This document shows positions 1 to 41,225 of a DNA stretch of 41,225 nucleotides, piece after piece. This DNA is from an uncultured bacterium. Its GTDB lineage: Bacteria; Vulcanimicrobiota; CADAWZ01. The stretch is taken from positions 1 through 41,225 of the forward strand of contig CADAWZ010000006.1 of the NCBI GenBank assembly GCA_902791745.1, given 5' to 3'. The position numbers and the translations under genes were made by a program. The notes under the pieces are model-generated. The model was not told the origin of the DNA, did no database searches, and saw only the letters and a program-made list of their open reading frames with translations. The number at the start of each line of letters is the position of its first letter. The first letter of the stretch is position 1.

Positions 1-20
1 TCAGCAAGACGAAGTTGCTT

Positions 21-419
21 ATGTATCAGTCAAAGAATCATTCCAAGTATAGCTTAAAAGTTCATCTTGTGTTTGTAGTCAAATATAGAAAGAAACTCAT
101 CAACAAAGACATTGATTTCTTTCTCAAGACTAAGATTAAGCAAATCGAGGAAAAGTATAATTTCAGAGTTGAACTCATGGAAACAGACAAAGACCATATT
201 CATCTTTTGATAGACTATGATCCTAAAGTTAGTGTCCTTCAAATAGTGAGAAGGCTTAAGCAAGAGACTACATTTGAACTTTGGAAAGTTCATGAATCTT
301 ATCTCAAGAAGTACTTCTGGAAAGAGAGAACATTTTGGTCAGATGGATATTTTGCTTGTAGTATTGGGGAAGGCACAAGCTATGACACAATTCAAGAGTA
401 CATCAAGAACCAAGGTTAA
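21..419 (+). CDS. tnpA: IS200/IS605-family Y1 (HUH) transposase TnpA
   Basis: Single-strand DNA transposase that cuts and rejoins the ends of IS200/IS605 elements. The HUH pair is HIH near residues 59-61 counted from this ATG, inside DKDHIHLLIDY. The catalytic Tyr and metal-binding Gln are in the C-terminal YIKNQ, the family's Y-x-x-x-Q arrangement. SDGYFACSIG is also typical. About 132 residues is full length for this family. The frame stays open to the window edge and a TTG lies at position 15, but the ATG at 21 gives the usual N-terminus (short lead, then HSKYSLK). No tnpB accessory gene follows. The left end of the element lies outside the window. Family assignment is secure; activity cannot be judged. 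Confidence 0.93.
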   Translation: MYQSKNHSKYSLKVHLVFVVKYRKKLINKDIDFFLKTKIKQIEEKYNFRVELMETDKDHIHLLIDYDPKVSVLQIVRRLKQETTFELWKVHESYLKKYFWKERTFWSDGYFACSIGEGTSYDTIQEYIKNQG

Positions 420-423
420 AAAA

Positions 424-468
424 GAGCCATTCATGTGCTCAGCTAAAGACTGACCACTTTTCTGGCTC
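424..468 (+). mobile_element. Probable right-end hairpin of the IS200/IS605 element
   Basis: Five bases after the tnpA stop there is a two-part stem. The outer stem pairs 424-429 (GAGCCA) with 463-468 (TGGCTC). The inner stem pairs 435-442 with 450-457 (GTGCTCAG with CTGACCAC, one C-C mismatch) around a 7-base loop. IS200/IS605 ends carry subterminal imperfect palindromes that TnpA binds as single-stranded hairpins, and this sits where the right-end palindrome belongs. The exact cleavage site was not identified. It could also act as a terminator, but no U-run follows. Confidence 0.6.
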
Positions 469-524
469 GAAGAATATAAAAAAAATGATTTCCTCCCTTA
501 GGGAGATTAACAGGAGTTGACATT

Positions 525-1358
525 ATGAAAAAATATTTTTTATTTGTACTTGCTTTTATTTTGCTTTTTCCTGCTTTGGTCTATGCCAAAGATGAAGATT
601 TTTATTTTGATGTGATTACAGATACACATTTAATAAGAGAAAAAGACGATTTTATGCATCCATATCCTTCTACAGAAAAAATCGTCAATTATATTATAAA
701 AGATAAACCTGATTTTGTCATACATGCTGGCGATATGATTCAAACATCTTATGCTAAAAAGTATTCTGATGAGGCAATATATGATATGTGGAAAAAATTT
801 GACAATTCGGTATATTTGCCTTTCAAAAAAGCTAATATTGATATGTTTGTAACAAAGGGCAATCACGATGTATTATGGGAAGCAGAACCGATTTATAATA
901 AAATTTGGGCTGAACGTAAATTTACAAAAGATATAGAGGGAAGTCCTTTGAGTTATTATACTTTTGAACATAAACAATGTTTTTTTATTGTAATGGACGG
1001 AAGCGGTGTTTGGATATCTGATACGCAGAGAGCTTGGTTAAAAGAACAGATAAAAAAAGGTGCTAAATATCGTGCTGTTTTTGTTATTTCACATTTGGGA
1101 ATAAATGGGAGTAAAAGACATCCTGATGACCATATGGACAAAGTAGCTATTGATATTTTATCTTCTGCCCCATATAAAATAACTCTTATCTCAGGACATC
1201 ACCATAAATACGATGTTTGCAATCACACAAAAAATTTGAAAAATATAGTTGTTGGTACTGCTGGTAGTGATGTAAATGCAATGTGGGTAAAATTTTATGT
1301 AAAGGGCAAAAATGTTGAATTTAAGCCAATATGGCTAAGTGAAATGGAACAAGAATAA
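525..1358 (+). CDS. Exported calcineurin-like metallophosphoesterase
   Basis: Predicted phosphoesterase with a two-metal centre, acting outside the cytoplasm. Residues 1-21 form a signal peptide ending in VYA before KDED. The metallophosphoesterase blocks appear in order: D33-x-H35 (TDTHL), GD at 69-70, GNHD at 112-115, H190 (SHLG) and GHHH at 224-227. The length of 277 residues fits a single catalytic domain with nothing added. The start follows an AGGAG-type ribosome site in the line before 525. The next gene starts 8 bases after its stop, so the two may be cotranscribed. The substrate cannot be told; relatives cut phosphomonoesters, phosphodiesters or nucleotides. Confidence 0.85.
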   Translation: MKKYFLFVLAFILLFPALVYAKDEDFYFDVITDTHLIREKDDFMHPYPSTEKIVNYIIKDKPDFVIHAGDMIQTSYAKKYSDEAIYDMWKKFDNSVYLPFKKANIDMFVTKGNHDVLWEAEPIYNKIWAERKFTKDIEGSPLSYYTFEHKQCFFIVMDGSGVWISDTQRAWLKEQIKKGAKYRAVFVISHLGINGSKRHPDDHMDKVAIDILSSAPYKITLISGHHHKYDVCNHTKNLKNIVVGTAGSDVNAMWVKFYVKGKNVEFKPIWLSEMEQE

Positions 1359-1366
1359 AAAATATT

Positions 1367-3028
1367 ATGAAAATTGATAAAAAATTATATATATTTATAT
1401 CTCTTCTTTTATTTTGTGAAATTTTCTTTTTTCGCAATGTCCTGTTTAACGATTCTTTGTTTGGGGATTTTGGAGATGCACGTCTTACAATGCTTATAAC
1501 AGAGCATTGGTATCGTTTTTTGCAAGGACTGGAAAAGATAAATGATTTGGGGATATTTTACCCTGCAGAAAATACTTTGGCTTATTCAGATATGTTTCTT
1601 GGATATGGCATAATTCATTTATTTTTTCGTTTTTGTGGACTTGATATGTTTATATCTTACAAAATAACTTTAATTTTAGTTCATATTTTGGGGGTATTTA
1701 GCTTATTTTATTTTTTAACTAAAGTATTAAAAGTTGATTATTTTTGGTCATTTTTTGGAACATCTGCATTTTCTTTTTCCTGTACTTCTGCAAATCAATT
1801 TTTTCATCCTCAATTAAATGTCGCTAATTTTATACCATTGTTTTTAATATTTTTTGTAAAATCTGTCCAAAATGTCGATAATCGTTTGAAAAAAAATATT
1901 TATATGTATTCTGCAATTTTTGTTGTTATACTTATATTATATACTGCTTGGTATGTTTTCTTTTTTTCAACACTATTTATATTTGTATTGCTTTTAGTAA
2001 GTTTTATTTTGTTTTCAGTTAATAAAATAAATATCAAAGATACTATAAAAAAATTTGGGTATGATATAATAGGTTATATTGTTTTTGCAATTTTATTGAT
2101 GATTCCGTTTTTAATGGCTGAACTTCCTGTCTTAAAAATGTCAGGTGATAGAAATTATACCCACATATTACAACTTTTGGGAAACTTTTTTAGTTATATC
2201 TATACAAGAAATTCGATTTTTGATTTTGTTTTAAAACCTTTGTCTAAAGATTGTCATATGATATTTATTCAAATGGGATTTTCTTTTGTATTGTTGATAG
2301 CTTTCTTTACATTTTTTATTTTTATATTTTTGAAAAAGAAAGAAAAAGAATTTTCTATTATTTTTTATAAAAGTATTTTTATTTCTTTGATTATTTGTCT
2401 TTTACTTCCTGTAAAGATACCATTTACAGATTCTTCACTTTGGTTTTTAGTGTATAAATTTTTTATAGGTGGAACATCTATAAGAATGCCTACCCGTTTT
2501 TTGTTTGTCTTATCACTTCCTATTTCAGTAATTTGTGCGATTTGTGGAAATATATTTTTTAATATAAAAGATATTGGTGATAAAAAATATATAACTATAT
2601 TGTCAATTATTTGTGTATTGCTGTTTGTTTCAAATATAAATACTGTTGGGGTTAACTCACAATATACAAGAGAACAGGAGATTGTATTTTTAAATTCTAT
2701 TCCTTCACCGCCAAAAGATTGTAAAGTTTTTTATTTAATAAATCCATATGTTAATCAATTAGGAAAAAATAGAAAAATTCTCAACAGTATAATTTATAGA
2801 GTAGCTGGACATGAAATAGCTTATAAATATAATTTAAAAATTATAAATGGGTATTCTGGATTAGTTCCTAAAGACTATGGAATTATAGAAGAATTATCTT
2901 ATTCTATGGAAAATTTTTATTCTAAAAATTATAAAAATAGTATAACTGAATGGATAAAGAGATATAATTTAGAAAATGTCTATACTTATGATATAAAAAA
3001 TCAAAAATGGAAAAAAGTTAAAAAATAA
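1367..3028 (+). CDS. Polytopic membrane protein, GT-C glycosyltransferase-like
   Basis: A 553-residue, very hydrophobic protein with about ten or more membrane segments and a soluble C-terminal tail (about residues 440-553). The first outer loop holds an acidic motif, GDFGDARL, with D34 and D37. An Asp pair there is typical of GT-C transferases that use lipid-linked sugars (the ArnT/PMT-like group). The overall pattern (aromatic-rich loops, FYPAENTLAYSD after the first loop) also resembles that group. No named subfamily is recognisable. It starts 8 bases after the phosphoesterase stop with no clear ribosome site. UDP-glucose dehydrogenase follows, so a role in surface glycan assembly is plausible but inferred from context. 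Confidence 0.6.
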   Translation: MKIDKKLYIFISLLLFCEIFFFRNVLFNDSLFGDFGDARLTMLITEHWYRFLQGLEKINDLGIFYPAENTLAYSDMFLGYGIIHLFFRFCGLDMFISYKITLILVHILGVFSLFYFLTKVLKVDYFWSFFGTSAFSFSCTSANQFFHPQLNVANFIPLFLIFFVKSVQNVDNRLKKNIYMYSAIFVVILILYTAWYVFFFSTLFIFVLLLVSFILFSVNKINIKDTIKKFGYDIIGYIVFAILLMIPFLMAELPVLKMSGDRNYTHILQLLGNFFSYIYTRNSIFDFVLKPLSKDCHMIFIQMGFSFVLLIAFFTFFIFIFLKKKEKEFSIIFYKSIFISLIICLLLPVKIPFTDSSLWFLVYKFFIGGTSIRMPTRFLFVLSLPISVICAICGNIFFNIKDIGDKKYITILSIICVLLFVSNINTVGVNSQYTREQEIVFLNSIPSPPKDCKVFYLINPYVNQLGKNRKILNSIIYRVAGHEIAYKYNLKIINGYSGLVPKDYGIIEELSYSMENFYSKNYKNSITEWIKRYNLENVYTYDIKNQKWKKVKK

Positions 3029-3031
3029 AAT

Positions 3032-3060
3032 TTGACATATTATTAACTTTGTATTATAAT
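3032..3060 (+). promoter_or_regulatory. Consensus sigma-70 promoter for ugd
   Basis: TTGACA at 3032-3037 and TATAAT at 3055-3060, separated by exactly 17 bases: a perfect match to the housekeeping consensus. It begins 3 bases after the preceding stop codon and lies 35 bases before the ugd start, so ugd is probably transcribed independently. Confidence 0.9.
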
Positions 3061-3094
3061 TTAATGACATTTTTTTCAAAAATATGAGGTTCTA

Positions 3095-4312
3095 ATGGAA
3101 GGTAAAACAGTTATTACAGTAGCAGGAATGGGATATGTTGGTCTAAGTATTGCCATTTTGCTTTCACAGAAAAATAAGGTTTATGCTCTTGATATCGTAA
3201 GAGAAAAGTTGGAGCTTATAAAAAATAAAAAATCTCCTATTGTTGACAAAGAAATTGAAGAATATCTTGCTACAAAAGATTTAGATTTGATTACTTGTGA
3301 TAATCCTGAAGAGGCTTATAAAAAAGCTGATTATGTAGTTGTTGCTACACCAACAAATTATGATCCTGATAAGAATTTTTTTGATACTTCAGCTGTAGAA
3401 GCAGTAATTAAAGTTGTTACAAAAGTAAATCCAAATGCAATTATAGTAATAAAATCAACAATTCCTGTTGGATTCACTGAACATATTAGAAAAGTCGTTG
3501 GTTCAAATAATATAATTTTCTGTCCTGAATTTTTGAGAGAGGGAAGAGCTTTATATGACAATTTATATCCAAGTAGAATTATTGTTGGAACAGATTTAAA
3601 AGATGATTCTTTAAGAGCAAAATCGGAAAAATTTGGAAAATTGATTGCTGGTGGAGCTATAAAAGAAAATATTGATACTCTTGTTATGGGATTTACAGAA
3701 GCAGAAGCTGTAAAACTTTTTGCAAATACATATTTGGCAATGAGAGTAAGTTATTTCAATGAACTTGATACTTATGCAGAATTAAAACATCTTGATACAA
3801 AGTCAATTATTGACGGAATTTGTTTAGACCCTCGTATCGGAACACATTATAATAATCCTTCGTTTGGATATGGTGGTTATTGTCTTCCAAAAGATACAAA
3901 ACAACTTTTGGCAAATTATTCAGATGTTCCAGAAAATATGATAAAAGCTATTGTTGATTCGAATGATACAAGAAAAGATTTTATAGCTGATAGAGTTTTC
4001 AATAAAGCCAAAAATGATGACAAAAAAGAAGTTGTTGTCGGTGTTTATAGACTCATAATGAAGGCAAATTCAGACAATTTCAGACAAAGTTCTGTACAGG
4101 GAATTATGGAACGCTTAAAAAATAAAGGTGCAGATATTATTGTCTATGAGCCAACACTTGAAGATGGAACAATGTTTGCAGGTAATAAAATTATAAATGA
4201 CATTGAAAAATTCAAAAAGATGAGTGATGTTATAATAGCAAATCGTTCAAGTGCTGAATTAGAAGATGTAAAAGAAAAAGTTTATACAAGAGATCTCTTT
4301 TCAAGAGATTAG
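3095..4312 (+). CDS. ugd: UDP-glucose 6-dehydrogenase
   Basis: Cytoplasmic enzyme that oxidises UDP-glucose twice with NAD+ to UDP-glucuronate, a precursor of acidic polysaccharides. The Rossmann motif GMGYVG is at 11-16. Further family blocks are [11 protein letters not shown] (119-129), CPEFLREG (143-150) and the active-site block [13 protein letters not shown] with nucleophile C263. The C-terminal domain (about 310-405) holds GVYRLIMK and ends with VYTRDLF, as in the E. coli Ugd group. The 405-residue length is close to the E. coli enzyme plus a few residues. It has its own consensus promoter and is followed by a terminator shared with a convergent gene. Confidence 0.93.
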
Positions 4313-4327
4313 AATTAGAAAAAAAAA

Positions 4328-4378
4328 CTGAGGCTGTGAAAAAATATTTACTTTTCCACAGCTTCAAGTTTTTTTTAT
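4328..4378 (+). terminator. Intrinsic terminator after ugd
   Basis: GCTGTG at 4333-4338 pairs with CACAGC at 4357-4362, extended by A/T pairs on the loop side, and a T-rich run follows at 4369-4376. It lies between convergent genes and may work both ways, since A-rich sequence precedes the stem. Confidence 0.75.
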
Positions 4379-4381
4379 TTG

Positions 4382-5338
4382 TTATTCTTCAGACCTGCTT
4401 CTTCTTGAATGTCTTCTCGTTCTACCATGATTTTTTCTGTTTTTATTGTGTTTTTTTAGTGAAGATGAAGAAGATTTTGTATTGCTTGTTGCATAGTGAG
4501 CTGTTGAACTGTCTAATTCACTTTCTCCTGTTGCATAATTGATTTTAACCCCTGGCTGATTGTTATAGCAGAAAATATTAAAACTTACTCCTTCGCCATT
4601 GTCCTCAACAGATTCTGCTTGCATATGAAGACCTTTTGCAACAAGATTATCACCATCATAAATAGGTTCTACTTTATATAAAACATGGTTATTTGTTTCT
4701 TTTACATAGTCTGCAATAAGATTTTCAAATGGTAACATTCCATCAACATTCAAATATCTTGTTCCTGTTATCAAATTTCTTTCATTTGCGTTTTCTCCAG
4801 TTAATTGGAAACCTATTAAATGGCAACGATTATAAAGGTGTCCTCCATCTACAAAATCATATTCTGCATTTTTCCAACCGCTTGGTCTTACACGACTAAT
4901 ACTTTCTCTTTTCTCTGTTGGCATTAGGTCTTGACCTACATTTGAAATAGCAACTTGACAACGACCAAGATTATCTAAATCACTATAATATTCATAAGAT
5001 TTTGTATCTCTTTCTGATTCAGAAAATTTTGGCTTATTATTGTTTATTACAACATATGGTTGACCTGAAAATGGGGGAATATTTGAAAGTGAAGATGATT
5101 TTGCAATTTTTTTATTATTTGTTGTGGTCGTTGTAGTAGATGTTTTATTATTTGTTGTATGTCTCTTTCTGTGGGATGTTGTTTTTCTATTGCTCTTATG
5201 TGATGTTGTTGTGTTTGTTTTCTTTGTTGGTTTGTCTGTTGGGGCGTCGATTGGTACATCTAAGCCTTCAGGAAGACAACCGCATAGAAATATAGAAAGT
5301 GACATAAAAAGAATTACAAAAAATTTTAAAATTTTCAC
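4382..5338 (-). CDS. Lipoprotein DNA/RNA non-specific endonuclease, EndA-like
   Basis: Surface-anchored nuclease of the beta-beta-alpha metal fold. The N-terminus is a lipoprotein signal with the lipid cysteine at C21 (FLCGC). A Thr/Lys/Asn-rich linker follows (about 30-90), then the nuclease domain (about 110-280). Its core, YNRCHLIG with candidate catalytic H173, plus LTGENANERNLITGTRY and MLPFEN, closely matches streptococcal EndA-type DNA-entry nucleases. The tail is Ser, Lys and Arg rich. The start is GTG: the upstream gene ends in GTGA, and a strong GAGGAGG site lies inside that gene's last codons. Likely roles are nutrient scavenging, DNA uptake or degradation of extracellular DNA; no other competence gene is nearby. 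Confidence 0.87.
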   Translation of the reverse strand: MKILKFFVILFMSLSIFLCGCLPEGLDVPIDAPTDKPTKKTNTTTSHKSNRKTTSHRKRHTTNNKTSTTTTTTNNKKIAKSSSLSNIPPFSGQPYVVINNNKPKFSESERDTKSYEYYSDLDNLGRCQVAISNVGQDLMPTEKRESISRVRPSGWKNAEYDFVDGGHLYNRCHLIGFQLTGENANERNLITGTRYLNVDGMLPFENLIADYVKETNNHVLYKVEPIYDGDNLVAKGLHMQAESVEDNGEGVSFNIFCYNNQPGVKINYATGESELDSSTAHYATSNTKSSSSSLKKHNKNRKNHGRTRRHSRRSRSEE

Positions 5339-5745
5339 TTTATATAAACCTCCTCAGTTATTTTTTCATGTGAATATCCTTCAAAATCATAAGTATCGTT
5401 CAATTTCCAACCATTTTTCAAATCTATGTCAAAATAAAAGTCAGCTGGATAATTTCTATTCCAATGATAAAGTATTATTTTTTCTATATCTTTTTCATAT
5501 TCTTTAGGAGATATATTTTCAAAAAATGCAAAATTTCCTTTCTGAGCATTTATGGCAAAATTTTCATCTTCAATTATATTTTCTTTATCTTCTTCGCTAA
5601 ATTGTTTTATTGAGTATGAATTCATTAAAAGTTTTGAATTTTTAGAAATTTCTTTTATTCGTTCTCTTAATATTTTATCTTGGCTCTGCCTCCTATTGTT
5701 AAACATCATGCCGAGATTATCATCAACACATATAATTGCTATCAT
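5335..5745 (-). CDS. Small conserved partner of the EndA-like nuclease
   Basis: A 136-residue soluble protein with no signal peptide or membrane segment. Notable blocks are the N-terminal IICVDDNLGMMFNNRRQSQD, then IEKIILYHWNRNYPADFYF and the ending YSHEKITEEVY. Similar short proteins accompany EndA-like nucleases in anaerobic Firmicutes and, as I recall, are sometimes labelled ribonuclease Z. This one lacks the metallo-beta-lactamase motif HxHxDH, so I would not use that name. Its stop overlaps the nuclease GTG by 4 bases, which implies coupled translation. The N-terminus is faintly like dihydrofolate reductase. Possible roles are immunity or folding partner; both are guesses. The ATG is preceded by AAAGGGGG. 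Confidence 0.72.
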   Translation of the reverse strand: MIAIICVDDNLGMMFNNRRQSQDKILRERIKEISKNSKLLMNSYSIKQFSEEDKENIIEDENFAINAQKGNFAFFENISPKEYEKDIEKIILYHWNRNYPADFYFDIDLKNGWKLNDTYDFEGYSHEKITEEVYIK

Positions 5746-5792
5746 TTTTTCCCCCTTTAATAACTTCGTTATCTCGAAAGATTATTTTGTAT

Positions 5793-5821
5793 ATTATATT
5801 TTTTTTATTAGTTGATGTCAA
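5793..5821 (-). promoter_or_regulatory. Consensus promoter for the nuclease pair
   Basis: On the minus strand, TTGACA (5816-5821) and TATAAT (5793-5798) are separated by 17 bases, a perfect consensus. A short stem (ATAAC-ttc-GTTAT, near 5760-5772) lies between the promoter and the first gene. Confidence 0.85.
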
Positions 5822-5830
5822 TATTTTTTA

Positions 5831-5872
5831 AAATAAAAAAAGTGGTGTGAAAATATAATCTTCACACCACTT
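5831..5872 (-). terminator. Terminator of the rplJ-rplL operon
   Basis: A perfect 12-bp stem pairs 5840-5851 with 5861-5872 around a 9-base loop. On the minus strand it is followed by a T-run (5831-5839 read in reverse). It ends the ribosomal operon shortly after rplL. Confidence 0.9.
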
Positions 5873-5889
5873 ATAAAAACAATCTAAAA

Positions 5890-6264
5890 CTATTTAATAG
5901 TGATCTTTGCACCGACTGCTTCGAGGTCAGCTTTTGCTTTGTCAGCTTCTTCTTTTGCTACGCCCTCTTTAACCATCTTTGGAGCACCTTCTACAAGGTC
6001 CTTAGCTTCTTTGAGTCCAAGACCTGTGAGCTGTCTTACAACTTTGATGACTTGGAGTTTCTGAGCTCCGATTTCTGTGAGTTCTACATCAAAAGATGTT
6101 TTTTCTTCTTTTACTTCAGCTGCTGCTGGAGCTGCTGCTGCGACTGCTACTGGAGCTGATGCTTTGATTCCGAGTTTGTCTTCGAGAGCTTTTACGAGAT
6201 CAGCTGCTTCCATAAGTGTGAGACCAGAAATAACTTCTACGAGTTCGTTTTTATCGATTGCCAT
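5890..6264 (-). CDS. rplL: Ribosomal protein L7/L12
   Basis: Stalk protein of the large ribosomal subunit that recruits translation GTPases. The N-terminal dimerisation helices (residues 1-33, with [18 protein letters not shown]) are followed by an Ala/Pro hinge (about 36-52). The C-terminal factor-binding domain holds KIxVIK-type and [15 protein letters not shown] blocks and ends [14 protein letters not shown]. The 124-residue length is normal. It lies 61 bases downstream of rplJ and is followed by a terminator, not by rpoB. Confidence 0.98.
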
Positions 6265-6325
6265 TATATAAATCCTCCGTGGTTATTTTTTGTTTTTAAA
6301 AATTATTTGTTTAGATTTAGAAGAA

Positions 6326-6892
6326 TTACTCTTCTTTTTTGCTGTATTGGTCGAGAATACTTAAAATATCTCTTCCAGCTCCGTTTACGATACCCATAAC
6401 TTTCTGAGCTGGTGAATTGATAAGAGACATAAGTTGTGCGAGAACTTCGTCTCTTGAAGGCATTGTTGCAAGGTGTCTTACACCATTTGCATCTAAGTTT
6501 TCACCATCGAATCTTCCTGCTTTGATTACTGGAAGTCCATCTGGATTTTCTTTGTTCTTTTTGCTTTTTGCAAATTCAACTATAGCTTTTGTTGCAGCGA
6601 CTGGATCGCCATATCCTAAATATATAGCTGTTGGATGTTCGAGAATTTTGTCAAATCCTTCGATTCCATTTTCTTTGAGAACTTTTGCAATAAGAGTATT
6701 TTTTGCGATTTTTAATTCTGCATTTTCTTTTCTTACTGCTCTTCTAAGTTCGGAAATATCCTTTACGCTCAAACCTTTGCCAGTTCCTCTATAATCGACA
6801 AAAATGATGACTTCAGCTTTCGCTACTTTCTCTCTGAGCTCATCGAGAATTGCACCCTTTTTTGCCATTAACTCTTTATGTGTGCCTTTCAA
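6326..6892 (-). CDS. rplJ: Ribosomal protein L10
   Basis: Base of the ribosomal stalk; binds 23S rRNA and L7/L12 dimers. Family blocks include VDYRGT (33-38), ELRRAVRKENAELKIAKNTL, and the C-terminal helix that docks L12. The chosen start is TTG at 6892: GGAGG lies 7 bases upstream of it. The later ATG (ninth codon, MAKKGAIL) has only a weak AAAGAG before it, though it would give the more usual N-terminus, so the start remains a little uncertain. The gene is preceded by an L10-type leader and attenuator, as expected for autoregulation by L10-L12. Confidence 0.97.
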   Translation of the reverse strand: MKGTHKELMAKKGAILDELREKVAKAEVIIFVDYRGTGKGLSVKDISELRRAVRKENAELKIAKNTLIAKVLKENGIEGFDKILEHPTAIYLGYGDPVAATKAIVEFAKSKKNKENPDGLPVIKAGRFDGENLDANGVRHLATMPSRDEVLAQLMSLINSPAQKVMGIVNGAGRDILSILDQYSKKEE

Positions 6893-6917
6893 AGGTGTGG
6901 CCTCCTTTCCCGTTTTC

Positions 6918-6957
6918 TAAAAAAAGAAAAACTGCCATGCAGAAATACAAGGCAGTT
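6918..6957 (-). terminator. Attenuator hairpin in the rplJ leader
   Basis: AACTGCC at 6930-6936 pairs with GGCAGTT at 6951-6957. On the minus strand the stem is followed by T4-C-T7, so it has the form of an intrinsic terminator inside the 5' leader, before the rplJ ribosome site. It implies premature termination as a control step. Confidence 0.8.
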
Positions 6958-6986
6958 CATTTTATAACAAACTAATGAATCTTTCA

Positions 6987-7050
6987 CCTCGGTGGGAAAT
7001 ATTAAATACCACTTCATACTTAAGTGATATACCCACTGTCTGCGGTTGCT
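6987..7050 (-). promoter_or_regulatory. Ribosomal protein L10 leader (L10-L12 binding site)
   Basis: On the minus strand the leader begins with AACCGCAGACAGTGGG and later contains CCCACCGAGGTG. The GTGGG and CCCAC arms (7032-7036 with 6992-6996) pair to form the stem below the conserved internal-loop bases seen in L10 leaders of many bacteria. L10-(L12)4 binding here is the known autoregulatory mechanism. The downstream attenuator suggests that binding favours termination. Confidence 0.85.
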
Positions 7051-7055
7051 AAAAT

Positions 7056-7084
7056 ATTATATATAATTGATTTTGTTTTGTCAA
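7056..7084 (-). promoter_or_regulatory. Consensus promoter of rplJ-rplL
   Basis: On the minus strand, TTGACA (7079-7084), a 17-base spacer and TATAAT (7056-7061). The predicted start of transcription falls just before the L10 leader, giving a 5' leader of roughly 155 bases. Confidence 0.92.
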
Positions 7085-7129
7085 GTCTTTTTAAAAATTT
7101 TTTTTAAAAATTTTCATTTTTTTTGTTAA

Positions 7130-7465
7130 TTATTCTTTGATTTCTTCTTTATCTTTTTCTGCTTTTTCGTATTCTTCCATTTCTTTAAACATCTGTTCTA
7201 ATTTTTCTATGTCTTTTTCTATTATTTCCCACTGTTTATTCATTTCTTCGAGTTCCAAATCCTCGAGAGTATTCTGCAATTTTTCTGCTTGTTCTTGATA
7301 TTTTTTATAAATCTGATATTTTCTATCTGCACGGAGTTTATAATTTTTGTTGTTTTTCTTTTTGCTTTCTTTCAAATACTTATCTGCTTGTTTTGTGTAG
7401 ATATTAGCTTGTTTTGTTAAAGTATTTATTTTTTTTGTCATTTTTTGTTGTTTTATATAAAACAT
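7130..7465 (-). CDS. Coiled-coil protein, first paralogue
   Basis: Not a recognised family. It has 111 residues, nearly all charged helix rich in Lys, Glu and Gln, with no signal peptide. Residues 9-60 match the upstream neighbour closely (LTKQANxYxKQADKYLKESKKKN and YKLRADRKY), so the two are tandem duplicates. The second half diverges and ends in an acidic/basic helix (EEYEKAEKDKEEIKE). A GAGAGG ribosome site precedes the ATG. It starts 27 bases after the end of its paralogue, so they are probably one operon. It could be a structural or scaffold protein; nothing shows a catalytic function. Confidence 0.7.
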   Translation of the reverse strand: MFYIKQQKMTKKINTLTKQANIYTKQADKYLKESKKKNNKNYKLRADRKYQIYKKYQEQAEKLQNTLEDLELEEMNKQWEIIEKDIEKLEQMFKEMEEYEKAEKDKEEIKE

Positions 7466-7491
7466 ATTGATTTTTCCTCTCTTTTTCTTTG

Positions 7492-7869
7492 TTAATAATT
7501 TTCTTCTTCATCATTTTCCATATTATTAAATATCTGCTCTAATGCTTCTACATCTTTTTCAATGTTTTCAGATAGTTCATCAAATATTTCTTCGATTTCC
7601 TCTCTAATAGACTGATTAACAGTTATTGATTTTTCGATTTTTTCAAATTGTTTTTGCATTTTCTCAATTAGTATGGAAAGAAATTGTTTTGATTTTTCTT
7701 TCAATTTTTTATAAATGCAATATTTTCTATCTGCACGAAGTTTGTAGATTTTGTCATTTTTTTTCTTGCTTTCTTTTAAATATTTATCAGCTTGTTTTTT
7801 GTATGTATTGGCTTGTTTTGTCAATTTATTTGTTTTTTTGTATAATGTATTGATGTTTTGATAAAGCAT
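7492..7869 (-). CDS. Coiled-coil protein, second paralogue
   Basis: A 125-residue Lys/Glu-rich helical protein of unknown role, a tandem duplicate of the gene downstream. I place the start at the ATG at 7869 (MLYQNINTLYKK) rather than at upstream codons. It then aligns with the start of its paralogue (MFYIKQQKMTKK), and a GGGATGG sequence lies about 9 bases before it. The shared block (LTKQAN to LRADRKY) covers about residues 14-52. The C-terminal half is a longer, more acidic coiled coil ending NDEEENY. Upstream, an inverted repeat TGACA-N5-TGTCA (7926-7940) and a TATAAT at 7909-7914 may form its promoter and operator; this is weak evidence. Confidence 0.68.
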   Translation of the reverse strand: MLYQNINTLYKKTNKLTKQANTYKKQADKYLKESKKKNDKIYKLRADRKYCIYKKLKEKSKQFLSILIEKMQKQFEKIEKSITVNQSIREEIEEIFDELSENIEKDVEALEQIFNNMENDEEENY

Positions 7870-7956
7870 TTTTACAATCCATCCCTTTTTTTTAAATACT
7901 TTATTTTTATTATACAAATTGACAATGACAAAAACTGTCATTTTTAAAAGAAATAA

Positions 7957-7994
7957 AAAAAATCGTATAGAAAAATTTTTCCATACGATTTTTT
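7957..7994 (-). terminator. Terminator after the Asn-rich lipoprotein gene
   Basis: A long hairpin pairs AAAAAATCGTAT (from 7957) with ATACGATTTTTT (to 7994). One mismatch is followed by a GAAAAA/TTTTTC inner stem. T residues on the minus strand complete an intrinsic terminator. Its symmetry means it could also act on the plus strand. Confidence 0.85.
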
Positions 7995-8013
7995 ATCAAT
8001 AATCATTAGCTAT

Positions 8014-9792
8014 TTAATTAGCTTCTGGATATGTTCGACCATTTATTGTTTGATCTTCTACTGTTATTACTCCATCATAAGTGCAGTTTTCTTCTGTTAC
8101 ATTGTTATCAGGATTACCTATTAACAGGTCTATGTTCATACCATAATAACTTGTCGACGGTATAGAACCTACTGTAAATGTATTTGTATTTGTTATTGTT
8201 ACATTGTCTATTGTTATGTTTCCATTGTTTTTACAATTTGTGAATGTTGTTGATTGGCAATTTTCTACAATACCTGCTATTTTTAATCCGAAGTAGTTTG
8301 TATTTTTTACAACAATTTTTGCTTTGTTTGTACAATTATTAAAATTTGATCCTTGTGCTTGAAAACATAGTCCAGATATACCAAAATATGTTTTTGAAAA
8401 ATTATCAGTGCCATAATCATTAGGGTCTATTGTAATAAACTCTATATATGGTAAATTAGTTGTATTATCTGTATTGTCTGTATTATCTGCGTTGCTATTG
8501 TCTATAAAATATATGGAATTTTCTCCAATTGTTATATTTGTGAAATTGCTATTATAAGAGCCAACAAATAATGACAATATTGTCATATAATTAGGTAGTA
8601 TTTGAGTAAAAAATGGCATTACAGAATGTACAGTTATAATATTATTTAATGGTAGTTCAATAGATTTTCCATTTGCAAAAATTAGCCCATCTATTATGTG
8701 ATTGTCTCCGTCATAATCCCCTTTAAAGAAAAATTGTGCCAAGAAAGCATTAACATCTTCTGGTTCTATTGACATAATAGAACCCATATATAAATTTGCT
8801 ATGTTTGGATTATAATGTCCTATAGGGGTTATTCCCGTTCCATTATTGTAGAATGGGGCTTTTTCGTTAGTTGTTTCTATTGTTATGTCTTTGTCTTTTT
8901 CAGCCTTTACAATTTTTAATCCTGTCAAATGTGTAAAATCGAGGTCTTCAGTCTGTTTAAATTTTTTGTCTAAATATATATATGGAGAATCGTTAGGAAG
9001 TTCTGATGAATAATATGCTAAAATTTTATCTAAAACTTCATCTGGGAGATTATCTTGTGATGTATTTTCTGGTATATCATTGGAAAAAACTCTTATTAAA
9101 ACTTCGTTTGGGATAACCATTTTATTTATGTTCATAAAATGTCTTGGTTTAGAAATTATATATGGATCATCTGTTGTTCCAGAACCTCCACCAAATCCAG
9201 CTTCATTGTCTTTGCTATTTTCAAAATCAACATTAAAATTGCCATTTTCACTAATTACACCGTTGGCACTTGAAAAGTAATCAAGTAGATTTCCTTCGCT
9301 GTCATAAGTTAGAACTGCTTTTATTTTTACATTTTCTGCTTTGTCATTTATTGGAAGAGTAAATTTAGTTTTGTCATTTGCTGTTGGTTCTGCTTTTAAA
9401 ATTTCTTGGTCTTTTGGTTCTTCAGCTGTTTTTGCTGTGGATTCGACTTTATAGTAAATATCGGCTTTTGCAATTTTGTCAGCATCTTTGCTGTCAGTTA
9501 GTGTTAAAGTGATTTCATTATTAACTACTGGGTTTTCTTCGTTATTTTCGCTATTGTTGTTCTCGTTGTTGTTATTCTCGTTATTGTTCTCGTTGTTATT
9601 ATTTTCGTTGTTGTTTTGTTCTTCTTGTTGATTATTATTTTCTTGTTGTTGGTTATTTTGTTGTGCCAATAAATAATATAGTGCAGAATTATTTTGTGGA
9701 GTTGATTTGCCTCCACCACCGCATGCACTTGTAAATAATGCTGTTATAATTAGACAAATGCTCATTACTGCAATTTTGTAAATGTATTTCAT
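8014..9792 (-). CDS. Asn-rich surface lipoprotein with repeat-like C-terminal region
   Basis: A lipoprotein signal ends at TSAC (lipid cysteine C24), followed by GGGG. Residues about 35-95 are a low-complexity stretch of Asn, Gln and Glu, likely a flexible stalk. A small beta-rich domain follows (about 95-195). Next comes a Gly-rich GFGGGSGTTDDPYIISKPRHF junction, as often precedes GLUG-like or other right-handed beta repeats, and an Asn/Ile/Thr-rich region (about 260-592) consistent with beta-helix structure. I see no catalytic motif. AAAGGA precedes the ATG. A surface adhesin or binding role is a reasonable guess. It is a single-gene unit with its own terminator. Confidence 0.75.
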   Translation of the reverse strand: MKYIYKIAVMSICLIITALFTSACGGGGKSTPQNNSALYYLLAQQNNQQQENNNQQEEQNNNENNNNENNNENNNNENNNSENNEENPVVNNEITLTLTDSKDADKIAKADIYYKVESTAKTAEEPKDQEILKAEPTANDKTKFTLPINDKAENVKIKAVLTYDSEGNLLDYFSSANGVISENGNFNVDFENSKDNEAGFGGGSGTTDDPYIISKPRHFMNINKMVIPNEVLIRVFSNDIPENTSQDNLPDEVLDKILAYYSSELPNDSPYIYLDKKFKQTEDLDFTHLTGLKIVKAEKDKDITIETTNEKAPFYNNGTGITPIGHYNPNIANLYMGSIMSIEPEDVNAFLAQFFFKGDYDGDNHIIDGLIFANGKSIELPLNNIITVHSVMPFFTQILPNYMTILSLFVGSYNSNFTNITIGENSIYFIDNSNADNTDNTDNTTNLPYIEFITIDPNDYGTDNFSKTYFGISGLCFQAQGSNFNNCTNKAKIVVKNTNYFGLKIAGIVENCQSTTFTNCKNNGNITIDNVTITNTNTFTVGSIPSTSYYGMNIDLLIGNPDNNVTEENCTYDGVITVEDQTINGRTYPEAN

Positions 9793-9973
9793 TATTTTTT
9801 CCTTTCATTATGTTATTTTAAAATTGCAAATTATAATTCAATAAAAATTTTTAGTTTCCTTCATTATTATTTTTAAAGAAGGAATAGGGTAAAAATTACA
9901 ATATTATTTATTTATGTTATTTTTATTATAAGTGTGTTGATATAAAAAAGATCGTAGAGAGAGGTATGGACTT

Positions 9974-10935
9974 ATGGCTGAAAATGTTGTATCTTCAGGT
10001 GGTTGTTCTTGTAAAATTGGACCTGCTGAATTAAAGCGTATATTGTGTGGAATAGATTTTCCAACAGATGAAAGACTTCTTGTTGGATTGGGAGAACCTG
10101 ATGATGCAGGTGTATATAAATTGACTGATGATATTGCACTTGTACAGACTGTTGACTTTTTTCCTCCTCCTGTTGACGATCTATTTTTATTCGGTGAAAT
10201 TGCAGCAACAAATGCACTTAGTGATGTATATGCAATGGGTGGGAAGCCTTTGACAGCATTAAATATTTTTTGTTTTCCAATAGGTAAAATGCCAGAGGAA
10301 TATGCAACACAGATAATAGCAGGCGGAATGGCAACTTTAAAAAGAGCTGATTGCACCTCTGTTGGTGGCCATTCTCTCAATGATTCTCCCATAAAATATG
10401 GTCTTGCTGTAACTGGAATAATTAATCCAAATAAGATAAAAACAAAAAAAGGAGCTTTGCCAAAAGATAGAATTATCTTGACAAAACCAATAGGAACAGG
10501 GATTATTTCTACAGCATTAAAAGTAAAAATGGCTGAGAAAAAAGATGTTGAAGAAATGTTTTTGAGTATGAAGACATTAAATAGGATTGCTTCAGAAAAA
10601 ATGCAGATATTTGATGTTCACGCTTGCACAGATGTAACAGGATTTAGTCTTTTAGGTCATCTTTGGGAATGTATTATGCTTCTTATGGCTGTATGCCTGT
10701 TGGATTGTATAGAAATAAGGCATTTTATGGTCAACATGTAAATTTTGCAGGTGATACTGAAGATTTGAATTTTATGGTATTGTTCGATCCGCAGACATCA
10801 GGAGGACTTTTGATGTTTGTAAATCCAAATGATTCCGAAAAAATGTTGTCAGAATTAAATTCCAATGGAATCCCTGCAAAAGATATTGGTTATATTGAAG
10901 ATTCTCCACAAGGTGCAAAGATTTATGTAGATTAG
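9974..10935 (+). pseudogene. selD: Selenide, water dikinase, broken by internal deletion/frameshift
   Basis: SelD makes selenophosphate from selenide and ATP for selenocysteine and selenouridine. The first part (9974 to about 10670) has the catalytic block GGCSCKIGP with C11, C13 and K14. It also has VDFFPPPVDDLFLFGEIAA, ALSDVYAMGGKP, SVGGHSLNDSP and DVTGFSLLGHLWE. The second part, in another frame (from about 10663), continues YASYGCMPVGLYRNKAFYG, LFDPQTSGGLL and KDIGYIED. Compared with intact SelD, about 22 residues between GHLxE and the YA.. segment are missing and the frame changes, as a deletion that is not a multiple of three would cause. AGAGAGG precedes the ATG. It may be a pseudogene, a sequencing or assembly error, or population variation. 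Confidence 0.88.
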
Positions 10936-10948
10936 AGGGAGAAGGGAG

Positions 10949-11000
10949 AAACAAACAACGCTTGCTCAGATATTTTCCGAGCAAGCATTGTTTGTTTTTG
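10949..11000 (+). terminator. Terminator between selD and the convergent AAA-ATPase gene
   Basis: A 19-bp stem pairs 10949-10967 with 10979-10997 with one mismatch, closing an 11-base loop. T-rich bases form the end of the right arm. It is a strong hairpin directly after selD. Confidence 0.85.
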
Positions 11001-11011
11001 TGGTTAGAGTT

Positions 11012-12586
11012 TTACAAAACAACTTTTCTTTTTCTGTTATCAGCAACTAAAACAACTGTTATTATTTTTTTTCCTTCATTTTCATAAGTTTTGGCATATT
11101 GTTTTACTTGTTCTTCACCTTCTGCTCTTGCTTTTGGAACGCCTTTTGAACTCTTTGCGAATTTAAATTCGATTATAATTATTTTGTCATCGAATGGAAT
11201 TATTAAATCAGATCGACCTTCTGATGTGTAAGATTCTTGAAAAGAAGTTACACCTGCACCGCCACGAAGCAACATCACAAATAATGAACGATACCAATAT
11301 TCATTTTGATTTTTTGGAAAGTCATTGTAAGGAATCTTTCCTAAGGCATTGTTGAACATCTCAACTATATTTTCAATATTTCCTTCATTTAGTGCTTTTA
11401 TTGCTTTCCAAAGGTTATCTCCTAAAGGGATATATCTATCTATTTTATATATATCTTTCAAAAACAATCGAGATATTGATTTTTTTACTTCTTCATTTGG
11501 ATAATCAATAGTTAAAATTTCACTATCTCCTATTGATTCCCATTTTTCTATAGTTAAATATCCTGCTTGAAATAGAAAACTTTCCGGAGTTGCTTTTTCT
11601 ATTTCTTGTTCATCTGCAAAATCAGAAGTTACTTTTATATGTCTAAGTTTGTCAATATCGTTAATTTGATGTTGTTTAAAATAATCAACAAGGAAAGATG
11701 GAGTGCCAGAATTATACCAATAATTATTAAATTTTTGATCATTGAAGAAATTTAAAATAGAAAATGGATTATATACTCTTGTTTTTCCATCGAAAGAAAA
11801 ACCGTCATAATGTCTTTTTATTTTTTGTAATAATTCTTCTTTTGTTAAAGATAATTTTTGAGTTGCTTTTTCGAACCAATCACCAAAATTATCTTCAAGT
11901 TCCTGTTGTGTATATCCAACTATATCGCTGTATTCTTCTTTCATTGATATATCTTGTAAGTTGTTAAGCCCTGAAAATACACCAGCTTTGCTGAATTTAG
12001 AGACACCTGTTAACATAACAAATTTTAAATATTTACTACAACTTTTTAATACTATATAAAAAGAGCGTAAATATTTTCGCATTTCTTCTGCTTTTTCTAA
12101 ATCATTTATATTGTCAGTAATAGGTTTATCATATTCGTCAATAAGAACAACGACAGAACCAAATTCTTTATATAATTTAATTATTAAATTGTATAAAGTT
12201 ATATCTGCATTTTCATCAAGAGTTAATTTCAAATCGTTTAAATATAAATAGTTATTTAATTGATTAATGAGATAATAATTTAATTGTTCGGAATTGTTAT
12301 AAGATTTTAAAAGTCCCATATCGAGTGTAATAACAGGATTTGGGTTTTTATCTTGTTCTTTTACCCAATTTTCAGCATATAATCCATTGAATAGTTCTAT
12401 TTGACCTTTGAACATTGCTTCAAGTGTAGATATTGTCAATGATTTTCCAAATCTTCGAGGACGAGATAGAAAATAGCATTCCCCATTTTCTATCATTTGT
12501 AATATTTGTTTTGTTTTATCTATATAAAGATAATTTTCTTTACGAATTTTTTCAAATGTTTGAATACCGATTGGAAGTTTTTGCAT
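11012..12586 (-). CDS. AAA-ATPase-like / PD-(D/E)XK nuclease-like protein, copy 1
   Basis: Member of the AAA-ATPase-like plus DUF1703 (PDDEXK_9) family, 524 residues, function unknown. The N-terminal domain has an abbreviated P-loop, SRPRRFGKS (41-49, with K48), and Walker B VVVLIDEYDKP (D150, E151). A sensor-like VMLTGVSKFSKAGVFSG follows. The C-terminal domain has the nuclease-type core GRSD (D460) and EFK (E473, K475). The family is often multicopy in anaerobes; mobile-element or defence roles have been suggested but are unproven. A second copy lies at 28336-29883 with the same motif positions. The ATG is preceded by AAGGAG, which is partly buried in a predicted hairpin. Confidence 0.9.
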   Translation of the reverse strand: MQKLPIGIQTFEKIRKENYLYIDKTKQILQMIENGECYFLSRPRRFGKSLTISTLEAMFKGQIELFNGLYAENWVKEQDKNPNPVITLDMGLLKSYNNSEQLNYYLINQLNNYLYLNDLKLTLDENADITLYNLIIKLYKEFGSVVVLIDEYDKPITDNINDLEKAEEMRKYLRSFYIVLKSCSKYLKFVMLTGVSKFSKAGVFSGLNNLQDISMKEEYSDIVGYTQQELEDNFGDWFEKATQKLSLTKEELLQKIKRHYDGFSFDGKTRVYNPFSILNFFNDQKFNNYWYNSGTPSFLVDYFKQHQINDIDKLRHIKVTSDFADEQEIEKATPESFLFQAGYLTIEKWESIGDSEILTIDYPNEEVKKSISRLFLKDIYKIDRYIPLGDNLWKAIKALNEGNIENIVEMFNNALGKIPYNDFPKNQNEYWYRSLFVMLLRGGAGVTSFQESYTSEGRSDLIIPFDDKIIIIEFKFAKSSKGVPKARAEGEEQVKQYAKTYENEGKKIITVVLVADNRKRKVVL

Positions 12587-12595
12587 ATATATTTT

Positions 12596-12630
12596 CTCCT
12601 TAATTTTTTCTAAAATTAAGGAACCTTAAT
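12596..12630 (-). promoter_or_regulatory. Alternative hairpins over the ribosome site of the AAA-ATPase gene
   Basis: Three arms of one sequence lie in the leader. Arm A is 12598-12607, arm B 12612-12621 and arm C 12624-12630. Arm B is perfectly complementary to arm A (10 bp, 4-base loop) and to arm C (7 bp, 2-base gap), so only one pairing can form. Arm A overlaps the AAGGAG ribosome site (12596-12601). A/B pairing would hide it and B/C pairing would free it. A further stem (TGGTAA with TTACCA, 12655-12674) lies upstream in the leader. Confidence 0.5.
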
Positions 12631-12743
12631 GCTCCTTTTAATTTTCGCCTTTCGTGGTAAGTTGTTAATTACCATATTTTTATTTTATCATATAAAATGT
12701 TAAAATAGCAAGTATTTTTTTATTTTTCTTAAAGTCTTTATTA

Positions 12744-12777
12744 TATTAATATTCAAAGGATATTAATATTCAAAGGA
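12744..12777 (+). repeat. Tandem 17-bp repeat upstream of the transporter gene
   Basis: Two exact, adjacent copies of TATTAATATTCAAAGGA (12744-12760 and 12761-12777). The end of the second copy plus following bases, ATTCAAAGGATAAAA (12768-12782), recurs exactly at 15068-15082 upstream of mnmG. It could be a regulator binding site. Confidence 0.8.
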
Positions 12778-12849
12778 TAAAAAGTATTTTTTACAGAAAA
12801 TATTATTTTCTTCATAAAGCTAAAAATAACAAGATAAGGATTATATTAA

Positions 12850-14235
12850 ATGAGTGAAAATAAAGAACAAGATGTAAAAACAAAAGTAAAATATCCGCCT
12901 GCGTTTTACAGTGCAAATACTGCTGAGATGTTCGAACGTGCTGCCTATTACTGCATGTTTATCTCCATTACTCTTTACTTGACAGATGTTGTCGGTTTTA
13001 CAGATATTGATGCAGGTTGGATTGCAGGAGCATTTTCTGCTCTATTATATTTCGCACCAACTTTTGCAGGTGTTATTGCAGATAAGATAGGTTATAAAAA
13101 ATCTCTTCTCATCGCTTTTACTTGCCTTTCTGTTGGATATTTTATGATGGCGTTTTTATGCACAAAGCCTATGACTATTTTAAATTTATCGCTGATTTTG
13201 ATAGGTGGTGCTTTTATAAAATCGGTCATAACGGGAACTGTTGCAAAATGTTCTTCAGAAGATAACAGAGCGGCTGCATTTTCAATATTTTATATGATGG
13301 TAAACATCGGTTCTTTTTCAGGTAAGACGCTTTCAAAATTTATAAGAGTTTCTGTTGGTGTACAATATATTTCTGTTTTGTCAGGGATTTTTTGTTTACT
13401 GGCTCTTTTTGTAGTTTTATTTGCTTTTAAAGACCCAGACAAAGCAGGAGAGAATAGAACTTTTAAAGAGATTACAGATGGACTTCGTAAAGTTTTGACA
13501 AATTTTAAATTTATGGCATTGATCATAATTTCTGGCGGATTTTGGGCAATACAAACTCAACTTTATGCTACTATGCCAAAATTTGTTATAAGAACAATAG
13601 GTGCTTCTGCTTCTCCTGAATGGTACGCAAATGTAAACCCACTCATAGTCGTATTTTTAGTAGCTCCAATAACTGCTATTACAACAAAGAAATTTAAAAT
13701 GTCAGCACTTGCCTCTATTGCTACAGCATTGTTTTTGATTCCTATTTCATCACTTGTAATGAGTACAGGCTCTTGGTTAACTTCTATTTTTGGAAATTCA
13801 ATGTCTTTGGGATTCTTTAATGCTCATCCTGTAACTATTGCACTTATTGTCGGAATTGCAATTCAAGCTTTGGCAGAATGCTTTTTATCACCAAGATTTT
13901 TGGAATATGCTTCTAAACAAGCACCAGAAGGTGAAACTGCACTTTATATGGGATATGCACAAGTAAATAGCTTCTTTGGAAATCTTTTGGGATTTGGTGT
14001 TTCAGGTTATCTTTTGAATAAATGGTGTCCTGATCCTGCTCTTTTACCTGCAGATGTTCAGCAGAAAATAGCTGAATCAACAGTAAATGGAGTGATAAAT
14101 TGGTTGCCTCCAGTTTATGACAATGCAAAATATATATGGTTCGTTTTTGCAGGTATAGGACTTTTGGCATTTATAGCTCTTTTAATATTTGCAAAGGTAA
14201 CTGCAGAAAAGAAAGAAGTAACTCCAGAATCATAA
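12850..14235 (+). CDS. POT/PTR2-type major facilitator transporter, probable peptide importer
   Basis: Inner-membrane transporter of the major facilitator superfamily with about 12 membrane segments in 461 residues. Helix 1 carries the POT signature ExxER (E26, E29, R30, then AAYY), which couples proton binding to di- and tripeptide uptake in that family. The loop after helix 2 has the MFS motif ADKIGYKKSLL. The N-terminal 15 residues are hydrophilic. AAGG lies about 10 bases before the ATG. Substrate is inferred from the motif; some POT members move other solutes. With the OPT transporter at 21.9-24.2 kb, it suggests peptide scavenging. Confidence 0.82.
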   Translation: MSENKEQDVKTKVKYPPAFYSANTAEMFERAAYYCMFISITLYLTDVVGFTDIDAGWIAGAFSALLYFAPTFAGVIADKIGYKKSLLIAFTCLSVGYFMMAFLCTKPMTILNLSLILIGGAFIKSVITGTVAKCSSEDNRAAAFSIFYMMVNIGSFSGKTLSKFIRVSVGVQYISVLSGIFCLLALFVVLFAFKDPDKAGENRTFKEITDGLRKVLTNFKFMALIIISGGFWAIQTQLYATMPKFVIRTIGASASPEWYANVNPLIVVFLVAPITAITTKKFKMSALASIATALFLIPISSLVMSTGSWLTSIFGNSMSLGFFNAHPVTIALIVGIAIQALAECFLSPRFLEYASKQAPEGETALYMGYAQVNSFFGNLLGFGVSGYLLNKWCPDPALLPADVQQKIAESTVNGVINWLPPVYDNAKYIWFVFAGIGLLAFIALLIFAKVTAEKKEVTPES

Positions 14236-14292
14236 GGATCAGTAACAATAAGGAATAATAATGGTGTTAGGTGAAAGGAAAAAATAAAAATA

Positions 14293-14831
14293 ATGAGCTC
14301 TTTCGATCAAGAAAAGATGACAACAAATACACCTATTAAATTTAAAGTAACCTCAAAAAATAGTAATTTTTTGTCATTTGTAGAAAAGGAGAAATTATTA
14401 AAAAAAAATCCTATTAAAAAATTTTATATTAAAGAAGATGTAAAAAATAAATTGTTAAATACTTTTGAATGGTTAATTGTAGGAGCATTGCTTTGGGTAG
14501 TATTAACAATTTCTTTACAGTTTTATCCTGATTTATCAATAATTCATTTGTTAGAGCAATATAAAGGAGAAGACTCCCTTATATTGCATATATATATAAA
14601 CAACCTTTTGTACTGCTTTATTTTTTTTGTTGTAAAGAATTTTGTTATACAATTGTAGTAGCATATACTTTATGGAAAATAAAAAATGAATGATTTGGAA
14701 ATCCTTTTGACCTAAATCATTGTAATACTACTACTAAATTTCGGAACTTTTTTAAATATCCTAATTCTAAGTCTTTGAATAAAAATAAATTAAAAGACTC
14801 AAAAAAGAAAAAAGTAAATTTAACTAAATAG
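14293..14831 (+). pseudogene. Decayed small membrane-protein gene
   Basis: The intact part (14293-14658, 121 residues) has a hydrophilic N-terminus and two membrane segments (about 58-80 and 97-121). It reads into stops after a run of eight T (14621-14628). One extra T would continue as CCKEFCYTIVVAYTLWKIKNE to a TGA at 14691-14693. The same frame then stays open for 45 more codons (FGNPFDLNHCN... to a Lys-rich tail, stop at 14829-14831). Two lesions in one otherwise continuous reading suggest a degraded gene. Alternatively, the short form may be real. No family is recognised and no good ribosome site is present. Confidence 0.45.
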
Positions 14832-14921
14832 TGAAATTTACAAGTTTTCATTATATTTTCTTAAAAAACTTGAAAAATAATTATTATAAAAATGTTAATT
14901 AAATTGATTTTTCAAAAATTT

Positions 14922-14959
14922 AAAAGGGCTTTCATCTTTTTTTTAGATGGAAGCCCTTT
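14922..14959. terminator. Hairpin between the decayed gene and mnmG
   Basis: AAAGGGCTTTCATCT (14923-14937) pairs with AGATGGAAGCCCTTT (14945-14959), with one G-T pair. No T-run follows on the plus strand, so it is at best a weak terminator there. The rest of the 14832-15149 gap is AT-rich and holds a possible promoter and the ATTCAAAGGATAAAA motif (15068-15082). Confidence 0.55.
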
Positions 14960-15015
14960 GATAATAAACAAAATGTTTTAAAAATATAGCTTTTTTCTTC
15001 TATATAAAAGGCAAA

Positions 15016-15046
15016 CTGACAAATTTTTTTTATCTTTTAGTATAAT
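15016..15046 (+). promoter_or_regulatory. Possible promoter for mnmG
   Basis: CTGACA (15016-15021) and TATAAT (15041-15046) with a 19-base spacer, longer than ideal. The -10 box is perfect and the -35 box has five of six bases. Confidence 0.45.
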
Positions 15047-15149
15047 TACAAATTAACTATATTTAAAATTCAAAGGATAAAAGTTACTATTTAAAGAATA
15101 TTAATTATTTGCATATTTTTAGTATATAACAAAGAAAGAAAATAAAAAA

Positions 15150-17039
15150 ATGTCAGATAGATATGATGTTATCGTTGTAGGTGGTGGACACGCTGGAACA
15201 GAGGCTTGTCTTGCACCTGCTCGAATGGGATTAAAAACACTTTTACTTACAATGAATGTTGATACACTTGGAGCAATTTCTTGTAATCCTGCAATAGGTG
15301 GAGTAGGTAAAGGTCATTTGACAAAAGAAATTGACGCACTTGGCGGAGAAATGGGAAAAGCTGCCGATGCAACAGGTATTCAATTTAGAGAATTAAATAT
15401 GAGCAGAGGTCCAGCAGCAAGAGGACTTAGGGCTCAAGTTGATAGGGCTCTTTATATGGCTCATATGAAAAAAGTTCTTTTATATCAAGAAAATTTGGAT
15501 ATAAAACAGGGACAAGCTACAAAAATAATTGTAAAAAATGGTGTTGCCTGTGGAGTTGAAGATATGACAGGCTATAAATTTTTTGCAAAATGTGTTGTTA
15601 TCACACCTGGTACTTTTTTAAGGGGATTGTTGCATATTGGATTATGTCATTTCCCAGGTGGAAGAATGGGAGATTCTGCTTCTGTTGGTCTTGCTGAAAA
15701 TTTAGAAGAACTTGGTTTTAAATTGGGAAGATTCAAAACAGGTACGACTCCAAGAATTGATGCACGCAGTATTGATTTTTCAAAAATGATGATACAATAT
15801 AGTGATGAAAATGTACATCCATTTTCTTTTTCTGAAAATGCTTATATAAATAAACAGCAGATTCCTTGCTATATAACACATACAAATGAGAGAACACATG
15901 ATATAATAAGGGCAGGAAGTAAATTTTCACCAATGTTTACAGGTGTTATTACTGGAACTGGTGTCAGATATTGTCCATCTATTGAGGATAAGATAACTAA
16001 ATTTGCAGATAAAACTTCACACCATGTTTTTATGGAGCCAGAAGGTCTTGCAACAACAGAATATTATCCAAATGGTCTTTCAAATAGTCTTCCTGTAGAT
16101 GTTCAAATTGAGATGGTCAGAAGCATAGAGGGGCTTGAACATGCGGAAATCATACGCCCAGGATATGCTATTGAACACGATTATTCCGATCCTCGCCAAC
16201 TATATCCTACACTTGAAACAAAACTTGTAAAAAATCTCTATTTTGCTGGTCAGATAAATGCTACTACAGGATACGAAGAGGCTGCCGCACAGGGAATCAT
16301 TGCAGGAATAAATGCAGGTTTAAGGGCTCAAGATAGAGAAAATATAACCATAAGCAGGTCAGAAGGTTATATTGGAGTTTTGATCGATGATTTGGTTACA
16401 AAGGGAACTAATGAACCTTATCGAATATTTACTTCAAGATGTGAATATAGACTTATTTTGAGAGAAGATAATGCAGATTTGAGATTGCGTAAACTCGGAT
16501 TTGAAGTTGGATTAGTTTCTGAAAGAGAATATATGAGAACTTGCGAAAAAAGAGAAAACATTTCAGAAGCACTTAACTATTTAAAGACAAATAAAATAAC
16601 TCCTAAAAAAGAAGTAAATTCAAAACTTGAGGAGTGGGGAAGTCCTGCACTTAAAAAGACAGTTGCACTTTCTGAACTTCTTTCAAGAAATGAAATAAAT
16701 TACCAAAAAATAACGGAACTTTATGATACAGGATTGAAACTTTCAAGTGATGAGGCTGATCAAGTAGAGATAAACATAAAATATGAGGGATTTGTTGAGA
16801 GAGAAAAAGCCGAGATTGAGAAATTTAAAAATCTTGAAAAAATAAAGATTCCTGAAAACATCAACTTTAAGGAGGTGAGTGGGCTTTCTAACGAAGTTGT
16901 GGAGAAGCTGGAAAAAATGAATCCAATATCTCTTGGACAGGCTTCAAGAATATCTGGAGTAACTCCTGCAGCAATATGGGCAATTATGATATATCTGAAA
17001 AAGTCAGGTGAAAGGATTTCAGATAATGCCAAATCGTAA
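15150..17039 (+). CDS. mnmG: tRNA uridine-5-carboxymethylaminomethyl modification enzyme MnmG
   Basis: FAD-dependent partner of MnmE that modifies U34 in tRNAs reading two-codon sets. The N-terminal FAD-binding motif GGGHAG (11-16) is followed by family blocks [23 protein letters not shown] and [21 protein letters not shown] and KTGTTPRID are near the middle, and the helical tRNA/MnmE-binding C-terminal domain is at about 550-629. The 629-residue length is normal. Only a weak purine-rich AAAGAAAG precedes the ATG. The next gene begins 12 bases after its stop, so the two probably share a transcript. Confidence 0.97.
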
Positions 17040-17050
17040 GCAAGTCTAAT

Positions 17051-18961
17051 ATGAAATTTAATTTATTTAAACACAGTGTTTTTATATTTTATATTTTATT
17101 ATCTCTGTTTTTATCTGGATGTGAAGTAGTTGGTGGCAATAAAATAGATCCTGCTGATATTCCTGATGAAAAAGCATTTGGCGAATTGTGGTTTAATATC
17201 TACGATAATTCAGGAAAAATCGGATATATAAAGACCAAAAGGGATAAAACGGAATTTGAAGGAAAGCCAACAGTTATATTTAGAAGTGAAACTTACATGA
17301 GAAATTCAACTGGGTATGATAAGACAATAGCAGAAACTTATTATACATATGATTTTCAACCTGTTCAAGAAGTAATTTCAGAAATTGGCACTTCCAAAAA
17401 TTCTTTTTCAATGTATAAAAAAGATAGAAATTTCGTTTTTCAATCCATTGTCGGAGAATCTTCATCTGAACTAAAATTGGAGATTCCAGAGGAAAAGATA
17501 TTTGCACCTCCAGATAGTCTTTTTATATCAAGAGTAAAAGATTATAGAGAGATAAAATGCGTGGATTCAAAATATCAAAAGATATATGATGTGAGCATAA
17601 AATTTTTAGAAAATGAAAATGTTTCTTGTGAATCAGGCAATATTTATGCTTCAAAATATCTTGTAAAATCTTCAATTCTTCCCGATTCTGAAATAAACAT
17701 TTGGATCGATTCACATGGAAATGAATGTATGTGTGAGATTGCAGGAATGAAGATTGTTCAGACTGATCAAAAGCATGCGGAAAGTAAAAATAATTCAAAA
17801 GCCGTTGCTGGTTCGATAATGTCTTCTCAGAAGATAGACCCTGACATCGTATATGCTTCTGATTCGATAAATATAAAATGTTTTGAATCCAAGGGAATCA
17901 AAAATTCTATACCAAGTGGTGCATATCAGACTATCTCAAAAGTTGGAAATACTAAATTCATAAAGCTTATTTCTGAAGCTAAAAACAGAAAAACTGAAAA
18001 ATATTCAGAAGAATCATTGAAGCCTTCACAATATATACAAAGTGATAATGGTCTTATAAAGCAAAAGGCTTTTGAGTTGAAAAAATCTGATTCAGCTTCT
18101 ACTGTAAAGGCTTTGTGTGCTTGGGTTCACGATCATATAAAAGAAAATGAATCAGGTACATATCTTTCAGCTTCTGAGGCTATGATTTCAGGAAAAGGTG
18201 ATTGCACAGAAAATGCACTTCTTTTTTCAGCAATGGCTCGAAGTGTTGGAATTCCTTCAAGAATTGTTTCAGGACTTATTTATAATGGATATGAATTTGT
18301 CTTACATTCTTGGTCAGAGGCTTATTTCAATAATAGATGGTATGGAGTTGATCCTGTTTATAAAAAAGTTGGATTAAATGCCTGTTATCTTCAGATATCT
18401 TATAATTACAATGGAGAATTATCTCCAGAGGACGGATTAAAATTATTAAATCTTGTAAATGGAATCAATTTAAATATTCGTTCTATCTATGTAAAAAATA
18501 AAGTGATCAAAATGGAAGATACCTCAAAATATTTTTTGGTAAAATCCGACATTGCAATGCAAAAACTTTGGGGCATTAGATTTAAAATACCTGCAAAGTG
18601 GAAATTTACTGCTTATGAATCAGTATCGTTAAAGGGAAAGAGAGGGGACGCACTTATTTTTATATCTCCTTTGACATCTGAAAATACTGATATTGGTTCT
18701 GCTGTCTCTGATTTGACAGGTTTTAAAGTGGAATCTTTTTATCTTGCTGATATGTTTCCAAGGACTTTGGGAAATGGAAGAAGAAGTCTTTTGTATTCTT
18801 CTTTCCCTTCAAAAACTGGTCAAGATTATACTTGTATGACATATATCACAGAAAATGATGATAAAGATAAAATGCTTTTAATTGTTTTGATTTGTCCACA
18901 AGATAAGAGTAATTTCTTGACATCTGATTTAGATGAAATAGATAATAGTCTGAAGTTTTAA
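17051..18961 (+). CDS. Lipoprotein with transglutaminase-like domain
   Basis: A 636-residue lipoprotein; the signal ends at LSGC with lipid cysteine C24. Residues about 40-330 form a beta-rich region with no recognised family. A transglutaminase-like cysteine protease fold covers about 335-450: GKGDCTE (C385), VLHSWSEAY (H419) and GVDPVY (D434) give the Cys-His-Asp triad. A C-terminal region (about 490-636) may be another beta domain. Many bacterial proteins of this fold are amidases or peptidases at the cell envelope. The gene follows mnmG closely and ends at a strong terminator, but the functional link to mnmG is probably only positional. Confidence 0.85.
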   Translation: MKFNLFKHSVFIFYILLSLFLSGCEVVGGNKIDPADIPDEKAFGELWFNIYDNSGKIGYIKTKRDKTEFEGKPTVIFRSETYMRNSTGYDKTIAETYYTYDFQPVQEVISEIGTSKNSFSMYKKDRNFVFQSIVGESSSELKLEIPEEKIFAPPDSLFISRVKDYREIKCVDSKYQKIYDVSIKFLENENVSCESGNIYASKYLVKSSILPDSEINIWIDSHGNECMCEIAGMKIVQTDQKHAESKNNSKAVAGSIMSSQKIDPDIVYASDSINIKCFESKGIKNSIPSGAYQTISKVGNTKFIKLISEAKNRKTEKYSEESLKPSQYIQSDNGLIKQKAFELKKSDSASTVKALCAWVHDHIKENESGTYLSASEAMISGKGDCTENALLFSAMARSVGIPSRIVSGLIYNGYEFVLHSWSEAYFNNRWYGVDPVYKKVGLNACYLQISYNYNGELSPEDGLKLLNLVNGINLNIRSIYVKNKVIKMEDTSKYFLVKSDIAMQKLWGIRFKIPAKWKFTAYESVSLKGKRGDALIFISPLTSENTDIGSAVSDLTGFKVESFYLADMFPRTLGNGRRSLLYSSFPSKTGQDYTCMTYITENDDKDKMLLIVLICPQDKSNFLTSDLDEIDNSLKF

Positions 18962-18964
18962 TTT

Positions 18965-19003
18965 AAATGGGGCTGTGAATGCAAAAAAACAGCCCCATTT
19001 TTA
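18965..19003 (+). terminator. Terminator after the transglutaminase-like lipoprotein gene
   Basis: AAATGGGGCTGT (18965-18976) pairs perfectly with ACAGCCCCATTT (18989-19000), followed by TTT. Its core recurs in the hairpin at 21882-21915. Confidence 0.9.
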
Positions 19004-19033
19004 GCAATCTGTCTTATTTTACTGTATAATAAT

Positions 19034-19663
19034 ATGTCGAAGAAAAGAAAGAAAATAATCAATAAAAATAAGAATTTAAAGAAAAATAATTTATATTGTA
19101 CTAAATGTGATTCTAATAATATATATCCAATTTCTCAAATAATAGTTAGTAACAAAAATAAAAAATCTGGATATGACTATAAAAAATATTGGTTTGTATT
19201 GAGAAAAATTAGTGATTTATTAAAAGAGAAAATTTTGTTTATAAGTTTTACACTTGATAAAATAAAATCTGATTTAATGAATTTAATATGGGTGTATTGT
19301 TATTTTATTCTTATTGTCTCTATATTGACAATTATTCCCTTCTCAATATTTATTAGTTTGGGTAATTTTCGTGTGGTATTTGCACTCGAGTTATCTATAA
19401 TTACATTTATTTTCTTTATAATTTTTTTTATGAAAAATTTGCGTTATAGTTCTTATAAGAAAAAGTTTTACAATACTTATTGTTGTCCTCATTGTGGTCG
19501 TTTATTTATTCCAAAAATTTATAAAGTTAGATTGAAAAAAAATACAAGTTTATTAGTAAAAATACATTTAGCTTATAAGAAATTGACAAGAGAGAAATTT
19601 TATAATGTTAGATATGTCAGTTATCAAGTAAAACAAGAAATGAAAAAATTGAGAATGAAATAA
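19034..19663 (+). CDS. Zinc-ribbon membrane protein, first gene of the LIM/DA1 operon
   Basis: A 209-residue protein, not a named family. The Lys-rich N-terminus leads to CTKC (C22, C25). Two membrane helices lie at about 83-108 and 113-134, and a second cysteine knuckle, YCCPHCG (C150, C151, C154), follows. The two CxxC pairs lie on the same side of a helical hairpin and could form one split zinc ribbon. The C-terminal 50 residues are basic. The ATG is only 3 bases after a TATAAT (19025-19030) and has no ribosome site, so either the message is leaderless or that box is not the promoter. The next gene starts 16 bases downstream. It may anchor or serve the two exported proteins. Confidence 0.72.
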   Translation: MSKKRKKIINKNKNLKKNNLYCTKCDSNNIYPISQIIVSNKNKKSGYDYKKYWFVLRKISDLLKEKILFISFTLDKIKSDLMNLIWVYCYFILIVSILTIIPFSIFISLGNFRVVFALELSIITFIFFIIFFMKNLRYSSYKKKFYNTYCCPHCGRLFIPKIYKVRLKKNTSLLVKIHLAYKKLTREKFYNVRYVSYQVKQEMKKLRMK

Positions 19664-19679
19664 ATAGAAAGGGGGAATT

Positions 19680-20834
19680 ATGCAAAAAAAACATATATTG
19701 ATTTTTATTTTGTCTTTTTTTTTCTTTTTACAAACATTGCCAGTTTTTGCACAGGGAGCACAGTGTGATTCTTGTGGAACATCTATAACTTATAGTAATT
19801 TTGGCTCAAAAACAAAAACAGGTTATCTGTGTAAAAATTGTTATCGTCAACAGCAGGAACAACCGCAGCAACAGGAGCAACCAAAACAAAAGCAGACACA
19901 ATCACAACAGCAAAAACAACAACAGATACCACAGTTACAACAACAGCAAACGCAAAAACAACAGCAGATGCAGGGAAGGCAGTGTGATAATTGTGGAACA
20001 TCCATAACTTATAGTAATTTTGGCTCAAAAACAAAAACAGGTTATCTGTGTAAAAATTGTTATCATAAACAGCAGGAGCATCCACAACAACAGAAACAAA
20101 CACAGAACCAACAGGTACAAACACAAAAGCAGGCACAACAAAAACAGCGGACAAAAAAACAGGAAGATAGAAAACAGCGTATATGTGCTGTTTGTAATAA
20201 TTCTATTGAAGCTGGAACAAAATATTATTTTAGTGCTGATAGACAGCCTATTTGTTTCAATTGTTTAGACAAATGTAAAGATAGTTGTAGAACTTGTGGA
20301 TTGCCAATTTTGCCTAATGGAGGAGTTAGAACTGGAAGTTGGATAGTTTGTACTCCTTGTTCAAAAGATATTATTGTAACAGATTCTCAATTAAAAGAAT
20401 GTTATGCTGAGGCTTGTAAATTTATGAATGAACATTTAGGATTAAATGTCCCTGTTCCTGTTGAAAATGTATATTTTTCAGATATCTCAGAGATGGGGGA
20501 TGGGCATGATGGAAATTTTGATGGTTATGCTATACGATTTCAAAAGGGTATGTCTAAACTTGATACTATTAGAGTTCTAATTCATGAATCTGCTCATGCT
20601 TGGATGAGACAATTAGAAAATCGTATGTATTCAGAAGGATTTGCTGAATGGTGTTCTTATAAATATTTTATGCATATAGGCGAAATTCAGTATTTTAATA
20701 ACCATAGACCTCCAAGGCATGAAAATAATTATTATTCAGCGGGACTTAGAAAAATGCTTGAACTTGAAAAGAAAATGACTCAAAAAGGGCTTTTGGAATA
20801 TGTCAAGACCCACAATGATTTTCCGAAGGAGTAA
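19680..20834 (+). CDS. Secreted LIM-like zinc-finger / DA1-like metallopeptidase, copy 1
   Basis: Exported by a signal peptide (1-24, ending VFA). It carries two near-identical single fingers (C29, C32, C51, C54 and C102, C105, C124, C127) separated by Gln-rich linkers. Next is a double finger of LIM type (C169, C172, C192, C195 then C203, C206, C224, C227) and a C-terminal peptidase-like domain (about 229-384). That domain has HESAH (H302, E303, H306) and a downstream SEGFAEW with E319 as the likely third zinc ligand. LIM fingers followed by an HExxH domain is the layout of DA1 proteins, known from plants as ubiquitin-activated peptidases. Bacterial relatives exist but their substrates are, to my knowledge, unknown. 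AAAGGGGG precedes the ATG. Confidence 0.82.
   Translation: MQKKHILIFILSFFFFLQTLPVFAQGAQCDSCGTSITYSNFGSKTKTGYLCKNCYRQQQEQPQQQEQPKQKQTQSQQQKQQQIPQLQQQQTQKQQQMQGRQCDNCGTSITYSNFGSKTKTGYLCKNCYHKQQEHPQQQKQTQNQQVQTQKQAQQKQRTKKQEDRKQRICAVCNNSIEAGTKYYFSADRQPICFNCLDKCKDSCRTCGLPILPNGGVRTGSWIVCTPCSKDIIVTDSQLKECYAEACKFMNEHLGLNVPVPVENVYFSDISEMGDGHDGNFDGYAIRFQKGMSKLDTIRVLIHESAHAWMRQLENRMYSEGFAEWCSYKYFMHIGEIQYFNNHRPPRHENNYYSAGLRKMLELEKKMTQKGLLEYVKTHNDFPKE
19761..19845 (+). repeat. 85-bp finger-coding repeat, copy 1 (copy 2 at 19980-20064)
   Basis: The segment encoding the first single finger (from QCD to the codon after NCY) is repeated at 19980-20064 with only 3 differences in 85 bases. This indicates a recent in-frame duplication. 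The Gln-rich linkers after each copy are also similar. Confidence 0.9.
19980..20064 (+). repeat. 85-bp finger-coding repeat, copy 2
   Basis: Second copy of the segment at 19761-19845; it differs at 3 positions (two in the codon after CD, one silent). Confidence 0.9.
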
Positions 20835-20837
20835 TAT

Positions 20838-21806
20838 ATGCAAAAAAAATATATATTAATTTTATTTTTGTTATTGTTTGTACTTTTGCCAATATCTGTT
20901 TTCGCAAGAAGTTATACTTGTTCTATTTGTGGAACTGAATTTACAAGGGGCGGTTTTACTGATGGAAAAAATATCTATTGTGGAAACTGTGCAGAGATAT
21001 TGTTGGAACAGGGTGATTATTATACAGATGATAAACCTTCTGTAAAAGTTGAAAACAAGATTGAAATTCCAAAGAGTAATAAAATAAAAGCAGGGCAAAG
21101 TAAATGTTCTGTCTGTAGAAAAATAATGATGACTGGCAGATATTATTTGACTTTAGATGATAGACCTGTTTGTGAAAATTGTTATAATAAATATCCTGAC
21201 AGATGTATGACTTGTAATATTCCTGTACCTTTAAAAACTGGGGCAAGATATGGTTCTTATACAACTTGTGATAAATGTTCAAAAGACATAATCGTTACGA
21301 AAGATCAGTTGAGACAAGTTTTTAATGAAATTTGTATATATATGAAAAAAGAATTTGGACTTACTGTTCCTGTAAACTCTGAAAATGTAAAATTTTCAGA
21401 TATGAGTATAATGTCAGATATGATTAGAAATAATATGTATGATGTTCCAAATGAATATGGCGAAAATACAATAGGTCTTTTTTCACAAGATGATATGGTC
21501 ATTTATATTCAAAAAGGGATGTCAAGAATAACTGTTTGTGATATTTTGACACATGAATCTGCTCATTCTTGGATGTATAAATATGGAAAACCTGGTGCTG
21601 ATTTACTTTTTTCAGAAGGATTTGCTGAATGGTGTAGTTATAAATATCTAACAAATATGGGGCAGACAAAATATTTGAAAGATAAAATGGAAAGAGAAAG
21701 TGATTTGTATAATGAAGGACTTAACAAGATGATTAAACTTGAAAAACAGATAGGTACTTCAAAAATCACTGAATATGTGAGAACACACAATAGATTACCT
21801 AAGTAA
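20838..21806 (+). CDS. Secreted LIM-like zinc-finger / DA1-like metallopeptidase, copy 2
   Basis: Paralogue of the gene just upstream, with one N-terminal finger instead of two and no Gln-rich linkers. The signal peptide is 1-23 (ending VFA). The single finger uses C28, C31, C48 and C51. The LIM-like pair uses C90, C93, C112, C115 and C123, C126, C144, C147. The peptidase-like domain covers about 149-322, with HESAH (H239, E240, H243) and SEGFAEW (E260). Both copies share CSKDIIVT after the last finger and a closing YV-TH sequence. It begins 3 bases after the previous stop, with AAGGAG inside the end of that gene, so translation is probably coupled. Keeping all metal ligands in both copies argues that both are functional. 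Confidence 0.82.
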   Translation: MQKKYILILFLLLFVLLPISVFARSYTCSICGTEFTRGGFTDGKNIYCGNCAEILLEQGDYYTDDKPSVKVENKIEIPKSNKIKAGQSKCSVCRKIMMTGRYYLTLDDRPVCENCYNKYPDRCMTCNIPVPLKTGARYGSYTTCDKCSKDIIVTKDQLRQVFNEICIYMKKEFGLTVPVNSENVKFSDMSIMSDMIRNNMYDVPNEYGENTIGLFSQDDMVIYIQKGMSRITVCDILTHESAHSWMYKYGKPGADLLFSEGFAEWCSYKYLTNMGQTKYLKDKMERESDLYNEGLNKMIKLEKQIGTSKITEYVRTHNRLPK

Positions 21807-21827
21807 GAATTTTGATAAGTGAATTTA

Positions 21828-21858
21828 GAAGCTCTGAGTCCCTCAGGGCTTCTTTTTT
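21828..21858 (+). terminator. Terminator of the LIM/DA1 operon
   Basis: GAAGC-T-CTGAG pairs with CTCAG-G-GCTTC (21828-21852), followed by six T residues (21853-21858). Confidence 0.85.
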
Positions 21859-21881
21859 ATTTGCTTTTTTAAATAAGAGTG

Positions 21882-21915
21882 AAAAATGGGGCTGTAATTT
21901 TACAGCCCCATTTTT
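21882..21915 (-). terminator. Terminator of the OPT transporter gene
   Basis: A perfect 15-bp stem (21882-21896 with 21901-21915) closes a 4-base loop. The A-rich left flank gives a T-run on the minus strand. It sits between convergent genes and is nearly symmetric, so it may stop both. Confidence 0.88.
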
Positions 21916-21933
21916 TGTACATCTTATATTCTA

Positions 21934-24183
21934 TTATCTTTTTTTGTTTTTCTTTTTTGATTTCTTGGTTTTACTTTCCTTTGAAAGTTCTTTTTTGTCT
22001 TTTTTTCTTGCCTCTTCTACTACTACTACTTCTTCTTCGTCGTCCTCTTCTTCGTCGTCCTTTTCTTCGTCGTCCTCTTCTTCGTCGTTTATTTCATCAT
22101 GTTTGTGTTTACATTTACAATCTCCACCACAAGAACATTCTTCTTTTCCTTTACAACTACATTCTTTTGATGAGAATTTAAGAGCTAAACGATAGACAAC
22201 AATGGCCAATAATATATACATAATTATTGAAAGCCAATGACCTTGTCCTATTTCAGACATTGTAACTCCATCAAATTTAGGTGCTAAATCTACATGCCAG
22301 TTTTTCAAAAGTGCATCAATAACACCAATGATAGCACCACCTGCTACAAAACCTGAAGCAATAAGAGTCCCTTTTTGTTTTCTATCAGCTCCCATTTTTT
22401 TATTTTTAACACTATTTTCTATTAATAAAGCAAGTATTCCACCAGCTAATATAGGAAGGTTGAGTTCAAGTGGAATATATACGCCAAGCATAAATGCAAG
22501 AGCTGGAATATTGACAAGTTCAAGAATTAGAGCCAATATAATTCCTGTTATATATAGTATCCAAGGAGTTTGGGCTCCTGATACCATTATAGGTTCTATT
22601 ACTGCTGACATAGCGTTAGCCTGTGGAGCTACTAAAATGTCTTTGTGTTCAGGTGTTGCTACAAATCCATAAGTGCTGTTTAAAAGCATCATTACACCAG
22701 CAACTGAAAAAGCAGCGACGAGAGTTCCTAAAAATTTAAAGAGTTGTTGATTTTTAGGGGTTGCACCAATCCAGTAACCTATTTTTAAATCTGTTATAAA
22801 TGAGCCTGACATCGAAAGAGCAGTACAGACTACGCCACCAATGATCAATGTTGCTGTTATTCCTGCAATTCCATTTACTCCACATTGTACAAGAATTAAA
22901 CTTGTTACGATCAATGTCATAAGTGTCATTCCAGATACAGGGTTTGAACCTACTGTAGCAATAGCTCTTGCTGCTACTGTCGTAAATAAAAATGATATGA
23001 TAAGTACAACTGCAAGAGCTATACAAGTTAACATAAATACATTTGGTCTTCCTTGAAGAACTCCAGAATAGAAGAAGCCAAATGTTGCAACTGCTGTCAA
23101 TACAACTATTGAAATAACTGAGCCCATGTTCATATCTGTTTCAGTACGAGGTACAGATGTTTTTTCGAGTTTTTTATCAGCAAACATATCTTTAAATCCC
23201 TTTGTAAAGGATTGAACAATTATACCTGCTGATTTTATTATTCCAATAATACCTGCACAGGCAATACCACCGATTCCTATAAGTCTTACATAGCCCTTAA
23301 ATATTTCTCCTGCTGACATTGAAGACATTGCAATCATTCCTTCACCAGATGGATTGGGAATAGAACCATATTGACCCAAAACAGGAACCAATACAAACCA
23401 AGCTAAAAATGAACCTGCACACATTATAGCTGCATATTTAAATCCGATTATATAGCCCATTCCAAGTAGTGCTGCTGTTGTGTTTATTCCAAATACGAGT
23501 TTGAATTTATCTCCAATAAACTGACCTATATTTGTAAATGTTGATTGGAAACTTTCTGACCATAATTTTAATGTGTATATACAGAAATCATATATTGCAC
23601 CGATTCCCATACTTACACATAAAATTTTTGCCTGATCTCCACCTTGTTGACCAGAAACAAGAATCTCTGTTGTTGCTGTTCCTTCAGGAAATGGGAACTT
23701 TCCATGCATATCAGCAACAAAATATTTACGAAATAATATCAAAAATACGATACCGAGAATTCCTCCTAAAAGTGAAGCCATAAATATATGGAGGAAATTT
23801 ATTTGTATGTCAGGATATTTTGCCTGTAAAATATAAATAGCGGGCAATGTAAAAATTGCACCTGCAACAACAGAGCCAGAACAAGAACCTATTGATTGTA
23901 TAATAACATTTTCAAGAATTGTTGTTTTCTTGAATATAAATGATAAACCAACAGCCATAAGGGAAATAGGAATTGCTGCTTCAAAAACATTTCCAGTTTT
24001 TAATCCCAAAAATGCTGTAGCACCTGAAAAAATAACACACATTATTATTCCAGTTATTATAGAATAAGGTGTTATTTCTTTCATTTTAGATTCAGGTGGA
24101 ACAATAGGGTTGTATTTTTCGCCTTCTTTTAGCTCTCTATAGGCATTTTCAGGCAAACCTACTTGAGCTTTTTCTTTACTCAT
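21934..24183 (-). CDS. OPT-family transporter with Cys/His-rich and charged tail
   Basis: Inner-membrane OPT transporter (749 residues), probably importing oligopeptides or metal chelates. About 14-16 hydrophobic segments lie between residues 38 and 665. The N-terminal ITGIIMCVIFSGATAFLGLKTGNVFEAAIP block and the GKFPFPEGTATTEIL block are typical. The unusual part is the tail from about 670: six cysteines as CxC pairs (C675/677, C683/685, C689/691), H693 and H695. After these come an acidic run (about 696-722) and a Lys-rich end. Family members of this type usually stop near the last helix. The tail looks able to bind metal ions. AAAGGAG precedes the ATG. Peptide uptake is inferred from family; metal-chelate transport is an equal possibility. 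Confidence 0.88.
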   Translation of the reverse strand: MSKEKAQVGLPENAYRELKEGEKYNPIVPPESKMKEITPYSIITGIIMCVIFSGATAFLGLKTGNVFEAAIPISLMAVGLSFIFKKTTILENVIIQSIGSCSGSVVAGAIFTLPAIYILQAKYPDIQINFLHIFMASLLGGILGIVFLILFRKYFVADMHGKFPFPEGTATTEILVSGQQGGDQAKILCVSMGIGAIYDFCIYTLKLWSESFQSTFTNIGQFIGDKFKLVFGINTTAALLGMGYIIGFKYAAIMCAGSFLAWFVLVPVLGQYGSIPNPSGEGMIAMSSMSAGEIFKGYVRLIGIGGIACAGIIGIIKSAGIIVQSFTKGFKDMFADKKLEKTSVPRTETDMNMGSVISIVVLTAVATFGFFYSGVLQGRPNVFMLTCIALAVVLIISFLFTTVAARAIATVGSNPVSGMTLMTLIVTSLILVQCGVNGIAGITATLIIGGVVCTALSMSGSFITDLKIGYWIGATPKNQQLFKFLGTLVAAFSVAGVMMLLNSTYGFVATPEHKDILVAPQANAMSAVIEPIMVSGAQTPWILYITGIILALILELVNIPALAFMLGVYIPLELNLPILAGGILALLIENSVKNKKMGADRKQKGTLIASGFVAGGAIIGVIDALLKNWHVDLAPKFDGVTMSEIGQGHWLSIIMYILLAIVVYRLALKFSSKECSCKGKEECSCGGDCKCKHKHDEINDEEEDDEEKDDEEEDDEEEVVVVEEARKKDKKELSKESKTKKSKKKNKKR

Positions 24184-24368
24184 CGTAACTCCTTTAAAAA
24201 TAAAATTTACAAAAATCTTTGTGTTAAAATTATTTTTCTATTTATTCCTTTTTAATCCTTTATAATAGGTCTTTTATTTTTTTTGTCCTCTCTTATAATT
24301 ACTATTTATATATATTTTGTTATTTTGAAAAACATAGGAAAATTTTCACAATTATTTTAAAAAAAGTA

Positions 24369-24397
24369 TTGCATTTAAATTTTCAATGTGTTAAAAT
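24369..24397 (+). promoter_or_regulatory. Probable extended -10 promoter for the oxidoreductase gene
   Basis: TTGCAT (24369-24374), 17 bases, then TAAAAT (24392-24397) with an upstream TG (24389-24390), that is, TGT-TAAAAT. The predicted leader is about 90 bases. The rest of the 24184-24494 gap is AT-rich and otherwise shows only the inverted repeat at 24426-24453 and the ribosome site GGAGG near 24480. Confidence 0.6.
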
Positions 24398-24425
24398 AGC
24401 TGAAGTTTTATTTTTAGATATTTTT

Positions 24426-24453
24426 TGTGTTAAATTTATAAACATTTAGCACA
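24426..24453 (+). promoter_or_regulatory. Inverted repeat in the oxidoreductase leader
   Basis: TGTGTTAAAT (24426-24435) and ATTTAGCACA (24444-24453) pair over 10 positions (one G-T) with an 8-base spacer. The repeat lies just after the predicted transcription start, where a repressor such as a redox regulator could block transcription. It does not match the Rex consensus well. Confidence 0.4.
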
Positions 24454-24494
24454 CACTAAGACTTTTTGAATAATTATTTGGAGGATTATTTCAA

Positions 24495-27400
24495 ATGGCA
24501 TTTAATCCAGAAAAATCTGTAACAATTACAGGTAACCAAGCTGCAAGTCATATCGCTTATGCTTTCAGTGAAGCAGCTGCTATCTATCCTATTACTCCTT
24601 CATCAGATATGGGGGAATTTGCTGATTCTTGGGCAAGTGAAGGAAGAAAAAATGTTTTCGGAGAGGTTCTTAATATTGTAGAAATGCAATCCGAAGCAGG
24701 TGCTGCAGGTGCAGTCCACGGATCACTTTCAGCAGGAACTTTGACAACAACATTTACTGCTTCTCAAGGTCTTCTTCTTATGATCCCTAACATGTATAAA
24801 ATTGCTGGTGAAATGCTTCCAACAGTTTTCCATGTTGCAGCAAGAGCTTTAGCCGCTCAGTCTCTTTCAATTTTTGGAGATCATTCTGATGTAATGGCTG
24901 TAAGAAATACAGGTTTTGCACTTCTTTCTTCAACCAATACGCAAGAAATCATGGATCTTGCAACAGTTGCACATTTAGCAACATTAAAATCACAAGTTCC
25001 TTTTGTACATTTCTTTGATGGTTTCAGAACTTCACATGAAATAACAAAAGTTAATGAAATTTCTTATGATACCTTGAGAGAACTCCTTGAACCCGAAATG
25101 GAATATGTAGAAAGATTCCGTCAGAGAGGTTTAAGACCAGAAAAGCCATATATGAAAGTAGGAGCTCAGAATCCAGATGTATATTTCCAAGGAAGAGAAA
25201 CTGTAAATAAATATTATGACGCACTTCCTGGTATTGTACAAGAATATATGGATAAAGTAGCAGCTAAGACAGGAAGACAGTATCATATATTTGATTACTA
25301 TGGCGATCCTGAAGCTGAAGATATAATTGTAGCAATGGGTTCTTCTTGCGAAGCAATAGAAGAGACAATAGACTACTTAAGAGCAAAAGGCAAAAAAGTT
25401 GGTCTTGTAATCGTAAGACTTTATAGACCATTTGCTGCTGAATTATTTGCAAAAACAGTTCCACAGTCTGTTAAGAGAATTGCAGTTCTCGACAGAACAA
25501 AAGAACCAGGTTCAACAGGCGAACCACTTTATCTCGATGTAGTTGCAGCTCTCAAAGGTAGAGATATTAAAATCATCGGTGGAAGATATGGACTTTCAAG
25601 TAAAGAATTCACATCTTCAATGGTAAATGGTGTATATAAACATTTAGCAGGCAAGGGAACACACAACTTCACAGTCGGTATTGACGATGATGTAACACAT
25701 CTTTCAATAGATTGTTCAGAAGAAATCATCACTGAACCAGAAGGCACAATAAGTTGCACATTCTGGGGACTTGGTAGTGATGGAACAGTCGGTGCAAACA
25801 AAGATTCTATCAAAATCATTGGTGATAACACTGATCAATATGCACAGGGTTATTTTGTATATGATTCAAAGAAATCTTATGGCAGCACAATTTCTCACTT
25901 GAGATTTGGAAAGAACAAAATAAGATCAACATATACAGTAACACACCCAGATTTCGTTGCATGTCATAACCCTGCATACTTAGGCAGATTTGATATGATC
26001 GGCGGAATCAAAGAAAATGGTGTATTCCTTCTCAACTCTGAATGGACAGCTGAAGAAGCATTTAAGCACCTTCCAGCTGATATGCAGAAGATCATCATTG
26101 ACAGAAAGATTAAATTCTACACAATCGACGCTCTAAAGATTGCAACAGAACTTGGTCTTGGTGGAAGAATCAACACAGTTATGATGACAGCATTCTTCAA
26201 GGTTTCAGGCGTACTTGAAGAAAATCACGCTATTGAACTTATCAAAAAGTCAATCAAAAAGACTTATGCTAAGAAGGGCGACGAAGTCGTACAAAAGAAC
26301 TGGACTTGTGTTGACAGAGCATGTGAATCTTTGATAAAAGTAGATGTTCCTGCAGAAGTAAATTCAGTATATGTAGAACACAAACTCATTCCTGAAGATG
26401 CAGATACATTTGCAAAGAATATATTTGAACCAATCGCACATCTCAAAGGCGACGGAATCCCTGTTTCTCATATGTCATTTGATGGCTCACTTCCAACAGG
26501 AACAGCAAAATATGACAAGAGAGGAATTGCTCCAAGAGTTCCACAGTGGGTAAAAGAATCTTGTATCCAGTGTAATATGTGCGTAAGCTCATGTCCACAT
26601 GCTGCAATCAGAGCAAAGATTTTGACAGATGAAGAGTTAAAGAATGCTCCAGCAACATTTAAGACAGCTGAAATTAAACCAAAGGCAGTTGAGGGCAAGA
26701 AATTTGTTCTTCAAGTTTATGTTGATGATTGTACTGGTTGCGGTGTCTGTGTTGAAACTTGTATCGCAAAGAATAAAGCTCTTGAATTCACAACACTTGA
26801 AAAAGCAAGAGAAAATGGCGAAACAGAAAATTATAAATTCTTTGACAATGCAACAGACAATATTGATGCAAACACAAAGACAATCAAGAATCTTGGATTT
26901 GTAAAACCATTGTTTGAGTTCTCAGGTGCTTGTGCAGGTTGTGGTGAAACACCTTATGTCAAGATGCTTTCACAGTTGTTTGGTGAAAGAATGATTGTTG
27001 CAAATGCAACAGGTTGTTCATCAATTTATAGTGGTTCATTCCCAAGTATTCCATATACAAAGACAAAAGAAGGAAGAGGTCCAGCATGGGCAAATTCACT
27101 CTTTGAAGACAATGCAGAATATGGATTTGGTATGAGATTAGCTGTTGATTCAAAGAGAGCTGCTTTGAAGAACGCAGTAGAAGCATTTATTGCTGAAGTT
27201 CCAGAAGGTGCATTTACAGATGTTCTCAAAAAAGCTCTTGATCGCTGGGATTGCAAAGAAAAATCAGACATCGAAGCCCAGGCTGAAATTGCAAAAGTTG
27301 CTGATGAATTCATCAAGACAGCAGAAGGCAAAGCAAAATGCTTGGCAATGACAATCAAGAGTTTTGCTGATTACTTTGTTGACAAGAGCGTATGGTGTAT

Positions 27401-28022
27401 CGGTGGCGATGGTTGGGCTTATGATATCGGTTACGGTGGTCTTGACCATGTTGTAGCTTCTGGTAAGAATATCAACATTCTTGTAATTGATACAGAAGTC
27501 TATTCAAATACTGGTGGTCAGTCTTCAAAATCAACACCAATTGGTGCTATTGCTAAATTTGCAAGTAACGGTAAGAGAACACCAAAGAAAAATCTTGGCT
27601 TTATGTGCATGAGTTATGGCAATGTATATGTAGCACAGATCGCTCTTGGTGCAAATCGTCAGCAGGCAATGAAAGCATTTGCAGAAGCTGAAGCCTACAA
27701 TGGAACATCTATAATTATAGCCTATGCTCCATGTATTGCTCACGGTATCAATATGCAGAAGACTCAAGTCGAGCAAAAGAATGCTGTTGACAGTGGATAT
27801 TGGCCACTTTATAGATATAATCCAGCATCAGACAAACCATTGACTTGGGAAACTCCAGAGCCAAAATCAGAGTTCAACGCTTTTGTAAAGGGTGAAAATC
27901 GTTATAAACTCTTGATTAAGAAATATGGTGCTGAAACAGCTGAGAAGATTTTTGAAGAAGCAGAAAAAGATGTAATCCGCAGAATGAATGCTTTCAAAAA
28001 TGTTCTTGAAATGCAGAAATAG
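24495..28022 (+). CDS. nifJ: Pyruvate:ferredoxin (flavodoxin) oxidoreductase, single chain
   Basis: Central enzyme of anaerobic pyruvate use: pyruvate plus CoA gives acetyl-CoA, CO2 and reduced ferredoxin. All domains are in one chain of 1175 residues, the usual size. The N-terminal domain has AAIYPITPSSDMGE. Two ferredoxin-type [4Fe-4S] motifs lie in the middle (CIQCNMCVSSCPH and CTGCGVCVETC). The C-terminal thiamine diphosphate domain has GACAGCGETPYVK, ATGCSSIYSGSFPS, GGDGWAYDIGYGG and YSNTGGQSSKSTPIGA. A GGAGG site lies 10 bases before the ATG. Codon choice looks more biased (many AAG, ATC, GAC) than in its neighbours, as expected of a highly expressed gene. It is monocistronic, with its own terminator. 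Confidence 0.97.
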   Translation: MAFNPEKSVTITGNQAASHIAYAFSEAAAIYPITPSSDMGEFADSWASEGRKNVFGEVLNIVEMQSEAGAAGAVHGSLSAGTLTTTFTASQGLLLMIPNMYKIAGEMLPTVFHVAARALAAQSLSIFGDHSDVMAVRNTGFALLSSTNTQEIMDLATVAHLATLKSQVPFVHFFDGFRTSHEITKVNEISYDTLRELLEPEMEYVERFRQRGLRPEKPYMKVGAQNPDVYFQGRETVNKYYDALPGIVQEYMDKVAAKTGRQYHIFDYYGDPEAEDIIVAMGSSCEAIEETIDYLRAKGKKVGLVIVRLYRPFAAELFAKTVPQSVKRIAVLDRTKEPGSTGEPLYLDVVAALKGRDIKIIGGRYGLSSKEFTSSMVNGVYKHLAGKGTHNFTVGIDDDVTHLSIDCSEEIITEPEGTISCTFWGLGSDGTVGANKDSIKIIGDNTDQYAQGYFVYDSKKSYGSTISHLRFGKNKIRSTYTVTHPDFVACHNPAYLGRFDMIGGIKENGVFLLNSEWTAEEAFKHLPADMQKIIIDRKIKFYTIDALKIATELGLGGRINTVMMTAFFKVSGVLEENHAIELIKKSIKKTYAKKGDEVVQKNWTCVDRACESLIKVDVPAEVNSVYVEHKLIPEDADTFAKNIFEPIAHLKGDGIPVSHMSFDGSLPTGTAKYDKRGIAPRVPQWVKESCIQCNMCVSSCPHAAIRAKILTDEELKNAPATFKTAEIKPKAVEGKKFVLQVYVDDCTGCGVCVETCIAKNKALEFTTLEKARENGETENYKFFDNATDNIDANTKTIKNLGFVKPLFEFSGACAGCGETPYVKMLSQLFGERMIVANATGCSSIYSGSFPSIPYTKTKEGRGPAWANSLFEDNAEYGFGMRLAVDSKRAALKNAVEAFIAEVPEGAFTDVLKKALDRWDCKEKSDIEAQAEIAKVADEFIKTAEGKAKCLAMTIKSFADYFVDKSVWCIGGDGWAYDIGYGGLDHVVASGKNINILVIDTEVYSNTGGQSSKSTPIGAIAKFASNGKRTPKKNLGFMCMSYGNVYVAQIALGANRQQAMKAFAEAEAYNGTSIIIAYAPCIAHGINMQKTQVEQKNAVDSGYWPLYRYNPASDKPLTWETPEPKSEFNAFVKGENRYKLLIKKYGAETAEKIFEEAEKDVIRRMNAFKNVLEMQK

Positions 28023-28059
28023 AATCTCGATTCAGTATTTTTGTAACATTTGATTAAAT

Positions 28060-28100
28060 AAAAGTTCCTTTTGTTAATTTTAGCAAGAGGAACTTTTTTA
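28060..28100 (+). terminator. Terminator of the oxidoreductase gene
   Basis: AAAAGTTCCT (28060-28069) pairs with AGGAACTTTT (28088-28097), with the T-run continuing to 28099. Confidence 0.85.
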
Positions 28101-28101
28101 T

Positions 28102-28130
28102 TTGCTTTGTCTGATGGATTGTGGTATAAT
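28102..28130 (+). promoter_or_regulatory. Probable extended -10 promoter for AAA-ATPase copy 2
   Basis: TTGCTT (28102-28107), 17 bases, then TATAAT (28125-28130) preceded by TGG, an extended -10 form. It predicts a long leader of about 195 bases containing the inverted repeat at 28204-28270. Confidence 0.6.
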
Positions 28131-28203
28131 AAATAAAATAGAATTTGAATAATTCGGTTTTTACAGCAATTTTTAAAAATGTTAAGAAAAAAATAATATT
28201 TAG

Positions 28204-28270
28204 TTTTTGGATAAGCCATTCACTTAAGGCTCCGCTTCGCTCTATTTCCGTTCATTGGCTTATCCAAAAA
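28204..28270 (+). repeat. 67-bp inverted-repeat element in the AAA-ATPase leader
   Basis: A perfect 15-bp inverted repeat, TTTTTGGATAAGCCA (28204-28218) and TGGCTTATCCAAAAA (28256-28270), encloses 37 bases. Those bases contain a GC-rich core (GGCTCCGCTTCGCTC) unlike the AT-rich surroundings. It could be a small repeat element or a structured leader RNA. It is not a terminator of the preceding gene, which has its own. Confidence 0.75.
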
Positions 28271-28335
28271 TGAAATTCGCACTAATTAGAAAATAAACCA
28301 ATTATTTAATTTCCGAGTTAATAATAGGAGAAAAA

Positions 28336-29883
28336 ATGCAAAAACTTCCAATAGGTATTCAAAGTTTTGAAGACATTCGTAAAGAAAATTATCTTTATGT
28401 TGATAAAACAAAACAAATATTAAAAATGATAGAGAATGGAAAATGTTATTTTTTTTCTCGCCCTCGCCGTTTTGGAAAATCTTTAACAATATCTACACTT
28501 GAAGCGATGTTTAAAGGTGAGGTTGAATTATTTAAAGGTCTTTATGCTGAAGAATGGGTAAAAGAACAAGCAAAAAATCCTGCAGGTGTCATAAGAATTG
28601 ACATGGGACATTTAACAGCTTATAAAAATAGTGACGAATTAAATGATTCTATTGTATTTTATCTTGAAAAGTTTGTTGAAAAAAATAAATTAGATGTCTC
28701 TTTAAATCAAAAAGCAGGCAAATTATTATTAAACATAATTAGTGTACTATATGAACAATTTGCTTCAGTTGTAGTTTTAATAGATGAATATGATAAGCCA
28801 ATTACAGACAATATCGATAATTTAGAAAAAGCAAATGAAATGCGAGAGGCTCTTCGTCCTTTTTATGGTTTGCTAAAAGATTGTAAAGAAGTAAAATTTG
28901 TCTTTATAACAGGGATTTCTAAATTTAGTAAAACTGGAATTTTTTCTGGATTCAATAATTTGAAAGATATATCTATGACTGAAAAGTACAGCGATATTGT
29001 CGGATATACTCAAAAAGAACTCGAAGATAATTTTGTAGATTTCTTTGAACAGCCAATGAAAAAATTTTCTTTTACTAAAGAAGAATTATTGGAGAAAATA
29101 AAAGATTATTATGATGGTTTTTCATTTGATGGTAAAGTAAGAGTATATAATCCATTTTCAGTATTAAATTTTTTTGATGATTCAAATTTTGATAATTATT
29201 GGTATGATTCAGGAATGCCTTCTTTTCTTGCTAAATATTTAAAAGAACATAAAATTAAAGAACCAAAAGAATACATCCAAAAAAGAGTCACTTCAGATTT
29301 TATAAGTTCTCAGGAAATAGAAAATACTTCTGTAGAGAGTTTTTTATATCAGGCAGGTTATTTGACAATAAAAGAAAGAAGAGGTAATATTCTTATTCTT
29401 GATTATCCAAATGAAGAAGTTCGCAGTTCAATGGATAGACTTTATCTTGATAATTTTTATAATATAAAAGATTTTGCTGGATTTAGTAATGATATTTGGT
29501 TATCTTTAGAGTCAGAAAATATTTCACAGATAGTAAATATATTTAACGAAGCCTTAAAAGGTGTTCCTTATGATGATTACAAAAATAGGGATGAGGCTTG
29601 GTATCGATCTTTATTTTTAATGTTACTTAGTGGAGCAAAAATAACATATTTTTCCGAAGTTCATACATTTAAAGGTCGTTCAGATGTTGTAATAGTATTT
29701 AAAGAAAAAATAATAGTTCTTGAATTTAAATTTGCTAAAAATTCAAGAGGTATATCTTATCAAAGGAAAAAAGGAAAAGAGCAGATAGAGTCGAGAGATT
29801 ATGCTTCTACTTATAAATCAACTAAGAAAGTAATAACAGCTGTATTTATTGCAAATGATGAAAAAAGGCAAGTTGTAATATAA
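28336..29883 (+). CDS. AAA-ATPase-like / PD-(D/E)XK nuclease-like protein, copy 2
   Basis: Close paralogue of the gene at 11012-12586 (515 residues); the first 60 residues are nearly identical. P-loop SRPRRFGKS (K48), Walker B VVVLIDEYDKP (D150, E151) and the C-terminal GRSD (D450) with EFK (E463, K465) are all kept. The middle third diverges more, including the DNYWYDSGMPSFL region that is typical of the family. AGGAG lies shortly before the ATG. The leader differs completely from that of copy 1. Function is unknown for the family. The intact motifs in both copies argue against decay. Confidence 0.9.
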   Translation: MQKLPIGIQSFEDIRKENYLYVDKTKQILKMIENGKCYFFSRPRRFGKSLTISTLEAMFKGEVELFKGLYAEEWVKEQAKNPAGVIRIDMGHLTAYKNSDELNDSIVFYLEKFVEKNKLDVSLNQKAGKLLLNIISVLYEQFASVVVLIDEYDKPITDNIDNLEKANEMREALRPFYGLLKDCKEVKFVFITGISKFSKTGIFSGFNNLKDISMTEKYSDIVGYTQKELEDNFVDFFEQPMKKFSFTKEELLEKIKDYYDGFSFDGKVRVYNPFSVLNFFDDSNFDNYWYDSGMPSFLAKYLKEHKIKEPKEYIQKRVTSDFISSQEIENTSVESFLYQAGYLTIKERRGNILILDYPNEEVRSSMDRLYLDNFYNIKDFAGFSNDIWLSLESENISQIVNIFNEALKGVPYDDYKNRDEAWYRSLFLMLLSGAKITYFSEVHTFKGRSDVVIVFKEKIIVLEFKFAKNSRGISYQRKKGKEQIESRDYASTYKSTKKVITAVFIANDEKRQVVI

Positions 29884-29947
29884 AAAGTATAATATCTAAA
29901 AGATAATATAATAATGATTAAAATAGTTGAAAGGGGAAAGGATAAAT

Positions 29948-30184
29948 ATGAGATATTGGGTGTGTCAATCATGTAAATCAGGACAGGTTGATGATGTAAA
30001 ACCTACGAAGTGTTTAAACTGCGGTAAAGTCGGTGGACAATGGAAATCTAGTGATGTTACTAATATGGGGAGTTTCAAAATGTACAGATGTACTAATTGC
30101 GAGTATGGCGTTCAAGAGCGTCAAACTCCTACATATTCTTGTCCAAGTTGCGGTTCAAAGTGTTGGAAAATATTTAATGGATAG
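29948..30184 (+). CDS. Small double zinc-ribbon (rubredoxin/rubrerythrin-like) protein
   Basis: A 78-residue protein made of two zinc-ribbon units. The first, WVCQSC...PTKCLNC (C6, C9, C22, C25), resembles the rubredoxin-like C-terminal domain of rubrerythrins. The second has C48, C51, C65, C68 and an extra C72. I chose the ATG at 29948 over a TTG at 29927. The upstream codons are themselves the purine-rich ribosome site (GAAAGGGGAAAGG), and the protein then starts directly with the ribbon. It could bind iron or zinc; electron transfer or peroxide defence would fit an anaerobe, but is inferred. Weak terminator-like A/T pairing follows near 30205-30240. Confidence 0.8.
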   Translation: MRYWVCQSCKSGQVDDVKPTKCLNCGKVGGQWKSSDVTNMGSFKMYRCTNCEYGVQERQTPTYSCPSCGSKCWKIFNG

Positions 30185-30279
30185 ATATCGAATAGTTAGA
30201 TAAAAGCGTTTTTTAAAAAAATAAAAAAATATTTTTTAAAAAGAAGGAATAGAAAAAAAAACATAGAATTATATTTACC

Positions 30280-30306
30280 GTAAAACAAATTAATTGTTTG
30301 TTTTAC
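30280..30306 (+). repeat. Perfect inverted repeat just before tRNA-Leu
   Basis: GTAAAACAAA (30280-30289) and TTTGTTTTAC (30297-30306) pair perfectly over 10 bp with a 7-base loop. It ends 3 bases before the mature 5' end of the tRNA. It may be part of the precursor leader or a binding site. No clear tRNA promoter is visible. Confidence 0.75.
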
Positions 30307-30309
30307 AAT

Positions 30310-30393
30310 GCCGAAGTGGCGGAATAGGCAGACGCGCCGGTCTCAAAAACCGGTGGGATTTATCCCTTATCGGTTCGATTCCGATCTTCGGCA
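30310..30393 (+). tRNA. tRNA-Leu (anticodon CAA)
   Basis: The acceptor stem GCCGAAG pairs with CTTCGGC, followed by discriminator A. The anticodon stem CCGGT/ACCGG closes the loop CTCAAAA, giving anticodon CAA, which reads UUG. A long variable arm (GGGA-TTTA-TCCC) marks a class II tRNA. The T arm is ATCGG-TTCGATT-CCGAT. The CCA end is not encoded; T residues follow directly. Confidence 0.97.
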
Positions 30394-30407
30394 TTTTTTA
30401 TTTTAAA

Positions 30408-30437
30408 CGCCACATATAATTTGTGGCATTTTTTATT
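30408..30437 (+). terminator. Terminator after tRNA-Leu
   Basis: GCCACA (30409-30414) pairs with TGTGGC (30422-30427), followed by A and a T-run (30429-30437). It ends only 14 bases before the methyltransferase start. The loop is TATAATT, whose TATAAT might double as a -10 box, but no -35 box is seen. Confidence 0.8.
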
Positions 30438-30450
30438 TTAAAGTAACATT

Positions 30451-31461
30451 ATGAACAATAAAATTGTAAGTCTCTTTTCAGGGGCTGGGGGACTTGATAA
30501 AGGTTTTGAAAAAGCAGGTTTTGACATAATTTGGGCAAATGAATTTGATTCATCTATTTGGGAGACATTTGAATATAATTTTCCAAAAGTACATTTAGAT
30601 AAAAGAAGTATAAAAAGTATTGACACAAAAGATGTTCCTGATTGTATTGGAATTATAGGTGGTCCACCATGTCAAAGTTGGAGTGAGGCAGGAACATTGC
30701 GAGGAATTGAAGATGAAAGAGGTAAACTTTTTTATGAGTTCATCAGAATTTTAAGAGCTAAACAACCTCTTTTCTTTTTAGCTGAAAATGTATCTGGAAT
30801 GTTATCAAAAAGACATTCAAAAGCACTTGAAAATATCAAAAATTTGTTCGAAAAATCTGGTTATCATTTGAGTTTTAAATTGTTAAATGCAAATGATTAT
30901 GATGTCCCACAAGATAGAAAGCGTGTAATTTTTGTTGGTTACAGAAATGATTTAAATTTAACTTTTGAATTTCCTAAAGAACACAAATATAGACCAGTTT
31001 TAAAAGATGTCATTTGGGATTTAAAAGATTCTGCAATTCCTGCAAAAGAAAAAAATTACACTAATGCTGAGTTTTGTGTTCTTCCTAATCACGAATATAT
31101 GATTGGAGGATTTTCAACAATTTACATGTCGAGGAATCGTGTAAGAACTTGGAATGAGCCTTCTTTTACAATTCAAGCAGGAGGGCGACATGCACCAATT
31201 CACCCACAAGCTCCCAAAATGATTTTTATTGAACAAGATAAAAGAGAATTTGTAAAAGGACAAGAAAATTTATATAGGAGATTGTCTGTGAGAGAATGTG
31301 CAAGAATCCAAACTTTCCCAGATGATTTTATATTTAAATATTCAAATTTAGCTGTTGGTTATAAAATGATTGGAAATGCTGTTCCTGTAAATTTGGCTTT
31401 TTGCCTTGCAGAAAAAATAAAACAAGATTTAAAGATGATTATAAAAAAAGATAATTTGTAA
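30451..31461 (+). CDS. DNA (cytosine-5) methyltransferase, M.HaeIII-like, orphan
   Basis: C5-cytosine methyltransferase of 336 residues. Motif I is [13 protein letters not shown]. Motif [12 protein letters not shown] has catalytic C74. Motif VI is ENV (112-114), motif [12 protein letters not shown] and motif [15 protein letters not shown]. The target-recognition region ([23 protein letters not shown], then HPQAPKM and [22 protein letters not shown]) closely resembles M.HaeIII as I remember it, so GGCC is the predicted site. No restriction enzyme gene lies on either side: tRNA-Leu is upstream and a phosphatase gene downstream. It could protect against outside enzymes or act in regulation. No strong ribosome site is visible. 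Confidence 0.92.
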
Positions 31462-31474
31462 AATAAAAAAAGAG

Positions 31475-31502
31475 TTGAGACATATTTTGTCGAATATATA
31501 AA
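31475..31502 (+). promoter_or_regulatory. Probable promoter of the signalling operon
   Basis: TTGAGA (31475-31480) and TATAAA (31497-31502) with a 16-base spacer; each box has five of six consensus bases. It lies just after the methyltransferase stop and about 35 bases before the phosphatase start. Confidence 0.6.
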
Positions 31503-31536
31503 AAACATACAATTATACATTATTGAAGAGCTAATT

Positions 31537-33270
31537 ATGAATACTACAAAAAAAGTAAAAGCCTCTATGGAGGACAGATATAAATTTTATTATGATATTG
31601 GAAGGTTGTTTAACTCCAGTTTCAATATCAATTTCCTTTTGGATACTGTTCTTTCAAAAATTGTAAATGAGATGAATGTTGAGGGAGGGGCTTTTTGGCT
31701 TTATGATAATGAAAAGAATAAAGCAATTTGTAGTAATTGCATAAATCCTTCTGGAATTGTTTTAAGTGGTTTTGAAATAAAAAGTGATTTAGGCATAAAA
31801 GGTTATTGTATTAGGAATAGAAAACAAATTATGCTTGATGACATTAGTAAATTTCAAGATTATGAAGATGATTTTGAGAGAAAAATGAAATTAAATGTCA
31901 GAAGTATTGCCTGTGTTCCAATGCTTCACAAACAGACTTTAATTGGAATGATTGAATTGATAAATGGTAATGACGATCCGCCATTTTCAAATAATGATTT
32001 AGAACTTCTCGAATTTATTTCAAATACTACTGCTATAGCTCTAAACAAGGCACATCTTTTTGATGATACAACAGAAAGAGAAAGATTGAAAAAAGAGCTT
32101 GAATTTGCTTCTTTTTTACAGTCATCTATTCTTCCTTTGAAAAAAGTTGAAAATCCTTTTTTTGAACTACATTCTACACTTGAACAGACAAAAGAGATGG
32201 GGGGAGACTTTTATGATTGGCGTGAGCTTGAAGAAAATAAATATTTATTTTTGATCGCTGATGTCTCTGGAAAAGGTAGCCCTGCAGCAATTTTTATGGC
32301 AATTGCAAGAAGTATAATGTGGACTGTCAGTAACTTTTTTCATGATCCCAAAAAGATTTTGGAAAAAACAAATGAATTTTTGAGAAATTCAAACAGAATT
32401 GACATGTTTGTTACAACTCTTTTAATTGTTGTCGATACAAAACAGAAAACATTGAAATATGTCTCTGCTGGTCATAATTCTGGTTTTTTGATAAGAAAAA
32501 ATGGAGATGTAGTCCCGCTTAAAACAAAGGGGATGCCACTTGGTGTTGTAGAAAAATCAACTTATGAGCAGAAAGAAATATCTATTGAAAAAGATGATCT
32601 TTTATTCCTATATACAGATGGTTTGACTGAAACAACAAATAAAAATGGCAAGGAATATGGAGAGGAAAAATTAGAGAGAAAAGCTGTAAATTTACGCTTT
32701 AAACCTCTTGCAGAAATATCGGAAAATGTTTTTTCATCACTAAATAAATATTCAAATAACCAAGTTACAGATGATAGATGTCTGATGTTACTTCGTTTTT
32801 TAGAGCCTGGACCTAAAAAGTCTCCTATGGATTCATTTGCATTAAATCTTTCCGATAAAATGGACGATATAACAAAAACTCTTGAATATGTTGAGAGAGT
32901 TGCAATAGGTGGGGGATTTAGTGCTGATGATATAAATGATATTTTGATTGCAGTTGAAGAAATTTGCGTGAATGTGATAATGTATGGATTTCCTCAATCA
33001 AAAGCTCACTATACTGCTGATGCTTGGACAGATGACGAAAAAATAACTGTCGTCATAAAAGACAAGGGAATACCATTTGATCCAACAAGGGTTTTAGAAG
33101 CTCCAGAAGAATTTAATACGAGAAGAGATGATGGTGGTTATGGTCTTCTTCTAATTAGAGAGCTTATGGATGAAATAAACTATAGATATGATGATGAAAA
33201 AGGAAATATATCTACTTTAATAAAAAGAAAGACTGTTAGAAATGAGGATAACATGAGGAAAGATGACTAA
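31537..33270 (+). CDS. GAF - SpoIIE/RsbU phosphatase - HATPase (RsbW-type) fusion
   Basis: A 577-residue cytoplasmic signalling protein with three domains. A GAF sensor lies at about 20-180 (GAFWLYDNEKNKA, GIKGYCI, ACVPMLHKQTLIGMIELIN). The PP2C-type phosphatase at about 190-395 has MGGDFYDW, ADVSGKGSPAAIFMA, VSAGHN and LYTDGLTE. A GHKL kinase domain at about 430-570 has an N-box VEEICVNVIMYGF and a G-box DDGGYGLLLI. In the Rsb/SpoIIA systems these last two activities oppose each other: the kinase phosphorylates a STAS protein and the phosphatase restores it. Here they are in one chain, and a STAS gene lies downstream. It overlaps the next gene by 8 bases. No sigma factor gene is nearby. Confidence 0.9.
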   Translation: MNTTKKVKASMEDRYKFYYDIGRLFNSSFNINFLLDTVLSKIVNEMNVEGGAFWLYDNEKNKAICSNCINPSGIVLSGFEIKSDLGIKGYCIRNRKQIMLDDISKFQDYEDDFERKMKLNVRSIACVPMLHKQTLIGMIELINGNDDPPFSNNDLELLEFISNTTAIALNKAHLFDDTTERERLKKELEFASFLQSSILPLKKVENPFFELHSTLEQTKEMGGDFYDWRELEENKYLFLIADVSGKGSPAAIFMAIARSIMWTVSNFFHDPKKILEKTNEFLRNSNRIDMFVTTLLIVVDTKQKTLKYVSAGHNSGFLIRKNGDVVPLKTKGMPLGVVEKSTYEQKEISIEKDDLLFLYTDGLTETTNKNGKEYGEEKLERKAVNLRFKPLAEISENVFSSLNKYSNNQVTDDRCLMLLRFLEPGPKKSPMDSFALNLSDKMDDITKTLEYVERVAIGGGFSADDINDILIAVEEICVNVIMYGFPQSKAHYTADAWTDDEKITVVIKDKGIPFDPTRVLEAPEEFNTRRDDGGYGLLLIRELMDEINYRYDDEKGNISTLIKRKTVRNEDNMRKDD

Positions 33271-34015
33271 TATTGATACAGAATCTCTTGTTATGAGCAA
33301 AGAACACATGCGATTTTTTTTCAGTATTCTTGACAAGATTGGAATTGCCATATATCTTGTAAATCCTGAAAATTATGAGATTATTGCAGCAAATGCCATT
33401 GCTGAAAAGTTTTTAGGTAATGATCCCATAGGTAAAAAGTGTTATCAACTCCTTTTAAAACAGAGAAATTCACCATGTGAAGAATGTATAAATGAACAGA
33501 TTTGCAAAAATAAAAAAGACATAAAAACAATACCATTGGAATTTAAATCAAATGACAGATGGTATAAATCTTTGAGTAAAGTTGTAGATTATGGTGAACA
33601 ATGGGGTGGGCTTTTAAAATTGGAAATCATAATGGATATAACAGAGTCAAAGCTCATGGAGAAGGAAATTAACAATCTCACTGTTTTTAAAGAGAAAGTT
33701 GAGAATCTCCCACATGTTCCAGTTTTTACTTTTGGAAAAAGAGGGAGAATTACAATGATAAATGATGCAGCAAGTCAGCTATTGGGATATGATAACAATT
33801 CTACTGATGTTCTGCATATATGGCATATTGTTGAGGAAGAGACGAGAGAAAAAATTTATAATTTGATAGAAGAATTTAGTAATTCCGATAGACAGACAAT
33901 AGAATGTAAAGTCATTGGAAAGAAAAATACTTTTGATGCTTGGCTTGATATTCTTCTTCACAGGGATGTCAAGGGAACTTTTCTTGAGGCAACAGTTTTT
34001 ATAGTAAAAAAGTAA
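33263..34015 (+). CDS. Two-PAS-domain sensor protein without an output domain
   Basis: A 250-residue soluble protein. PAS domain 1 (about 18-125) holds CYQLLLKQRNSPCEEC and QIC, a cysteine-rich pattern found in some PAS domains. PAS domain 2 covers about 140-250 and begins near FKEKVENLPHVPVFTFGKRGRI. No kinase, cyclase or DNA-binding domain follows, so it probably signals by protein contact. It overlaps the phosphatase-kinase gene by 8 bases, with GAGGAAAG before its ATG, implying coupled translation and a shared pathway. The cysteine cluster could sense redox state or bind a metal; this is inference. Confidence 0.8.
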   Translation: MTNIDTESLVMSKEHMRFFFSILDKIGIAIYLVNPENYEIIAANAIAEKFLGNDPIGKKCYQLLLKQRNSPCEECINEQICKNKKDIKTIPLEFKSNDRWYKSLSKVVDYGEQWGGLLKLEIIMDITESKLMEKEINNLTVFKEKVENLPHVPVFTFGKRGRITMINDAASQLLGYDNNSTDVLHIWHIVEEETREKIYNLIEEFSNSDRQTIECKVIGKKNTFDAWLDILLHRDVKGTFLEATVFIVKK

Positions 34016-34056
34016 GTAATGTGAAATTTTTTAAATTCCCCAAAAATATAGGGGAT

Positions 34057-34073
34057 AAAGCTAAGGAGGCTTT
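34057..34073 (+). promoter_or_regulatory. Hairpin presenting the STAS-gene ribosome site in its loop
   Basis: AAAGC (34057-34061) pairs with GCTTT (34069-34073), with TAAGGAG in the loop, directly before the ATG at 34076. A second small stem, CCCC (34038-34041) with GGGG (34051-34054), lies just upstream. The strong ribosome site would favour high expression of the STAS protein relative to its partners. Confidence 0.45.
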
Positions 34074-34075
34074 TT

Positions 34076-34420
34076 ATGGCGGCTGAAATTCAACAATCGA
34101 CCGTTAATCCAAATTATACCACAGTAAAATTGACAAAGAGATTTGATGCAACTATCTCTGATGAGATTGAAGGCATTCTGAAACATTTATGTGAAACCAA
34201 AAAATACGATATAATAATAGATTTTAAAGACTCTAATTATTTGAGTAGTATGGGGTTGAGAGTTCTTTTTTCAATTTCAAGAATTTTAAGTGAACAGAAT
34301 AAGAAATTAAATATAGTTAATGCTGGTTCAACTGTTTTGAAAGTCATAAAAATAGCTGATTGCTCTTCACTTTTCAATATATATGAAAATGAAGAGAAAA
34401 TGGCAGAAAATATAAAATAA
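34076..34420 (+). CDS. STAS-domain anti-anti-sigma factor (SpoIIAA/RsbV-like)
   Basis: A 114-residue single STAS domain. The phosphorylation-site loop reads YLSSMGLRVL, with S58 (two residues before Gly) as the likely phospho-serine, as in the ISSAGLRVL group. The expected alternation of strands and helices fills the whole length. It is the natural substrate of the upstream fusion protein: the kinase domain would inactivate it and the phosphatase domain would reactivate it. What it releases when active is not in the window. It starts 60 bases after the PAS gene with a strong AAGGAG site. Confidence 0.9.
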   Translation: MAAEIQQSTVNPNYTTVKLTKRFDATISDEIEGILKHLCETKKYDIIIDFKDSNYLSSMGLRVLFSISRILSEQNKKLNIVNAGSTVLKVIKIADCSSLFNIYENEEKMAENIK

Positions 34421-34435
34421 TAGGAGCAGAAATTT

Positions 34436-35065
34436 ATGCCTTTTAATTTTTTGCCCAAAAATGTCAAGTTTTTTGAATTTTTTAAAGAAGAAAGCAAAAT
34501 GTTGGAGGAAGCCTCTGAGTCTTTGGTAAAAATTCTCTCTGGTGAATCTGATTCTGAAGAATTTTTTGAAAAAATAAATGAACTTGAGGAAAAATGTCAT
34601 ACAACAGTAAGAACTGTAAATCATGAATTGTATAAAAACTTTTTAACTCCTCTTGATAGAGAAGATATACATGAGATCAATAGAAGGCATTACGATGTGA
34701 TACATTTAATAAAATCTGTATCAATAAGAATTGGGCTTCTTGATTTACCAAAAATAACATCTACGGCAAAAGACCTCTCTGTTATATTGGATCAGATGAT
34801 AAAAGAGATTAAAATACTCATTGATGGTCTTGAAAAAATAAAAGATATGGATAATACTATAACAAAGATTGAATCAATGAGAAAACAGGCGACAACTTTG
34901 GTTCGTCTTGCCTATGCAGAACTTTATGAAGGTAAGAGAGAAAAGCCAGAAGATGTATTGTATATTCTTCAATGGACACAGATTTATGATTTGATTATGA
35001 GTGCTATTGAAAAAACAGATAATCTTGTTACAGTGATAGAGGGAGTTATTTTAAAGAACGGATAA
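34436..35065 (+). CDS. DUF47 / PhoU-like protein
   Basis: A 209-residue all-helical protein of the DUF47 (YkaA/Pit-accessory) family, related to PhoU. Typical blocks are FFEFFKEES near the N-terminus, LEEKCHTTVRTVNHELYKNFLTPLDREDIHEI (about 50-82), and a C-terminal ILQWTQIYDLIMSAIEKTDNLVTVIEGVILKN. Relatives usually accompany a low-affinity phosphate transporter (Pit) and may gate it; none is present here. It begins 15 bases after the STAS gene, with TAGGAG upstream, so it is probably on the same transcript. Conserved acidic residues could bind metals, as in PhoU. Confidence 0.9.
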   Translation: MPFNFLPKNVKFFEFFKEESKMLEEASESLVKILSGESDSEEFFEKINELEEKCHTTVRTVNHELYKNFLTPLDREDIHEINRRHYDVIHLIKSVSIRIGLLDLPKITSTAKDLSVILDQMIKEIKILIDGLEKIKDMDNTITKIESMRKQATTLVRLAYAELYEGKREKPEDVLYILQWTQIYDLIMSAIEKTDNLVTVIEGVILKNG

Positions 35066-35084
35066 AAAAGGGTTTTATGTAAAA

Positions 35085-36017
35085 ATGGAAGAATATCGCC
35101 CTCTTGAAAAATATTACAGAACTTATACATATATGCTGAAAAAAAAATTCGGTCAAAATGTTATAAGAGTCAGTTTAGATGGAGGTTTTTCTTGTCCAAA
35201 TAGAGATGGTACAAAGGGAATTGGTGGTTGTATTTTTTGCGACAATTCAAGTTTTAGTCCAGTAAGTTCAATTCCAAATCCCATAAAAACACAGATTCAC
35301 TATGTAATGGAACATTTAAAACATCCTGAAAAATATGCAGGTTTTATAGCCTATTTTCAACCTTTTACCAATACTTATGCTCCAGTAGATAAATTGAGGC
35401 AGATTTATTATGAGGCTATTGAGGAAGAAGGTTGTTTGGGATTAGCTCTTGGAACTCGTCCTGATTGTGTGCCAGAAGATGTTTTGACATTGCTTGAAGA
35501 GATAAATCAAAAATATTTTGTTACTGTTGAGCTTGGATTGCAATCTGTTTATAATGAGAGTCTAAAATTTATAAACAGAGGTCATACTTTTGAAGATTTC
35601 GTGGACGCTGCAAATAGGGTAAAAAAACATGGATTAACAGTTGCAGCACACATAATTTTGGGAATTCCTGGAGAAACAAAGGAGATGATGTTGCGAAGCT
35701 GTGAGGTTATATCGAATCTTCCGATAGATATATTAAAAATTCATCAGCTTCAAATAGTAAAAGATACAAAACTTGAACAGATATATAATGAAACCCATTT
35801 TAAAGTATGGGATATAGAAGAATATAGTGATTTTATTACTGACTTTGTCGAATATCTTAGAGATGGACTTTATATTCAGAGACTTTTTTCAAGGTCTGTT
35901 TCGGGAAACATAGTGGCACCGAGATGGAATGTAAAATTGCTCACTGATACTATAATGCAGAAATTTGAGGAAAAAGATATAAGACAGGGTAAAAAATTTA
36001 AATTTAAAGGAGAATAA
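35085..36017 (+). CDS. Radical SAM protein, TIGR01212/YhcC family
   Basis: A 310-residue radical SAM enzyme. The cluster cysteines C37, C49 and C52 (SCPNRDGTKGIGGCIFC) show the wide C-x11-C-x2-C spacing of the YhcC group, unlike the usual CxxxCxxC. Further blocks are FQPFTNTYAP, LGTRPDCVPEDVL, VELGLQSVYNESLKFINRGHT and HIILGIPGETKEMM. The reaction is not established as far as I know; tRNA or small-molecule modification has been considered. Its start is 19 bases after the DUF47 stop. A possible ribosome site is AAAAGGG. It is followed 4 bases later by mscS, so the run continues as one operon. Confidence 0.9.
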   Translation: MEEYRPLEKYYRTYTYMLKKKFGQNVIRVSLDGGFSCPNRDGTKGIGGCIFCDNSSFSPVSSIPNPIKTQIHYVMEHLKHPEKYAGFIAYFQPFTNTYAPVDKLRQIYYEAIEEEGCLGLALGTRPDCVPEDVLTLLEEINQKYFVTVELGLQSVYNESLKFINRGHTFEDFVDAANRVKKHGLTVAAHIILGIPGETKEMMLRSCEVISNLPIDILKIHQLQIVKDTKLEQIYNETHFKVWDIEEYSDFITDFVEYLRDGLYIQRLFSRSVSGNIVAPRWNVKLLTDTIMQKFEEKDIRQGKKFKFKGE

Positions 36018-36021
36018 TAAA

Positions 36022-36843
36022 TTGAGTATTGATTTTAATAGTTTGGGAACTGCAATAGGTAATGCTATTGCTCCATTGACAAATTCTATTTGGAATATTC
36101 TTGGAGCTCTTGTAGTTCTTATTGTTGGTAATTGGGCTATTTCTTGGCTAAAAGGATTGATAAAAGACCATATTGGGAAGCAGAAGAATATAGATGAGAC
36201 TCTTTCAAAATATATAGTAACATCTTCAGATATTGTTTTAAAGATATTATTGGTTATTGCTTGTATGGGTCTACTTGGCATACAGACCACAACATTTGCA
36301 GCTCTCCTCGGTGCAGCTGGTGTTGCAATCGGTATGGCTTGGTCTGGTCTTCTCTCAAACTTTGCAGCTGGTGCATTTCTTCTTTTCCTCCGTCCATTCA
36401 AAGTTGGAGATACAATATCTGTTAATGGTGTAACAGGTACAGTTGTTGAAATTGGTGTTTTCTCAACATCTATTGATACACTTGACAAAATCAGAACAGT
36501 TGTCGGCAATAATGCAGTTCTCACAAATACTATTCAGAATTTCTCTTCAAATGATGTAAGAAGAGTTGATATAACATTCCAAGCTCCAGCAGGAACAGAT
36601 ATTGATCAATTAACAAAAGATTTGAAAGCAGAAGTTTTGAAATGTGAGGGCGTTCTTGATTCCCCAGTTCCAGAATGCACAATTACAGAGTTCAAGCCAA
36701 TGGGACCTATGATGCAGTTAAGACCATATTGCAAAGCATCTGATTATTGGAAAGTATATCACAATACTTCCTATATGCTTTGCAAAAAGCTTCCTGAGTT
36801 CGAAAAACTCGCAGCAGTAGTCGCACAAGCAACAAATAAATAA
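36022..36843 (+). CDS. mscS: Small-conductance mechanosensitive channel
   Basis: A 273-residue MscS channel that opens on membrane tension and releases solutes during hypo-osmotic shock. Hydrophobic segments lie at about 20-45, 68-88 and the pore helix TM3 (about 90-125, FAALLGAAGVAIGMAWSG with its Gly/Ala ridge, then LRPFKVGD). The beta domain (KVGDTISVNGVTGTVVEIG) and the C-terminal cage follow. The start is TTG at 36022, supported by AAAGGAG 9 bases upstream. It is the last gene of the run and ends at a terminator. Confidence 0.92.
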   Translation: MSIDFNSLGTAIGNAIAPLTNSIWNILGALVVLIVGNWAISWLKGLIKDHIGKQKNIDETLSKYIVTSSDIVLKILLVIACMGLLGIQTTTFAALLGAAGVAIGMAWSGLLSNFAAGAFLLFLRPFKVGDTISVNGVTGTVVEIGVFSTSIDTLDKIRTVVGNNAVLTNTIQNFSSNDVRRVDITFQAPAGTDIDQLTKDLKAEVLKCEGVLDSPVPECTITEFKPMGPMMQLRPYCKASDYWKVYHNTSYMLCKKLPEFEKLAAVVAQATNK

Positions 36844-36867
36844 TTAATATTTCTATATTTTATAACT

Positions 36868-36904
36868 AAAAAGCTTTGTTCATTTTTGAGCAGAGCTTTT
36901 TTTT
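36868..36904 (+). terminator. Terminator after mscS
   Basis: A 14-bp stem (36868-36881 with 36887-36900, two G-T pairs) closes a 5-base loop, followed by T residues to 36904. Confidence 0.85.
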
Positions 36905-37026
36905 ATAATTTAAATTTAATTTTTAAGATTTTGCATTTTTTTGATTAAATTTTACAAAAATTTAATTTTTTACCTTGATTATTACCATTTTTTTTACAAT
37001 TTGTTTATTTATTTATTTTTTGTATA

Positions 37027-37035
37027 TGTTATAAT
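37027..37035 (+). promoter_or_regulatory. Extended -10 promoter for the clostripain-like gene
   Basis: TGTTATAAT (37027-37035) is an extended -10 box. No good -35 box is seen in the T-rich sequence upstream. A short stem, CCTAA with TTAGG (37050-37063), lies in the leader before the GAAAGGGG ribosome site. Confidence 0.55.
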
Positions 37036-37090
37036 GTAAAAGAAGAATTCCTAATTTTTTAGGTGTAAAATAGAAAGGGGCTGACAAAGA

Positions 37091-38353
37091 ATGTCTAATA
37101 TTGGTTCAATAAATTTTGCCAGTAACAATTACAATCTCCCATCAGTAAATACTGAAAGAGCTAAAGTAAGTACACCTCAACAGGAAAATGTTGCGGTTGG
37201 TGATAGTGTTTCTTTAAATTCTGGTAGTGATTCAATAGAAAAAACAAAAAAGAAATGGACAGTTCTTCTTTATTCAGCTGCAGACAATAATCTCGAAACT
37301 GCACTTGTGAAAGATGTTGCAGAACTCGAGTCAGTAGGTTCTTCAAATGAAATGAATCTTGTTGCACAGCTTGATAGAGGTGATAGGCCATCTTCTCTTA
37401 GTGGTGGTTGGGATGGCTGTAAGCGTTTTTATTTGACAAAAGATAATGATTTATCAAATATAAATTCTCCTGCTCTTGCAGACCTTGGTCAGGTAAATAT
37501 GTCTGATCCAAAAGTTCTCTCTGATTTTATACAGTGGGGAATGAAAGAATTTCCAGCAGAAAATTATATTTTGATTATGTCTGATCACGGTGCAGGTTGG
37601 CCAGGTGCATTACAAGATATTTCTCACAATGATTTTGCTTCAACTCCAAGTCTCAAAGATGGAATTATGGATGCAGAGAAAAAGACAGGTCAAAAAATTA
37701 ACATTATCGGGTTTGATGCTTGTCTTATGGCTTCAACAGAAGTTGCACATGAACTTTCAAATGCTGGTGATTTCCTCGTTGCTTCACAGAATACAGAAGG
37801 TGGCGATGGTTGGCCTTATGCTAAGATATTCTCAGATAAAGTTGCTTCAAAAATGCAACAGGCTTTAAGTTCTAAACTTGATGTTAACCCAAGAGATGTA
37901 GCAATGGCAATGGTCAATGAAAGTGAAGGATTCCCAAGCATTTCTACATTATCTGCAGTAGACCTTGCTAAGATGCCAGAAGTAACACAGGCTTCAGACA
38001 AATTTGCTCAAACAATGATGAATTCGAATTTATCTTCTGAAGATAAAGCAGAGATTAAAAAGCTCATCAATCAGACTAAATCTTGGCATGGATTTAAAGA
38101 CCAATATCAATTTGCAGAAAAACTTGTAAATGATCCAGCAATCAAAAATGATGGTTTAAAAGCAGCTGCAAAAGAGATGATGGCTTCACTTGAAAATGCA
38201 ATTATTGCTGAACAGCATTCATCAGCTCACAATGGAGCTCATGGACTCAGTATAGAAATGAATAATTCACAAGTATCAAAACCTACTTATGGAGAACTTC
38301 AATTTGCAAAAGATACAAAATGGGATGAAGCTATAAAGTGGTTAAACAAGTAA
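37091..38353 (+). CDS. Clostripain-like (family C11) cysteine peptidase
   Basis: A 420-residue peptidase of the clostripain/caspase-like fold. The catalytic pair is H166 in MSDHGAGW and C211 in IGFDACLMAS. The domain starts near residue 54 (KKWTVLLYSAADNNLE). The Ser/Asn-rich N-terminal 50 residues (VGDSVSLNSGSDS) have no hydrophobic stretch, so there is no Sec signal or lipobox. Most C11 proteins I know are secreted or lipid anchored, which makes this one unusual. It may be cytoplasmic, or exported by an unrecognised route. C11 enzymes typically cut after Arg or Lys. The unit is monocistronic, with its own promoter and terminator. Confidence 0.9.
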   Translation: MSNIGSINFASNNYNLPSVNTERAKVSTPQQENVAVGDSVSLNSGSDSIEKTKKKWTVLLYSAADNNLETALVKDVAELESVGSSNEMNLVAQLDRGDRPSSLSGGWDGCKRFYLTKDNDLSNINSPALADLGQVNMSDPKVLSDFIQWGMKEFPAENYILIMSDHGAGWPGALQDISHNDFASTPSLKDGIMDAEKKTGQKINIIGFDACLMASTEVAHELSNAGDFLVASQNTEGGDGWPYAKIFSDKVASKMQQALSSKLDVNPRDVAMAMVNESEGFPSISTLSAVDLAKMPEVTQASDKFAQTMMNSNLSSEDKAEIKKLINQTKSWHGFKDQYQFAEKLVNDPAIKNDGLKAAAKEMMASLENAIIAEQHSSAHNGAHGLSIEMNNSQVSKPTYGELQFAKDTKWDEAIKWLNK

Positions 38354-38369
38354 ATTAGTTTTTTAGTAT

Positions 38370-38414
38370 AAAACAACTTGTTTTTGAAATTTTTCACTAA
38401 CAAGTTGTTTTTTT
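38370..38414 (+). terminator. Terminator after the clostripain-like gene
   Basis: AAAACAACTTGTT (38370-38382) pairs perfectly with AACAAGTTGTTTT (38399-38411), and T residues continue to 38414. Confidence 0.9.
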
Positions 38415-38459
38415 ATGTAAGATAATTTTTGATAATATAAAAAAATATGGAGTAATTAA

Positions 38460-39647
38460 ATGAGAAAACATATTAAAAATAATGTCAGTTGGGTTGGTTA
38501 TATAGATTGGGAACTTGAGACTTTTCATGGTGATGATTATTCAATTATGAATGGCTCAAGTCAGAATGCTTATTTGATTGAAGAAGAAAAGACTGTTTTA
38601 ATTGATACTGTTTGGATTCCACATCGTTTTGAGTTTGTAGAAAATTTGGAAAAAGAGATTGATTTAAATAAAATTGATTTCATAGTGGCAAATCATGCTG
38701 AATGTGATCATTCAGGTTCTTTGACAGCATTGATGGAAAAAATTCCCAATACTCCTATTTATTGTACCGCTACTGCTGTAAAATTTATAGAAGGGCAATA
38801 TGGAAAGCGTGGTTGGAATTTTCATGTTGTAAAAACTGGAGACAGTGTCGAAATTGGAAATGGAAAGAAACTGATATTTGTTGAGATGAAGATGTTACAT
38901 TGGCCAGATTCAATGGCAACATATTTGACAGAAGACAATATTTTATTTTCAAATGATGCCTTTGGACAACATTTTGCTGTTGCAGAACTATTCAATGACA
39001 AAGCAGACCAACATCTTTTGTATAAAGAAGCAATTAAATATTATACAAACATACTAAATCCATTCTCTATGATGTTGACAAAGAAATTAGATGAGCTTGC
39101 AAAATTGAATTTGCCTATAGATATAATTGCCCCTTCTCATGGTGCAATTTGGAGAGATAATCCAATGCAGATTGTAGAAAAATATGCAGAATGGGCTAAG
39201 GCTTATCAAGAAGATCAAATAACAGTTGCATATGATACAATGTGGGAAGGTACTCAGAAAATTGCTCACAAGATAGCATATGAGATTAGTAAACAAAGCC
39301 CAAATACAGTTGTAAAAGTTTTTAATATTGCAAAAGCAGATAAGAACGAAATAATGACAGAAGTTTTTAAATCAAAAGCAATAGCTGTAGGGTCTCCTAC
39401 TGTAAGTAATAGTATTTTGTCAAGTGTCGCAGGTTGGATCGAATTTGCAAAACAGTTGAAATTTAAAAATAAAAAAGCAGGTGTTTTTGGTTGCTATGGT
39501 TGGAGTGGTGAATCTGTAAAAATTTTGCAGGAAAAACTAAAAGATGCTGGATTTAATGTAATTCCTGAGAATATCCGCTCACTTTGGAATCCAGAAGAAA
39601 CAGATTTTGAAAAAATTCCTGAATTTGTAACTTCATTACTTGCATAA
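38460..39647 (+). CDS. fprA: Flavo-diiron protein (FprA-type A flavoprotein)
   Basis: A 395-residue cytoplasmic enzyme that reduces O2 to water and/or NO to N2O, protecting anaerobes. The N-terminal metallo-beta-lactamase-like domain holds the diiron ligands: H79-x-E81-x-D83-H84 (NHAECDHSG), H147 (MLHWPD), D166 (SNDAFG) and a later His in PSHGAIW. The C-terminal flavodoxin domain (about 250-395) binds FMN, with VAYDTMWEGTQKIA and GCYGWSGE. There is no fused rubredoxin; electrons must come from a separate rubredoxin or similar. GGAG precedes the ATG. The unit is bounded by terminators on both sides. Confidence 0.95.
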   Translation: MRKHIKNNVSWVGYIDWELETFHGDDYSIMNGSSQNAYLIEEEKTVLIDTVWIPHRFEFVENLEKEIDLNKIDFIVANHAECDHSGSLTALMEKIPNTPIYCTATAVKFIEGQYGKRGWNFHVVKTGDSVEIGNGKKLIFVEMKMLHWPDSMATYLTEDNILFSNDAFGQHFAVAELFNDKADQHLLYKEAIKYYTNILNPFSMMLTKKLDELAKLNLPIDIIAPSHGAIWRDNPMQIVEKYAEWAKAYQEDQITVAYDTMWEGTQKIAHKIAYEISKQSPNTVVKVFNIAKADKNEIMTEVFKSKAIAVGSPTVSNSILSSVAGWIEFAKQLKFKNKKAGVFGCYGWSGESVKILQEKLKDAGFNVIPENIRSLWNPEETDFEKIPEFVTSLLA

Positions 39648-39658
39648 AATTTTATAAA

Positions 39659-39696
39659 GAAGCAGGGAAGTCTTTCTAACTCCCTGCTTCTTTTTT
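39659..39696 (+). terminator. Terminator after fprA
   Basis: GAAGCAGGGA (39659-39668) pairs perfectly with TCCCTGCTTC (39681-39690), followed by six T residues. Confidence 0.92.
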
Positions 39697-39724
39697 ATAT
39701 CTTTCTACAAAAAGAGGATTTAAT

Positions 39725-39760
39725 AAACTATAGAAAAAAAATGTTTTTATAGTTTTATTT
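39725..39760 (+). terminator. Second A/T-rich hairpin upstream of the CMD-family gene
   Basis: AAACTATA (39725-39732) pairs with TATAGTTT (39748-39755), extended by A/T pairs, then ATTTTTTATTT follows. It may be a second terminator or a leader structure; the pairing is almost all A/T and therefore weak. Confidence 0.4.
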
Positions 39761-39817
39761 TTTATTTGTTAAATTATTAATAATATTTTTTATCTGTGGG
39801 GAGGGCAAAAGAAAAAT

Positions 39818-40162
39818 ATGGCTAAAAAGCAGACAGCAGGAAGAGATTTTTTAGGTGATCTTGCACCAAAATTTGCGGAATTAAATGATGATGTCTTGTT
39901 TGGTGAAGTTTGGTCAAGAGAAGATAAATTGAGTGCAAGAGATAGAAGTATGATAACTATTTCAGCATTATTTTCTGCAGGACTTTATCCTCAATTAAAA
40001 GCACATTTGGAAATAGGAAAGAAGCATGGAATAACAAGAGAAGAAGTTGTGGAGATAGTCACACAACTTGCTTTTTATTGTGGTTGGCCAAAGGCTTGGA
40101 GTACATTTCCACTTATTAGAGAAGTCTATGGAGATGAGGATTCACAAGAAAATAACATATAA
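39818..40162 (+). CDS. Carboxymuconolactone decarboxylase (CMD) family protein
   Basis: A 114-residue, all-helical CMD/AhpD-fold protein. Core blocks are FGEVWSREDKLSARDRSMITISALFSAG, LKAHLEIGKKHGITREEVVEIVTQLAFYCGWPKAWS. The single cysteine (YCGWP) means the CxxC redox pair of AhpD is missing, so it is not a typical alkyl hydroperoxidase; it is nearer the YurZ/gamma-CMD group. The substrate is unknown. A GGGAGGG ribosome site lies about 12 bases before the ATG. The following gene starts about 48 bases downstream. Confidence 0.9.
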   Translation: MAKKQTAGRDFLGDLAPKFAELNDDVLFGEVWSREDKLSARDRSMITISALFSAGLYPQLKAHLEIGKKHGITREEVVEIVTQLAFYCGWPKAWSTFPLIREVYGDEDSQENNI

Positions 40163-40210
40163 AATAGCAAAATTAAAGTATCTATAAAAATTTAAGTGGA
40201 TTATAAAAAT

Positions 40211-40852
40211 ATGAAAAATATACAGCCAATTCAGCTTGAAGATATAAAATTACCAAAAGATGTTAAATTTGAAAAAACAACAGATGGATTTAAAATTAAT
40301 TCAACAGGGGGAGAATTTTTTCCAAATAAGTGGGGAGGTCCAATTTTATTTTTTTCTTTAATTATATTTTTTGGAATTTTTGCATTTGGTGGTAAATATT
40401 TGAGCATTTTTTTTGAAAAATATTTAAAGAATTTTTTCTGGCAGGCTGCTCATTCATCTGGTTCTGCAATGTTTTTGATTATTCTTATATATATAATAGT
40501 TTTAGCTATTCCTATATATCTTAGAACTGTTATACCTATCTTGACAAATATAGATACAGAATATATTTTTTCTCCTTCAGGAATAAATATAAGTTCAAAA
40601 AAGGGTTCTTTGTTTATTTCAAAAGATAATATTTCAAATATCTATTATGAAGCAGAAAAAGTAGAAGTAAGAAGAAGTAGTTTTATAAAATATTGTGTAT
40701 ATTTGGATTTTAAGACAAGAGTTTATATTCCAGATACAAGGAAATATTTAGACAAAGTAAATTTGTTTTATGATTCTATTTTTCAAAATGAAGATATTGC
40801 TTTCTTCTTTGTTCAGGAGATAAAAAGAACATTTGAAATGGATTTTGAGTAA
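40211..40852 (+). CDS. Small membrane protein of unknown function
   Basis: Not recognised. From the ATG at 40211 it has 213 residues; a GTG at 40196 would add five. Two membrane helices (about 45-65 and 88-110) follow an N-terminal cytoplasmic part. A beta-rich C-terminal domain (about 120-213, with EYIFSPSGINISSKKGSLFISKDNISNIYYE) resembles the small PH-like domains found after two helices in many bacterial membrane proteins. No cysteine or catalytic motif stands out. AAGTGG lies a suitable distance before the ATG. It may share a transcript with the CMD-family gene, and it ends at a strong terminator. Confidence 0.7.
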   Translation: MKNIQPIQLEDIKLPKDVKFEKTTDGFKINSTGGEFFPNKWGGPILFFSLIIFFGIFAFGGKYLSIFFEKYLKNFFWQAAHSSGSAMFLIILIYIIVLAIPIYLRTVIPILTNIDTEYIFSPSGINISSKKGSLFISKDNISNIYYEAEKVEVRRSSFIKYCVYLDFKTRVYIPDTRKYLDKVNLFYDSIFQNEDIAFFFVQEIKRTFEMDFE

Positions 40853-40856
40853 AAAT

Positions 40857-40907
40857 ACTCTAAAAAAATAGGCTATCTTATTATAAGATAGCCTATTTTT
40901 TTAGAGT
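40857..40907. terminator. Perfect 24-bp bidirectional terminator
   Basis: Positions 40857-40880 pair without a mismatch to 40884-40907 around a 3-base loop. Seven A residues in the left arm and seven T in the right arm suit termination on both strands. It lies between the convergent gene ends at 40852 (plus) and 40922 (minus). Confidence 0.9.
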
Positions 40908-40921
40908 GTTTTTATCACGAA

Positions 40922-41225
40922 CTATAAAACATTAGGACTGTAAGATATAGAAATTGAAGTGTAAGAATAATAAAATATTTCGTCAGATTGATTTCGTGTT
41001 TTATTGTGGCTGTTTAAAACCCTTGTTTTTTTTTTATCATCTTCATTATTTGGGTTTGAATTGCCAAGTTCTTCCTGTTCAGCTTTTTCTTCAGATTCTG
41101 TTACTTCTTCTTTAGGTTGTTCCTCTTTAGGTTGTTCCTCTTTAGGTTGTTCCTCTTTAGGTTGTTCCTCTTTAGATTGTTCCTCTTTAGGTTGTTCCTC
41201 TTTAGGCTGTTCCTCTTTAGGTTGT
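40922..41225 (-). CDS. C-terminal part of a protein with QPKEE repeats (runs off the window)
   Basis: An open minus-strand frame with no start in the window, ending at TAG (40922-40924); about 100 residues are visible. From the window edge inward it reads eight five-residue units (QPKEE, one QSKEE), then VTESEEKAEQEELGNSNPNN. A hydrophilic, Ser/Tyr-rich end follows (DEIFYYSYTSISISYSPNVL). It fits the flexible acidic linker and tail of a longer protein. The strict 15-base periodicity in frame and the terminator right after the stop support a real gene. No function can be assigned. Confidence 0.7.
   Translation of the reverse strand, partial: QPKEEQPKEEQPKEEQSKEEQPKEEQPKEEQPKEEQPKEEVTESEEKAEQEELGNSNPNNEDDKKKTRVLNSHNKTRNQSDEIFYYSYTSISISYSPNVL
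41105..41224 (-). repeat. Eight tandem 15-bp repeats encoding QPKEE
   Basis: Eight contiguous 15-base units occupy 120 bases, most of them identical. One unit encodes QSKEE, one has a silent change (CAG for CAA region) and the last has GAA for GAG. The array may extend beyond the window. Such arrays change length by slippage without breaking the frame. Confidence 0.93.

Follow-up and report, generated by a model that had tools for sequence, protein, structure and literature searches.

What could two neighbouring bacterial proteins do outside the cytoplasm, if their zinc fingers and HExxH domain follow the plan of plant DA1? DA1 peptidases set plant organ size, and DA1 activation is understood only through ubiquitin. 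The question is raised by three adjacent genes, here called MEM, P1 and P2 (Table 1), in the window, i.e. the whole stretch of 41,225 nucleotides from an uncultured bacterium that was analysed. We consider it probable that P1 and P2 are exported zinc-dependent DA1-like peptidases, P2 being active and P1 fast-evolving and perhaps weak or inactive, and that the last finger is integral to the enzyme while the outer fingers serve for binding.

Table 1. Features of the window (positions are those of the window; empty cells, no value given).
Feature	Position	Strand	Details
Frame without Pfam match	1367-3028		553 aa
Frame without Pfam match	8014-9792		592 aa
AAA-ATPase_like + PDDEXK_9 gene	11012-12586	-	paralogue of 28336-29883
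Frame without Pfam match	14293-14658		121 aa
Lipoprotein (LSGC lipobox) with transglutaminase-like core, upstream neighbour	17051..18961	+	PF01841, E 6e-21
Intrinsic terminator 5' of MEM, following the transglutaminase-like lipoprotein gene	18966..18999	+	folding of the strand
MEM	19034-19663	+	209 aa
P1	19680-20834	+	384 aa
P1 catalytic domain	20367..20831	+	HESAH aa 302-306, Glu 319
P2	20838-21806	+	322 aa
P2 catalytic domain	21276..21803	+	HESAH aa 239-243, Glu 260, Y291xxG294, Glu 302
Intrinsic terminator 3' of P2	21827..21853	+	terminator scan
Pyruvate:ferredoxin oxidoreductase	24495-28022
AAA-ATPase_like + PDDEXK_9 gene	28336-29883	+	paralogue of 11012-12586

The basic description given in the earlier note was borne out: two adjacent genes each encode a signal-peptide-like N-terminus, fingers, HExxH and a glutamate within SEGFAEW, and a two-helix CxxC membrane protein precedes P1 at a distance of 16 bases. 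The export signals, called by eye plus a hydropathy rule, are MQKKHILIFILSFFFFLQTLPVFA before QG in P1 and MQKKYILILFLLLFVLLPISVFA before RS in P2, both ending in VFA. In P1 the signal is followed by two single Cys4 fingers embedded in Gln-rich linkers (CxxC at 29/51 and 102/124), a finger pair (169/192 and 203/224) and the DA1-like HExxH domain; in P2 one single finger (28/48) and a pair (90/112 and 123/144) precede this domain. A 171-bp tandem duplication, with units that are 84% identical, includes the first finger of P1 and its Gln-rich linker.

The three genes are closely packed, with only 3 bases between P1 and P2, and both peptidase genes have good Shine-Dalgarno sequences (AGGGGG for P1, AAGGAG for P2). 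The terminator upstream of MEM (12-bp stem, 12-base loop, then a T-run; -19.5 kcal/mol, z -3.5) has a counterpart at the same place in a second species of the genus (L031), as does the one downstream, found there 3' of the P2 orthologue, which supports the view that MEM, P1 and P2 form a separate transcription unit. The genes of mnmG and of the transglutaminase-like lipoprotein, the latter being the upstream neighbour in L031 too, lie beyond the first terminator, and because this terminator intervenes the lipoprotein gene belongs to a different transcription unit. A promoter-like TTAGCA-TATAAT (19001-19030), which ends 3 bases before the MEM start codon ATG, was not used; promoter-like sites are hardly commoner in the region than in shuffles (43 vs 35). 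As to the surroundings, the hairpins at 18966-18999 and 21885-21912, which flank the trio, share an identical 11-base stem arm (AATGGGGCTGT/ACAGCCCCATT) present at only these two sites in the whole genome. Near the second hairpin the synteny with the related genome G001 breaks, an OPT transporter lying beyond the break in the window and a large P-loop protein in G001. A third relative of the two AAA-ATPase_like + PDDEXK_9 genes of the window is located downstream of the G001 finger-peptidase cluster.

The earlier note had gone further and proposed a three-gene envelope module that includes a membrane zinc ribbon; neither conservation of such a module nor the ribbon as an envelope partner was supported. 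A single envelope complex, in which the MEM ribbon would meet the fingers, could indeed be suggested by the common transcription unit bounded by terminators and by the same neighbours in a second species; however, we regard it as very unlikely. MEM has two transmembrane helices (~91-109 and ~116-134), CxxC motifs at 22 and 151 on the same side and tails with 21 and 21 Lys+Arg, and the positive-inside charge bias predicts both knuckles to be cytoplasmic, across the membrane from the exported P1 and P2. Furthermore, the homologue search revealed MEM in this genus only (orthologue 66% identical over ~190 aa, dN/dS 0.35), so that the three-gene order is a genus-level arrangement; the search for a module conserved beyond the genus found none. 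MEM also occurs alone, a second, degenerate copy in G001 being far from any peptidase, beside a BspA-type LRR gene, and most finger-peptidases have no MEM. G001 itself has the same gene order, with three peptidase genes, plus a fourth upstream of mnmG.

The assignment of the two proteins to the plan of LIM fingers plus HExxH, known from DA1, held for DA1 and failed for LIM. A canonical LIM domain consists of two fingers joined by a 2-residue linker. In the family of P1 and P2 the CxxC-to-CxxC distance within a finger is usually 15-18 residues and the linker between fingers has 6-8 residues (mode 6; 7 in P1 and P2), which rules out an ordinary LIM domain; the fingers are thus evenly spaced single Cys4 units, LIM-like at best. 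Against the LIM profile a P2 finger reaches 21.8 bits, under the cut-off of 22.9, and the match covers the second half of the profile. As for DA1, the family profile aligns with the plant protein from the last finger to the C-terminus (hhalign 99.5%, E 1e-22), and the catalytic part with the junction, nearly all of the finger part being omitted, gives 98.6%; the plant sequence used as query was validated solely by a Pfam match of 323 bits, which spans the DA1 model in full. Pfam matches at E below 0.01 among 30 members include DA1 in 13, LIM in 11 and M1 peptidase in 10. P2 scores 13.2 bits with the DA1-like profile PF12315 and P1 is not listed, both being under the curated cut-off of 25 bits, while four relatives from three genomes (L045, L046, L047 and L050) pass it with 26-33 bits; thus PF12315 is reached by the wider family and not by P1 and P2 themselves, whose homology to DA1 rests on the family profile.

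The modelled fold looks gluzincin-like, as the earlier note would have it. The AlphaFold2 model of the P2 catalytic domain (21285-21803; five sequences in the input) reached pLDDT 89.5 and pTM 0.88, the full-length P2 model being weaker (pLDDT 74), and places HExxH and the glutamate on helices 81-100 and 107-124, respectively. In Foldseek the nearest solved structures belong to M1 aminopeptidases, M9 collagenases and selecase (highest probability 0.91), at E-values of 0.09-0.3, none of which is significant singly; the sequence profile matches M1 aminopeptidases (aminopeptidase N) in the active-site region with E 8e-6. Taken together, the model, the Foldseek list and the profile matches support a gluzincin-type domain well, although no single fold match is significant, and since the profile aligns with DA1 and the closest solved structures are gluzincins, the label "DA1-like peptidase" holds. 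A viral structure library yielded nothing significant for P2.

Relatives of P1 and P2 were retrieved from 29 of 58 genomes of the phylum by protein search, the carriers filling 12 families (f1-f7, f10-f13, f15), with no relatives in f8, f9, f14 and f16 of this sample. Searching 149 genomes with the profile of 30 catalytic domains gave about 105 matches; 29 genomes have them, with 1 to 8 copies each, and 7 are in the genome of the window. The downstream glutamate is present in 71/71 homologues aligned on HExxH; in the 30 aligned members HExxH and this glutamate never vary, and EGFAxW, YGxGL and a Glu towards the C-terminus hardly do. Such conservation rules out a chance origin of the HExxH motifs. 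No other columns of the family alignment come near the catalytic motifs in conservation, and many relatives have no fingers at all. This bears on the reading that P1 and P2 are zinc-binding or adhesive envelope proteins dominated by their fingers, peptidase activity no longer being the point: the fingers range in number from 0 to about 8, a unit was freshly duplicated in P1 and Cys4 sites are numerous, as such proteins would require, yet the conservation of the catalytic motifs, the absence of fingers from many relatives and the low dN/dS of the P2 catalytic part (0.10) make it clearly unlikely.

Several observations concern the neighbours and forms of family members. L028:6743-9178 and L032:3895-5505 encode a lipoprotein form with about 8 fingers and a DA1-like domain; in L028 a second copy follows 3 bases downstream and a TPR protein gene, with a homologue in L032, precedes the pair. 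Ser/Thr protein kinase-like genes adjoin DA1-like peptidase genes in several families, and lytic transglycosylases do so in f13 (L066, L068, L071, L075, L079, L082). Neighbour clustering gave no protein-kinase gene beside P1 or P2, and we make no claim of a conserved partner. A phage or plasmid origin was rejected: tblastn gave no match in either collection, and the viral-contig scan gave no confirmed relative.

The two copies are not equal. P2 has an 89% identical orthologue in L008, and the catalytic part of P2 is 95% identical to its orthologue, with the dN/dS value given above; the catalytic part of P1 is only 68% identical to its orthologue, at dN/dS 0.54. On these figures P2 is under purifying selection, and P1 is relaxed and fast-evolving. 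The distance from the first His to Glu is 17 residues in P1, the shortest of ~70 homologues (at least 20 in all others measured), and a comparison with its orthologue shows that about 20 residues in the neighbourhood of HExxH are missing from P1. The metal ligands are kept in both copies, as the first reading of the sequence had held, but with the catalytic domain so shortened the intactness of P1 as an enzyme is doubtful, and it may well be impaired. Since the third gene of a three-gene finger-peptidase array (L047:7597-8736, G005:C40) has RELGN in place of HExxH, with its five fingers intact, divergent or inactive tandem members occur at least two times. Tandem finger-peptidase neighbours recur in families f1, f3, f6 and f13.

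It is conceivable, if unlikely, that the tandem copies P1 and P2 represent a pair of an active and an inactive member, so that P2 cuts whereas P1, pseudoenzyme-like, binds or regulates P2 or its substrate via its fingers and a dead or weak domain. The lost residues, the record-short spacing and the high dN/dS of P1 would agree with this, as would the RELGN gene that kept its fingers and the recurrence of tandems. However, the P1 orthologue in G001 is normal (spacing 22, about 6 fingers), hence P1 does not show a conserved state and may be no more than a decaying copy, and other tandem pairs keep two intact motifs. The divergent members, at least two cases, do not by themselves demonstrate a rule by which active and inactive tandem members would be paired.

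As to the place of action, P1 and P2 would be exported judging by their N-termini, and signal peptides, called in the same way, are found in most finger-bearing members. Two members are lipoprotein-like (LMPTGC in L004/L028, LLTGC in L032). Close homologues keep both the zinc ligands and the signal peptide, while in a subgroup from f12/f15 a finger stands almost at the very start and a signal peptide seems to be lacking, so that export is not universal in the family; this finger-first group may be cytoplasmic. Omp85 is encoded in four related genomes, as in diderms. In these four genomes DsbA, DsbB and VKOR, the oxidases covered by the search, had no match, E. coli and other controls being positive; the genome of the window is ~90% complete. 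Where the periplasm lacks these oxidases, Cys4-zinc sites would be able to persist. The pyruvate:ferredoxin oxidoreductase of the window fits an anaerobe without being proof of it, and the organism is probably anaerobic.

Pfam scans of the window proteins and of family members gave no match to a ubiquitin-interacting motif, which, together with the export signal, agrees with the earlier view that a secreted pair would not be activated by ubiquitin as in plants. The same scans bear on another reading, in which P1 and P2 are DA1 relatives secreted in the manner of effectors, with eukaryotic proteins of neighbours in the gut or rumen as their targets. The nearest named record is the isolate RUG13580, where "RUG" stands for rumen genome, and the proteins are kin to a peptidase of the eukaryotic ubiquitin system. 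Yet besides the lack of a detected ubiquitin-interacting motif no linked delivery system was seen, and the family spans 12 bacterial families, genomes of up to 8 Mb and apparently cytoplasmic as well as lipoprotein forms; we consider this reading extremely improbable.

Coming back to exported DA1-like peptidases, we suppose the following mechanism. In P1 and P2 a run of Cys4 fingers of the treble-clef type would lead into a compact gluzincin domain with HExxH and Glu. The producing bacterium is a diderm and probably an anaerobe, and the two proteins would work either on its surface or in its periplasm, where, no disulfide-forming pathway being detectable, the thiol-zinc fingers would stay metallated. 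The last finger, fused to the catalytic domain in a near-fixed register as in plant DA1, is probably needed for the active fold. If the catalytic His of DA1 is taken as residue 418, as we assume, Cys274 lies in the finger that immediately precedes the catalytic domain; by position, the counterpart of this finger in P1 and P2 would be the last one. The mutation of this cysteine (C274Y) abolishes DA1 activity (PMC5322733), and because this finger is common to DA1 and the present family it may be an integral element of the enzyme. For the outer fingers, which differ in number from copy to copy, binding of substrate or partner proteins is the most likely role. P2 would be the conserved, active enzyme, and P1 a tandem copy that evolves fast, has a shortened core and is perhaps weak or inactive. 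A more general scheme of regulated periplasmic proteolysis by tandem DA1-like finger-peptidases, with active and degenerate members paired in a disulfide-free periplasm and zinc fingers serving as protein-recognition modules, seems to us rather unlikely. An exported bacterial branch that has the last finger and the catalytic domain without the ubiquitin-binding part would provide a minimal system for the role of this finger in the enzyme, and it raises the question of zinc fingers outside the cytoplasm in bacteria lacking Dsb/VKOR oxidation.

Compared with known gluzincins, the M1 aminopeptidases and M9 collagenases, the family has the same pair of active-site helices, HExxH lying on one and Glu on the following one; the sequence match is confined to the active-site region, and the domain of about 175 residues is devoid of their extra domains. 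The likeness to LIM proteins (PF00412; e.g. LIMS1/PINCH) is limited to the match of a P2 finger to the second half of the profile, the fingers of P1 and P2 being repeated and evenly spaced in contrast to the bipartite LIM. In plant DA1/DAR proteins (PF12315; Dong et al., 2017, PMC5322733), as in the family, a Cys finger directly precedes the HExxH + Glu domain, which ends in YGxG...G...L, and the profile alignment spans the whole finger-peptidase stretch. The spacing of the DA1 active-site motif, HEMMHX15EE (PMC5322733), equals that of P2, the Glu of which occupies the position of the second E. On the other hand, P1 and P2 differ from the plant proteins in having a signal peptide and extra single fingers, and no detected ubiquitin-interacting motif, canonical LIM or plant-type inserts; by strict membership, lacking the first two, they are not DA1 proper. 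Among bacteria, proteins of Roseiflexus sp. with four LIM-like CxxC/H pairs are described as highly similar to DA1 in the account of PMC5322733, which cites Burroughs, Iyer and Aravind (2011), and very probably belong to the same broad family; as far as that account goes, the exported tandem arrays, the lipoprotein forms and the HExxH-less forms may not have been described before. With those of Roseiflexus, bacterial members of the family had been reported before; P1 and P2 are a variant specific to their own lineage, which has multiplied the copies.
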